Assembly: GCA_029945855.1 (NCBI GenBank)
Contig: JAQSDJ010000074.1
Coordinates: forward strand, 1 to 48,344
Direction of reading: 5' to 3'
Source: Lacunisphaera sp.
Lineage (GTDB): Bacteria; Verrucomicrobiota; Verrucomicrobiia; Opitutales; Opitutaceae
Length of the DNA: 48,344 nucleotides
A program made the translations under genes and the position numbers. The notes below the pieces were generated by a model. That model saw only the letters and a list, made by a program, of their open reading frames with translations, did not search any database and had not been told where the DNA came from. Shown here piece after piece: positions 1 to 48,344 of the stretch (the stretch's first letter is position 1; each line of letters begins with the position of its first letter).

Positions 1-269
1 GCGCGCTGATTGGCCACCAAGTCATGCTGGCTGGAGCCCGGATTCAGGGTCTGCCAGATGGCCGGGGTGACGCTGGCCCCGACCGGGCCGGACGAAGCGG
101 CCGGGGCGGGTTTCGCCGGCGTGGCCGGAGCAACCCCGGAGGTTTGGGTCGAGGCGGCAACCGCCGCCGCGGGTTGATCACCGGTCGGGGCCGGACGCCG
201 GGCGAAAAAAACCAGCGCGGCATTGCCGGCCAGCGAGAGCAACAGCAGGGGAACAAGCAGGGTTTTCAT
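1..269 (-). CDS. Partial membrane-anchored or exported protein, N-terminus only
   Basis: An open frame runs from an ATG at 269 off the left edge of the window (89 codons visible, no stop). It begins MKTLLVPLLLLSLAGNAALV, a signal peptide or N-terminal membrane anchor, and continues into an Ala/Pro/Thr-rich linker to about residue 65. After that a more ordered stretch starts (PAIWQTLNPGSS). It follows the GH13 gene on the same strand with about 157 bases between. I do not recognise the family. Anchor plus Pro/Ala linker suggests a periplasmic domain tethered to the inner membrane, but the body of the protein lies outside the window. Confidence 0.6.
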   Translation of the reverse strand, partial: MKTLLVPLLLLSLAGNAALVFFARRPAPTGDQPAAAVAASTQTSGVAPATPAKPAPAASSGPVGASVTPAIWQTLNPGSSQHDLVANQR

Positions 270-350
270 GTGGAATAACAACCAATGGCCCGTGGGCGCA
301 CGCTAGGCGTGGACCGCGGCCCGGCAAGACTTGTCGCCAAGGCCCAAGCA

Positions 351-378
351 AAGGCGCGGCCCTCGTGGACCGCGCCTT
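351..378 (-). terminator. Hairpin between the GH13 gene and the partial gene
   Basis: A perfect 9-bp inverted repeat (aaggcgcgg / ccgcgcctt) lies about 50 bases downstream of the GH13 stop. On the minus strand it is followed by only a weak T-rich stretch, so it may be a terminator or just a stable intergenic hairpin. Confidence 0.4.
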
Positions 379-426
379 CGGTTACCTTGCTCCGTCCGGG
401 CCGCCCCGAACCCGGACCAAGGAAGA

Positions 427-2907
427 TCAGGGTGATTTCGCTCCGTCCGGGCCAGCCGGCGCCAATGCGACCGTGCATTCAGCGCTGATCGTCGTGCCGG
501 CGAGGTTGCGCACGAGCACGCGGTAGCTGCCGGCGGTGGCGGGCGCGGCCGGGAAGGTAAGCGTCGCCGCGGTCGCCCCCGCCACCTCCTCGCCGTTGCG
601 CAGCCACTGGTATTCCAGCGGTCCCGTGCCCTCGGCCGTGACGCGCAGGGTGACCGGTTGGTCCACGCGCGCATCGACCGGAGTGGGCGCCGCGGTGATC
701 ACCGGCACCTGGGCGCCGACGATGCCGGTGGGCACCTCCTTGGAAGTGATGACGAGACCGGTCGCCCGGGCGCTGGCCTGTTGGCCCCGGAGATCGTTGT
801 AGGTGGCCGTCAGGGTGAAGGGCTCGCCGGGCGCGAGGTCGTTCGGCGGAGACCAGAAGACCCGGTAGGGCGCCGCGTCATCCGTGCCCAGGTATTCCAG
901 CTGGTCGGGGTGCGCCGCCCGGGTGAGGGCGAACGTGACTTCGCCGAAACCATCGCCCCCGCTCACGTCCGCGCGGAGCTCGACCCGCGAGGGAAAAACC
1001 AGGCCGTCGATTTCGCGCTTGGTGAACTTCAGGCCGGCGCCGGCCGCGGGAGTGACCAAGGCGAGGTGAGGGGCGGAAACGGAACCCAGCGGGGTCTGGG
1101 CCCGCCAGAGGCCGAAGGACAGCGGCCCGAGCGTGACCGGGGCGCGGTTCTCGGCATCGACCACCAGCGACGCCACCCCGGCGTTTTCCGGGGAGAGAAA
1201 CAGGGAATGGAACGAAGCGCCCGCCGGCTGGCTCGTCGGGACAGCCACCGTGACGGACTGGGTGCGGGAGCCGTTGAAGACGGCCAGGTATTCCACGCGC
1301 TCGTGGCGGTCGATCCGCGAGAAGGCAAAGACATCCTGGTTGCTCGTCACGCGGGGCAGCATGGCGCCGGTGCGGAGGGCCGGGTGGGCGGCGCGCAGCG
1401 CCGTCAGCCGCGAGAACAGGCGGTAAAAGGGATGCTGCGGGTCGAACTTGTCGTCCGCGCCCGTGCGGGTGGTGCCGAGCAACGGGGCGTCGCGGAAGGC
1501 CGGGGCCTGCGCGGCGAACATGTCCTCGCGGGCCTGCATGTCGTTGCCGCCGCGGCCGATCATGCCCTGCTCGTCACCATAATAAATGACCGGCTGGCCG
1601 CGGGAGAAGAAGAGCAGGCCGTGGCCCAGGGCCACGAGCCGGCTGAGCAACGCGGGTGACGCGCCGGGATTGTCCAGCTGCAGAAAATAGCCGAAGCGGC
1701 CGGCGTCGTGGTTGCCCAGGAAGGTGGTGGTGGAATGGACGTTGCTGTCGTGGTCCGTGTAATAGTCGTCGCGCAGGAAGAAGTCGGCGAGCGCGGCGCT
1801 CGAGCCGGCCTGGGAGACGTAGCGGCGGGCGGCGGCAAAAAAGCCGAAGTCGATCGTCGTGTCGTAGGTCAACCCGCCGGTGGAGAACGCGCTCAGCACG
1901 GCGGGATTGCCCTCCTCGTTGTAGACCTCGCCGAATTGCAGGAAACCGGGCCGGCCCAGTGCGCGGGCGCGGGCCCGGATGGCGGGGATGAAGGCCTGCC
2001 AGAACTCGTTGTTCACATGCCGGGTGGTGTCGATGCGGTAGCCGTCGACGCCGGTTTCGAGCCACGCGGTGAAAATGTCGATGAAGCCCCGGACCACCCG
2101 GGGATGTTCCGTAAAGGGATCGTCGAGGCCGACGAAGTCGCCGTGGGTGGAGCTTTCGCCCTGAAACGTGGAGTCGCCGCGGTTGTGGTAGAGGGTGACG
2201 TCGTTGAGCCAGGCGGGGTGCTTGAGGTTCTTCTCGGCCGCCGGCACGAACGGGCGGTTGGGAAAACTTTTCTCCGCGGAGAGCGCCGGGAAGGCCGCGG
2301 GATCATTCAAGCCGTTGAAGGCGACGGCGCGCTCGTCGAAGGGCTGGCCGGCGGCATCGCGGTAGGGCGCGACCGACTTCGGCACGTAGGCGTAATTGCC
2401 GCCCTCGAACTGGATGACATCGGCCGTATGGTTGGTGATGATGTCCATGTAGACGCGCAGGCCGCGGGCATGCGCCTGGCGCACGAGTTCGCTGAATTCC
2501 TCGTTCGAACCCAGGTGCGGGTCCATCTGCAGAAAATCCGTGATCCAGTAGCCGTGATACCCCGCGGTGCCCTTTTGCATGGGTTTGTTCTTCAGCGGCG
2601 GGGTCAGCCAGACGGAGGTGACGCCCAGGTTCTTGAGGTAATCCAAGCGGGCGGTCAGGCCGGCGAAGTCACCGCCATGGTAATGGCTGATTTTGGCCGG
2701 GTTGAAGCCGTGTTCATCCGGTCCGCCCGGGACGCCGCCGGTGTCGTTCGCGGTGTTCCCGTTGGCAAAGCGGTCGGTGAGCACGAAATAAAACGTCTGC
2801 CCGGCGCCCGGATGGGTGAAACGGGGCACGCTCACGGCCGGCTGGGCGCGGGCCAGCGTCAGCAGGACGGCGAACAGGCAGGCAAGACGGACGAAGGAGG
2901 GTATCAT
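427..2907 (-). CDS. Secreted GH13 alpha-amylase-family enzyme with C-terminal Ig-like domain
   Basis: Predicted 826-residue exported glycoside hydrolase acting on alpha-glucans. The ATG at 2907 gives a clear signal peptide (MIPSFVRLACLFAVLLTLARA, cleaved before QPAVS); the frame is open further upstream, but that part lies in the divergent promoter region and reads as non-protein. The GH13 barrel shows region I (DIITNH), region II with the nucleophile Asp (GVDGYRIDTTRHV), region III with the acid/base Glu (FGEVYN) and region IV (FLGNHDAGRF). After the barrel come a beta-sandwich C-domain, an Ig-like stretch, and a final Ig-like domain (GPLEYQWLRNG ... AGSYRVLVRN) of the kind often appended to verrucomicrobial secreted enzymes. 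It is divergent from the TonB receptor, so it probably makes the oligosaccharides that the receptor imports. Exact substrate is not shown by sequence. Confidence 0.92.
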   Translation of the reverse strand: MIPSFVRLACLFAVLLTLARAQPAVSVPRFTHPGAGQTFYFVLTDRFANGNTANDTGGVPGGPDEHGFNPAKISHYHGGDFAGLTARLDYLKNLGVTSVWLTPPLKNKPMQKGTAGYHGYWITDFLQMDPHLGSNEEFSELVRQAHARGLRVYMDIITNHTADVIQFEGGNYAYVPKSVAPYRDAAGQPFDERAVAFNGLNDPAAFPALSAEKSFPNRPFVPAAEKNLKHPAWLNDVTLYHNRGDSTFQGESSTHGDFVGLDDPFTEHPRVVRGFIDIFTAWLETGVDGYRIDTTRHVNNEFWQAFIPAIRARARALGRPGFLQFGEVYNEEGNPAVLSAFSTGGLTYDTTIDFGFFAAARRYVSQAGSSAALADFFLRDDYYTDHDSNVHSTTTFLGNHDAGRFGYFLQLDNPGASPALLSRLVALGHGLLFFSRGQPVIYYGDEQGMIGRGGNDMQAREDMFAAQAPAFRDAPLLGTTRTGADDKFDPQHPFYRLFSRLTALRAAHPALRTGAMLPRVTSNQDVFAFSRIDRHERVEYLAVFNGSRTQSVTVAVPTSQPAGASFHSLFLSPENAGVASLVVDAENRAPVTLGPLSFGLWRAQTPLGSVSAPHLALVTPAAGAGLKFTKREIDGLVFPSRVELRADVSGGDGFGEVTFALTRAAHPDQLEYLGTDDAAPYRVFWSPPNDLAPGEPFTLTATYNDLRGQQASARATGLVITSKEVPTGIVGAQVPVITAAPTPVDARVDQPVTLRVTAEGTGPLEYQWLRNGEEVAGATAATLTFPAAPATAGSYRVLVRNLAGTTISAECTVALAPAGPDGAKSP

Positions 2908-3280
2908 GGGGTGAAGGCAAAAATGATCGCCCGCACCGGGATCGTCAAACGGCGGGCCCGGGAGAAGTCTTGCTTGGCCGGGACAAAACCTAGGTCGGGC
3001 CGGAAAAATCCGCCCGCCCGCCGCCGGCGAAAATTTCGCGCCCGGACGGATTGCCGGAGGCGTTTCCCCTCTGAAAAACGGCCGGATCACAAAAGCCGGG
3101 TGGCGGGCCGCCCCACCCGCCGGCACGGGCCCCGACCTAAGAGTTGTCCGAGCCATCGCGGTTTTATGGGAGGTTTGCCGATGGCGCCGCCGGGAGCGCG
3201 TGGCAGAAATTAACCCCACACACGGAGCACCCCTGGCTCCCGCCAACCCCGTTTGATTCCCCAAACCCTGAGCGACACCC
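2908..3280. promoter_or_regulatory. Divergent intergenic region, GH13 amylase / TonB receptor
   Basis: 373 bases without a gene that must hold the promoters for both divergent genes. Visible structure: inverted ends TAGGTCGGG (2991-2999) and CCCGACCTA (3131-3139), which resemble the GTAG-GTCGGG repeats at 33457 and 47732 with a changed first base. I see no convincing -35/-10 pair and no clear Shine-Dalgarno sequence before either start. Confidence 0.45.
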
Positions 3281-6055
3281 ATGCAAACCATGAATTCTAT
3301 CCCTCGTTTCACCCGTAGCGCGACCCTCGTCGCCGCTATGGTGTTTACCGGCGCGCTGGCGCAAGCCCAGCAGACTGATCCGGCACCCGCCAAACCCGCC
3401 ACCACCGACGAGGTCGTCGTGCTGGAAAAATACACCGTCACATCGGGTTTCGCGGGCAGCCTCGCGGCCGCGGCCGAGATGAAGCAGAAGCAGAAGGTCA
3501 TCACGGAGGTCATCGCCTCCGAGGACATCGGCAAGCTGCCCGACATCTCCATCGCCGACGCGCTCACCCGCCTGACCGGCCTGACCACCCAGCGTTCCAA
3601 CGGCCGCAGCCAGGCCATCAGCATCCGCGGCCTGACCGGCGACTTCAGCACCGGCCTCCTCAACGGCCGCGAGCAGGTCTCCACCGGCATGAACCGCGCG
3701 GTCGAGTTCGACCAGTATCCCGCCGACCTGCTCAGCGAGGTCGTCGTCTACAAGACCGCCTCGCCCAGCCTCATCGGCCAGGGTTTGGCCGGTTCCATCG
3801 ACCTGCGCACCGTGCGCCCGCTGGAAAAATCCGGCCGCGTCGTCGCCGTCAACGGCTACTACGAGTGGAACGAGCTCGGCGCCCTGACCCCCAGCGCTAA
3901 GTCCACCGGCAACCGTTTCAACTTCTCCTACATCGACCAGCTCGCCGACGGCAAGGTGGGCATCGCGCTCGGTTACTCGCATTCGAGCAAGCCCTTCGCC
4001 GGCCAGCAGTTCCAGGCCTGGGGTTATCCCACCGACGCCGCGGGCAACTTCGCGCTCGGCGGCATGAAGCCCTACGTGCGCAACAGCGTGCTCGACCGCG
4101 ACGGCTTCATGGGCGTGTTCGAATACAAGCCCAACGACAACATCCACAGCATCGTGGACATCTACTACTCCAAGTTTGAGGAGAACCAGAACCTGCGCGG
4201 CATGGAAGTGCCGCTGGCCTTCTGGAGCTCCGCGGTCCTCCAGCCCGGCTACACCACCAGCGGCGGACTCATCACCAACGCCACGCTCACCAATGTCCAG
4301 CCCATCGTCCGCAACGACGTCTTCAAGCGCACCGACAAGCCGATCGCCATCGGCTGGAACCTGGTCATGGGCAAGAAATCCGACTGGCCCGTCACCCTTG
4401 ACGCGAGCTACTCGAAGGTCGCCCGCGAGGACTTCAATCTCGAGCTCTGGGCCGGCATCGGCTCGCTCGGCACCCCGTTCACCACGGCCGACACGATGAC
4501 GGTCAAGCTGACCCCCGGCGGGATCCCGGTCGTCACGCCCACGAAGAACTACGCGGACGCCTCCATCCTGAAGATCAGCGACCCGCAGGGCTGGCAGTCC
4601 TGGAAATTCCCCGCCACCGGCGCGCCCGGCTACTACAAGGGTTTCCAGTCCAAGGATGAGATCGGCCAGTTCAAGCTCTCCACCCGCCATGAACTCCCGC
4701 GCTTCTTCGAGGCCGTCGAGGTCGGCGTCAGCTACACCGACCGCTACAAGAAGGACGGCGAGAATCCCTCCGGCTTCCCGGTCCTGAAGAGCGGCGCCGC
4801 CACCGCGGCGATGCCGGCCTCGGTCGGCACGACCGACTTCAGCTACGTCGGCATCGGCCCGATCTACGCCTTCGACCCGCTCGCCTACTTCAACTCGGGC
4901 GCCTTCACCCTCGTGGGCAACGACGGCACCGACTTCATCGCCCGCCGCTTCCAGGTGCGCGAGAAGGTCACCCAGCTCTACGCGCAGTTCGACATCAACA
5001 CCAAGGCCGGCAAGGTCCCGGTCACGGGCAACATCGGCTTCCGCATCATCGGCACGGACCAGTCCTCCAAGGGGCTCTCCGCCAACGGCAATACCGTGAA
5101 CGTGGTCGAGGACGGCGACACCTACACGCAGTTCTCGCCCAGCCTGAACCTCAACTTCGAGCTCTCGGAGCGGAGCGTCATGCGCTTCAGCCTCGCCCGG
5201 CAGATCGCCCGGCCCCGCATGTATGACATGCGCGCCTCGCGCACCTGGGGCTACGACCCGACGAAGGCGACTTCAACCGACCTCACGCAGGGCCCGTGGA
5301 GCGGCGGCGGTGGCAACAGCGCCCTCCGTCCCTGGGTGGCCGACTCGGTGGACCTCTCCTACGAGCATTATTTCAAGGGCAACAAGGGCTACGTGGCCGT
5401 GGCCGGCTTCGCCAAGAAGCTGCGCAACTTCATCTACGAGCAGAGTGCGCTGGCCGACTTCACCGGCTACCCGGTCTCCGGCGGCACCAACCCCGCCCTC
5501 CTGCAGGGCGTCGTCTCGCAGCCGATGAACGGCGACGGCGGCAACATCAAGGGCCTCGAGTTCACGCTCTCGCTCGCCAGCGAGATGATCAACGAGAACA
5601 TCCGCGGCTTCGGCGTGGTGGTCGGCGGCGCGCTGACCAAGAGCAGCATCAAGCCCTGGGGCCCGACCGGCGGTGACGCCCCGATCGGCGGCCTCTCCGA
5701 GAAGGTCGCCAACGTCACGGTCTATTACGAGCGCCACGGCTTCTCCGCCCGCGTGAGCAACCGCTATCGCTCCGAGAACCGCCAATACATCACCACGTTC
5801 GGCGTGCCGAGCCCGAGCGGCGACGTGAACCCCAACGGCGGCTTCGCCATGGCGCAGCCCGAGAGCGTGATGGACGCCCAGGTCAGCTACACCTTCGACA
5901 AGAACAGCCGCATGAAGAACCTCTCGATCTTCCTGCAGGGCTACAACCTGACCAACGAGCCGCTCGTCACCTACAACAACGACGATCCGCGCCAGGTCAT
6001 CAACTACCAGAAATACGGCGCGTCCTACTCTTTCGGCGCGGCCTACAAGTTCTAA
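3281..6055 (+). CDS. TonB-dependent outer-membrane receptor (TIGR01782-like), probable maltodextrin uptake
   Basis: 924-residue outer-membrane receptor that would use TonB/ExbBD energy to import a substrate. Signal peptide to about residue 33 (ending ALAQAQ); a second in-frame ATG at 3290 (MNSIPRF) is an equally plausible start. The plug domain is visible (ITEVIASEDIGKLPDISIAD, ALTRLTGLTTQRSNGRSQ, ISIRGL, EVVVYKTASPSLIGQGLAGS) and the rest is a beta-barrel ending in an aromatic C-terminus (SYSFGAAYKF), as expected for BAM recognition. The plug resembles the Caulobacter/Xanthomonas TIGR01782 group, which includes maltodextrin receptors such as Caulobacter MalA. No SusD partner is adjacent, so this is not a Bacteroidetes SusCD pair. 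Substrate is inferred from the flanking amylases and malQ. Confidence 0.93.
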   Translation: MQTMNSIPRFTRSATLVAAMVFTGALAQAQQTDPAPAKPATTDEVVVLEKYTVTSGFAGSLAAAAEMKQKQKVITEVIASEDIGKLPDISIADALTRLTGLTTQRSNGRSQAISIRGLTGDFSTGLLNGREQVSTGMNRAVEFDQYPADLLSEVVVYKTASPSLIGQGLAGSIDLRTVRPLEKSGRVVAVNGYYEWNELGALTPSAKSTGNRFNFSYIDQLADGKVGIALGYSHSSKPFAGQQFQAWGYPTDAAGNFALGGMKPYVRNSVLDRDGFMGVFEYKPNDNIHSIVDIYYSKFEENQNLRGMEVPLAFWSSAVLQPGYTTSGGLITNATLTNVQPIVRNDVFKRTDKPIAIGWNLVMGKKSDWPVTLDASYSKVAREDFNLELWAGIGSLGTPFTTADTMTVKLTPGGIPVVTPTKNYADASILKISDPQGWQSWKFPATGAPGYYKGFQSKDEIGQFKLSTRHELPRFFEAVEVGVSYTDRYKKDGENPSGFPVLKSGAATAAMPASVGTTDFSYVGIGPIYAFDPLAYFNSGAFTLVGNDGTDFIARRFQVREKVTQLYAQFDINTKAGKVPVTGNIGFRIIGTDQSSKGLSANGNTVNVVEDGDTYTQFSPSLNLNFELSERSVMRFSLARQIARPRMYDMRASRTWGYDPTKATSTDLTQGPWSGGGGNSALRPWVADSVDLSYEHYFKGNKGYVAVAGFAKKLRNFIYEQSALADFTGYPVSGGTNPALLQGVVSQPMNGDGGNIKGLEFTLSLASEMINENIRGFGVVVGGALTKSSIKPWGPTGGDAPIGGLSEKVANVTVYYERHGFSARVSNRYRSENRQYITTFGVPSPSGDVNPNGGFAMAQPESVMDAQVSYTFDKNSRMKNLSIFLQGYNLTNEPLVTYNNDDPRQVINYQKYGASYSFGAAYKF

Positions 6056-6086
6056 CCCGGGATCGTCATCCCGCATCGTTCGCCTG

Positions 6087-6123
6087 GCGGCCATCAGACT
6101 TTCCCTCTGATGGCCGCTTTTTT
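6087..6123 (+). terminator. Rho-independent terminator after the TonB receptor
   Basis: A perfect 12-bp stem (gcggccatcaga / tctgatggccgc) with a short loop is followed directly by six T residues, 32 bases after the receptor stop codon. It should separate the receptor transcript from malQ downstream. Confidence 0.93.
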
Positions 6124-6201
6124 CCCGGTCCCGGCGGCCGCCGTGGCCGTCTCTTCCCGGGCTGCGGCCCGCGCCCTCTCTTTTATTGCCCCCTCCGCCC
6201 G

Positions 6202-7770
6202 ATGAACCGTCCCTCCTCCCCCTGGCTCACCACCCGCACCGCGGGCGTGCTCGCGCACGTCTCCTCGCTGCCCGGGGACTACGGCATCGGCAACCTCGGG
6301 CCCGGCGCGCGCGCCTTTGTTGATTTCCTCGCGGCGGCCCGGGTCCGCCACTGGCAGATCTGTCCCGTCGGCCCGACCGGCTACGGCGACTCCCCGTATC
6401 AGCTTTTTTCGAGCAACGCGGGCAACCCCTACTTCATCGACCTGGGCGAGCTGCAGGCCGCCGGCCTCCTCACCGCGGCGGAACTGGCTCCCCTGCGCCG
6501 GTTGCCCGCCGGACACGCGGACTACGGGCGGCTCTATGAGACATTCTGGGCCGTGCTTGCCCTGGCCCATGACCGCTTCACCGCCGACGGCGGCGACGGG
6601 ATCGAGGGCTGCGGTTCGCTGAAAGCATTCAGCCGCGAGCACGCCGGCTGGCTCGAGCCCTTCGCCGATTTCATGGCGCTGAAGGCCCATTTCGGCGGCT
6701 ATGCCTGGACCCTCTGGCCGGAGAAATACCGCCGGTGGGCGCCCGGCCTCCACGCCACCCTCCCCGCCCCCGTGCGGCTGGAAGCGGCGCGGCACGTTTT
6801 TTATCAATACGTCTTCTTCGCCCAATGGACGCGCCTGCGCCGCTACGCCGCGGAGCGCGGCGTCAGCATCATCGGCGACGTGCCGATCTTCGTCGCGCTG
6901 GACAGCGCCGACACCTGGCGGAACCGCGCCGTCTTCCAGCTCGATGCCGCCGGCCGGCCGCGGGCGGTGGCCGGCGTGCCGCCGGATTATTTCTCCGCCC
7001 TCGGCCAGCTTTGGGGCAATCCGCTGTATAACTGGAAGCACCAGGCCCGCACCGGCTATGCCTGGTGGATCGCCCGCCTCCGCGCCGCCTTCGAGCTCTA
7101 CGATGTCGTCCGCCTCGACCACTTCCGCGGCTTCGACACCTACTGGGAGATTTCCGCCGACGCGGCCGACGCCCGCCAGGGCACCTGGCGCAAGGGCCCG
7201 GGCCTGGCCTTCTTCAAGGCCGTCCGCAAGGCCCTCCCCGCCGCCCGGATCATCGCGGAGGACCTCGGCTACATCGGGCCCGAGGTGGTGGCGCTGCGCC
7301 GGGCCGCCGGCCTGCCGGGCATGAAGATCCTGCAGTTCGCCTACGGCCACGACGCCAACAACGTGAACCTGCCCCATTTCTACCCGCCCGACAGCGTCGC
7401 CTACACCGGCACGCACGACAACCTCACCACCCGCGGCTGGTTGGAGGGCCTGCAGCCGGCGGAAGCCGCGCAGGTGGACGATTATTTCCAGCTGGGGGGC
7501 AGCCGCTCCGCCTGGCCGGTCATCCGGGCCGCCCTGGCCACGCCGTCGCGCCTGGCCGTGATCCCGATGCAGGACTTGCTCGACCTGCCGGCCTCGGCCA
7601 CACTGAACCGTCCCGGCACCAACGAGGGCAACTGGCAGTGGCGCTTCACCCCCGCCCAGCTGGCCGGCCTCGCCGGCAAAAAGACCGCCCAACTGCACCA
7701 CTGGATCCAACTCTTCGACCGCACCGGCGACCGCCCCTTCCGCGATTACAGCGAACCCCCGGTCCACTGA
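6202..7770 (+). CDS. malQ: 4-alpha-glucanotransferase (amylomaltase, GH77)
   Basis: 522-residue cytoplasmic enzyme transferring alpha-1,4-glucan segments between maltodextrins, releasing glucose. Length fits GH77. Seen in sequence: N-terminal HVSSLPGDYGIGNLG and WQICPVGPTGYGDSPYQ, typical of amylomaltase; nucleophile region RLDHFRGF; acid/base region IIAEDLG; the third acidic site in YTGTHDN; and SALGQLWGNPLYNW. No signal peptide. It starts 79 bases after the receptor terminator and is followed after 8 bases by the sugar transporter, so malQ, the transporter and the second GH13 gene probably form one operon for maltodextrin use. Confidence 0.96.
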   Translation: MNRPSSPWLTTRTAGVLAHVSSLPGDYGIGNLGPGARAFVDFLAAARVRHWQICPVGPTGYGDSPYQLFSSNAGNPYFIDLGELQAAGLLTAAELAPLRRLPAGHADYGRLYETFWAVLALAHDRFTADGGDGIEGCGSLKAFSREHAGWLEPFADFMALKAHFGGYAWTLWPEKYRRWAPGLHATLPAPVRLEAARHVFYQYVFFAQWTRLRRYAAERGVSIIGDVPIFVALDSADTWRNRAVFQLDAAGRPRAVAGVPPDYFSALGQLWGNPLYNWKHQARTGYAWWIARLRAAFELYDVVRLDHFRGFDTYWEISADAADARQGTWRKGPGLAFFKAVRKALPAARIIAEDLGYIGPEVVALRRAAGLPGMKILQFAYGHDANNVNLPHFYPPDSVAYTGTHDNLTTRGWLEGLQPAEAAQVDDYFQLGGSRSAWPVIRAALATPSRLAVIPMQDLLDLPASATLNRPGTNEGNWQWRFTPAQLAGLAGKKTAQLHHWIQLFDRTGDRPFRDYSEPPVH

Positions 7771-7778
7771 CCGTCCCC

Positions 7779-9086
7779 ATGAGCAATCTGCGTCCGCTTT
7801 CCCTCCCCGCGATCTGGAACATGAGTTTCGGGTTCTTCGGCATCCAGTTCGGCTGGGGCCTGCAGATGGCCAATATGAGCGCCATCTACCAGTATCTCGG
7901 CGCCAGCGAGGGCGACATTCCCCTGCTCTGGCTCGCCGCACCCGTCACGGGCCTGCTCGTGCAGCCGGTCATCGGCTACTACAGCGACCGCACCTGGACG
8001 CGCCTCGGGCGCCGCCGGCCGTATTTCCTCGTTGGCGCCATTTTGGCCAGCCTCGCGCTCATCGCCATGCCCAACTCCACCGGGCTCTGGATGGCCGCGG
8101 GCCTGCTCTGGATTTTGGACGCATCGGTCAACGTCAGTATGGAGCCGTTCCGCGCCTTCGTCGCCGACCTGCTGCCGCCGGCGCAGCGCCAGGTGGGCTT
8201 CGCCATGCAAAGCCTGATGATCGGGCTCGGGGCCGTGACCTCCTCCGCCCTGCCCTGGCTGCTGACTCATTTCGGCCTCGCCACCGGCGCCACGGCGCAG
8301 GGCGGCATCCCCCAGTCGGTGCACATGGCCTTCTACATCGGCGCCGTCGTCTATATCTGTGCGGTCACCTACACCATCGTCACCACCCGGGAGCATCCGC
8401 CCGAGCCGGCGGCGGATCCGGCCGCGGCGCCCGCCCCGGTTTCCTTCTTCAAGGACATCTATGAGGGGATCCTGCAGATGCCGCGGGTCATGCGCCAGCT
8501 GGCGGTGGTGCAGTTCTTCACCTGGCTCGGGTTGTTCTGCATGTGGATCTATTTCACGCCGGCCGTGGCGCGGAACATCTTCGGCGGCGAGCCCGGCTCC
8601 GCCTCCTACCAGGCGGGCGTCGAGTGGGGCGGGGTCTGCTTCGCCACCTACAACGGCACGGCCTTCCTCGTCGCCTTCCTGCTCGTGGCGCTGGCCAAGC
8701 GCGGCGTCGCCGCGAAAACCCTGCACCGCATCGGCCTGCTGTGCGCCGGCGCCGGCCTGGCCTCGGTGGGCCTCGTGCACACCCCCGGGCTGCTGATCCT
8801 CTCCATGGTGGGCGTCGGTATCGGCTGGGCCACCATCCTGTCCATGCCCTACGCCCTGCTCGCGAACGCCATCCCGGCCAAGCAGATGGGTTTCTACATG
8901 GGTGTCTTCAATTTCTTCATCGTGCTCCCGCAGATCCTCGCCGCCACCGTGCTCGGCCCCGTGGTCCAGCACCTGCTCGGCGGCCGGGCCCTGGTCGTCG
9001 TCATCGCCGGCGGCGCGTGCATGATCCTCGCCGCCTTCGCGCTCTCGCGGGTGGACGATCCGTTGGCCGCCTCCCACCAACCTTAG
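7779..9086 (+). CDS. MFS sugar transporter (SLC45/GPH-like), probable maltose or maltodextrin importer
   Basis: 435-residue inner-membrane transporter with about 12 hydrophobic segments. The ATG at 7779 follows malQ by 8 bases; the frame is open upstream, but that would overlap malQ. Motifs: NMSFGFFGIQFGWGLQMAN in TM1, and the loop GYYSDRTWTRLGRRRPY between TM2 and TM3, characteristic of SLC45/GPH-type sucrose and maltose carriers. Such a transporter often sits beside malQ and amylase genes in TonB-dependent maltose systems (for example Caulobacter malY). Role: import across the inner membrane of sugars that the receptor brings into the periplasm. Substrate is inferred from neighbours. Confidence 0.9.
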   Translation: MSNLRPLSLPAIWNMSFGFFGIQFGWGLQMANMSAIYQYLGASEGDIPLLWLAAPVTGLLVQPVIGYYSDRTWTRLGRRRPYFLVGAILASLALIAMPNSTGLWMAAGLLWILDASVNVSMEPFRAFVADLLPPAQRQVGFAMQSLMIGLGAVTSSALPWLLTHFGLATGATAQGGIPQSVHMAFYIGAVVYICAVTYTIVTTREHPPEPAADPAAAPAPVSFFKDIYEGILQMPRVMRQLAVVQFFTWLGLFCMWIYFTPAVARNIFGGEPGSASYQAGVEWGGVCFATYNGTAFLVAFLLVALAKRGVAAKTLHRIGLLCAGAGLASVGLVHTPGLLILSMVGVGIGWATILSMPYALLANAIPAKQMGFYMGVFNFFIVLPQILAATVLGPVVQHLLGGRALVVVIAGGACMILAAFALSRVDDPLAASHQP

Positions 9087-9099
9087 GTTTCCCTCGCCC

Positions 9100-10482
9100 A
9101 TGAAACGCTTCCGCCTGCTCCTGCTCGCGCTGCTCGTCAGCCTGCCCGTCTTCGCCGCCACGGTCACCCCGCCGCCGGCTACGGATCCCTACCAGCCGGT
9201 CCCCTATGTGCAGGTGAAGCACCCGGAGTGGTCGAAGCACGCCACGATCTACCAGGTCAACGTCCGGCAGTTTTCCCCCGAGGGCACGTTCGCCGCCGTG
9301 GAAAAGGAGCTGCCGCGCATCCAGGCGCTCAACGTCGACATCATCTGGCTCATGCCCATCCACCCGATTGGCGAGAAAAACCGCAAGGGCTCGCTGGGCA
9401 GCCCCTACTCGGTGAAGGATTATTACGGCGTTAATCCCGAGTTCGGCACGCTCGACGACCTCAAGCGTTTCGTCGCCACCGCACACGGCCTCGGCCTCAA
9501 GGTCATCCTCGACTGGGTGCCCAACCACACCGCGTGGGACAATCCCCTGACCGCCGAGCACCCGGACTGGTATCAGAAGGACTGGAAGGGCAGTTTCCGC
9601 CCCACCCCCTGGTTCGACTGGTCCGACATCATCAACCTCGACTACCGCTCGCCGGGCCTCCGCCGCTACATGACCGAGGTCATGAAATACTGGGTGCGCG
9701 ACGTCGGTATCGACGGTTACCGCTGCGACGTGGCCGGTTTCATCCCGCTCGATTTCTGGAACAACCTCCGTCGGGAGCTCGATGCCATCAAGCCGGTCTT
9801 CATGCTCGCCGAGTGGGAGTCGCGCGATCTCCATGCCCAAGCCTTCGACATGACCTACGCCTGGCAGTGGTATGACGAGATGCACAAGCTCTGCACCGGC
9901 AAGACCAACGTCGGTGCGCTCTTCAACTACTACGCATGGAACGAGGGCTTTTATCCCGAGGACATCATGCGCATGACCTTCGTCAGCAACCACGACAAGA
10001 ACGCGTGGGAAGGCACGGAGTTCGAGAATTTCCGCGACGGCCTCGACGCTGCGATCGTGCTCTCCGTCGTCAGCGAGGGCATGCCGCTCATCTACAACGG
10101 CCAGGAAGCCGGCTCCAACAAGCGCCTCGCCTTCTTCGAGAAGGACCCGATCCAGTGGCGCGAGCACCGCTACGCGGATTTCTACCGGCAGCTCTTCGCG
10201 CTGAAGAAGGCCAACACCGCGCTGTGGAACGCCCGCTGGGGCGCGCGCATGGTGCAGGTCGTGAACACGGAGCCGACCAAGGTGTTCAGCTTCGTCCGCC
10301 AGAATGCGGCGGACAAGGTCTTCGCCCTGATGAATTTTTCCAACGAGACGCTGACGATCAAGCTGACCGATGGTCCGTATGCCGGCCGCTACACGGAGTT
10401 CTTCACGGGCGAAAAGGCCGATATTGCCGAGGGCGCCGAGCTCACGCTCGCCACGTGGACCTACCGGGTCTACGTGAAGTGA
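9100..10482 (+). CDS. Exported GH13 alpha-amylase-family enzyme
   Basis: 460 residues, third gene of the malQ cluster, starting 13 bases after the transporter stop. Signal peptide MKRFRLLLLALLVSLPVFA precedes a Pro-rich linker and a compact GH13 barrel: region I DWVPNHT, region II GIDGYRCDVAGF with the nucleophile Asp, region III FMLAEWES with the acid/base Glu, region IV FVSNHDKNAW. A short C-terminal beta domain follows; no carbohydrate-binding module is visible. Likely a periplasmic or outer-membrane-associated enzyme trimming imported oligosaccharides, complementing the larger amylase at 427-2907. Specificity (amylase, neopullulanase or cyclomaltodextrinase) cannot be settled by eye. Confidence 0.92.
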   Translation: MKRFRLLLLALLVSLPVFAATVTPPPATDPYQPVPYVQVKHPEWSKHATIYQVNVRQFSPEGTFAAVEKELPRIQALNVDIIWLMPIHPIGEKNRKGSLGSPYSVKDYYGVNPEFGTLDDLKRFVATAHGLGLKVILDWVPNHTAWDNPLTAEHPDWYQKDWKGSFRPTPWFDWSDIINLDYRSPGLRRYMTEVMKYWVRDVGIDGYRCDVAGFIPLDFWNNLRRELDAIKPVFMLAEWESRDLHAQAFDMTYAWQWYDEMHKLCTGKTNVGALFNYYAWNEGFYPEDIMRMTFVSNHDKNAWEGTEFENFRDGLDAAIVLSVVSEGMPLIYNGQEAGSNKRLAFFEKDPIQWREHRYADFYRQLFALKKANTALWNARWGARMVQVVNTEPTKVFSFVRQNAADKVFALMNFSNETLTIKLTDGPYAGRYTEFFTGEKADIAEGAELTLATWTYRVYVK

Positions 10483-10500
10483 ACGTTCGCGGCGCGTTCG

Positions 10501-10566
10501 GGTAGGGCGAGGCGTCCCCGCCGAGCCGTTCCGAATACACGGCTCACCCGGAGGGTTCGCCCTACC
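10501..10566. repeat. REP/BIME-like palindrome, GTAG-GGCGA family (copy A)
   Basis: Ends ggtagggcga and tcgccctacc are inverted. Each half is GTAG followed by its own small hairpin, so the element is a pair of head-to-head REP units. It fills the space between convergent ends of the GH13 enzyme (+) and the AraC regulator (-) and could act as a bidirectional transcription stop. Other copies are at 13830, 15533, 32931 and 48291. Confidence 0.85.
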
Positions 10567-10578
10567 GTTTGCAATCTC

Positions 10579-11595
10579 TCACTTCTTCCCCGCCTCTTCT
10601 TTCTTGTGCGGCACGCCGTGCGTGTAGTCGAGGTGGTCGTGATAGACCGTTTTGGGCTGCACCTCCTGCTGCTGGCGGTGCGTTTCGAGCTGCACCCGGT
10701 ATTCCTGTGGGGTGGCCCCCTTGTGCTGCTTGAAGACGCGGGCGAAATAGGCCGGATCGGCGAAGCCGCTCGCGTAGGCGATCTCTGAGATGGTCAGCGT
10801 GGCCGTCTCGAGCGCGAGGATCGCGCCGTCGATGCGGATGCGCTGGATGTAGTGCGTGAGCCGCTCCTTCGTCTCCGTGTGGAAGAGGTGGGATAGATAA
10901 TCCGGCGAGCAGCCGAGCTGCTCGGCGATGTGCTGCACGCCGAGCTCGGGGTTGGCGAATTGCTCGCGCACGAGGCATTTCGCCTGAAACACCTTGCCGA
11001 TGTCGCTGTTGAGCCCGCCGGTGCCGGTTTCGACGAGGTTGCGGAACAGCCCGAGCAGCGCGAGCAGCAGCCCCTTGAGCACGGTGTCGCGCGCCGGGCC
11101 GTGCATGCTGTGGGTCTGCGCCGTGGTGTTGGCGAGGGTCAGGAAGACATCCAGGTTCGGCGCGTCGAAGAACTCAATCACCTCGATGTCCGGCTTGCCG
11201 GGCCGCACCTCGTGGGCGAAATGCAGGCTGATGGTGTTGTTGTAGAAGCCGGCGACCAGGTTGCGGAAGGGCTGGTCGGGCCCGGCCTGGACGACCTCGC
11301 CGTGGGGCACGCCCGCGGGGATGACGCACATCTCGTCCGGCCCGACGCGGAAACTCTCGCGGGGGAAGCTGAAGTTGGTCACCCCCTGCAGCCCCAGGAA
11401 AAGCTCCGGCCGGTAATGGTAGTGCATGCCCCGCGTGTTCGGCGCGGTCTTGGTCTCGCGCGGCACGCGCAGCGTGAGCCGGTTGCGTTCCGCCAGCTTG
11501 AGCGCCTGGTCGAAGGCCGACCGCATCTCCGCGCGGTTCTGCGCGTTCATCGAGCGGGCGGTGAAGAGGGCGTGGGTGACGCCGGGAGCGGTCAT
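10579..11595 (-). CDS. AraC-family transcriptional regulator
   Basis: 338 residues from the ATG at 11595 (MTAPGVTHALFTARSM); the frame is open about 200 bases further upstream, but that part is Pro/Gly-rich and overlaps the nadA promoter region. The N-terminal half is a cupin-like sensor (NTRGMHYHYRPELFLGLQG ... CVIPAGVPHGE, with His residues). The C-terminal half has two helix-turn-helix motifs (PELGVQHIAEQLGCSPDYLS and TLTISEIAYASGFADPAYFA, then FKQHKGATPQEYR), the AraC signature. It converges on the maltodextrin operon, suggesting it controls that operon, though no operator can be identified. A short His-rich tail (KTVYHDHLDYTHG) follows the DNA-binding domain. Confidence 0.9.
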   Translation of the reverse strand: MTAPGVTHALFTARSMNAQNRAEMRSAFDQALKLAERNRLTLRVPRETKTAPNTRGMHYHYRPELFLGLQGVTNFSFPRESFRVGPDEMCVIPAGVPHGEVVQAGPDQPFRNLVAGFYNNTISLHFAHEVRPGKPDIEVIEFFDAPNLDVFLTLANTTAQTHSMHGPARDTVLKGLLLALLGLFRNLVETGTGGLNSDIGKVFQAKCLVREQFANPELGVQHIAEQLGCSPDYLSHLFHTETKERLTHYIQRIRIDGAILALETATLTISEIAYASGFADPAYFARVFKQHKGATPQEYRVQLETHRQQQEVQPKTVYHDHLDYTHGVPHKKEEAGKK

Positions 11596-11819
11596 GGGGG
11601 GAGAGCCAGGCTGGCCGGGGCCGGGCGGTCGGGGTGGTGTGTCACTCGCAGCAAGGCCGACAACCTCCCCTAACACAAACGGGAAATGGCCCGGGCCGGC
11701 CGCCAACATGACGGATTGGATGATTGCGCGGGCCGGCCCCCGGGAGGAGCCTGTCGGGTCGGAACATGCGGAGGTCTTTGACGGACGCACCGCCAAGACT
11801 ACCTTATCCGCCCAGATTC

Positions 11820-12881
11820 ATGTCCACGGAACAACCGCTTTTCTCTCCCCCCCAGCTCGACACCGAGGCCGAGCGGCTTTTCCGCGCCCTCTTGCACGTG
11901 GACTGCGAGCCGGGCCGCACCTGGAACTACGAGGACTGCCGCCGCATCGCGCCGCTCACCCTGGAGATCAACCGGCTCAAAAAGGAGAAGGATGCCGTCA
12001 TCCTCACCCATTCCTACGTCGAACCGGAGATCATCTACGGCGTCGGCGACTTCAAGGGCGACTCCTACTTCCTCAGCCTTCAGGCCCGCGAATCCAAGGC
12101 GAAGGTCATCGTCTTCGCTGGCGTCGTCTTCATGGGCGAAACGGCCAAGATCCTCTCGCCCGGCGCCACCGTGGTCGTGCCCGACCGCGGCTCCGGTTGC
12201 TCGCTGGCCGATTCGCTCACCGGCGACCAGTTGCGCACGCTGAAGGCCGCCTACCCGGACGCGGCGGTCGTCTGCTATATCAATTCCACCGCCGACGTGA
12301 AGGCGGAGTCCGACGTCTGCGTCACCTCGGGCAACGTCTACGACATCGTGGCGGCCCTGCCGCAGCGGCGCATCCTCTTCGTGCCCGACCGCCTGATGGG
12401 CGAAAACCTCCGCACCGAGCTCCAGCGCCGCGGCGTGGACAAGGAGATCATCACCTCCGACGGCACCTGCATCGTGCACGATGTGTTCGATGCCGCCGCC
12501 GTCATCGAGGCCCGCGCCCGTTTCCCTGGCCTGAAGGTCGTCGCCCACCCCGAGTGCACGCCTGCGGTCGCCGCGGCCGCCGACTTTGTCGGCAGCACCG
12601 GCGCGATGATGAAATATGTCAAGAATACCGTCGCGCCCTATTTCCTCATGCTGACGGAGTGCGGGCTCGTCGGCCGGTTGCAGGTCGAGACCCCGGAGAA
12701 GCATTTCATCGGCGGTTGCCGGCTCTGTCCCTACATGAAGCTTAACTCCCTTGAAAAGATCCGCGACGCGCTCGCCGCCCCGCGTCCCGACCAGATCATC
12801 ACCCTCGACGAGAACCTGCGCCGCCGCGCCCAGCGCAGCATCGACCGCATGTTTGAGCTCACCCCGGCGATCAAGGGCTGA
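11820..12881 (+). CDS. nadA: Quinolinate synthase A
   Basis: 353-residue [4Fe-4S] enzyme that condenses iminoaspartate with dihydroxyacetone phosphate to quinolinate, in de novo NAD synthesis. The ATG at 11820 (MSTEQPLFSPP) gives a normal N-terminus; the open frame further upstream does not look coding. Family motifs: ILTHSYVEPEI, VFAGVVFMGETAKILSP, DRGSGCSLADSL (first cluster Cys), HPECTPAV (second Cys), GSTGAMMKYV, GGCRLCPYMKLNSLEKI (third Cys). It heads the gene set nadA-nadC-nadB. Its TGA stop is the first base triplet of a ctgaaggactgaa-type repeat arm. Confidence 0.97.
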   Translation: MSTEQPLFSPPQLDTEAERLFRALLHVDCEPGRTWNYEDCRRIAPLTLEINRLKKEKDAVILTHSYVEPEIIYGVGDFKGDSYFLSLQARESKAKVIVFAGVVFMGETAKILSPGATVVVPDRGSGCSLADSLTGDQLRTLKAAYPDAAVVCYINSTADVKAESDVCVTSGNVYDIVAALPQRRILFVPDRLMGENLRTELQRRGVDKEIITSDGTCIVHDVFDAAAVIEARARFPGLKVVAHPECTPAVAAAADFVGSTGAMMKYVKNTVAPYFLMLTECGLVGRLQVETPEKHFIGGCRLCPYMKLNSLEKIRDALAAPRPDQIITLDENLRRRAQRSIDRMFELTPAIKG

Positions 12882-12981
12882 AGGACTGAAAAGCTGAAAG
12901 GCTGAACATACCTTCACCCCCCAAGCATACAATCGCCTCTCCGCCAGTTTCAGCCCTTCAGTTCTTCAGCTTTTCAGCCTT
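12877..12981. repeat. CTGAA-rich inverted repeat between nadA and nadC
   Basis: The left arm is ggctgaaggactgaaaagctgaaaggctgaa, split here as ggctgaaggactgaa then aagctgaaaggctgaa; the right arm (12947-12980) is its approximate inverse (ttcagccctt, cagttcttca, gcttttcagcc). The internal spacer is A/T-rich. The same purine-rich family occurs at 35261-35332. The left arm contains the nadA stop codon and the right arm ends 8 bases before the nadC start. Confidence 0.75.
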
Positions 12982-12988
12982 TTTCCCC

Positions 12989-13834
12989 ATGCTCACCCCC
13001 CGCACCGAACACCTGATCGACCTCGCCCTTGAGGAGGACGCCGGACTCGGCGACCTCACGAGCCGCGCTATTTTTTCCGGCAAACACCGCAGCCGCGCCG
13101 TTATCGACGCCAAGCAGGACATCGTGCTCTGCGGCCTCGAGGTTGCCGCCCGGGTTTTCACCCGCGTCGATCCGGCGTTGAAGACCAAACTCATCGCCCG
13201 CGATGGCGACCGGGTGAAAAAGGGCGCACTCGTGCTGCAGGTCGAGGGGCCGACGGCCTCTATTCTCACGGCCGAGCGCACCGCGCTTAATTTCCTGCAA
13301 CGTCTCTCTGGCATTGCCACGCAGGCCCGGCGCTACGCCGACGCGGTCAAAGACACCGGCGTCCGTGTAGTCGACACCCGCAAGACCACGCCCGGCTGGC
13401 GCGCGCTCGAGAAATACGCCGTGCGCACTGGCGGCTGCCACAACCACCGCAGCTCCCTCGGCGAGCACGTCCTCATCAAGGACAACCACATCGCCGCCGC
13501 CGGTTCGCTCACCAAGGCCGTGCAACTCTGCCGCGCCGCCGCCCCGCACACCGCCAAGATCGAGGTGGAGGCCAAGACGATGGCCGAGGTGAAAGAAGCC
13601 TGCCGCGCAGGTGCCGGAGTCATCCTCCTCGACAACATGACGCCCGCGCAGGTCCGTGCCGCCGTGGCTGTCATTGCCGGCCGGGCGCAGGTGGAGGTCT
13701 CCGGCGGCGTCCGCTTTGAGACACTCCGCGACTACGCCCTGCCCGGCGTCGACGTCATCAGCATCGGTGCGTTGACCCACTCGGCGGTTGCGGCGGACCT
13801 GAGCCTCGATCTGCAGCCCGCTCGCCACAGGTAG
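12989..13834 (+). CDS. nadC: Nicotinate-nucleotide pyrophosphorylase (carboxylating)
   Basis: 281-residue quinolinate phosphoribosyltransferase making nicotinate mononucleotide from quinolinate and PRPP. Recognised from EEDAGLGDLTSRAIF, ILTAERTALNFLQRLSGIAT, VVDTRKTTPGWRALEKYAV (active-site Arg/Lys/Thr), GGCHNHRSSLGEHVLIKDNH and IEVEAKTMAEV, ending with the phosphate-binding loop VEVSGGVRFETL and VDVISIGALTHS. Normal length. It lies between nadA and nadB, all on the plus strand and separated only by repeat elements. The stop codon TAG at 13832-13834 is the TAG of the GTAG tetranucleotide starting the downstream REP-like element, so the last residues (ARHR) may not be ancestral. Confidence 0.97.
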   Translation: MLTPRTEHLIDLALEEDAGLGDLTSRAIFSGKHRSRAVIDAKQDIVLCGLEVAARVFTRVDPALKTKLIARDGDRVKKGALVLQVEGPTASILTAERTALNFLQRLSGIATQARRYADAVKDTGVRVVDTRKTTPGWRALEKYAVRTGGCHNHRSSLGEHVLIKDNHIAAAGSLTKAVQLCRAAAPHTAKIEVEAKTMAEVKEACRAGAGVILLDNMTPAQVRAAVAVIAGRAQVEVSGGVRFETLRDYALPGVDVISIGALTHSAVAADLSLDLQPARHR

Positions 13835-13883
13835 GGCGAATCCTCTGGATGAGCCGCGGCTCGTCGTGACGACTCGCCCTACC
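13830..13883. repeat. REP/BIME-like palindrome, GTAG-GGCGA family (copy B)
   Basis: 54 bases bounded by ggtagggcga and tcgccctacc, in the nadC-nadB gap. The left GTAG supplies the nadC stop codon. The two half-hairpins differ: one is GGC-GA-ATCCTCTGGATGA-GCC, the other contains tcgtc/gacga. Confidence 0.87.
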
Positions 13884-13895
13884 ACAAACAATCAT

Positions 13896-15455
13896 ATGAA
13901 CATCATCCGCACCGACTGTCTGGTTCTTGGCGCCGGCCTCGCCGGCTCGGCCTACGCACTGCACGCGGCGAAGGCCGGGTTCAAGGTGGAGCTGCTGTCG
14001 CTGGGCCCACCGCTGCAGGCGAACAGCGACTGGGCGCAGGGCGGCATCATCTACGACACCTCGCCCGATCCCGCGCAGCTGGCGCGCGACATCCTCGCGG
14101 CCAGTGACGGTGTGGCCAACCCCGCGGCGATCGACCAGCTGGCCCGCGAGGGCCCGGCCGCCGTGCGGGAGCTGCTGATCGACGAACTCGGCGTCGGCTT
14201 CGACCGCCAGCCCGACGGTGCACTGCATCTGACCCGCGAGGGCGGCCACAGCGACCGCCGCATCATCCACACCAAGGACACCACCGGCCACTCGATCCTC
14301 GCCGCGGTGGCGGACAGGGTTGACGCCACCCCCGGCATCACACGGCGCAGCGGATTCGTCGCGGTCGACCTGCTGACGCTTTCGCACAATTCCACCGACC
14401 TGCACGACCGCTATGAGCCACTCACCTGTTTCGGCTGCTACGCGCTCGACCCGGCCACGGGCGAGGTCACGGCCTTCGTGGCCAAGAAGACCATTCTGGC
14501 CACCGGCGGCCTTGGCGGGATTTTTCTGCACACGACCAACCAGCCTGGCAGCGTCGGCCACGGTGTCGCGATGGCCTACCGCGTCGGCGCGCGGCTCATC
14601 GACCTCGAATACGTCCAGTTTCACCCCACGGTATTCTACAAGAAGGGGGCGCAGCACTTCCTCATCACCGAGGCCCTGCGCGGCGAGGGCGCGGTGATCG
14701 TGGACAGCCAGGGTCGGCGGTTCATGGACAAGGTCCATCCGCTGGGCTCGCTGGCGCCGCGCGACGTCGTGGCTCGCGCCATCCAGCACCACCTTGCGGC
14801 GACCGGCGAGGCCTGCGCCTATCTCGACCTGTCGGCGCTCAAGTCGGAATTCATCCGCGACCGGTTTCCGAGCATCCATGAACGCTGCCTGGCCCATGGC
14901 ATCGACATCACGCGCGAGCCGATCCCGATCGTTCCCGCGGCGCACTTCTCCTGCGGCGGCGTGCACACGGATCTCAGTGGCCGGACCAATGTCCGCCATC
15001 TCAACGCCATCGGCGAAACCGCCTGCACCGGGCTGCACGGGGCCAACCGCCTCGCCAGCACGTCGCTGCTCGAGTGCCTGGTCTCCGCCCAGGCCACGGC
15101 CCGCGCCGACGCCGCGGAACTGGGTGCGACGGTTTCCTTCCACCTGCCGGCCCCGCGCGAGTGGCGCAGCCCGGTGAAGGTGCCCGACCCGCTGCTCATC
15201 CGGCAGGATCTGTCGCAGATCCAGCAGACTTTGTGGAATTACGCCGGCATCATCCGTTCGCCCCGTCGGCTGGCCCGGGCGCGCCGCATCCTGCTCGAGC
15301 TGCGCGAGGACATCCAGGCCTTCTACCGCGACTGCCGGCCGACCAGCGACCTCATCGAACTGCGCAACGCGGTGCAGACCGCGCTGCTGGTCGTCCACGC
15401 CGCCTCGCTCAACCCGGTCAGCAAGGGCTGCCACTGGATCGAGGCGGAAGAGTGA
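13896..15455 (+). CDS. nadB: L-aspartate oxidase
   Basis: 519-residue FAD flavoprotein oxidising L-aspartate to iminoaspartate, which NadA uses. The ATG at 13896 (MNIIRTDCLVLGAGLAGSAYA) is chosen because it directly precedes the Rossmann strand; an upstream in-frame start would begin inside the repeat. FAD-binding GAGLAGSAYALHAAKAG, then SDWAQGGIIY, TREGGHSDRRIIHTKDTTGH (substrate-site His/Arg/Thr), ILATGGLGGIFLHTTNQP, YVQFHPTVFY, LITEALRGEGAVIVD, PAAHFSCGGVHTDLSGRT and GANRLASTSLLECLV are all typical, and the C-terminal three-helix domain is present. Last gene of the NAD set, and the 3' side is crowded with REP-like units. Confidence 0.97.
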   Translation: MNIIRTDCLVLGAGLAGSAYALHAAKAGFKVELLSLGPPLQANSDWAQGGIIYDTSPDPAQLARDILAASDGVANPAAIDQLAREGPAAVRELLIDELGVGFDRQPDGALHLTREGGHSDRRIIHTKDTTGHSILAAVADRVDATPGITRRSGFVAVDLLTLSHNSTDLHDRYEPLTCFGCYALDPATGEVTAFVAKKTILATGGLGGIFLHTTNQPGSVGHGVAMAYRVGARLIDLEYVQFHPTVFYKKGAQHFLITEALRGEGAVIVDSQGRRFMDKVHPLGSLAPRDVVARAIQHHLAATGEACAYLDLSALKSEFIRDRFPSIHERCLAHGIDITREPIPIVPAAHFSCGGVHTDLSGRTNVRHLNAIGETACTGLHGANRLASTSLLECLVSAQATARADAAELGATVSFHLPAPREWRSPVKVPDPLLIRQDLSQIQQTLWNYAGIIRSPRRLARARRILLELREDIQAFYRDCRPTSDLIELRNAVQTALLVVHAASLNPVSKGCHWIEAEE

Positions 15456-15493
15456 TGGCCGCAACAGCCCGCATCAGTCGGGACGAGTTGAAT

Positions 15494-15519
15494 GTAGGGT
15501 CGCCGCTGGGCGGCGGACC
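15494..15519 (+). repeat. Solo REP-like unit, GTAG-GGTCGCCGC
   Basis: GTAG followed by a near-perfect hairpin (ggtcgccgctgggcggcggacc). It is a single unit without the inverted partner, just downstream of nadB and 13 bases before the next paired element. Confidence 0.6.
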
Positions 15520-15532
15520 GTTCCACTTAACG

Positions 15533-15597
15533 GGTAGGGCGAGTCGTCCCTGACGAGCCGTTCGGGCGCCCGGCTCATCCGGAGGATTCGCCCTACC
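15533..15597. repeat. REP/BIME-like palindrome, GTAG-GGCGA family (copy C)
   Basis: 65 bases between ggtagggcga and ttcgccctacc. The halves are GGC-GAG-TCGTCCCTGACGA-GCC and, on the other strand, GGC-GA-ATCCTCCGGATGA-GCC, each preceded by GTAG. It separates the convergent nadB and MBL-fold genes. Confidence 0.87.
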
Positions 15598-15654
15598 TGC
15601 CGTCACCGGCACTTCTTTTTTGGAAGCCGCAGCCACGCCCCTATCCGGTCTGCC

Positions 15655-16647
15655 TCACCGCAGCTTCACCAGCCGGGTCTCGCCAAAATCCAGGGTGGTG
15701 AACGCCTCGTCCGCCACGCCGTGCGCGGTGCGCGCCGCCGCCAGTGCGTGCACCGGCGCCTCCACGCCCTCGTCCGTCAGTTGGAATGTGCCGAAATGCA
15801 TGCCCAGGCTCCGGCGGGACCGCACGTCCAGATGGGCCTGCACCGCCTCGGCGGGATTCAGGTGCACCGGTTCCATGAACCAGCGCGGCTCGTAGGCGCC
15901 GATGGGAATGAAGGCGAGGTCGACCGGCCCGAGCCGCGCGCCGATCTCCTTGAAACCGGCGCAGTAGCCCGTATCGCCGGCGAACCAGATCCGGCCGGCC
16001 GGCGTGTTCAGCACGAAGCCGCCCCAGAGCGTCCGGTTGCGGTCCCACGGCCAGCGCGCGGTGAAGTGCTGTGCGGGGGTGCACACGGCGGTGATATCCG
16101 GCGTGGCCTCGCGTTCCTGCCACCAGTCGAACTCGGTCACGCGGCCGACGCCGCGCGCTTCCAGCCACGCCTTGTTGCCGAGGGTCGTCAGGATGTGCGG
16201 CCGGTGCCGGCGCGCCAGCCAGCGCAGGGTCGCCAGGTCGAGGTGGTCGTAATGGTTGTGGCTGACGAGCACGAGGTCGATGCGCGGCAGCTCGCCCAGC
16301 CGCCGCGCCGGCGGCCGGGCGCGCCACGGCCCGGCCCAGCCGAACGGACCCGCGCGGGAGGCGAAGATCGGGTCCGTCAGGATGTTCAGTCCCGCGACCT
16401 GCAACAAAAAGGTGGAGTGGCCGATGAAGGTGACGGCGACCTGGCCCGCCGGCACAGTGGCGGGCAATTGAGGAATCCGCGGGGCGCGCACTTGGCGGGG
16501 CCACGTCTCCCCCTGGCCCAGCGCCAGCCGCTGCCACCACCACCGGGGCAGCTTGAAAAATCCCAGCGCGTGTTTCCAGCCCGCCGGGTTGAAGAACCGC
16601 GTGCCATCACAATGGTCGCTGATTGGGAAGGGGGAATGGTCGGCCAT
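15655..16647 (-). CDS. MBL-fold metal-dependent hydrolase (NAPE-PLD/UlaG-like)
   Basis: 330 residues from the ATG at 16647 (MADHSPFPISDHCDG); the frame extends upstream into a repeat. Metallo-beta-lactamase fold with strand VTFIGHSTFLLQVAGLNILT, then the metal-binding motif VSHNHYDHLD (HxHxDH), the third His in TPAQHFTARWPWD, Asp in FAGDTGYC, and a late His in LGMHFGTFQLTDEG. The LWGGFVL and FIPIGAYEPRWFM segments match the lipid-hydrolase-like branch related to NAPE-phospholipase D. No signal peptide. Not obviously linked to its neighbours; substrate unknown. Confidence 0.88.
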   Translation of the reverse strand: MADHSPFPISDHCDGTRFFNPAGWKHALGFFKLPRWWWQRLALGQGETWPRQVRAPRIPQLPATVPAGQVAVTFIGHSTFLLQVAGLNILTDPIFASRAGPFGWAGPWRARPPARRLGELPRIDLVLVSHNHYDHLDLATLRWLARRHRPHILTTLGNKAWLEARGVGRVTEFDWWQEREATPDITAVCTPAQHFTARWPWDRNRTLWGGFVLNTPAGRIWFAGDTGYCAGFKEIGARLGPVDLAFIPIGAYEPRWFMEPVHLNPAEAVQAHLDVRSRRSLGMHFGTFQLTDEGVEAPVHALAAARTAHGVADEAFTTLDFGETRLVKLR

Positions 16648-16656
16648 GTTTTCGGT

Positions 16657-16715
16657 GGTAGGGGCGCTTGACCTCAAGCGCCCTCGGCGGGCCGTTGGGG
16701 GCAACGGCCCCTACC
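16657..16715. repeat. REP/BIME-like palindrome, GTAG-GGGC family (copy A)
   Basis: Left unit is GTAG then gggcgcttga-cc-tcaagcgccc, a perfect hairpin. Right unit, on the other strand, is GTAG then gggccgttg-ccc-ccaacggccc. The element lies between the gmk stop and the MBL-hydrolase start, and its right GTAG supplies the gmk stop codon. A second copy is at 43590-43658. Confidence 0.88.
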
Positions 16716-17322
16716 CGACTTGCAACTTCCGCCGGGCCTGCTCCCAGAAGTCCAGCAGGGCACGGAAGTCCTGCTCCTTGCTGCCGCTGTGAATCACGTA
16801 GTCGTAGTTGTGCCGTTCGCCCATCTCGAGTTCGGCGCTCTGCATCCGGCGTTCCAGCTCCTCCGCGCTCACCGGGCCGCGGCCCTGCAGGCGCTCGCGG
16901 AGGACGTCGAACGAGTCGGGCGCCACGAAGATGGTGACCAGCCGGGCCTTGAGCAGCGGGAGGGTTTCCGCCGCGGCGCGGATGCTGCGCACGCCCTGCA
17001 CGTCGAGGTTGGCGACAAGGCTGGTGTGGGGCAGCCGGTCGAGCACGGCGGACTTGAGCGTGCCGTAGCGGTATTTGCGGTGCACCCAAGCCCACTCGAG
17101 GAAGTCGTCCGCGGCCAGCCGGGCGTCGAACTGCGCCTCGGTCAGGAAATGATAGTCGCGCGCGTGCGCCTCGTTGGGTCGCGGCGGGCGGGTCGTGGCG
17201 GTGATGACACGCTCGAAGCCGGGCACGGTGGCCACCAACCGGTCGCACAGGGTGCTTTTGCCCACCCCGGCCGGACCGGCGAGAATCAACAATACGGTCT
17301 GGGCGGCGGCGGTGGCGGGCAT
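16711..17322 (-). CDS. gmk: Guanylate kinase
   Basis: 203-residue kinase phosphorylating GMP to GDP with ATP. P-loop AGPAGVGKSTL near residues 15-25, GMP-binding region VITATTRPPRPNEAHARDYHFL, then DDFLEWAWVHRKYRYGT, NLDVQGVRSIR and the lid GRGPVSAEELERRMQSAE, all typical. The ATG at 17322 is preferred because it directly precedes the first strand; the longer frame would overlap the gene upstream. It starts 8 bases after the small membrane-protein gene stop. The final residues LQVG* end in the TAG of a GTAG repeat end. Confidence 0.96.
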   Translation of the reverse strand: MPATAAAQTVLLILAGPAGVGKSTLCDRLVATVPGFERVITATTRPPRPNEAHARDYHFLTEAQFDARLAADDFLEWAWVHRKYRYGTLKSAVLDRLPHTSLVANLDVQGVRSIRAAAETLPLLKARLVTIFVAPDSFDVLRERLQGRGPVSAEELERRMQSAELEMGERHNYDYVIHSGSKEQDFRALLDFWEQARRKLQVG

Positions 17323-17330
17323 GATCGGGG

Positions 17331-17876
17331 TCAGTAGGTGAAGGCGGCGGCGGACGTGGCGAGGCCGTAGGTCAGCAGCATGGCGCCGAGCAGCCGTGGT
17401 CGCGCCGGCTGGCGGAAGAGCCACTCGAAATAATCGCGCAGCCGGTAGGGCGCGGCGGCCAGATACAGCGCCAGGGAGATGGCGACATAGACCCCGGTCA
17501 CCATCAGCAGGCGCTGCGGATGCTGGTATTCCATGTAGGCGGCGGAGAGCAGCGGCTCGGCCGCCAGCAGCACCAGCAGGCAGAGGCCGCGCACCGCGAG
17601 GAAGTCCGGCGCGTAGAGGAAGGCCAGCAGCGCGAGCACGCCGAAGCCGATCATCACCGGTTGCGGGGTCGAGAAGAAGATCAGGTCGGACTCCGTGAGA
17701 CGGGACACCCGCCAGAGGAACCAGACCGCCCCGGCGCCGAAAAAGAGCCAGGCCCCGCGCCGGGACCGCGGCAGGGTCCTCGCCGTCGAGGCGACGATCG
17801 AGTTGTTCCAGAGGAAGACCGCGCCCAGGAGCGCGAGGAACAAACCGGGCAGGAGGGTGGCGAGGAAAAGACTCAT
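17331..17876 (-). CDS. Small multi-pass membrane protein of unknown function
   Basis: 181 residues, start ATG at 17876 (MSLFLATLLPGLFLALLG). About five or six hydrophobic helices: residues ~3-25, ~45-62, ~75-95, ~98-115, ~125-145 and ~160-180, with positively charged loops (TARTLPRSRRG, APYRLRDYFEWLFRQPARPR). No catalytic motif is visible. It is placed 8 bases upstream of gmk, so both are probably cotranscribed. I do not recognise a named family. The start lies just after a repeat of the gcccacgaaacacacgaaa family. Confidence 0.75.
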   Translation of the reverse strand: MSLFLATLLPGLFLALLGAVFLWNNSIVASTARTLPRSRRGAWLFFGAGAVWFLWRVSRLTESDLIFFSTPQPVMIGFGVLALLAFLYAPDFLAVRGLCLLVLLAAEPLLSAAYMEYQHPQRLLMVTGVYVAISLALYLAAAPYRLRDYFEWLFRQPARPRLLGAMLLTYGLATSAAAFTY

Positions 17877-17884
17877 GTAATACT

Positions 17885-17906
17885 GCCCACGAAACACACG
17901 AAATAC
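17885..17906. repeat. GCCCACGAAACACACGAAA repeat (solo arm)
   Basis: The motif gcccacgaaacacacgaaa occurs immediately 5' of the membrane-protein start. The same motif is at 47150, with an inverted partner ending at 47385, again touching gene starts. Confidence 0.65.
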
Positions 17907-17939
17907 CCGAAAGGGGAAAGAACCATTTTTCGTGACCTT

Positions 17940-18069
17940 TAGAGGCTATCCGAAAATCCTCAGCTAAGAGGACGGTGGGCGGCGACCTTGGTCGCGCATC
18001 AGAGGGAGCGGTGCGAGCAAGCTCGCTGGCCCACAGATGGATCCATGTTTTTCGGATAGCTGGCCTCTA
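17940..18069. repeat. Nested inverted-repeat element, MITE-like
   Basis: 130 bases. The outer ends, tagaggctatccgaaaa and its inverse ttttcggatagctggcctcta, match over about 13-17 bases. Nested inside, at 17975-18034, is a second palindrome with ends gtgggc / gcccac and two mini-hairpins (gcgacc-tt-ggtcgc and gcgagc-aa-gctcgc). There is no coding sequence. The right end carries the TAG stop codon of miaB at 18067-18069. Confidence 0.75.
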
Positions 18070-19437
18070 GGACGTTTCATTGGCCGCCCCCGTCAGCACG
18101 AGCGAGCCGTAGAGCACGGCGGTGGAGGCGCGCTCGATCTTGACCGGCACCAGCTCGCCGATCAGCCGCTCGCTGGCCGCGAAATGGACGATGCGGTTGC
18201 CCCGGGTGCGACCCATGAAACCGCGGCCCTTCTTGTCCGGCCCCTCGACCAGCACCTCCTGCGTGGTGCCGAGCAGCGTGGCGTTCCGGCGGTCGGAATT
18301 GGCCGCGAGGATCCGCAGCAGTTCCTGGTTGCGGGCCTCCTTGACGTCGTCCGGCACCTGGTCCGCCAAGGTGGCGGCAGGCGTGCTGGTGCGAATCGAA
18401 TACTTGAAGATGTAGGCCATGTCGTAGTTGGCCTGTTCGAACAACTCGCGGGTCTGGGCGAAGTCCTCCTCCGTCTCCCCGGGGAAGCCGACAATGACGT
18501 CGGTCGAGAAATACATGTCCGGCCGCACGGTGCGGAGGTCGGCGACGATCTGCGCGTAGCGTTCGCGGGTGTAAGGCCGGTTCATCGCCTTCAGGATGCG
18601 GTCGGATCCCGACTGGAGCGGCAGATGCACATATTCGCAGAGTTTCTCCAAGCGGCCGTAGGCGGCGATCAGGTCCTCCTTGAAACCGCGCGGGTGCGGC
18701 GACGTGAAGCGGATGCGCCGGATGCCGGGGATGGCGTTCACGCGCTCGAGCAGCTGGACAAAGGGCGTCACTCCGTTTGTGTGCTGGTAATCGCGCCGGC
18801 CGTAGCTGGTGACGATCTGGCCGAGCAGAGTCACCTCGCGGACGCCGCGTTCGGCGAGCTGCTCGCACTCGCGCACGATCTCGTCCATCGGCCGCGAGCG
18901 CTCGTCGCCGCGGGTTTTCGGGACGATGCAAAACGCGCAGTCCATGTTGCAGCCCTGCTGGATGGAGACGAAGGCCGAGACCTGTTTCTCCTCGAGCACA
19001 TGGTCGCGGATGGTGTTTTGCGAGCCGGCTTCGTCGCCAATCTCCACGAGGGTGTGGCCCACGGGAATGCCGGCGGCGTGGGCGGAGCGCAGGTTGTCGA
19101 GGAAGTCGGGCACCTGGTGGAATTTCTGCGTGCCCACGATCAGGTCCACGTCGGGCAGGCGGTCGAGCAGCTCGGCGCCGCGGTTCTGCGCCATGCAGCC
19201 GAGGATGCCCAAGATGAAGTCGGGATTCTTTTTCTTGCGGCCGGATACATTGGCCGCCTTGCCGATGGCTTTCTGCTCGGCGGCGTCGCGCACGCTGCAG
19301 GTGTTGAGCAGGAGGATGTCGCACTGCGCCTCGTCCGCGACAATGCGGTAGCCCCGGGCGCGAAGCATGGCCGCCACGGCCTCGCTGTCGCGCTCGTTCA
19401 TCTGGCAGCCGTAAGTCTTGATATGGACGCGATTCAT
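18067..19437 (-). CDS. miaB: tRNA-2-methylthio-N6-isopentenyladenosine synthase
   Basis: 456-residue radical-SAM methylthiotransferase modifying A37 of tRNAs that read codons starting with U. N-terminal UPF0004 cluster cysteines in KTYGCQMNERDSEA, LLNTCSVRD and ILGCMAQ; radical-SAM CNMDCAFC; FTSPHPRGF, LPLQSGSDRILKAMNRPYTR, DVIVGFPGETEEDF; C-terminal TRAM domain around VLVEGPDKKGRGFMGRTRGN. The ATG at 19437 gives MNRVHIKTYGC, the standard start; longer in-frame starts read through a repeat (SAFAEPTA-type peptide). An almost identical start, MNRVHIKAYGC, is encoded 86 bases upstream in another frame relation. The stop codon lies in the end of the 17940-18069 repeat. Confidence 0.96.
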   Translation of the reverse strand: MNRVHIKTYGCQMNERDSEAVAAMLRARGYRIVADEAQCDILLLNTCSVRDAAEQKAIGKAANVSGRKKKNPDFILGILGCMAQNRGAELLDRLPDVDLIVGTQKFHQVPDFLDNLRSAHAAGIPVGHTLVEIGDEAGSQNTIRDHVLEEKQVSAFVSIQQGCNMDCAFCIVPKTRGDERSRPMDEIVRECEQLAERGVREVTLLGQIVTSYGRRDYQHTNGVTPFVQLLERVNAIPGIRRIRFTSPHPRGFKEDLIAAYGRLEKLCEYVHLPLQSGSDRILKAMNRPYTRERYAQIVADLRTVRPDMYFSTDVIVGFPGETEEDFAQTRELFEQANYDMAYIFKYSIRTSTPAATLADQVPDDVKEARNQELLRILAANSDRRNATLLGTTQEVLVEGPDKKGRGFMGRTRGNRIVHFAASERLIGELVPVKIERASTAVLYGSLVLTGAANETS

Positions 19438-19467
19438 GCCGATGCGCGGGCGTGGCGCCGCCCGTCT

Positions 19468-19491
19468 CGCCGTAGGCTCGGCGAAGGCGGA
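19468..19491. repeat. CGCCGTAG(G/C)CT-GGCGAAGGCGGA repeat, copy 1
   Basis: A 24-base motif with a small palindrome (cgccg-taggct-cggcg) followed by aaggcgga. It sits immediately between the true and the duplicated miaB start. A near-identical copy is at 19665-19688. Confidence 0.65.
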
Positions 19492-19523
19492 CACCCGTAA
19501 GCTTTGATGTGGACCCGGTTCAT
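19492..19523 (-). pseudogene. Duplicated, diverged 5' end of miaB
   Basis: On the minus strand an ATG at 19523 encodes MNRVHIKAYGC, then runs into the interspersed repeat and stops after about 27 codons. It matches the real miaB start (MNRVHIKTYGC) over about 32 bases with six differences, five of them synonymous. This is a remnant, not a functional gene, though it could still recruit ribosomes on the miaB mRNA. Confidence 0.7.
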
Positions 19524-19742
19524 TCGCGGTGGGTCCGATACCCCGAAGCTTGCTTCGGCTTGGATGGTCGATGGGGTTTGAGGGTGGATTGCATGACGGT
19601 CGAATGAGTTGGCGGTGGTCTTGTCAAATGCCCCGGGGCTTGCCCCGGGGATCTTTACTTATCGCGCCGTAGCCTTGGCGAAGGCGGACGGAGGAGAGGG
19701 TTTTAACTACCCGCCCACCCCACCCGGTCAACGAGGGAAAAG
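19524..19742. repeat. Hairpin-rich intergenic region upstream of miaB
   Basis: No gene is seen. It contains small hairpins: ccgaagcttgcttcgg near 19544, ccccggggcttgccccgggg at 19631-19650, and the second copy of the cgccgtagccttggcgaaggcgga repeat at 19665-19688. The miaB promoter should lie here, but I cannot identify one. Confidence 0.5.
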
Positions 19743-19776
19743 AAAAAGCCCGGGGCGCGTTGCGCCGCCGGGCTTT
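19743..19776 (-). terminator. Rho-independent terminator of the PEP-CTERM gene
   Basis: A strong GC stem (aaagcccgg / ccgggcttt with an extended inner palindrome). On the minus strand it is followed by a T-rich run, about 20 bases after the stop codon at 19796. Confidence 0.88.
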
Positions 19777-19795
19777 AGGAAGACTTCAAGCCGGT

Positions 19796-20689
19796 TCAGG
19801 CCGCGGCGGCGGCTTTCTGCCGCCGGCGCCAGAAGGCGAGACCGAGCGCACCGAGGCCGGCGAACGCGGCGTAGGTCGAGGGTTCGGGGATGGCGGAGAC
19901 GGTGAGGTTGTCGGCATAGGCCTGGCCGCTCAGGAAAGTGGATCCCGGGGTGACCCCGTCGCCGTAAAGGGCGCCATACACTTCCAGGCCGAAACCCGTG
20001 GTCGGCGTCACAGCCCAAGCGCTGGTGTTGCCGGTGGCCGGGCCGCCAAAATGCCCGGCGCCGGTCCAGGTGCCAAAGGTGTAGTAGGTGTTCCCCGCGT
20101 CGAAGCTGAAGGCGGAGGTGAAAGCCTGGGTTGAGGCGTTATAGTTCATTTGCAGCAACACGTCCGTCCCATCGAAGGTGTTATCGAGGCTGCCGGTCGA
20201 ACCCAGGGTGGTCCGGGTGTAGCCCGAGCCGTTGAACACGCCTTGCTCCGCGTAAATGCGGCCGCCGCTCGTCGCATATTGCAGGTAGATCCCGTAGTAG
20301 CCGCTCGCACTGCCGGCCATGAAGTTTTCAAAGCCCAGGACGGAGGCCCCGTTCGTGGCGACCGCGGTTTTGTCGATCGTGAAGGACATCGTGGCGCTCC
20401 AGCTGTCCGTGTAGCTGGGGTTGCCGCTGGTCGTGCTTGACCAGACCCGGAACTGCTGCGCGCGATTCGCCGTCGTGATGGCGGTGGCGGTGGCGTCGGC
20501 GGTGAACTCCAGCCGGCCATTCGTCTCGGTCCACAGACCGCCGTTGGTCGTGCCAAACGAGCTCCAGCGACCCGGGGCGAAGCTGTTGTCGTTGAAATCG
20601 TCGGTCCCGTAGAACGAAACCTGGGCTTGAAGGGGAATCGTAGTGAGCAACAGGGTGCCGAGAAGGGCGAGGCGGGGAAATAAATGCAT
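19796..20689 (-). CDS. PEP-CTERM sorting-domain protein
   Basis: 297-residue secreted protein. Signal peptide MHLFPRLALLGTLLLTTIPLQA; mature start VSFYGTDDFNDNS; a long beta-rich Gly/Ser/Thr/Asn domain with no catalytic motif; C-terminal sorting signal IPEPSTYAAFAGLGALGLA, FWRRRQ, i.e. PEP motif, hydrophobic helix, Arg cluster. Such proteins are processed by an exosortase, usually in exopolysaccharide-producing Gram-negatives; no exosortase is in this window. The DDF motif near the mature N-terminus recurs in all four PEP-CTERM proteins here, which suggests one shared domain (possibly a lectin-like sandwich). Followed by a good terminator. Confidence 0.92.
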   Translation of the reverse strand: MHLFPRLALLGTLLLTTIPLQAQVSFYGTDDFNDNSFAPGRWSSFGTTNGGLWTETNGRLEFTADATATAITTANRAQQFRVWSSTTSGNPSYTDSWSATMSFTIDKTAVATNGASVLGFENFMAGSASGYYGIYLQYATSGGRIYAEQGVFNGSGYTRTTLGSTGSLDNTFDGTDVLLQMNYNASTQAFTSAFSFDAGNTYYTFGTWTGAGHFGGPATGNTSAWAVTPTTGFGLEVYGALYGDGVTPGSTFLSGQAYADNLTVSAIPEPSTYAAFAGLGALGLAFWRRRQKAAAAA

Positions 20690-20781
20690 GGGAGGAAGCT
20701 TGGGCGGGAGGGGAAGGTGGCCCCGGATAACACGCCGCGCGTGGTCACCGGGTAGAGTCGGTTGATCGGGACGCGATGGCG

Positions 20782-21591
20782 CTACGCCGTCGCGAGGGCG
20801 CGGGCCTGCCGGCGGCGCCAGAACGCGAGGCCGAGCGCCCCCAGTCCGGCGAACGCCGCGTAGGTCGAGGGCTCGGGGATGGCGGAGACGCTGAAGTTAT
20901 CGGCATAGACCGAGCCGGTGGAGATGGCGGCGGCCATGTTGCTGTTGCCGAAGATTTCGAAATAGAAACCGCCGGTCGCGGCACCGGCGGTCCACTGCGC
21001 CACCGGATTGTAGGTTGCCAAGGGGGTATAGCTGCCGCCGTCAAAGCTGTAGGAGGAATTCAACACCTGGGTGCCGGCATCCCACGCCAGCCGCAGATGA
21101 ACATCGGTGAAATCAGCCGTGGCTGCGGAAACCGGGGTGAAGCCGGAACCTTCCGCCCGGAAGTTATAACCGCCGCTGCTCGCGACCAACATGATGGACG
21201 AATATTGCGCGCCGGTGCCCGCCACTTCCAAGCCGAACGACAAAAACTCCCCGCCAGTGAGGGTGCCGATACTGTTAGTGACCGTCACGTCAGCCACCCA
21301 GCTCGTGGTGAAACTGGCGCTTGTCTTGCTGGGGTTGGCCCCGGGGGTGGAAGGTTCACCATCCCAGCCGAGCACATAGCTGCCGGCCCCGGCAGCCTTG
21401 CTGAAATCGAGCCGCCCGGCGGAATAGTCCAGCAGACCATTGGTTCCGCTGAAGCGAAAAGCATAGGCCCATTTTGCGTCACTGACAGTAGAACTGCCGA
21501 AATCATCGGAGCCGACGAAGACCTGGGCGGAAAGCGGGAGGACCAGCGCGGATACTCCGGCGAGAACTGTGAGAACGTGGTGTAATTTCAT
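20782..21591 (-). CDS. PEP-CTERM sorting-domain protein
   Basis: 269-residue paralogue of the gene at 19796-20689, tandem with it. Signal peptide MKLHHVLTVLAGVSALVLPLSA, mature start QVFVGSDDFGSSTVSDAKW, beta-rich domain (LEVAGTGAQYSSIMLVAS, YSFDGGSYTPLATYN), C-terminal SAIPEPSTYAAFAGLGALG then WRRRQ. The C-terminal 25-30 residues are almost identical to the neighbour whereas the middle is diverged, as expected for sorting-tagged families. Cell-surface or secreted after exosortase processing. It lies downstream of the kinase/response-regulator pair on the same strand, which might regulate it, but a 118-base gap intervenes. Confidence 0.92.
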   Translation of the reverse strand: MKLHHVLTVLAGVSALVLPLSAQVFVGSDDFGSSTVSDAKWAYAFRFSGTNGLLDYSAGRLDFSKAAGAGSYVLGWDGEPSTPGANPSKTSASFTTSWVADVTVTNSIGTLTGGEFLSFGLEVAGTGAQYSSIMLVASSGGYNFRAEGSGFTPVSAATADFTDVHLRLAWDAGTQVLNSSYSFDGGSYTPLATYNPVAQWTAGAATGGFYFEIFGNSNMAAAISTGSVYADNFSVSAIPEPSTYAAFAGLGALGLAFWRRRQARALATA

Positions 21592-21709
21592 GGTGGTGGG
21601 TTATGCGGACCCGAGCCAATCCATCCCCGCGGCCCGGACAAGGGGCCGGGCCTAGGGAAATCCCTGAATTTTCGCGGGCGGCGGAACCACCCGGGGCGTC
21701 GCGCCGGCC

Positions 21710-22405
21710 TCAGCGCGTCAGGCCCTGCTCGCGCACCCACAGCGCCGCGCGGGCGACGAGGGCGTTGGCGTGGGGCAGGTCCAGCTTGCCCTTGATGTTC
21801 TCGCGGTGTGATTCGATCGTCTTGGCGCTCACGCCGAGCGCGGTGGCGATCTCCTGCGTCGAGCGTCCCTGCCCCAGCTGGATGAAAACCTGCAGCTCGC
21901 GTTCGCTCAGGACGGAGAGCGCATGGGCGTTGTCCGGGACGGGGCGCGTCGGGCGCCCGCCGGAACCGGGCTGCTGCAACGCCGCCACGATGGCGGCCGG
22001 GCCATCGAGCTTGGAGATGAAATGATTTGCCCCGGCCTGCAACGACTTCGACTGGTAAACGGCGGCGTCGAGCATGGAAAGCACGACGAGCTTCATCCGG
22101 GTGTGGTCCTGGCGCAGCTCGCGCACCAGCCTCAACCCGTCGTCGTCCTTCAGCATCAGGTCCACGACCGCGGCATCGGGCCGCAGCCGGGCGGCCAGGT
22201 CGCGGGCGAGCACGGCGTTGTCTGCCTCGCCGCAAACCTCGAGGGCGGGATCCTGTTGCAGGGCGGCAACCACTCCGGCGCGAAACAGCGGATGGTCGTC
22301 CACCACCAGCACACGGATTTTGGGTGGTGTGGTTCGGGGGTCGATGGCAGCGGAATGAGTGGAGAAAATTCCGCCCGACAAGCGGTTTTTGCCGAAATAG
22401 GGCAT
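21710..22405 (-). CDS. NarL/FixJ-type response regulator (REC-LuxR HTH)
   Basis: 231 residues. Receiver domain IRVLVVDDHPLFRAGVV ... AAVVDLMLKDDDG with the phosphoacceptor Asp at about residue 82, Ser in VVLSML and Lys in HFISKLDG; then a LuxR/GerE DNA-binding domain, LSERELQVFIQLGQGRSTQEI and ALGVSAKTIESHRENIKGKL. The start at 22405 is 27 bases after the hybrid-kinase stop; a later internal start is possible because the first ~28 residues are not part of the receiver fold. Partner of the upstream hybrid kinase, presumably receiving phosphate from its Hpt domain. Confidence 0.93.
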   Translation of the reverse strand: MPYFGKNRLSGGIFSTHSAAIDPRTTPPKIRVLVVDDHPLFRAGVVAALQQDPALEVCGEADNAVLARDLAARLRPDAAVVDLMLKDDDGLRLVRELRQDHTRMKLVVLSMLDAAVYQSKSLQAGANHFISKLDGPAAIVAALQQPGSGGRPTRPVPDNAHALSVLSERELQVFIQLGQGRSTQEIATALGVSAKTIESHRENIKGKLDLPHANALVARAALWVREQGLTR

Positions 22406-22432
22406 CTCTGCGCGGAACAGGGCTGATGGGCC

Positions 22433-25264
22433 CTAGCCGACGGCCAGAGCGTCCAGGGCGGCGGCGCAACGATCCCACCAATGTCCGGCCTCGGCGGCAT
22501 TTCCCGCGGTCGCCGCGGCTTCCAGGCCGGTGCAGGCGGCAAAGAGCTCCGTCGCCTGCACCACGAGCGCGCTGTTGCGGAGGTAATGGGCGTCGGCGCG
22601 CACCTGTGGCCAGTTGCCCGCCTGCATCGCGACGGCCAGTTCCGCCCGCCGGGCCGGCAACTCGGCCAGAAAATCACGGTGCAAACGTTCCCGCAGGGCG
22701 GGCGGAGGATCGAAGTAGGGGGCCGGGCCGGCGGCGTCCGGCCGCGCTCCGACCACGGCCGCCCAGAGTTCATCCAGCGGCACGGGCTTGGTCAGGAAAT
22801 GATCCATGCCGGCCGCCAGCGCCCGGGTCCGGTCCGGGCTCCCCGCGTGCGCGCTGACCCCGATGATGCGGACGCCGGGCGCGAGGGCGCGCAGTTTCGG
22901 CGTCAGGTCCGCGCCGTCGCCATCCGGCAGCGCAAGGTCGAGCACGATGACCTCAGGGACTTCCTCGGCCAGGCGGACGAGGGCCTCGGCGCCGTTCGCT
23001 GCCGGGCGGCAGGTTGCGCCGCGCTCGGTCAGCGAGGCGACAAACAGCTCCCGCACGAGCCGGTTGTCGTCCACGACCAGCACGCGAGGCACAAACCCGG
23101 CCGCGGGCCGGGCTATCGGTTGAACCGAGGCGGGAGCGGCCGCGGGGGCCAGCAGGAGCGACGCAGTGAAGCGGCTGCCGCTCCGGCCGTCACTCTCGAC
23201 CGTGAGCCCGCCGCCCATGGCGCGGCAGAGCGCGGCGGAAAGGGCCAGCCCGAGACCCGAGCCTTCCTTCTCCGCCGTCTGCGCCAGCCGCGTGAAAGGG
23301 GCGAAGAGCCGCCCCTGCTGCTCCGGGGGAATGCCCGGGCCGGTGTCGTCCACCGTCAGAATCAAACGCGACCTTCCCCCGGGGGCGGGTTCGGCGCGGA
23401 GGGAGACCGTGACGGTGCCATGGTCGGTGAACTTGAGGGCGTTGCCGACCAGATTGATCAGCACTTGGCGCAAGCGGTCGCCGTCCGCCGTCACCCAGGC
23501 GGGCACCTCGTCAGCCGTCGCGCAACGCAGGCTGAGACCCTTGGCCTCGGCGCGCGGGCGCAGGCTCTCGATGGTCTGCCGGACCAGATCGGCCGGGGCG
23601 ACCGGCCGGGTCGCCAGCTGGAACGATCCGCTCTCGACGGCGCTCAGGTCGATGAGGTCGTTGACCAGGCGCGTCATCAGTTCGCCCTGCTGGCGCAACG
23701 CGTCGAGCCGGGCGGAAGGCCGGTCCCCCTGCTCCTGCCGCAAGAGTTCGCTGTAACCCAGAATGTTCTGCAGCGGGGTGCGCAGCTCGTGGCTGACGTT
23801 GGCGAGGAAGGCCGTCTTGACCCGGAGGCTCTCGCCGGCGACCACCGCTGCCCGCTGGGCGGTCTCGCGTTCCCGCGCCGCGCGTCGCTGCACGAAGACC
23901 AGGGCCAGGAGCACCAGGCCGAAATTGGCCATGACAAACGGCGCGGCCCGCCACCGGCGTTCGACGCTCAGGTAGTATTCGCGGCGCACGCAATCGAGCC
24001 AGCCGAGCATCCGGCCGTCCGCCGCGAGGATCGGTGCCCGGCAGTAATAATCGTAGCCGATCTCCGGCACGGGCGATTCCTCGACATAGGCCTCCCGGTT
24101 GGCCCAGCGCGCCACGTCCTCCGGGGTGGCGCGGCGCAACAACTCGATGCTGCCGGCCGGATTGTCCGACGAGAGCGCGGCCACCAGCCAGCCGTCATGC
24201 AGCACGACGAGGCGGGCGGACTTGAGAAACGGCGTGGCGCGGACGACCTCGATCAACCGCCGGCGGGCCGGTTCGGCGGAGCCGCGGGTCAGCCAGACCG
24301 AGCGCGCCGCGATCGATTCGCCGGCCGACGATCGGGTTTGGATCCGGAATTCCGGGTGCTGCAGCGGCGCCAGCAGCGCCGGATCGAACACGCTCGCGTG
24401 GGCGGCCGTGGTGCGCAGCCGGTTCTGCTGGATCTCTCGCCGGTTGTCGCGGCCGCTCTGGATGCCGATGAACATCGCGGTGACCAGCAGGAGGCCGCCG
24501 CCGAGCAAAAAGGGCCGGAGTTCGGGCCAGCTGATCCGGCCGGGCCCGGCGGTCTTGGAGGCAAGGATCTCGTGCAGCAGGCCGGCGAAAACCACGCCGC
24601 CCAGCAACATCTGAAACACGGCGGCGGCCAACCCGACCGGCGCCGGCGGCCCGGCCCGCTGCAGCTGACCCAGGGCCGCGGCCAGCGGCCCGATCGTGGA
24701 CAAGGCGGGTAAAAGGGCCGCCCCGGCCAGACCCAGGCGCGACCAGGGGGTGGGAGTGGACTTGAGCCAGAGCGCGGTCGCGGCCATCACCCCCAGCAAA
24801 GCCAGCAGCCCGCCGCCCGTCTCCGGCGTCGCCACGTGGTGGACGAATACGCCGGCGAGCAAAATGGACGGGAGCGCGCGAAACCGGAACCAACGGGAGC
24901 GGGCCAAGGCCAGCCACCCCCACCCGGCGGCCATCACCGCCACCGCCAAAGCCAGCATGATGTCGCCCAACCAATAGGGGTCGATCACGGCGTGCTGGTA
25001 ATCGGCCACCGTGCCCGGGATCAGCCGTTCCTGGAACAGGTCGAAGGTGGGGTTGAACATCCCGAACTGGATGAAGGCCGAGGCAATCGCCGCGCCGGCG
25101 CACCACGGCAGCCAGGGCCAGGCCGGGCCCCGGCGCGGATGCCGCCACCACGCGATCAGCGCGAAGCTCCACCCCAGCAGGGAAAAGAACCAGAAAAAGT
25201 CCTGGTGCACGCTGAGCCGGCCGACCAAGACGTGGACTTGGTTGATGAACGAGGGATGATCCAT
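22433..25264 (-). CDS. Multi-pass hybrid sensor histidine kinase (HisKA-HATPase-REC-Hpt)
   Basis: 943 residues from ATG 25264 (MDHPSFINQVHVLVGRL). About eight transmembrane helices in residues 15-290, a predicted extracytoplasmic sensor segment (~300-450, with LVVLHDGWLVAALSSDN and YDYYCRAPILAADGRMLGWL), one more helix (~455-475, FGLVLLALVFV), then HisKA with His near residue 492 (ANVSHELRTPLQNILGYSE), HATPase motifs (NLVGNALKFT, DTGPGIPPE, GSGLGLALSAAL), a receiver with Asp near 776 (VIVLDLALPDGDG) and a C-terminal Hpt-like helix bundle with His near 893 (AHYLRNSALV). This is a complete phosphorelay ending on the LuxR-type regulator downstream. The sensor resembles CHASE/dCache-type domains only loosely; signal unknown. 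Divergent from the metallophosphoesterase gene, 54 bases apart. Confidence 0.93.
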   Translation of the reverse strand: MDHPSFINQVHVLVGRLSVHQDFFWFFSLLGWSFALIAWWRHPRRGPAWPWLPWCAGAAIASAFIQFGMFNPTFDLFQERLIPGTVADYQHAVIDPYWLGDIMLALAVAVMAAGWGWLALARSRWFRFRALPSILLAGVFVHHVATPETGGGLLALLGVMAATALWLKSTPTPWSRLGLAGAALLPALSTIGPLAAALGQLQRAGPPAPVGLAAAVFQMLLGGVVFAGLLHEILASKTAGPGRISWPELRPFLLGGGLLLVTAMFIGIQSGRDNRREIQQNRLRTTAAHASVFDPALLAPLQHPEFRIQTRSSAGESIAARSVWLTRGSAEPARRRLIEVVRATPFLKSARLVVLHDGWLVAALSSDNPAGSIELLRRATPEDVARWANREAYVEESPVPEIGYDYYCRAPILAADGRMLGWLDCVRREYYLSVERRWRAAPFVMANFGLVLLALVFVQRRAARERETAQRAAVVAGESLRVKTAFLANVSHELRTPLQNILGYSELLRQEQGDRPSARLDALRQQGELMTRLVNDLIDLSAVESGSFQLATRPVAPADLVRQTIESLRPRAEAKGLSLRCATADEVPAWVTADGDRLRQVLINLVGNALKFTDHGTVTVSLRAEPAPGGRSRLILTVDDTGPGIPPEQQGRLFAPFTRLAQTAEKEGSGLGLALSAALCRAMGGGLTVESDGRSGSRFTASLLLAPAAAPASVQPIARPAAGFVPRVLVVDDNRLVRELFVASLTERGATCRPAANGAEALVRLAEEVPEVIVLDLALPDGDGADLTPKLRALAPGVRIIGVSAHAGSPDRTRALAAGMDHFLTKPVPLDELWAAVVGARPDAAGPAPYFDPPPALRERLHRDFLAELPARRAELAVAMQAGNWPQVRADAHYLRNSALVVQATELFAACTGLEAAATAGNAAEAGHWWDRCAAALDALAVG

Positions 25265-25318
25265 GTCGGCGGGCGGCAGGCTTGCGGGATTTTTTTTGGC
25301 CGACAAGCTGCATCGGTC

Positions 25319-26680
25319 ATGAGAATCACCGCGTTTTTCCTTCTCCTGGCCGTGACGGCCCCGGCCCGGCCGGGCGGGCCGGAGGCCCTGGTGCTCATCA
25401 CCGGCGACCAGCACTCCGCCTATGAGCGCACGGCGCGGTTGGTCGCGACCGTGGATCGGCTGAAGGTGGAAAATCCCGGCCTGCCGCTGGCGATTTTGCT
25501 CAATGGCGACACGCTCGAATACGGCAACATCGTTGCCCGCCGCAGCGCCGGCGCGGTGGATTTTGCGATGTTCCAGGCGCTCGCTGCCCGCGCACCGACC
25601 ATCCTCAACCTCGGCAACCATGAGCCGGAATTCTACGACCTGGAGGATACGGTCCGGCGCGTCGAAGCCACCGGCGTCCGGGTTGTCAGCAACATCGTCA
25701 ACCGCGCCACCCACCACCCTTTCGCCCCGGCCTCCGCCTTGCTCCCGCTCGGGCGCGAGACCGCCGTCGTGGTCGGTTTGACCACGGACCGGCTGTCGAC
25801 CTACCGGGTGGCGGTGCGGCCCTCGCTCGACCTGGCCAATCCGGTGGTGTGGGCGAGAAAGAATTTTTCAGAACTGCTGGCCGGCGCGCCGCTGCACATC
25901 GTGCTGAGCCATGCCGGCGTGTCCGCCGACCGCGAGATGCTGCCGCTCGTGCCCGACGGCACGCTCTTCGCCGGGGCGCACGACCACCTGCGCTTCGTGC
26001 AGCCGTTCGGCCGCACGGTCTATTTTCACTCCGGCTCGTGGAACGAATATGTTTCGCTGGCCTGGCTCTGCCGCGATGCCGCCGGGGCCCCGCGCTGGGT
26101 GGTCGAGCAGGTCAAAATCGCAAACGACGGTCCGGCCGACCCGGAGCTCGCCGCGCTCATCCAGGAGACCAAGACCAAACACCTGACCGCCGAGGACACC
26201 GCGGTGGTCGGGTCGGTCGCGCAGGCGCTGACCACCGCGGAGGCGGCAAAATTCGCCGCCGGGGCTTTGCGCGAGGCTGCCGGGGTGGACGCGGCTTTTA
26301 TCGGCAACACGACCTTTGGCGGCGGCCTGCCGGCGGGAGCGGTGACGCGCGCCGGGTTTGATTCCTGCGTGCGGTTCGACGGACCGGTTTACACCGCGGA
26401 GGTGAACGGCGCGCGCTTGCAGCGATTGCTCGCGGCGGCCAACCAGGGGCCGGACACGCCGTTCGCGCAACGTCGCGGCGACTTTTCCTTCGCCGCCGGC
26501 CCGGCGGCGGTCGATCCCGCAAAAACCTACCGCATCGCCACGACCGACTGGGGCGCGAAAAACACCGCGCGTTATTTCGGCGAACCGGCCATGGTGTGGA
26601 CGGAGCAACCGGGACTGCGGCTCAAGGCGGCGGTGCTCGCCCGATTGGCCGGCACCAAGACCGCGACCGGAGGTCGTTGA
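25319..26680 (+). CDS. Exported metallophosphoesterase, UshA/5'-nucleotidase-like
   Basis: 453 residues. The ATG at 25319 gives a signal peptide (MRITAFFLLLAVTAPARPG); the upstream open frame is the antisense of the kinase gene. Calcineurin-like metal motifs: ITGDQHSAY (Asp/His, with Gln where the family often has a second His-flanking residue), LNGDTLEYGN, NLGNHEPEF, VLSHAGVS, GAHDHLRF. A C-terminal 5'-nucleotidase-type domain follows (DAAFIGNTTFGGGLPAG, YTAEVNGARLQRLL, KTYRIATTDW). Such enzymes release phosphate from nucleotides or other phosphoesters in the periplasm. Four bases separate it from the lytic transglycosylase gene, suggesting cotranscription. Confidence 0.9.
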   Translation: MRITAFFLLLAVTAPARPGGPEALVLITGDQHSAYERTARLVATVDRLKVENPGLPLAILLNGDTLEYGNIVARRSAGAVDFAMFQALAARAPTILNLGNHEPEFYDLEDTVRRVEATGVRVVSNIVNRATHHPFAPASALLPLGRETAVVVGLTTDRLSTYRVAVRPSLDLANPVVWARKNFSELLAGAPLHIVLSHAGVSADREMLPLVPDGTLFAGAHDHLRFVQPFGRTVYFHSGSWNEYVSLAWLCRDAAGAPRWVVEQVKIANDGPADPELAALIQETKTKHLTAEDTAVVGSVAQALTTAEAAKFAAGALREAAGVDAAFIGNTTFGGGLPAGAVTRAGFDSCVRFDGPVYTAEVNGARLQRLLAAANQGPDTPFAQRRGDFSFAAGPAAVDPAKTYRIATTDWGAKNTARYFGEPAMVWTEQPGLRLKAAVLARLAGTKTATGGR

Positions 26681-26684
26681 GCAG

Positions 26685-27635
26685 ATGAAACGACGCGCCT
26701 TCGTCTTGCTGCTGGTCGGCGGGGTGGTGCTGGCCGCGCCGGCCCCCGCGCCCAAGCCCGCCGCGGAACCGGCGCAGGAGATTGACCTGCACGAGACCGC
26801 GCGGCAGCTGTTCGACGCCTTCGCCCCCGCGGAGATCAAGGCGCAGTATGATTTTCCGTCGCGCCAGCAATGGGACGAATTCGCCGCGCGGTTCCAGCGG
26901 GCGCTGGACTCCGAGGACCTGGCGGCGCTGGCCGCCTATGAACCGGAAGCCCGCTCCGCCCTCGCGGCGCTGCAGCTTTTTCCGGATTACGCCGACCAGG
27001 CGGAGTGGCTCGAGGAGCGGCTGGACTACATCGAGGCTGCGAAGGAGGCCGTGCGCCTGCCCCCGCCGGTGGTGCGGCCGCCCCAACCCGGCGCCCGGCC
27101 CGCGCCGCCGCCTTATTATGAGCTGTGGCTCGGCCGGCTGAAGTCGCGCCCGGCCCCCGCGCGCTCGGCGGGTTTATTTCCCGTGGTCAGCCGGGTTTTT
27201 GCGGCCGAGGGCGTGCCGCCCCAGCTCGCGTGGATCGCGGAGGTCGAGTCCACCTTCAACCCCGCGGCGCGCAGCCCGGTCGGGGCCAAGGGGCTGTTCC
27301 AGCTCATGCCGGCGACGGCGAAGGAACTAGGCCTGAGCACCTTTCTGCCGGACGACCGCACCGACCCGGAAAAATCCGCCCGGGCCGCGGCCCGCTACCT
27401 GCGCCAGATGCACGACCAGTTCGGCGACTGGCCGCTGGCGCTCGCGGCCTACAACGCCGGCCCCGGCCGGGTTCGCCGGCTCCTCGCCGGGCGCAAGGCC
27501 ACGACCTTCGCCGAGATCTCCCCCGCCCTGTCCGCCGAAACCCGCATGTATGTGCCTAAGGTGCTGGCGGCGGTCCGGGTCCGCACCGGGCTGGCGCCCG
27601 ACCAGCTGCCCGCGCCGTCCGCCCGGCGTAGCTAG
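26685..27635 (+). CDS. Exported lytic transglycosylase (SLT domain)
   Basis: 316 residues. Signal peptide MKRRAFVLLLVGGVVLAAPA, an Ala/Pro-rich N-terminal helical region (to ~residue 150), then an SLT/goose-lysozyme-like catalytic domain: WIAEVESTFNPAARSPVGAK with the catalytic Glu in the ES motif, GLFQLMPATAKELGL, and ALAAYNAGPGRVRRLL. It cleaves the MurNAc-GlcNAc bond of peptidoglycan, forming anhydro-muropeptides. No LysM or other wall-binding domain is visible. It starts four bases after the metallophosphoesterase; a shared role in periplasmic turnover or recycling is possible but inferred only from proximity. Confidence 0.92.
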   Translation: MKRRAFVLLLVGGVVLAAPAPAPKPAAEPAQEIDLHETARQLFDAFAPAEIKAQYDFPSRQQWDEFAARFQRALDSEDLAALAAYEPEARSALAALQLFPDYADQAEWLEERLDYIEAAKEAVRLPPPVVRPPQPGARPAPPPYYELWLGRLKSRPAPARSAGLFPVVSRVFAAEGVPPQLAWIAEVESTFNPAARSPVGAKGLFQLMPATAKELGLSTFLPDDRTDPEKSARAAARYLRQMHDQFGDWPLALAAYNAGPGRVRRLLAGRKATTFAEISPALSAETRMYVPKVLAAVRVRTGLAPDQLPAPSARRS

Positions 27636-27682
27636 GCCAAGAATCGCTCGCCAGATTGCGGCGAGTCGTTTTGCTCGCAGAC

Positions 27683-29062
27683 ATGGGATTCTTCGACCGC
27701 CTCAGCCCCAGGAAACCAGAAGTGCCGTCCGCCGCCGTCCCCGCCATGCCGGTGGACGCGGTGCCGGAAAAAACCGCCGCCGCCGGCGGGGTTCTGCCCC
27801 GGCTGACCGAGGCCCGCGCGAAGCTGAGGGCGAAGGACCTGCCCGGGGCCCTCGCCATCTACGAGGAGGTGCTGGCCGCCGCCGCCGACCGTTCCGACGT
27901 GATGGTGACCATCTCCGCCGACCTCGGCACCAACGGCCACGTGCGCGAGATCATCGAGCTGCTGGCGCCGCGCTATGACCTCGAGAAGCACGGCGCGGCC
28001 GCCGGCATCAACCTGCTCCAGGCCTATCTCGCCACGCGCAACCCCGAGGCCGCGCAGCACCTGCTCGACCTGCTTTTTTCGCTGCAGCAGCCGGCGCTCG
28101 AGTCGCGCCTGGTCGGATTCTCCAAGGCCATCGCCGAGATCTATGTCACCGAGGGCGAGGCCGACCACGCCGCCGAGCATGCGGCCGTGGCGGCGCCGGT
28201 GGAGAAAAAGATCAACCTCGTCAGCATCAGCAAGCCGGTCTGGTTCTACGGGCTCGAGGACCATGCGCCGCACCTGCTGCCGCGCAAGGAGGGCCGGGTG
28301 CGGCGCCTGGCGTTCGCCCAGCTGGCGCTGCCCGGCCTCGCCGACGCCGCGGAGCGGGCCGCCCGGCCGGAGGACGACCTCGGTCGGCTGACCCGCGGTT
28401 TCCCGCTCTGGCTGGCGGAAACCTTCGCCAGCAGCAACGGCTTCGAGTCGATCGCGGCGCTCGGCGTCATGGGCGCGGAGCATTATGCGCTGTTCCACAT
28501 CGAATGGGCCGCGGAGAACATCCGCCAGCTCAGCGACAGCGTGGAGGGCGGCGTCGACTACGTCGTCACCGGCGCGGTGCGGAACCGCCACGACGACTTC
28601 GAGCTTGGCGTCCGCATCTGGGAGGTGAAGAAATCCCGCGAGCTGAAGGCCTTTCTGGTGCGCTGGACGCCGGCGACGGCGGACGCGGAGCTCGGAAAAT
28701 TCCACGAACTGCTCCGCACCTATCTGGAGTGGTCGCCGTTGTCCGCCGGGCTGCCTTATGCGCCGCCCGCGGCCCCGTCCGCCTACCTGCAGGGGCTGGG
28801 CGCCCTGGCCACCGATTTTCTCGCCGAGAAGGGCGTGCTGCCCGCCGGGCAGGCGCCGGACGGCCTCGGGATGCTTCTCCGGTCCGCCCAGGCCAACCCG
28901 GATGACGCGCGCGCGCAGCTGGCGCTGGTGGCGGCCCTGCTCCGCCGCAAGGCCCGGGGCAACGCCGTGGATCCGGCGGCGTTGCAGCAGGCCAGCACCT
29001 GGCTGGCCTCGGACAAGGCGCAGGCGGCGGACGCCTCGGCGCTGATCATGAAGCTGGCATGA
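27683..29062 (+). CDS. Unrecognised soluble protein with TPR-like N-terminus
   Basis: 459 residues from ATG 27683 (MGFFDRLSPRKPEVPS); no signal peptide or membrane helix. The N-terminal third contains helix-rich TPR-like repeats (ARAKLRAKDLPGALAIYEEV, ELLAPRYDLEKHGAAAGINL, QAYLATRNPEAAQHLLDLLF). The centre has conserved-looking stretches of unknown meaning (WFYGLEDHAPHLLPRKEGR, VDYVVTGAVRNRHDDFELGV) and the C-terminus is again helical. I do not recognise the family. It overlaps the AlkD-like gene by four bases (ATGA), so the two are translationally coupled. Confidence 0.75.
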   Translation: MGFFDRLSPRKPEVPSAAVPAMPVDAVPEKTAAAGGVLPRLTEARAKLRAKDLPGALAIYEEVLAAAADRSDVMVTISADLGTNGHVREIIELLAPRYDLEKHGAAAGINLLQAYLATRNPEAAQHLLDLLFSLQQPALESRLVGFSKAIAEIYVTEGEADHAAEHAAVAAPVEKKINLVSISKPVWFYGLEDHAPHLLPRKEGRVRRLAFAQLALPGLADAAERAARPEDDLGRLTRGFPLWLAETFASSNGFESIAALGVMGAEHYALFHIEWAAENIRQLSDSVEGGVDYVVTGAVRNRHDDFELGVRIWEVKKSRELKAFLVRWTPATADAELGKFHELLRTYLEWSPLSAGLPYAPPAAPSAYLQGLGALATDFLAEKGVLPAGQAPDGLGMLLRSAQANPDDARAQLALVAALLRRKARGNAVDPAALQQASTWLASDKAQAADASALIMKLA

Positions 29063-29718
29063 GCCCGGCGGCGGAAAAAATCATCGCGCACCTGCGCTCG
29101 CTCCGCAACGAGCGCAACATCGAGGGCATGCGGCGCTTTGGCATCGTTTCCAACAAGGAACAGCTGGGCATCAGCGCGCCGGTCCTGCGCGGGATCGCCC
29201 GCCAACACCGGCGCGACCACGCCCTGGCCCTGGAGCTGTGGGCGAGCGGCATCCACGACGCCATGGGCCTGGCGACGATCATCGACGATCCGCGGCAGGT
29301 CACGCGCCGCCAGGCGGAAGCCTGGGTGAAGGATTGCGACAACTGGGCGCTGACCGACGCCTGCGCGTTTCTCTTCGACCGCACGGATTTCGCCGCGGCC
29401 AAGGCGGAGGCATGGAGCCGGCGGAAGGCCGAGTTCGTGAAGCGGACGGGGTTCGCCCTCATGGCTGGCATGGCCGTGCACCGGAAGGAACTGCCGGACG
29501 CGGTCTTCCTGGATTTTCTCCCGATGATCCGCCGGGAGGCGACGGACGGGCGGAACTTCGTGAAGAAAGCGGTCAACTGGGCCCTGCGGCAGATCGGCAA
29601 GCGCAACCCGCGCCTCCGCCGGGCCGCGATGGCCGAGGCGCGGCGGATCGCCCGGATCGACGCCCCCGCCGCCCGGTGGATCGCCCGCGACGCGCTGCGC
29701 GAACTCGCCCGGCAATAA
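29059..29718 (+). CDS. DNA alkylation repeat (AlkD-like) protein
   Basis: 219-residue all-helical HEAT-like protein of the AlkD/DNA-alkylation-repeat family. Seen: RRFGIVSNKEQLGISAPVLR, ELWASGIHDAMGLATIIDD, QAEAWVKDCDNWALTDACAF, FVKRTGFALMAGMAVHRK and REATDGRNFVKKAVNWALRQ, then repetitive Arg/Ala-rich helices. In the studied Bacillus cereus enzyme this fold is an N3/N7-alkylpurine glycosylase; whether activity is kept here cannot be told. The start overlaps the upstream stop (ATGA). The gene ends beside a terminator that serves the opposite strand. Confidence 0.9.
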   Translation: MSPAAEKIIAHLRSLRNERNIEGMRRFGIVSNKEQLGISAPVLRGIARQHRRDHALALELWASGIHDAMGLATIIDDPRQVTRRQAEAWVKDCDNWALTDACAFLFDRTDFAAAKAEAWSRRKAEFVKRTGFALMAGMAVHRKELPDAVFLDFLPMIRREATDGRNFVKKAVNWALRQIGKRNPRLRRAAMAEARRIARIDAPAARWIARDALRELARQ

Positions 29719-29742
29719 AAAGGCCCGGCGCAAAGCCGGGCC
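29717..29742 (-). terminator. Terminator of the OmpH gene
   Basis: Stem ggcccggc / gccgggcc, 8 bp, followed on the minus strand by five T residues, 26 bases past the OmpH stop. It lies just after the AlkD stop codon and could slow the opposing transcript too. Confidence 0.88.
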
Positions 29743-29768
29743 CGGAGGTGAACAAAGGTGCGACGCCC

Positions 29769-30362
29769 TTACGGGTGCTTCGCGTTGTAATACACGACAA
29801 ACTCGGCGGTCAGGTCGAGCTCGGGCTTGGCGTCGAGGACCGCCTCGCCGAGCTTGGCGAGGTCGAGCACCATGCCGAGGTCGCGTTCCTTGGCGAAGGC
29901 GCGCAGTTCCTTGCCGATCTCGACGGCGATGGGTCCCTGCACTTCCTGGGAACGCTTGGCGTAGGCCTGCTGGGCGGCCTGCTGCTTGGCTTGGAGATCC
30001 TGCTGCAGTGCGACGCCGGCGGCCTGCTTCTCGCTGATGGCCTTGGCGTTGGTGGCGGCGTCGGCGTTCAGCTTGTTCAGCTCGCCCACGATGGTGCGGA
30101 GCTTCTCGTTGAGCAGGGACAGCTCGCTCTGGGTGGTGCTGAACTCCAGCTCAAGGCCCTGGGCGGCGCGGACAAGCTGCTTGATGCCGGCGGTCTCGTC
30201 GAGGAAGGCGGAGCTGTTGACGAAGGCCAGGCTGGTCGGGGCGATGACCTTGGGCGCGGGCGCGGCGGCCGGGGCCGGCGTGGCCGGAGCCATCTGCGCG
30301 GCCAGGGGCGCCGCGAGGGCGATGGCCATGAGGGAAAGGAAGAGGGGACGGAGTGATTTCAT
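29769..30362 (-). CDS. OmpH/Skp-family periplasmic protein
   Basis: 197 residues. Signal peptide MKSLRPLFLSLMAIALAAPLAA, an Ala/Pro linker, then a Skp/OmpH body with LAFVNSSAFLDETAGIKQL, a long charged coiled-coil stretch (~residues 65-150: LLNEKLRTIVGELNKLNADA, AISEKQAAGVALQQDLQAKQ, QQAYAKRSQEVQGPIAVEIG) and a C-terminal strand region (AKERDLGMVLDLAKLGEAVL). Skp holds unfolded outer-membrane proteins for the BAM machine. The long coiled coil supports a trimeric chaperone, but context gives no bam or lpx genes nearby, so this may be a stand-alone paralogue. Confidence 0.85.
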   Translation of the reverse strand: MKSLRPLFLSLMAIALAAPLAAQMAPATPAPAAAPAPKVIAPTSLAFVNSSAFLDETAGIKQLVRAAQGLELEFSTTQSELSLLNEKLRTIVGELNKLNADAATNAKAISEKQAAGVALQQDLQAKQQAAQQAYAKRSQEVQGPIAVEIGKELRAFAKERDLGMVLDLAKLGEAVLDAKPELDLTAEFVVYYNAKHP

Positions 30363-30404
30363 GGACGCTCAGACGTAGAGTCCCCCGGGCCGTTGGCAAA
30401 GGCA

Positions 30405-30437
30405 AAATGACAAAGCCACGGCCGGGCGGCCGTGGCT
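30405..30437 (-). terminator. Terminator of the third PEP-CTERM gene
   Basis: Stem agccacggcc / ggccgtggct, 10 bp, followed on the minus strand by a T-rich stretch (tttgtcatttt), 27 bases after the stop at 30464. Confidence 0.82.
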
Positions 30438-30463
30438 CGTAAAAGGGGCCGAAGCGCCCGGAC

Positions 30464-31396
30464 TCAGGCGTTTTTACGGCGGCGCTGCCAGAAAGCCAGG
30501 CCGAGGGCACCCAGGCCGGCCAAAGCGGCGTCGGTCGAGGGCTCAGGGATGGCGGAGACGCTGAGGTTGTCGAAAGACATCTGGCCGGAGGTGACCGCGG
30601 TGCCGATGTTGTTGACCGAGGCGTAGAATTCGAGGCCGAAGCCGTTGTTATACGGGGCCGTCACACCGGCCTGGGCGCCATCGAGATCGTAGACCGCGCC
30701 GGCAAGGAAGGTGCCGCCACCGTCGTTGCTGTAGTCGGTGGTGAGCACCTTGCTGGAGCCATCATAGGTCATGCGCAGGAGCACATTGGTGCTGTCCGGG
30801 GTGGCGATGAAGGCATTGGTGCGCACGAAGTCACCCGCGCCGGCGTTGAGTGTGGCGTCCCACTTGCCCCACTCGACGACAATCCACGTGGCGGCGGGCG
30901 CCGTGTTGACGGCGATGCCATAGTAGGCGTTGGAAATGTTGCCCGGGGCGGCGGTCGAATAGATCTCAAAGCCGGTGTAGGAAAAACCGCTGGTCAGGCT
31001 GGTGAGGTTGTTGGTCACCTCGACCTGCGCGGACCAGCTCGAGGTATAGGGGTTGCCGGTGGTGAGGCCGGCGCCGCCGATGCCGAGGTTGTTGCCGCTG
31101 GGCGCGGAGTTGTAGCTGATGGAGGGCGAAACCCAGCCGAGGAAGCCGCGGTTGAACCCCGTGGTCGCGGTCGTGGTGTATTCCATGCGCTGGTTGGTCT
31201 CGGTCCAGGCGCCGAGGGTGCCGCTGCTGTTCGGGTTGGTGAAACGCCACTGACCGACGGCCTGGTTGGCGGCGCCTTGGATGGTCAGGGTGTTGTCGTT
31301 GAAGTCGTCCGAGCCCACAAAGACCTGGGCGGTGGCCGGGAGGGAGGCGAGGAGCAGCGCGCAGGCGGCGGCGAGGAGGTGCGTGGTGGCTTTCAT
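30464..31396 (-). CDS. PEP-CTERM sorting-domain protein
   Basis: 310 residues from ATG 31396, signal peptide MKATTHLLAAACALLLASLP, mature start QVFVGSDDFNDNTLTIQGAA. The beta-rich domain has FRFTNPNSS-like segments, ETNQRMEYTTTATTG, YGIAVNTAPAATWIVVEWG and LEFYASVNNIGT. The C-terminal sorting tag is slightly different: SAIPEPSTDAALAGLGALGL, then FWQRRRKNA, with Asp in place of the usual Tyr/Ala after PEPST. Same architecture as the proteins at 19796, 20782 and 40515. The next gene upstream on this strand is a LytTR regulator. Confidence 0.9.
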   Translation of the reverse strand: MKATTHLLAAACALLLASLPATAQVFVGSDDFNDNTLTIQGAANQAVGQWRFTNPNSSGTLGAWTETNQRMEYTTTATTGFNRGFLGWVSPSISYNSAPSGNNLGIGGAGLTTGNPYTSSWSAQVEVTNNLTSLTSGFSYTGFEIYSTAAPGNISNAYYGIAVNTAPAATWIVVEWGKWDATLNAGAGDFVRTNAFIATPDSTNVLLRMTYDGSSKVLTTDYSNDGGGTFLAGAVYDLDGAQAGVTAPYNNGFGLEFYASVNNIGTAVTSGQMSFDNLSVSAIPEPSTDAALAGLGALGLAFWQRRRKNA

Positions 31397-31545
31397 GGTG
31401 TGGTGTGTTTTTCCGGGCGTGGTGACCGCGGGCGGCGGACCGCCCGCGAAGCCGGCGAGAGAAGCACGCCGGTCTCCCGTAACGAGCGCCCGGTGACCAA
31501 CCGCCCCGGACTTGTGACGAACGGGCCGCGACGCCCGGCCCCGGG

Positions 31546-32283
31546 TTATTTCTCGTGCGGCAATGCCGGCAGGCGGCGCTGCACCTCGGCCCACCGGTCG
31601 CGGCTCACCGGCACGAGCCGGCGCAGGCCGGCGACGTGCAGCGAGACGGACTTGGGCGCCGTCCGGCGGTAGCCGGTGACTTGCTTGAGGTTGACCAGCG
31701 TCGTGCGATGCACGCGCAGGAAGCACCGGGCGGGCAACCGCGCCACCCAGTCCTGGAGGCTGCGGCGCACCAGCTCGCGGCTGCCGTCGGCGAGGCGCAC
31801 GAGCGAATAATTCTCCTGGGTCTCGACGGCGATGATGTCATGCACCGCCACCAGGCGCTGGTGCGCGCCCGATTTCAGCAGCACCAGGTCCTCGTCGGCC
31901 AGGGGGGATGTGGTGGCGGGATGGGGTTCGGCGGGGCGGGCGGTCAGGCGGCGCAATGAATCCGCGAGGCGCCAGGCCCGCACGGGCTTGGTCAGGTAGT
32001 CGAGGGCATTGACCTCGAAGGCCCGCAGCGCGTGCTGGTTGTGGGCCGTGACAAAGATGATCCGCGCCTCGCGGCGCACCAAGGGCACCAAGTCGAACCC
32101 GCTGCCGCCCACCAGCTGGATGTCGAGGAACACCAGGTCGTAGTTGTCGCGGGCCAGGAGGGTGCGGGCGGCGGGCAGGCTGGCGGCCTCGCCCGCGAGG
32201 CGGATATCCGGGTGGGCGGCGAGCATCCGGCGCAGGATGGCGCGGGAGGCGGGCTCGTCTTCAATTAACAGGGTGCGGATCAC
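31546..32283 (-). CDS. LytTR-family response regulator
   Basis: 245 residues starting with GTG at 32283 (MIRTLLIEDEPASRAILRRM); no ATG fits the receiver start. The receiver has acidic pair ED, phosphoacceptor in YDLVFLDIQLVGGSGFD, Thr in FVTAHN and Lys in DYLTKPV. The C-terminal LytTR DNA-binding domain shows HDIIAVETQENYSLVRLADG, FLRVHRTTLVNLKQV and SLHVAGLRRLVPVSR. Typical partners are LytS-type kinases, but none is adjacent, so it is an orphan here. It lies between rlmN and a PEP-CTERM gene on the same strand. Confidence 0.93.
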   Translation of the reverse strand: MIRTLLIEDEPASRAILRRMLAAHPDIRLAGEAASLPAARTLLARDNYDLVFLDIQLVGGSGFDLVPLVRREARIIFVTAHNQHALRAFEVNALDYLTKPVRAWRLADSLRRLTARPAEPHPATTSPLADEDLVLLKSGAHQRLVAVHDIIAVETQENYSLVRLADGSRELVRRSLQDWVARLPARCFLRVHRTTLVNLKQVTGYRRTAPKSVSLHVAGLRRLVPVSRDRWAEVQRRLPALPHEK

Positions 32284-32334
32284 CCCCTATAGACCGGTGC
32301 CCGACAGCCCGGTGCGCGCGTAATCACCAGGGAC

Positions 32335-33444
<1,110 letters not shown>

Positions 33445-33456
33445 GGCGGCTGACTT

Positions 33457-33511
33457 GTAGGCCGGGCCCCGGGCCCGACACAAGCAATGTCGGGCGTAAA
33501 GCCCGACCTAC
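33457..33511. repeat. REP/BIME-like palindrome, GTAG-GTCGGGC family (copy A)
   Basis: Left unit GTAG-gccgggc-cccg-ggcccgac; right unit, on the other strand, GTAG-gtcgggc-tttac-gcccgac. It fills the space between the divergent rlmN and TIGR01777 genes. It holds the alternative TTG of rlmN and an in-frame but probably unused ATG of the downstream gene. Confidence 0.85.
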
Positions 33512-33549
33512 AGATTGCCAGCCGGGATTTTCCTGTTACGAATCCGGTC

Positions 33550-34479
33550 ATGCCCAAAGCCGTTCTTGCCGGGGGTCGGGGTTTTCTCGGACAAGCGCTG
33601 GGCCGTGCGCTGACGGCGGCTGGCTGGGAAGTCGTCGTGCTCAGCCGCGATCCGCGCGAGGACGCGCCGTTCCGCGAGGTGCTCTGGAACGGCGAGACCG
33701 GCGGGGCGTGGGCGGCGGAGCTGGAGGGCGCGGCGGCGCTGGTGAACCTCGCCGGCCGCAGCATCAACTGCGTGCACACGCTCGAGCACAGCCGCGAGAT
33801 CGTCGATTCGCGGCTCAACGCCGTGAAGGCCCTGGCCAAGGGCTGGGCGCGCACCAAGCACCCGCCGCTGGTTTGGGTGCAGTGCAGCGCCACGGGGTTC
33901 TATGGCAATGCCGGCGACCGGTTTTGCGAGGAGACGCTGCCGCCGGGACCGGGCTTCCTCGCGGAGGTCTGCCGCCGGTGGGAGGAGTCCTTCGCGGCGC
34001 TCGACCTGCCTGACGTGCGCCGGGTGGTGCTGCGGCTTGGCCCCGTGCTCGACCAGCACACCGGGCCGTTCCCGGTGCTGCTCGGCCTGACGCGGAAGTT
34101 TCTGGGCGGTGCGGCCGGCAGCGGCCGCCAGTTCATGAGCTGGGTGCACCGGGACGACGCCGTGGCGATCTTCGCCGCCGCGGTGACGCGGCCGGAGCTC
34201 AGCGGAGTCTACAACGCCTGCGCCCCGGGACCGGTGACCAACACGGAGTTCATGCGCGAGCTGCGGGCGGCCGTGAACCGGCCGTGGTGCCCGCCCGCGC
34301 CGGAGTTCGCCATCCGCCTCTTTGCGGAAAAAATCTTCCACACCGACGCCAACCTCGCGCTGCACGGGCAGCGCTGCACCCCGCAGAAGCTCCTCGCGAC
34401 CGGCTTCAAGTTCGCGCACCCGGCGGTCGGCGGCGCGATCCGCGACCTGACGTGGAAGAAGTATTGGGAAGTGCCCTGA
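33550..34479 (+). CDS. TIGR01777-family NAD-dependent epimerase (YfcH-like)
   Basis: 309 residues from ATG 33550 (MPKAVLAGGRGFLGQALG). An upstream in-frame ATG at 33487 lies in a repeat and is rejected. Rossmann nucleotide-binding GGRGFLGQALGRAL, then LVNLAGRSIN, EIVDSRLNAVKAL, SATGFYGNAGDR, RLGPVLDQ, MSWVHRDDAVAIF and GVYNACAPGPVTN; the C-terminal DUF1731-type segment is HGQRCTPQKLLATGFKF. Member of the SDR-extended superfamily related to E. coli YfcH. Cytoplasmic; substrate unknown. Confidence 0.92.
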   Translation: MPKAVLAGGRGFLGQALGRALTAAGWEVVVLSRDPREDAPFREVLWNGETGGAWAAELEGAAALVNLAGRSINCVHTLEHSREIVDSRLNAVKALAKGWARTKHPPLVWVQCSATGFYGNAGDRFCEETLPPGPGFLAEVCRRWEESFAALDLPDVRRVVLRLGPVLDQHTGPFPVLLGLTRKFLGGAAGSGRQFMSWVHRDDAVAIFAAAVTRPELSGVYNACAPGPVTNTEFMRELRAAVNRPWCPPAPEFAIRLFAEKIFHTDANLALHGQRCTPQKLLATGFKFAHPAVGGAIRDLTWKKYWEVP

Positions 34480-34502
34480 GCTGGGATCATGCAGTTTATG
34501 TG

Positions 34503-34574
34503 GGTGGAACCGGTCCTCCGTGACCGGCTTGCCTTGGCGTGTGTCCCACAACCCGTCAGGAGGACGGATTCCAC
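34503..34574. repeat. GTGGAACCGG repeat (copy A)
   Basis: Ends gtggaaccggtcctccg and its partner gtcaggaggacggattccacc form an imperfect palindrome. The bases just before (ggatcatgc) are also found before the copy at 37441, so the real element may be slightly longer. It lies in the marC promoter region. Confidence 0.6.
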
Positions 34575-34679
34575 CTTTCGAGACGTGCTGCTTCAGGGGT
34601 GACGTCGCTTCAACTGTATGAGCATCGCCCGCGCCGGACGCGCGTTGCCTTTTGCGCCGGCGCCCCCCACCCTGCCGGC

Positions 34680-35264
34680 ATGATTGAATGGGCGACCAAA
34701 TTCCTGCAGGCGTTCATCCCGCTCTTCGTGGCCATCGACCCGATCGGGCTGGCGGCCGTCTTTCTCGGGCTCGGGCAGAACGTGGCCGCCGGGCAGCGGG
34801 AAAAAATCGCCAATCAGGCCGTCTGGACCGGCGGGCTGGTGGCGCTGGGTTTCCTTTTCCTGGGGCAGAGCGTGTTCACCGCCCTGGGAATTTCCGTGAG
34901 CGACTTCCAGATCGCGGGCGGGCTCATCCTCTTCATCCTCGCGGCCAAGGACCTGATCCAGTCGGCGGCCGAGCCGGAGAAGCTGCCGGCGGATTTCGGC
35001 GTCGTGCCGCTGGGCATGCCGCTCATCGCCGGGCCGGCGTCCATCACCACCCTGCTGGTCCTGGCGCAGTCCCAGAGCATCGGGCTGGTCATCACCCTGG
35101 TCGCCCTGGTCGCCAACCTGATCATCGTGGTGCTGGCGCTGCATTACAGCAACTGGCTTGGGCGGAAGGTCGGCGAGATGGGCCTGCGCGCCATCTCGAA
35201 GATCATCGCCATGCTCCTCGCGGCCATCGCCGTGAGCATGATCCGGCAGGGGCTGCGGACCTGA
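34680..35264 (+). CDS. MarC/UPF0056 family integral membrane protein
   Basis: 194 residues with six hydrophobic helices. ATG 34680 (MIEWATKFLQAFIPLFVAID) fits the usual MarC start; the open frame before it is not coding. Seen: PLFVAIDPIGLAAVFLGLGQ, FLFLGQSVFTALGIS, FQIAGGLILFILAAKDLI, VPLGMPLIAGPASITTLLVL, ALVANLIIVVLALHYSNWLG and MLLAAIAVSMIRQGL, matching the MarC/UPF0056 pattern. Inner-membrane protein; the family function is not established. The stop codon TGA opens the ctgaaag repeat shared with the convergent M20 peptidase. Confidence 0.93.
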   Translation: MIEWATKFLQAFIPLFVAIDPIGLAAVFLGLGQNVAAGQREKIANQAVWTGGLVALGFLFLGQSVFTALGISVSDFQIAGGLILFILAAKDLIQSAAEPEKLPADFGVVPLGMPLIAGPASITTLLVLAQSQSIGLVITLVALVANLIIVVLALHYSNWLGRKVGEMGLRAISKIIAMLLAAIAVSMIRQGLRT

Positions 35265-35332
35265 AAGACTGAAAGGCTGAAAAGACAGGGTCCGGAAGTT
35301 CGGTCCTTCAGCCTTTCAGTCCTTCAGTCTTT
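35261..35332. repeat. CTGAAAG inverted repeat between marC and the M20 peptidase
   Basis: The left arm is ctgaaagactgaaaggctgaa and the right arm its approximate inverse (ttcagcctttcag, tccttcagtcttt). The arms contain the TGA stop codons of both convergent genes. Likely also a bidirectional transcription stop. The same family flanks nadA/nadC at 12877-12981. Confidence 0.82.
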
Positions 35333-36565
35333 AGGCGCGAACGTAGTGAGCAGGTCGGCGTAGATCTTGGCGGAGTCGGTGAGGTCCTTGATTTTCGCGC
35401 GTTCGTCCACGGCGTGGTAGTCGATCCCGCCCGGGCCGTAGCCGATCGTCGGCAGCTGCAACACCTGGGCGAAGAAATGCATGTCGTTGAAGCCGCTGGA
35501 GACGGTGAAGCGGGCCGGCCGGCGGCGGACGCGCGCGACGCTCCGCTGCATCGCCGCGAACAGCGGGTGCCGCGGCGCGGTGTAGCAGGAGTGGTTGTCG
35601 GAGACTTTCTCGATCGTGATGCGGCATTGCGGGATTTTGGCCGCGGCCTTCTTGAGAAAAGCGCGAAGGTCGCGCTCGGCGGTGCGGACGTCCTCGTTGG
35701 GCAGGACCCGGCGGTCGATGGAAAAGCTGGCGGCGGCGGGCACCGTGTTGATCTTGCCGCCCTCGCCGGCGGCGAAGACACCGCCGAGGTTCAGGGTCGG
35801 GCACATGCGCCAGCCGTCGGGTGAGCGGAAGACGCGGGTGGCGAGCCGGCGCTTGTAGGCGTCGAGGGCGAGGATCAGGGCGGACATCTTCTCCAGGGCG
35901 TTGATGCCGGCCTCGGGGGTGGAGCCGTGCGCGGCCCGGCCGTGCACGCGGACATTGAGCCACACGACGCCGTTGTGGCCGCAGCAGATGAGGTCGCCCT
36001 CGCCGCCCTCGGCCACCAGCGCGTAGTCGGCGCGGAGCTTGCCGTTGCTGGCGACCCAGCCGGTGCCGAGGAGGCTATCGGTCTCCTCGTCGGCGGTGAA
36101 CGAGACCTCGATGTTGAAATTGGGCCTAGTGCCCGTGGCGCGCAGCGCCTGCAGGGCGAAGACGATGCTGGCGATGGCGCCCTTCATGTCGGCGGTGCCG
36201 CGGCCGTAGATCCAGTCTTTTTCGACCACGGGATTGAACGGGCTGCCGTGCTTCCAGGCGCCCGAGGCCGGCACGACGTCATAGTGGGCGTTGAAGTGCA
36301 GGGTCTTTTTCGCGCCGGTGTTCCAGAAGCCGATGACGTTGTGGCGCGGATAGTCGAGCAGGTCGGGCTGCGTTTTTTTCTGCAGTGTGCGCGGGATGGG
36401 CACGCGGCGCACCTTCAGCCCGGCTTCGCGCAGCGCGGCGGCCAGGAGTTTGGTCATCGCGCCGTAGTTTTCCCCAGGCGGATTGACCGTCCGGAGCCGG
36501 ACGATCCGTTGCAGGAAGGCGACCAGGTCGGCGGCATGGCGGTCGAGGTAAAGGGCGGGCGTCAT
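35324..36565 (-). CDS. M20-family metallopeptidase (ArgE/DapE-like)
   Basis: 413-residue zinc-dependent peptidase or deacylase. Metal motifs: HFNAHYDVVPASG (His, Asp), YGRGTADMKGAI (bridging Asp), SFTADEETDSLLG (catalytic Glu pair), late His/Asp region GPGGIDYHAVDE. The dimerisation domain insert is VRVHGRAAHGSTPEAGINAL. No signal peptide. The sequence does not separate succinyl-diaminopimelate, acetylornithine or dipeptide substrates, and no dap or arg genes are near. It starts 16 bases after the TauE/SafE-like permease stop on the same strand. Its last three residues and stop (PKD*) come from the ctgaaag repeat. Confidence 0.92.
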   Translation of the reverse strand: MTPALYLDRHAADLVAFLQRIVRLRTVNPPGENYGAMTKLLAAALREAGLKVRRVPIPRTLQKKTQPDLLDYPRHNVIGFWNTGAKKTLHFNAHYDVVPASGAWKHGSPFNPVVEKDWIYGRGTADMKGAIASIVFALQALRATGTRPNFNIEVSFTADEETDSLLGTGWVASNGKLRADYALVAEGGEGDLICCGHNGVVWLNVRVHGRAAHGSTPEAGINALEKMSALILALDAYKRRLATRVFRSPDGWRMCPTLNLGGVFAAGEGGKINTVPAAASFSIDRRVLPNEDVRTAERDLRAFLKKAAAKIPQCRITIEKVSDNHSCYTAPRHPLFAAMQRSVARVRRRPARFTVSSGFNDMHFFAQVLQLPTIGYGPGGIDYHAVDERAKIKDLTDSAKIYADLLTTFAPKD

Positions 36566-36581
36566 ATGAGAAAGAGAATGA

Positions 36582-37355
36582 TTACCGGGTCAGGCTGGCG
36601 TAAATGAGTTTCAGCGCCACGAGCGCGGCCATCGTGAGGAAGACGGGCCGCACAAACTTCGCGCCGCGGGTCATGGCCAGGTGGGCGCCGAGGCGTCCGC
36701 CGAGCAGCTGGCCCGCCCCCATCACCAGACCGGGCGCCCAACACACCGTCCCGGCGAGCGCGAAGAAGACCAGCGAGGCGAAGTTGCTGGCGAAATTCAT
36801 GACCTTGGTGTGGCCCGTGGCGCGGACGAAGTCGTGCCCGAGCACGGTGACGAAGGCGATGGCCCAGAACGAGCCGACCCCGGGGCCGAAGAAGCCGTCG
36901 TAGAAGCCGAGCGCGACGCCGAACAGCAGGTAGAAAGCGAGGGGCTCCATCCGGTGGTGGCGGCTGGTCTCGCCGAGCTTCGGCCGGAAGATCATGTAGA
37001 CGACGATGGCGCCCAGCAGCCAAGGGATCAGCGTGCCGAGGAACTGCGGGTCGAGCCGCCGCACGGTGTAGGCGCCGCCCACGGCCCCGAGGGCGGTCAG
37101 CGCGAAGCCCAGCCGGCAATCGCGCAGCCGCACCACGCCGCGGCGGGCGTAGCTCCACGCGGCCGAGCCCGAGCCGAAGGTGCTCTGCAGCTTGGCGGTG
37201 CCCAGCGCCAGCGGGGCTGGCAGCCCGAAGCCCAGCAGCGCCGGCAGCGTGATCAGGCCGCCGCCGCCCGCGATGGCGTCGACCGTGCCGGCCACCAGCC
37301 CGGTCGCAAACAGCACCGGGTAGGCCCACAGCGGCAGGTCGGGGAAAACAGGCAT
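36582..37355 (-). CDS. Sulfite exporter TauE/SafE-family permease
   Basis: 257 residues from ATG 37355 (MPVFPDLPLWAYPVLFATGL); an upstream TTG adds seven non-hydrophobic residues and is not needed. Seven to eight membrane helices. Family signatures: VDAIAGGGGLITLPALLGFG in the first repeat, ALGTAKLQSTFGSG, GFYDGFFGPGVGSFWAIAFV and ATGHTKVMNFASNFASLVFF in the second repeat. The family moves organosulfur compounds or other small anions; substrate unknown here. Upstream of the M20 peptidase with a 16-base gap, so they are probably cotranscribed. Confidence 0.92.
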   Translation of the reverse strand: MPVFPDLPLWAYPVLFATGLVAGTVDAIAGGGGLITLPALLGFGLPAPLALGTAKLQSTFGSGSAAWSYARRGVVRLRDCRLGFALTALGAVGGAYTVRRLDPQFLGTLIPWLLGAIVVYMIFRPKLGETSRHHRMEPLAFYLLFGVALGFYDGFFGPGVGSFWAIAFVTVLGHDFVRATGHTKVMNFASNFASLVFFALAGTVCWAPGLVMGAGQLLGGRLGAHLAMTRGAKFVRPVFLTMAALVALKLIYASLTR

Positions 37356-37440
37356 CGAGCAGGAGGCTGGGCCCAAGGATGGGTTTCGCCAAGGGGTAAA
37401 GCCGGGGCCGGCCTGCGGCCAGGATCATGCGATCAGAGCA

Positions 37441-37473
37441 GGTGGAACCGGTCCTCCCGGACCGGTTCCACCA
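37441..37473. repeat. GTGGAACCGG perfect palindrome (copy B)
   Basis: ggtggaaccggtcctcccggaccggttccacc, a near-perfect palindrome of 32 bases (left half ggtggaaccggtcc). It lies between the divergent TauE and pdxH genes. Related to 34503-34574. Confidence 0.7.
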
Positions 37474-37559
37474 GTTGAGCAGAGGCGCCGGTTCAACCGC
37501 ACGAGCCCGGCTGCGGATGATTTTGACAGCGCGGAGGGCGGGGCCACCATGGCGGCCAC

Positions 37560-38195
37560 ATGGCACTGGCGGATATGCGCAAGGACTACGGACTGGCGGG
37601 GTTGCTTGAAAAAGACCTCGCGAAGAATCCGTTCCGCCAGTTCGAGCAGTGGTTCCAGGAGGCCGCGGCGGCCAAGATCACGGAACCCAACGCCATGACG
37701 CTGGCCACAACCGGCCGCGACGGCCGTCCGGCGGCGCGGACCGTCCTGCTCAAGGGCTGCGACGGCCGCGGCTTCGTCTTCTACACGAACTACGAGAGTC
37801 GCAAGGGCCGCGAGCTCGACGCCCGGCCGCAGGCCGCGCTGCTGTTCCCGTGGGTGGCGATGGAGCGGCAGATCATCATCGAGGGGCCGGTGGCGCGGGT
37901 GACCCGCGAGGAGGCCGAGGCGTATTTCCACAGCCGCCCGCGGGCTAGCCAGCTCGCCGCCTGGGCCTCGCCGCAAAGCACGGCGATCGCCGGTCGGGCC
38001 GTCATCGAGGAAAGCTACCGCGTTGTGGAGAAGAAATTCGAGGGCCGCGCGGTGCCGCTGCCGCCCAACTGGGGCGGGTTCCGGCTGATGCCCGAAACGG
38101 TGGAATTCTGGCAGGGGCGCCGCAGCCGGCTGCACGACCGCCTGCGCTACCGCCGCGAGGCCGGGGATTGGGTGATCGAACGGCTCGCCCCCTGA
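37560..38195 (+). CDS. pdxH: Pyridoxamine 5'-phosphate oxidase
   Basis: 211-residue FMN flavoprotein oxidising PNP/PMP to pyridoxal phosphate, the last step of vitamin B6 synthesis. ATG 37560 (MALADMRKDYGLAGLLEKDL) fits the family. Motifs: AMTLATTGRDGRPAARTVLL, GFVFYTNYESRKGRELDARP, FPWVAMERQIIIEGPV, FHSRPRASQLAAWAS, LPPNWGGFRLMPETVEFWQG, RLHDRLRYRRE. Complete. Translationally coupled with the hybrid kinase that follows two bases later, an unusual partner with no obvious functional tie. Confidence 0.97.
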   Translation: MALADMRKDYGLAGLLEKDLAKNPFRQFEQWFQEAAAAKITEPNAMTLATTGRDGRPAARTVLLKGCDGRGFVFYTNYESRKGRELDARPQAALLFPWVAMERQIIIEGPVARVTREEAEAYFHSRPRASQLAAWASPQSTAIAGRAVIEESYRVVEKKFEGRAVPLPPNWGGFRLMPETVEFWQGRRSRLHDRLRYRREAGDWVIERLAP

Positions 38196-38197
38196 CC

Positions 38198-39793
38198 ATG
38201 CCGCCTGCACCCAAGCCGCCGCCGGCCCGCATGCCGGACGCCCTCGCCGCTATTTCCGGCACCCTCGGGGTGCTCGCGGACCCGGCGCTGATCACGACGG
38301 ACCGCTGGCAAAGCGGCGGCGTGGAGATCGTGCTGGCCAACGAGAACTTCGCGACGCTCACCGGCTATGCGCTTGATCAACTGACCGGCCGGAACACCCG
38401 GCTCCTGCATGGCGAGCGCACGGCCCTGCTGGCCCTGGGCGCCGCCAAGGGCGCCGCGGCGGCCCGCCTGGTGCAGGGCGAAGGCTGGCTTTACCGCCAG
38501 GACGGGCGGGAGTTCTACGCGGCCTGGAGTTTCAGCCCCATTCTGGAGGAAGGCCGCCCCACCGGTTTCCTCTTTGCGATCTACCGCGACATTTCCGAGG
38601 CCAAGCACCTGCAGGAGGCGCTGCTGCACTCGCAGAAGCTCGACACGGTCGGCCTGCTGGCCAGCGGCGTGGCGCACGACTTCAACAACCTGCTCTCGGT
38701 CATCAACGGCTACTGCGAGATCATGACGGCCAAGATCGCGGGCGTGCCCGCGGCGCAGAAGGATCTCCAGGAAATCCACCGCGCCGGGCTGAAGGCTGCG
38801 GCGATCGCCCGGCAGATCCTCGAGTTCAGCCGCCGGCAGGAGACCGAGATCAAGGTCATCAATTTCAACACCCTCATCCGCGAGATCGCCGAGATCCTCC
38901 GGCGCGTCGCGGGCGACGAGATCGCGCTGGAGCTGCGTCTCGCCTCCGATCTCAGCAACGCCCGCATGGACCCCACGCAGTTCCACCAGATCCTCCTCAA
39001 CCTCTGCTTCAACGCCCGCGACGCCATGCCGCATGGCGGCAAGCTCTGCATCCGCACCTACAACCACCGGCTGGACGCCGTCGCAGACCGGCTGCATCCC
39101 CCTGCGCCCACGGCGGCCGCCGGGACGAAAAGCCCCTTCACCGGTCGGGCGCCGGGACTTTATGCCGTCATGCGGGTCTCCGACACGGGCCCGGGCATGG
39201 CGCCGGCCGTGCGCGACAGCATCTTCGAACCGTTCTACACCACCAAGCCGCAGGGCACCGGTCTCGGCCTGGCGACGGTGCTCGGCATCGTCCGGCAGCA
39301 CGACGGCCATATCGCGGTGGAAAGCGAACCGGGCCGGGGCACGACCTTCGAGGTGTTCATGCCCGAGACCGCCGAACCGGAGGAGACGGCGCCGACCAAG
39401 CTCGGCGCCCTGCCCTCGACGCGCGGGTCGGAGTCGCTGCTGATCGTCGAGCCGGACGACGTGTTGCGCAAGATGATCGCCGGCATTCTGGCCACCGACG
39501 GCTACCAGGTGGTCGAGGTCGCCACGCCCGAGCAGGCCGCGGAGCTGGTCGCCGGGGGCGGGCCCGCCCCGCAGCTCGTCATCACCAACTGCAGTTCGCG
39601 GGCCGCGGTGGCATTGATGAAAAAAATGCTCGCGGCCAACAGCCGGCTGCGGCTGGTCTGCACCTCGCAGGAAACACCGGCCAAGATCCTCCCGGCTTTT
39701 CCGGCGAAGGCCTGGGCCCACCTGCCCAAGCCCTTTGCGCTGAGCACGCTGTTGCGCACCGTGCGGGCCCTGCTCGATGCCGGGGGGCACTGA
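38198..39793 (+). CDS. PAS-type hybrid histidine kinase with degenerate receiver
   Basis: 531 residues. An N-terminal PAS domain of LOV-like layout without the photoactive Cys (VLANENFATLTGYALDQLTG then RNTRLLHGER), PAC segment (YRDISEAKHLQEAL), HisKA with His near residue 160 (SGVAHDFNNLLSVINGY), HATPase (NLCFNARDAM, DTGPGMAP, GTGLGLATVLGIV), then a receiver-like C-terminus (SLLIVEPDDVLRKMIAGIL ... QLVITNCSSRAAVALM ... HLPKPF). Where the phosphoacceptor Asp would sit (LVLTD in active receivers) there is Asn, about residue 464, so the receiver probably cannot be phosphorylated. No transmembrane segment: cytoplasmic sensor. It lies two bases after pdxH and 16 bases before the lipoate ligase. 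Confidence 0.9.
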   Translation: MPPAPKPPPARMPDALAAISGTLGVLADPALITTDRWQSGGVEIVLANENFATLTGYALDQLTGRNTRLLHGERTALLALGAAKGAAAARLVQGEGWLYRQDGREFYAAWSFSPILEEGRPTGFLFAIYRDISEAKHLQEALLHSQKLDTVGLLASGVAHDFNNLLSVINGYCEIMTAKIAGVPAAQKDLQEIHRAGLKAAAIARQILEFSRRQETEIKVINFNTLIREIAEILRRVAGDEIALELRLASDLSNARMDPTQFHQILLNLCFNARDAMPHGGKLCIRTYNHRLDAVADRLHPPAPTAAAGTKSPFTGRAPGLYAVMRVSDTGPGMAPAVRDSIFEPFYTTKPQGTGLGLATVLGIVRQHDGHIAVESEPGRGTTFEVFMPETAEPEETAPTKLGALPSTRGSESLLIVEPDDVLRKMIAGILATDGYQVVEVATPEQAAELVAGGGPAPQLVITNCSSRAAVALMKKMLAANSRLRLVCTSQETPAKILPAFPAKAWAHLPKPFALSTLLRTVRALLDAGGH

Positions 39794-39809
39794 CCGACAC
39801 ACCGTGAGC

Positions 39810-40511
39810 ATGCCCCTGCACCTCCTGCCGATCCGCACCGCCGGGGCCGCCGAGAACATGGCGTTGGATTTCCTGTTGCTCCAGCGCTACCCCGACGCGG
39901 CGGCGCCGCGCTTCCGGCACTACGAGTGGCGCGGGCCCGCGTTCACCTTCGGCTACAGCCAGAAGATCGGGTTCGTCCGCGCGAACCTGCCCGCCGGCGA
40001 AGCCTTCGACCTCTGCCGCCGGCCCACCGGCGGCGGCATCGTGGATCACCGCAACGACTGGACCTATGCGCTGGTCCTGCCGCGCGGCCATCCGCTCTAC
40101 GACGAGCGCGCCCCGCAGTCTTACCGGATCGTGCACGAATGCCTCGCCGCCGCCCTCGTCGCCGGCGGCCAGCCGGCCGCGGTCAAGCAGGTGTGCGACC
40201 CGTGCGAGACGGGTCCGGGCATCTGCTTCCAGCGCGCCGAACTCTACGACGTGATCAACCCCCGCACCGGCGCGAAGATCGCCGGCGCAGCCCAGAAGCG
40301 CAACAAGCACGGCCTGCTCTTCCAGGGCTCGATCGAGAAAGCCACCGTCGGGCCCGTGGATTGGGCCGGTTTCCAGGCCCGTTTTGCCGCCTCGTTGGGC
40401 CCGGTGATCGGGGGCGGGGCCGCCGAAACGCCCTGGCCCGACCTGAATGAGGACGAGGTCTCGGGCCTGGTCGAGCAATACTCCGCCCCGGAGTGGATCG
40501 AATACCGCTGA
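39810..40511 (+). CDS. Lipoate/octanoate ligase or transferase (BPL/LplA fold)
   Basis: 233 residues. ATG 39810 (MPLHLLPIRTAGAAENMALD); GTG 39804 would add only two residues. Motifs: LPIRTAGAAENMALDFLLLQ (start of the LplA/LipB fold), RHYEWRGPAFTFGYSQ, RRPTGGGIVDHRNDWTYALV (RRxxGGG plus His, ligand pocket), and KIAGAAQKRNKHGLLFQGSI with the catalytic Lys. It attaches lipoyl or octanoyl groups to a conserved Lys in E2/H proteins. LplA and LipM-like transferases are hard to separate by eye. It follows pdxH and the kinase on the same strand; a cofactor-related grouping with pdxH is possible but speculative. Confidence 0.85.
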   Translation: MPLHLLPIRTAGAAENMALDFLLLQRYPDAAAPRFRHYEWRGPAFTFGYSQKIGFVRANLPAGEAFDLCRRPTGGGIVDHRNDWTYALVLPRGHPLYDERAPQSYRIVHECLAAALVAGGQPAAVKQVCDPCETGPGICFQRAELYDVINPRTGAKIAGAAQKRNKHGLLFQGSIEKATVGPVDWAGFQARFAASLGPVIGGGAAETPWPDLNEDEVSGLVEQYSAPEWIEYR

Positions 40512-40514
40512 GGA

Positions 40515-41351
40515 TTATCCCTGCCGCCGCCGCCACCCGGCGGCCAGGAGCGCCAGGGCGCCAAAGATCGCCGCATAGGTTGACGGCTCGGGAATCGCCG
40601 ACGAGGCGGCGAAGTTGTCGGCAAACATCTGATCCGCGGTAAGGCTGCTGGTGCCGGTGCTCCCGGCGGAATTGCTGGCGGCCAGGCGAAAACCAAATGA
40701 ATCGGAATTCGTCATGCCCCAGCCCAAGCCCCCGACGCTGCCGTCCACTGCGGCGCTCGTGATGGGGGTGAAACTATAGCCCCCAACGCTGCCGTTGGGA
40801 TCATAGGCCAGCGACAGGGTGTGGGTGGCGGCGATGTAGATTGCCTGCAGGGTCACAGTGCTGGAAGCGACATCCCAGATCTGCTCGGGCGCCGGGGGGC
40901 TGGCCGGAGAGCCGTTGGTGTTGTAGAGCCCTACGATATTGCGACTCGCGACGCCCAGGTTGGTGGTCGAGAGCTGAAACATACCTTGAATGTTATCGGT
41001 GATGTCCGCGAGATTCCCGACGTAGAGCGACCAAGATGAAGACTGGCTGTTCGCCTGGGTAAAATTGAAGGTGAAATCGACCTGCACCTGCCAGTTCTGC
41101 GTGTAGCTGCCGGTATTGTTTTTCCAGTCGCGGGAGCCGGTGGTTGTGGCGCTTGTCAGCCCGCCATCCAAATAGCTTAAAACTTCCGTCCCGGGAACAG
41201 AAACGCTGAAGGCACCAGTTCCAGTGGTGATCTCATTGAACCAATTCCCCGATAACGTGGAAAAGTCATCACTGACCGAGAACTGGCCCCGCGCGAACGG
41301 AGCAAGCGCCACCAGGAACCCGATCAGCCCGAGCCGGAACAAGGATTTCAT
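40515..41351 (-). CDS. PEP-CTERM sorting-domain protein
   Basis: 278 residues from ATG 41351 (MKSLFRLGLIGFLVALAPFA, signal peptide). Mature start QFSVSDDFSTLSGNWFNEIT keeps the DDF motif of the other three PEP-CTERM proteins. The beta-rich middle (SRDWKNNTGSYTQNWQVQVD, LYVGNLADITDNIQGMFQL) resembles a lectin-like sandwich. The C-terminal sorting tag is SAIPEPSTYAAIFGALALLA then AGWRRRQG. It converges tail to tail with the lipoate ligase, with only three bases between stops. Confidence 0.92.
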   Translation of the reverse strand: MKSLFRLGLIGFLVALAPFARGQFSVSDDFSTLSGNWFNEITTGTGAFSVSVPGTEVLSYLDGGLTSATTTGSRDWKNNTGSYTQNWQVQVDFTFNFTQANSQSSSWSLYVGNLADITDNIQGMFQLSTTNLGVASRNIVGLYNTNGSPASPPAPEQIWDVASSTVTLQAIYIAATHTLSLAYDPNGSVGGYSFTPITSAAVDGSVGGLGWGMTNSDSFGFRLAASNSAGSTGTSSLTADQMFADNFAASSAIPEPSTYAAIFGALALLAAGWRRRQG

Positions 41352-41489
41352 CGGGCGAGCATACATTTTTGGCTGCGAAATGGCTCCGCACCCATTGGCC
41401 TGCCGGGGAAAATAGTTGCGGCATTTCTTGCTCTGGCGGCCGCCGCTCCGCCTTTGACTCCCGGCCCCCGCCGGCCAAGCTGCGCCCCC

Positions 41490-43589
41490 ATGAAATCCCC
41501 CCGCGTCATCGCGTTTCTCCTCACGCTGGTGTTGTCCGTCACCCTCTGCGGCGCGGACAAGCGCCCCATCACCCCGCAGGATCTCTGGGCCATGAAGCGC
41601 CTGGGCAGCCCCGCGCTCTCACCGGACGGCCAGACCGCCGTCTTCACCGTCCAGGAATGGTCCATCGAGAAAAACAAGAGCACGACCAATCTCTGGCTGG
41701 TTGACACGGCCGGCGGGGCGCCCCGCCGGCGCACCTCGGCGCCGGTCTCGGACAACGCGCCGGCCTGGAGCCCGGACGGCACCCGCCTCGCCTTCACCTC
41801 GAAGCGTGGCGAGGACGAAACGGCCTCGCTCTACGTGATGCGCGTGGACGGCGGCGAACCGGAAAAAATCCTCGAGCTGCCCTACGCCGTCTCGGCCCCG
41901 CAATGGTTGCCCGATAGCCAGAGCGTGATCGTGGCCATCACCGTGATCCCCGAGCTGGCTGGCACGCTCGCGCCGGAAAACCTCGCGGCGATGAAGAAGG
42001 AGATCAAGCGCCGCAAGGATTCCAAGATGACCGCCAAGGTCACCGAGGACCGCCAATACCGTTTCTTCGACCACTGGCTCACCGACAATCTCGCGAGCCG
42101 GCTCCTGCGCGTGAACGTGACCTCCAAGGAGATCAAGGACCTCACGCCGAAGTGGGACCGGTTGTTCCAGACCAGCGGCGACGTGAACTTCGACCTCTCG
42201 CCCGACGGCACCCAGGTGGCACTGGGGGTAAACGTCACGCCCCCGCCCTACGCCGGCTTCCTGAACGTCGATATCATGCTCGTGCCGACCGACGGCTCGG
42301 GCGCGATGAAAAACCTCACGGCCGAGAACCAGGGCGACGACGACGGCCCGAAGTTCACGCCCGACGGCCAAGCGGTGGTCTTCACCCGGCAGGAAACCCC
42401 GTATTACAACGGCGAGTTCGGCAAGCTCTGGCGGCACGACCTGGCGACCGCCCGGAACACCCCGCTCACCGAGGCGCTCGACTACGCGATCAGCGGCGTG
42501 GAATTTTCCGCCGACGGCCGGACGATGTGGTTCGCCGCGGAGGACAAGGGTGTCGTGCCGGTCTTCAAGCTCAACGCCGACGGCACCGGCCTGACACCGG
42601 TCTACCGGCAGGGCACGTCGTCCCGCGTGACCGCGGCCGGCGACACGGTGGTTTTCCTTAACGACACCAGCAGCCGGCCCAACGAGCTTTTCGCGCTCGA
42701 GCCCGCGACCGGCGCGGTGCGGCAGCTGACGCATATCAACGACGACCTTGTCGCCCAGCTCGATCTCGGCCAGGTCGAGAGCTACTGGTTTGACGGCGCG
42801 GCCGGCGCCAAGGTGCAGGGTTGGCTCGTGCTGCCCCCGGGTTACGACCCGAAGAAAACCTACCCGCTCCTGCAGCTCATGCACGGCGGCCCGCACACGA
42901 TGGTCAGCGACAGCTGGAGCTACCGCTGGAACATCCACGTGTTCGCCGCTCCCGGCTACATCACGACCTGGGTCAACCGCCACGGTTCGACCGGTTTCGG
43001 CGAAAAATATTGCCAGAGCATTCTCAACCAGTGGGGCGACATGCCGCTCGAGGACATCCTGAAGGCCACCGATCATCTGTTGCAGCGCTTTCCGAACATC
43101 GACCCGAAGCGGATGGCCGCGGCCGGCGGCAGCTACGGCGGCTACATGGCGGCGTGGGTGGCGGGCCACACGGATCGGTTCGCCGCGCTCATCAACCACG
43201 CCGGCGTGAACGATTTCATCACCCAATACGGCGCGGACGTGACGCAATATGGCTTCTCCCAGGTCCTCGGCGGCACGCCGTGGAGCAACCCGGAGGGCAT
43301 GCAGAAAAACAATCCGACGACCTACGCGAAGAACTTCAAGACGCCGATGCTCATCATCCACGGCGAGCTCGACTACCGCGTGCCCTATGTGAACGGCACG
43401 GCGCTCTACGCCATCTACCAGGCGATGAACGTGCCGTCGCGGCTCGTCATTTTCCCCAACGAGAACCACTGGGTGCTCTCGCCGCAGAACGCGATCTACT
43501 GGCACTGGGAGATGCAGAGCTGGCTCGCGCGCTACATCGGCGGCCAGCCGGCGCTGGCCAAGCCGGTGTTCGATTCCGAATCTAAATAA
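41490..43589 (+). CDS. Exported S9-family prolyl-oligopeptidase-like peptidase
   Basis: 699 residues from ATG 41490, signal peptide MKSPRVIAFLLTLVLSVTLC. The N-terminal ~430 residues form a beta-propeller of PD40-type blades (ALSPDGQTAVFTV, AWSPDGTRLAFTS, DLSPDGTQVALGV, KFTPDGQAVVFTR). The C-terminal alpha/beta-hydrolase has the catalytic Ser near residue 548 (GGSYGGYMAAW), Asp near 628 (HGELDYRVPY) and His near 660 (NENHWV). This is the arrangement of acylaminoacyl-peptidases and dipeptidyl-peptidase-IV-like enzymes. Periplasmic or surface peptide degradation is likely. A GTAG repeat starts right after the TAA stop. Confidence 0.95.
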   Translation: MKSPRVIAFLLTLVLSVTLCGADKRPITPQDLWAMKRLGSPALSPDGQTAVFTVQEWSIEKNKSTTNLWLVDTAGGAPRRRTSAPVSDNAPAWSPDGTRLAFTSKRGEDETASLYVMRVDGGEPEKILELPYAVSAPQWLPDSQSVIVAITVIPELAGTLAPENLAAMKKEIKRRKDSKMTAKVTEDRQYRFFDHWLTDNLASRLLRVNVTSKEIKDLTPKWDRLFQTSGDVNFDLSPDGTQVALGVNVTPPPYAGFLNVDIMLVPTDGSGAMKNLTAENQGDDDGPKFTPDGQAVVFTRQETPYYNGEFGKLWRHDLATARNTPLTEALDYAISGVEFSADGRTMWFAAEDKGVVPVFKLNADGTGLTPVYRQGTSSRVTAAGDTVVFLNDTSSRPNELFALEPATGAVRQLTHINDDLVAQLDLGQVESYWFDGAAGAKVQGWLVLPPGYDPKKTYPLLQLMHGGPHTMVSDSWSYRWNIHVFAAPGYITTWVNRHGSTGFGEKYCQSILNQWGDMPLEDILKATDHLLQRFPNIDPKRMAAAGGSYGGYMAAWVAGHTDRFAALINHAGVNDFITQYGADVTQYGFSQVLGGTPWSNPEGMQKNNPTTYAKNFKTPMLIIHGELDYRVPYVNGTALYAIYQAMNVPSRLVIFPNENHWVLSPQNAIYWHWEMQSWLARYIGGQPALAKPVFDSESK

Positions 43590-43658
43590 GGTAGGGGCCG
43601 TTGCCCTCAACGGCCCTCGGCTGTTCACGAAGGGCGGTTGGGGGCAACCGCCCCTACC
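43590..43658. repeat. REP/BIME-like palindrome, GTAG-GGGC family (copy B)
   Basis: Left unit GTAG-gggccgttg-ccc-tcaacggccc; right unit, on the other strand, GTAG-gggcggttg-ccc-ccaaccgccc. It separates the convergent S9 peptidase and GNAT genes; the right GTAG supplies the GNAT stop. Confidence 0.88.
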
Positions 43659-44187
43659 CCGGCGCCGCCAGGCTGTAGATAAAATGGTCCACGTGGTGAT
43701 CGTAGAGCCACTCGGCTTTTTTCAGCGTGCTCACCTGCTTGAAGCCAAGCTTGGCCGGCAGGCGCTGGGCGCGGACATTGCCGGTCGCGACGGCGATGAC
43801 GATTTGTTTCACCCTCAATTGCGTGAAGGAATCATCGATCACGGCGCGAAAGCATAGGGTCATGATGCCCCGACCCTCGCTGTCCGGGACGAGCCAGTAG
43901 AACGGGAAGGCGATCCGGTGGGCCCAGTCGAGGCGGTTCTGCCCGATCACGCCGACGAGCCGGCCGTTGGACCAGATGCCGCAGACATAGGCGCGCGTGG
44001 CGGCGAAATCCTTGAGGGTGTCCGCGATGTATTTCTTCGCGTCCGCCAATTTGACCATGGCATCCACCCATGGCAGCCACTCGCGCAGTTTCACCCGGTG
44101 CGCGTCGACAAGCGCGAACAGCGAAGCGGCATCCGCCGGCTGCAGCTGCCGCAGTTCGAGGCCGGGATTGATCAGGTGGCGCAACAT
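43654..44187 (-). CDS. GNAT-family N-acetyltransferase (RimJ/RimL-like)
   Basis: 177 residues, ATG 44187 (MLRHLINPGLELRQLQPADA). GNAT fold of the RimJ/RimL type: LELRQLQPADAASLFALVDA, LREWLPWVDAM, LVGVIGQNRLDWAHRIAFPF, acetyl-CoA loop region VPDSEGRGIMT, VKQIVIAVATGNVRAQRLPA and KLGFKQVSTLKKAEWLYD. Probably acetylates a protein N-terminus or small amine; target unknown. The reading frame ends SLAAPG with the TAG of the adjacent GTAG repeat end, as for gmk and nadC. Confidence 0.92.
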   Translation of the reverse strand: MLRHLINPGLELRQLQPADAASLFALVDAHRVKLREWLPWVDAMVKLADAKKYIADTLKDFAATRAYVCGIWSNGRLVGVIGQNRLDWAHRIAFPFYWLVPDSEGRGIMTLCFRAVIDDSFTQLRVKQIVIAVATGNVRAQRLPAKLGFKQVSTLKKAEWLYDHHVDHFIYSLAAPG

Positions 44188-44247
44188 GGGTGAGCGATTA
44201 CTGGGTGCCGGATGGGCGTGACTGGCAACGGCGGATTTGGAACAGTC

Positions 44248-45345
44248 CTAGATCTGGAACAATTCGCGGGGTGTTCCCGGCCTGGGATTGATGGATGCGA
44301 TCCAGGGGAAACCAAAGGCTCCATCACCCCACGCCACACGAAGCGAGGCCGCCTTGTCCTCGTAAGTTTCGCGCGAAACCAGCAGGAATCGCTGGATTGG
44401 CGGATCCCCGGTTATCACAGGTTGCACGCGCACCAGATGATCTGTTAGGATAACCGTTCCCCCACCACGCACCGTTTTAGTATAGGACATGGCGGTTCGC
44501 TCAACGATGCGGTATTCCGAGGAGTGTAGCTCGGATCTGTCCAGGAAACGATTGGCGTCAACCACCAGCACAGCCGAGGCAACGGGCACCGCCGCACCTA
44601 GAATCAAACCGGTTTCCCACCAGACAAATTTTGCCCAAGAGGACCGGCGCATGCAGAGCATGATAACGAAAAGGCACCCCACCCCCATGATCAGCGCCAC
44701 GAGGGCGGAATAGGCCAGAAACAGTGGCACATCCAAGGGCATTTCCTCGACATGCAGCAAAGAGGTCACCCCCGTGATGGCGTAGACCGCCACACCCCAG
44801 ACCAGGCCTTCGATCGCGGCGATGCGCCACGGGATGAAATCCTTGGTGCCGGCGAGATCAGCAGGAGATATTTTCAGGAGACTATCTTTTAGGGTGGATA
44901 AGGCCGTGAGCAGTTCGTGCAGGGTCGCCGTGGAAGCCGGTCTTTCGACCCAGAGGTGTTCGCCATCCGAGAAAATACGCCGCACCCCGAGATTGAACAG
45001 AACATGAATCGCAGCCCTGGTTGAGGAGTCTCTGGTCAAGGATCGGCCCAACGCCGGGTGATCACCGCGAATATAAACCCGGGAGTCGAAATTGACATCA
45101 CCGGTCTGCTGCTCGACGAGAAGACCCAGAGCCTTCAGCCACCGGTCGGAGCGACGTTCTTGTTGTAGCTCAAAGACCAACCGACGAGGGAAACCAAGCC
45201 CCCAAAGAACTTCGCCGCGGAGATTGCCCCGGCGGAAAACAATTTCATTCTGCCACGAATTGGAGCCGTCGACAGCCCTTTTACGCCAGAAATAACGAAG
45301 CACCGCACCCAAGCAGGACAACGCGAGACGCAGCAACAACCACAT
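44248..45345 (-). CDS. Membrane protein of unknown function, lower GC than neighbours
   Basis: 365 residues, ATG 45345 (MWLLLRLALSCLGAVLRYFW). Hydrophobic segments near residues 2-18, ~173-192 (LVWGVAVYAITGVTSLL), ~203-232 (VPLFLAYSALVALIMGVGCL) and ~243-262 (WWETGLILGAAVPVASAVLV); a soluble region (~25-165) and a C-terminal basic/beta region lie outside them. It is visibly less GC-rich and less codon-biased than surrounding genes, suggesting recent acquisition or weak selection. No motif or named family recognised. Confidence 0.72.
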   Translation of the reverse strand: MWLLLRLALSCLGAVLRYFWRKRAVDGSNSWQNEIVFRRGNLRGEVLWGLGFPRRLVFELQQERRSDRWLKALGLLVEQQTGDVNFDSRVYIRGDHPALGRSLTRDSSTRAAIHVLFNLGVRRIFSDGEHLWVERPASTATLHELLTALSTLKDSLLKISPADLAGTKDFIPWRIAAIEGLVWGVAVYAITGVTSLLHVEEMPLDVPLFLAYSALVALIMGVGCLFVIMLCMRRSSWAKFVWWETGLILGAAVPVASAVLVVDANRFLDRSELHSSEYRIVERTAMSYTKTVRGGGTVILTDHLVRVQPVITGDPPIQRFLLVSRETYEDKAASLRVAWGDGAFGFPWIASINPRPGTPRELFQI

Positions 45346-45410
45346 GGCAATCTTGCTGTCGCGAGTTGGGTTCCTTTACAAGCAACCAAGCGATACAACC
45401 GGGAAGACCT

Positions 45411-45442
45411 TAATAAGAAAGGCACCGGCTTTCCGGTGCCTT
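45411..45442 (-). terminator. Strong hairpin terminator upstream of the membrane-protein gene
   Basis: Stem aaggcaccgg / ccggtgcctt, 10 bp, tetraloop, followed on the minus strand by tcttatta. On the plus strand it is also followed by a T-rich run (gtctttta), so it may work both ways. It ends a minus-strand transcript starting upstream of 45483. Confidence 0.8.
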
Positions 45443-45482
45443 GTCTTTTATGGGCCGACAGCCGCGCGAGGCGGTTGGGGTC

Positions 45483-45587
45483 TTAGCGCATAGATGCGTT
45501 GTTAATTGCGCGGCGAAGCCACCCGGCAGCCTGCAGCGCAAGGGGGTTAAAATGGGCGGCGCTAACCTGGAGGGCGGTCCCTTTCAT
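45483..45587 (-). CDS. Possible 34-residue small protein, or the marker of a small RNA
   Basis: ATG 45587 opens a 34-codon frame (MKGTALQVSAAHFNPLALQA, then AGWLRRAINNASMR). It is preceded directly by a good -10 hexamer (TATACT, 45594-45599 on the minus strand) and followed 41 bases after its stop by the strong terminator at 45411-45442. A promoter-like box only 6 bases from the ATG would give a leaderless mRNA, or the unit is a roughly 170-base non-coding RNA and the frame is accidental. I do not recognise the peptide. Confidence 0.4.
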   Translation of the reverse strand: MKGTALQVSAAHFNPLALQAAGWLRRAINNASMR

Positions 45588-45593
45588 GCTGGC

Positions 45594-45599
45594 AGTATA
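45594..45599 (-). promoter_or_regulatory. -10 box of the small transcript
   Basis: TATACT on the minus strand in a locally A/T-rich stretch with a T7 run upstream, unusual in this GC-rich window. No good -35 match at 16-18 bases. Confidence 0.4.
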
Positions 45600-45688
45600 C
45601 TCCCAAAAAAACAGAAAGCTACCCCCGCTTGAACGGACAGGGGCAATTTGGGGTAGGTATTCCCGCCAATTTCTTCCACTTCTGGAAT

Positions 45689-45758
45689 GTGGAAGGGGCT
45701 TTATGCCCCGACGGGATATCAGCGGCATCCGATGTCGGGGCATAAAGCCCCTCCCACC
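45689..45758. repeat. GTGG-(A/G)AGGGGCTTTATGCCCC palindrome
   Basis: Both ends carry gtgg(a/g)aggggctttatgcccc in opposite orientation, with cgacatcgg-type inner sequence. Same two-hairpin architecture as the GTAG elements, with GTGG in place of GTAG. It lies downstream of rlmD. Confidence 0.75.
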
Positions 45759-45778
45759 CAGTTGCCGGCGCGTCCTCC

Positions 45779-47155
45779 TCACCGCCGCAGCGTGATCACG
45801 CACTCGAGGTGGCGCGTCTGCGGAAACAGGTCGAAGGGCTGCACGGCGGTGAGCTTGTAGCCGGCGGCAAGGAAACCCTTGAGGTCGCGCATCTGCGTGG
45901 CCGGATCGCAGGAAACGTAGACCACCGCGCGCGGACCAAACGCAAAAAGCTGCTGCAGGAAGGCCTCGTCGCACCCCTTGCGGGGCGGATCAATGACCAC
46001 GGCCGTGTCGGCCGGCGGGAACTCCAGCCCGGCAAAGATTTGCGCCGCATCGGCGGCGCGGAAAGTGGCGTTGCCGATGCCGTTGGCGGCGGCGTTTTCC
46101 GTGGCGAATTTCACGGACGTGGCGCTCAATTCGACCCCGGACACCCGCTCGAAGGCCGGAGCGCAGCTCAGGGCGAACAGCCCGCTGCCGCAGTAGGCGT
46201 CGATCAGGAAGTTGGCGCCGCTGCCGGCCGCCTGCTCGCGGACATAGCCGGTGAACTTTTCTAGAATAAACGGGTTATTCTGGAAAAAGTCGCGGGCGAG
46301 GAATCTGAGTTGGAGCGGCGGCGACCCCGCCGCCGGATCATTCGCGGCCGGGGTCGGCCGCGCTCCAGATTGGGGAATCGATTCCGTGATAATCGCGTCG
46401 TAGTCGGTGATGACGCCTTCCTGGGCATGGCGCAGCAACAGGGTGGCGGCGCGCTTGTATTCCCCGGCGGCGATCCGCGCCTGGGTCCTGGCCCGGACTT
46501 CCGTGAGCTTGGCGTTGATCTCCGGGGTGGCGATGGGGCACTGGGGCACATCGACGATCTCGAAGCGCGAGCCTTGTTTGAGAAAACCGATGGCGGCGGG
46601 CTCGCCGACCGCTCGATCTTTGCTCCACGCCTGGAAGTGCGGCGTGATCTTCGAGCGGTAGCCGAATTCCCGCGGCGAGCCGATGACTGGGCTGACGGCG
46701 AATTCCACCCCGGCCATATATTTCAACAATTCCTCCACCTGCTGGCGCTTCCACTTCAACTGTTCGGCATAGGTCAGGTGCTGGTATTGGCAGCCGCCGC
46801 AACGGCCGAAGAGCGGACATTGCGGGTCGATGCGGTGCGGGGAGGGTGTCAGCACGGCCAGCAGGTCGGCCTCGGAAAAATTCTTGTGGTTGCGGTAGAC
46901 GCGCGCCCGCACCTTTTCGCCGGGGAGGGTAAAGGGGACCATCACGACCCAGCCGGAGGATGGCGAAGAAACCTGAGACCTGAAACCTGAGACCTGAGGA
47001 TCCGATCCCTGTCCTCCGTCCTCGGTCTTCTGTTCTCTAGCCGCAGGCACCTGCACGCGGCCAAGGCCCACGCCGAGGTTGGTCAGCGTGGAAATCTCCA
47101 GCTCGATCTCGGTGCGGTAGGGAAAGGGGAGGTCGTTGAATTTCTTTTTGCCCAC
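45779..47155 (-). CDS. rlmD: 23S rRNA (uracil-C5) methyltransferase, RlmD/RumA type, with two in-frame insertions
   Basis: 458 residues if started at GTG 47155 (MGKKKFNDLPFPYRTEIELE), which lies in a repeat; no ATG fits. N-terminal TRAM domain (ISTLTNLGVGLGRVQV ... GWVVMVPFTLPGEKVRARVY); iron-sulfur Cys in QCPLFGRCGGCQYQHL and VPQCPIATPE; SAM motif DAYCGSGLFALS; VIDPPRKGCDEAF; catalytic Cys in YVSCDPATQMRDL. Two inserts interrupt it: residues ~41-66 in the TRAM domain (EQKTEDGGQGSDPQVSGFRS), encoded by a low-complexity repeat, and ~263-281 (GARPTPAANDPAAGSPP), encoded by a 57-base palindrome. Whether U1939, U747 or U54-tRNA is the target cannot be told. Confidence 0.92.
   Translation of the reverse strand: MGKKKFNDLPFPYRTEIELEISTLTNLGVGLGRVQVPAAREQKTEDGGQGSDPQVSGFRSQVSSPSSGWVVMVPFTLPGEKVRARVYRNHKNFSEADLLAVLTPSPHRIDPQCPLFGRCGGCQYQHLTYAEQLKWKRQQVEELLKYMAGVEFAVSPVIGSPREFGYRSKITPHFQAWSKDRAVGEPAAIGFLKQGSRFEIVDVPQCPIATPEINAKLTEVRARTQARIAAGEYKRAATLLLRHAQEGVITDYDAIITESIPQSGARPTPAANDPAAGSPPLQLRFLARDFFQNNPFILEKFTGYVREQAAGSGANFLIDAYCGSGLFALSCAPAFERVSGVELSATSVKFATENAAANGIGNATFRAADAAQIFAGLEFPPADTAVVIDPPRKGCDEAFLQQLFAFGPRAVVYVSCDPATQMRDLKGFLAAGYKLTAVQPFDLFPQTRHLECVITLRR
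46311..46367. repeat. TGGAGCG palindrome inside rlmD
   Basis: 57 bases (19 codons) with ends tggagcg and cgctcca; each arm carries an inner mini-palindrome (gcggc-gacccc-gccgc and cggcc-gacccc-ggccg). Wholly inside the reading frame. Confidence 0.85.
46965..47039. repeat. Low-complexity insertion inside the TRAM domain of rlmD
   Basis: Contains acctgagacctga / aacctgagacctga direct repeats followed by a tcctccgtcctcggtcttctg stretch (two pieces: tcctccgtcctcgg, tcttctgttctc). Translated as EQKTEDGGQGSDP then QVSGFRSQVSS. Similar purine-tract style to the ctgaaag family. Ends approximate. Confidence 0.7.
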
Positions 47156-47385
47156 GAAACACACGAAAGACACGAAAGCAGGCAGGGGAAGATAAAAGCT
47201 CAAGGCTTCCAAACAAAACAACGGCCCGCGAATGACGCGAATTGACGCGAATACCAAAAAGGAAGGAGTGAAAGCACCCCGCTTGCTTGATTCGCGTCAA
47301 TTCGTGTCATTCGCGGGAGACCTGCCGGTGGGTTTTTAAGAAGTTTGGTTTGGCTCTTTCGTGCTTTTTAGTGTGTTTCGTGGGC
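47150..47385. repeat. Nested inverted repeats between rlmD and the TrmH gene
   Basis: Outer arms: gcccacgaaacacacgaaag (47150) and ctttcgtg...gtgtttcgtgggc (47356-47385). Inner arms: cccgcgaatgacgcgaattg (near 47226) and caattcgtgtcattcgcggg (near 47300). The outer arms touch the GTG start of rlmD and the ATG of the TrmH gene, two bases away. The promoters of both divergent genes must lie in or between the arms. Confidence 0.82.
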
Positions 47386-47386
47386 A

Positions 47387-48274
47387 ATGTCTCTGCCTGA
47401 GAAGATCACCAGCCTGCAAAATCCCCGCGTAAAGACCCTCGTGCGGCTGCGCGAGCGGCGCGATCGCGACGAGGCGGGGGTGTTCTTCATCGAGGGCTAC
47501 CGCGAGGTGCGCCGGGCTTTGGAGAAGTCGGTCCGCCTGCAGGAGCTTTATTTCTGCCCCGACTGGTTTTTGGGTGAGAACGAGCCGGCGCTGATCGAAC
47601 AGGCGCAACAGGCCGGGGCTCAACTCTTCGAATTATCCAAGGACGCCTTCGCCAAGGTCGCCTACCGGGAGCGCCCCGACGGTCTGCTGGCCGTGGCGCC
47701 GCAGTGGAAGCACAGTCTGAGCGATATTCCCGTAGGTCGGGCTTTACGCCCGACAAATGCGACCGATGTCGGGGATTCCGCCGTCGCCGGGCCTATGGCG
47801 GACAAGAAACCCCGACCTACAGATCCTTTTCTGCTCGTGGTCGAGGCCATCGAAAAGCCCGGCAATCTCGGCACGATTTTGCGCAGCGCCGATGCCGCCG
47901 GCTGCGATGCCGTGATCGTGTGCGATCCGGTGACGGATATTTTCAATCCGAACGTCGTGCGCGCCTCGACCGGCGTTTTGTTCTCCGTCCCGGTGGTCGT
48001 CGCCGACAGCGCCTCGGTGCACGCCTTTTTGGTGGAGAAAGGCATCCGGATCGTCGCGACGACGCCCGACACGCCGAATGTTTATACCAAGGTCGATCTG
48101 CGCGGCCCGCTGGCGATCGTCATGGGTAGCGAGCAATACGGCCTGAGCGATTTCTGGCTGAAGGAAAGCAATCTCCTCGTGCGCATCCCCATGGCCGGCC
48201 AGGCCGACTCCCTCAACGTCGCCATGGCGACGATCATCACGCTCTTCGAGGCGGTCCGGCAGCGGAATGGGTGA
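47387..48274 (+). CDS. TrmH/SpoU-family RNA 2'-O-methyltransferase with in-frame repeat insertion
   Basis: 295 residues, ATG 47387 (MSLPEKITSLQNPRVKTLVR). N-terminal RNA-binding SpoU_sub_bind-like domain (FFIEGYREVRRALEKSVRLQ, VAYRERPDGLLAVAPQW), then a SPOUT domain with the three family motifs: IEKPGNLGTILRSADAAG, IVMGSEQYGLS and IPMAGQADSLNVAMA. Target (23S rRNA or tRNA) not determinable. Residues ~116-145 (VGRALRPTNATDVGDSAVAG, then PMADKKPRPT) come from an 89-base GTAG palindrome sitting in the linker between the two domains. A further GTAG element begins 17 bases after the stop. Confidence 0.93.
   Translation: MSLPEKITSLQNPRVKTLVRLRERRDRDEAGVFFIEGYREVRRALEKSVRLQELYFCPDWFLGENEPALIEQAQQAGAQLFELSKDAFAKVAYRERPDGLLAVAPQWKHSLSDIPVGRALRPTNATDVGDSAVAGPMADKKPRPTDPFLLVVEAIEKPGNLGTILRSADAAGCDAVIVCDPVTDIFNPNVVRASTGVLFSVPVVVADSASVHAFLVEKGIRIVATTPDTPNVYTKVDLRGPLAIVMGSEQYGLSDFWLKESNLLVRIPMAGQADSLNVAMATIITLFEAVRQRNG
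47732..47820. repeat. REP/BIME-like palindrome inside the TrmH-family gene, GTAG-GTCGGGC family (copy B)
   Basis: Left unit GTAG-gtcgggc-tttac-gcccgac; right unit GTAG-gtcgggg on the other strand, with a longer, partly paired middle (gccgtcgccgggcctatggcgg). 89 bases entirely inside the reading frame. Confidence 0.9.
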
Positions 48275-48290
48275 CGGTTTGCCAGGGGAT

Positions 48291-48344
48291 GGTAGGGCGA
48301 GTCGTCCCGACGAGCCGCGGCTTATCCGGAGGATTCGCCCTACC
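48291..48344. repeat. REP/BIME-like palindrome, GTAG-GGCGA family (copy E)
   Basis: Complete copy with ggtagggcga and tcgccctacc ends, coinciding with the end of the window, downstream of the TrmH gene. Confidence 0.87.

Follow-up and report, generated by a model that had tools for sequence, protein, structure and literature searches.

A putative REP dimer read in frame within rlmD of a Lacunisphaera genome, and loops of varying length in three RNA methyltransferases

The window analysed here is the whole stretch of 48,344 nucleotides from Lacunisphaera sp. (contig JAQSDJ010000074.1), part of a 5.0 Mb assembly in 330 contigs (G000). Towards its right-hand end lies rlmD, for a 23S rRNA (uracil-C5) methyltransferase (Table 1). 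Its product matches the NCBIfam RlmD/rumA model TIGR00479 with 271 bits (cut-off 183.55), and among solved structures RumA (1uwv, E 2.5e-43) comes closest. All 29 aligned sequences have the cysteines 147, 153, 156, 240 and 450 and Glu 485, which by comparison with RumA we take to be the residues of the cluster and of catalysis, and the gene looks intact with its insert. The called start (window 47149-47257) sits in a dispersed CCCACGAAACACACGAAA repeat with another copy at 17884; the first ~37 called codons are probably untranslated and the true start would lie further in. Further intergenic palindromes are found on both sides of rlmD, at 45690-45760 and 47225-47317.

Table 1. Features of the window discussed in the text (window coordinates).
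Feature	Position	Strand	Remarks
rlmD, 23S rRNA (uracil-C5) methyltransferase	45779..47257	-	TIGR00479 rumA
REP unit 1 of dimer	46311..46335	+	head TGGAGCG + hairpin; starts TGGAGCGGC
Spacer, REP unit 1 to unit 2	46336..46342	.	7 nt
REP unit 2, inverted	46343..46367	-	minus-strand head TGGAGCG; starts TGGAGCGCG
Second rlmD insert, non-palindromic, low-complexity CCTGAGACCTGAAACC tract	46961..47038	-	residues about 74-99
Type A REP dimer in rlmN (32335-33483, minus)	32931..32995	.	in frame
Type C REP (47732-47755) + diverged second half, linker of TrmH/SpoU gene (47387-48274)	47732..47821	+	

A sequence-only reading of this DNA had claimed a 57-base palindrome in rlmD with the ends tggagcg/cgctcca and two inner mini-hairpins, and both parts of this description were confirmed. 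The palindrome (46311-46367, TGGAGCG...CGCTCCA) spans 57 nt and its minus strand is read in the rlmD frame, giving IITESIPQSGARPTPAANDPAAGSPPLQLRFLARDFF, in which the insert peptide forms residues 297-316 of RlmD. It folds better than dinucleotide-preserving shuffles of itself on the plus strand (z -4.1; 0/200 shuffles as good) as well as on the minus strand (z -4.6; 1/200). The TGGAGCG/CGCTCCA head pair alone is weak evidence, with 1 match against 0.06 expected and a presence in 6/100 shuffles. The two hairpins coincide with the two inverted 25-nt units in Table 1, each a stem-loop with a fixed head, and with the 7-nt spacer they make up the anatomy of a REP dimer or REPIN. The usual location of REPs is extragenic and this element is intragenic, a departure from a rule that is not strict, as intragenic cases have been published. 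The G that would precede TGGAGCG in a GTGG foot is absent from both ends of the rlmD copy. In an AlphaFold model of RlmD (mean pLDDT 70.8, 29 sequences) most of residues 297-316 are placed between predicted strands 289-294 and 315-320, with a pLDDT of 54 for residues 301-310, and the insertion site is accordingly modelled as a turn joining two predicted beta strands. The residues of the second rlmD insert are predicted to be disordered (pLDDT below 50).

The family to which the element is assigned, here named type B, is seen through relatives and not through copy number in G000, since the exact head pair occurs at 2 places in this genome and a reversed control pattern at 6. A looser pattern gave 31 places against 135 for its control, so that its matches are mostly chance. 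In the congeners G018 and G010 the head pair was found at 15 places (control 5) and 10 places (control 0), respectively. Sixteen copies were aligned, 15 from the congeners G010, G018 and G019 and one from another genus (G036); L410, which looks like a chance match, L412, at 42 nt, and places lacking a locus were excluded. One arm starts with TGGAGCGCG in 16/16 of these copies and the other with TGGAGCGGC in 14/16, and the same asymmetry is present in the rlmD dimer. Of the 32 ends at 16 places in two congeners, 30 have a G before TGGAGCG and the remaining two belong to L410; the G is also present in a copy on contig C273. A GTGG foot has been reported for the GTAG-20 repeats of Opitutus terrae (Di Nocera et al., 2013; PMC3733652).

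Two models of the aligned copies, R1 and R2, were built with the window excluded. R1 has the structure as computed, one long hairpin, and favours any palindrome, and R2 has two hairpins set by hand. The whole rlmD dimer scored 34.3 bits with R1 (E 4.4e-6) and 22.8 bits with R2 (E 0.005), and the C273 copy 62.0 and 68.6 bits. Under both models the rlmD copy is outscored by two type D elements of the window; given this and the R2 E value of only 0.005, it is at best a divergent representative of a B/D superfamily. Judged by its sequence, the rlmD element is read as a REP dimer of the REPIN type, belonging in diverged form to a family that is common among the congeners.

Across 81 RlmD rows, the site of residues 297-316 is a short, empty loop in 42, and an insert of at least 10 aa lies there in 13. 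Inserts at other positions occur near residue 76 (14/81) and near residues 212-216 (14/81). The insert DNA at the loop is unlike between rows, different repeats occupying the same loop in other lineages: palindromes in L050, L066, L071 and L110, and, as judged by eye, heptamer tracts in L096, L052, L054, L057 and L079, while no origin was assigned to the inserts of L062, L082 and L084. An automatic palindrome flag marked 7/81 rows, an undercount, as it used mononucleotide shuffles on clipped segments and missed the window's own palindrome. The palindrome in the L050 loop (2820-2869) presumably resembles Pseudomonas REPs; it was matched by R1 (21.8 bits, E 0.006) and gave no match with R2, and on this sequence evidence it may be distantly related to type B. 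Another strong type B-like element lies in the same locus, at 4377-4438.

Two further RNA methyltransferase genes of the window carry inserts (Table 1): rlmN, recognised by TIGR00048 (301 bits, cut-off 290), and a TrmH/SpoU gene with SpoU_methylase and MRM3-like_sub_bind domains, where the repeat is likewise in frame and the extent of the second half of the insert was judged by eye from the translation. It had been claimed that inserts are present in each of the three RNA methyltransferase genes towards the right-hand end and, as far as could be seen, in no other gene, and this is borne out by the catalogue of families A to D, in which rlmD, rlmN and the TrmH/SpoU gene are the only window genes with inserts. 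The related claim that rlmD is the third such enzyme hit by a repeat stands as regards the insert itself; the repeats, however, differ in family from gene to gene, being type B in rlmD, type A in rlmN and type C in trmH, and rlmD holds a second insert besides. A type C REP at window 33488-33511 supplies the first codons of an ORF called at 33487, the start of which is probably misplaced.

The variability of the loops was compared by counting a row when an internal loop exceeds the 10th percentile by at least 10 aa. Long internal loops were found in 45/81 RlmD, 22/30 RlmN and 11/30 TrmH rows, against 1/30 for NadB and 0/20 for SdhA-like proteins; as these controls are two related flavoproteins and the RlmD rows come from another collection, the figures are a comparison and no test of protein classes. 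They fit well the alternative, put forward in the sequence-only reading, that genes with tolerant loops are hit. With an earlier counter (10 residues in rare columns) the numbers were 33/81 for RlmD, 11/30 for TrmH, 2/30 for RlmN and 1/30 for NadB. The view of RlmN as not insert-prone that followed from it was overturned by the loop-length measure; the earlier counter missed even the insert of the window's rlmN, because variation in the RlmN loop extends to almost all relatives. The RlmN inserts of L351 (GRGVPAEP...HPEGSPYP) and L355 (VGRTVPGEP...ASPYP) appear by eye to be type A REP-like. Several of the RlmN loops in L351, L355, L361, L371, L372 and L374 have a KCHVIRD/TCHLLG-like peptide, which may represent yet another repeat family.

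Repeats within genes were surveyed in G000 by patterns for the families A (GGTAGGGCGA), B, C (GTAGGTCGGGCTTTACG) and D (GGTAGGGGCCGTTG). Type A contributed 100 half-matches minus three contig-end places (C203, C209 and C310), type C 100 listed of 137 half-matches minus two contig-end places (C130 and C289), and type D 81 half-match places, of which eight were left out. The resulting set comprised 246 distinct copies in 219 loci, 14 of which, with less than 120 nt on one side, could not be judged. According to a hexamer coding model (lowest accepted score 21.5, next 4.7), 40 of the surveyed copies lie in frame inside genes. These are 35 ORF entries and 34 genes, as L152 and L333 are one hrpA. 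The 40 of 232 judgeable copies fall far below the coding share of 76% (P about 1e-78). Five genes hold two or three inserts against 0.4 expected, a number never reached in 2000 simulations that used 2,900 genes, a low estimate: hrpA with three, and mfd, a U32 gene, a DsbH-domain gene and an E1 dehydrogenase gene with two each. In hrpA (contig C133) one of the three inserts is a REP dimer of type A and the other two are REP dimers of type D. Peptides that recur among the in-frame copies include VGRALRPT and GRVVPDEP. Over the 10 bases preceding the repeat heads no target motif above 0.2 bits was detected in family A (128 ends) or D (49 ends); upstream of family C heads (133 ends) there is only a T at -1 (1.0 bit), probably the repeat's own. 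The genes L236 and L237 (contig C149) and L247 (contig C284) are paralogs with one type C dimer each, L236 and L247 having TPR domains; their inserts were perhaps duplicated with the genes, and the 31 insert genes outside the window may therefore represent fewer events.

How the rlmD insert came about can be approached through relatives, the nearest of which by RlmD include Lacunisphaera MAGs (Opitutaceae, Verrucomicrobiota). Two rows, L047 and L049, have a 57-nt insert at the window's rlmD site, and the three inserts show scattered differences. Their folds range from strong in the window (z -4.6) to intermediate in L047 (z -2.7) and none to speak of in L049 (z -0.4); the L047 insert is weakly matched by the type B models (E 0.14 with R1, E 0.012 with R2) and that of L049 by neither. 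In the tree of the 81 rows the window is paired with L048 (98/89 support), in which the site is empty, a pattern that calls for repeated loss, two gains or local recombination. The window and L047 share the bases flanking the insert, and these sequences favour common descent of the two inserts; L047 is closest to the window's rlmD around the insert only, and an rlmD segment may have come in by recombination from an L047-like lineage. A recent transposition, with an element still mobile or acting as a hairpin in the rlmD mRNA, would account for the strong hairpin of the window copy and for the empty site in its nearest relative, but it is most unlikely in view of the same-site inserts of equal length with scattered differences, the flanks shared with L047 and the hairpin lost in L049. 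As the hairpin decays in relatives while length and frame are kept, the rlmD insert looks inert and tolerated. Very probably it descends from an ancestral REP dimer with TGGAGCG heads, of the GTGG/GTAG class. A RAYT (Y1 transposase) would have mobilised this dimer, which would have entered the strand-strand turn of RlmD in frame in an ancestor and been kept by a loop that tolerates extra residues; selection would have removed most copies landing in genes, and the insert would now be a coding spacer, inert and presumably neutral.

Two other explanations concern the kind of gene hit. They were examined with the 31 insert genes outside the window and 59 random control genes from the same loci (60 drawn, L216 being dropped as the insert-bearing YjeF gene again). 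One holds that REPs target genes for RNA methylation or RNA modification, or are preferentially retained in them, because they would alter RNA modification; all three insert-bearing genes of the window are RNA methyltransferases, and their loops are insert-prone across the family. Three of the 31 genes are RNA-modifying: MnmA, a Rsm22-like gene, the sole RNA-methyltransferase-like case, and the U32 gene, nearest TrhP yet below the cut-off of that model. The controls also contain three (RluA-type, Dus and RsmB). The bias towards RNA-methylating genes that had been suggested was not supported by the survey outside the window, either for RNA methyltransferases (1/31 vs 1/59, Fisher P 0.57) or for RNA-modifying genes (3/31 vs 3/59, Fisher P 0.34). 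With the window included, RNA-modifying genes are 6/34 against 3/59 (P 0.056), a post hoc figure, as the window prompted the idea. If RNA-modifying genes make up 1-2% of genes, 3/31 would have a P of 0.004-0.024. The three window genes, however, hold unlike repeat families at unlike sites and the hairpin has decayed in L049, and this explanation is very unlikely; a genome-wide methylation bias was not shown, and what is observed is that the window brings together three genes whose loops vary greatly across the family. A preference for the wider class of nucleic-acid enzymes, either as large modular proteins or by selection for changed activity, has been proposed for REPs (Di Nocera et al., 2013) and is doubtful but less so. 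In addition to the RNA-modifying genes, AlaS, HrpA, HrpB, Mfd, UvrA and TatD belong to this class, the remaining insert genes being metabolic, transport, cell-wall, other or unknown, and gene kinds are shared with the published set (PMC3733652, in part). The count is 9/31 against 7/59 (P 0.044), a weak excess obtained with classes defined after the list was known and with a less strict Pfam cut-off for the insert genes (1e-5 against 1e-12 for controls). It shrinks to P 0.069 when the Y1 transposase (L128) makes eight controls, 0.10 when sigma and GreA make nine and 0.14 with all ten; the insert genes are also longer, with a mean of 603 aa against 405 aa. L268, taken for an ABC-F protein, proved to be a sugar-ABC ATPase and was removed from the class.

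As to a mobiliser, G000 has six Y1_Tnp matches. One of them (L129, contig C125), of RAYT type, lies between type C REPs at 1156-1304 and 1837-1948, and this gene is a candidate mobiliser of type C. Another (L130) is enclosed by a perfect inverted repeat of 28 nt whose head is TGGAGG; its terminal repeats are related, not identical, to type B, and we can only infer a RAYT mobilising type B. As in the REPIN/RAYT system (PMC3116915, in part), the REPs of the rlmD element form an inverted pair around a short spacer, and G000 has Y1_Tnp genes, among them the one flanked by type C REPs. Unlike in that system, the rlmD element lies within a coding sequence and type B copies are few in G000.

Intragenic REPs read in frame have been described, with most of the GTAG cases in Opitutus terrae, in DNA-repair, RNA-helicase and pseudouridine-synthase genes, and flexible loops or linkers were suggested as their sites (Di Nocera et al., 2013; PMC3733652). 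As far as that account was available to us, its GTAG/CGTC REPs agree with the present ones in being tagged palindromes that are in frame and encode 20-30 residues; over half of the in-gene copies are dimers or groups, as is the rlmD element, and uvrA and RNA helicase genes are hit there and in G000. In the recB genes of two Xanthomonas, different REPs lie at about the same site (PMC3733652, in part). The words 'methyltransferase' and 'methylase' are absent from its main text, and no family-wide RlmD, RlmN or TrmH loop was seen in the part available. The same source reports Rickettsia palindromic elements in frame in likely functional genes, including a tRNA pseudouridine synthase. These are likewise in-frame palindromes; they belong to another phylum, with no sequence relation to the rlmD element shown. 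According to the available part of PMC12306157, which mentions neither Verrucomicrobia nor Opitutaceae, REPs seldom overlap coding regions. In the open library searched we found no literature on REPs in RNA methyltransferase genes, which does not prove its absence.

The rlmD insert thus belongs to a type already described, here placed in a tolerant loop, and the recurrent landing loops are a modest new part. A bolder view would see standing landing sites in the turn of RlmD, the loop of RlmN and the linker of TrmH, where selfish repeats repeatedly supply soon hairpin-free peptides to the rRNA-modifying enzymes of the Opitutaceae, some perhaps put to use; this is unlikely. What the rlmD case offers is a REP dimer in a housekeeping enzyme whose frame is preserved while the palindrome fades, next to three RNA methyltransferases with loop lengths that vary across the family and are filled by unlike repeats in various lineages. 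A decayed dimer that keeps its frame, together with such variable loops, makes tolerance, as against targeting or selection, directly testable.
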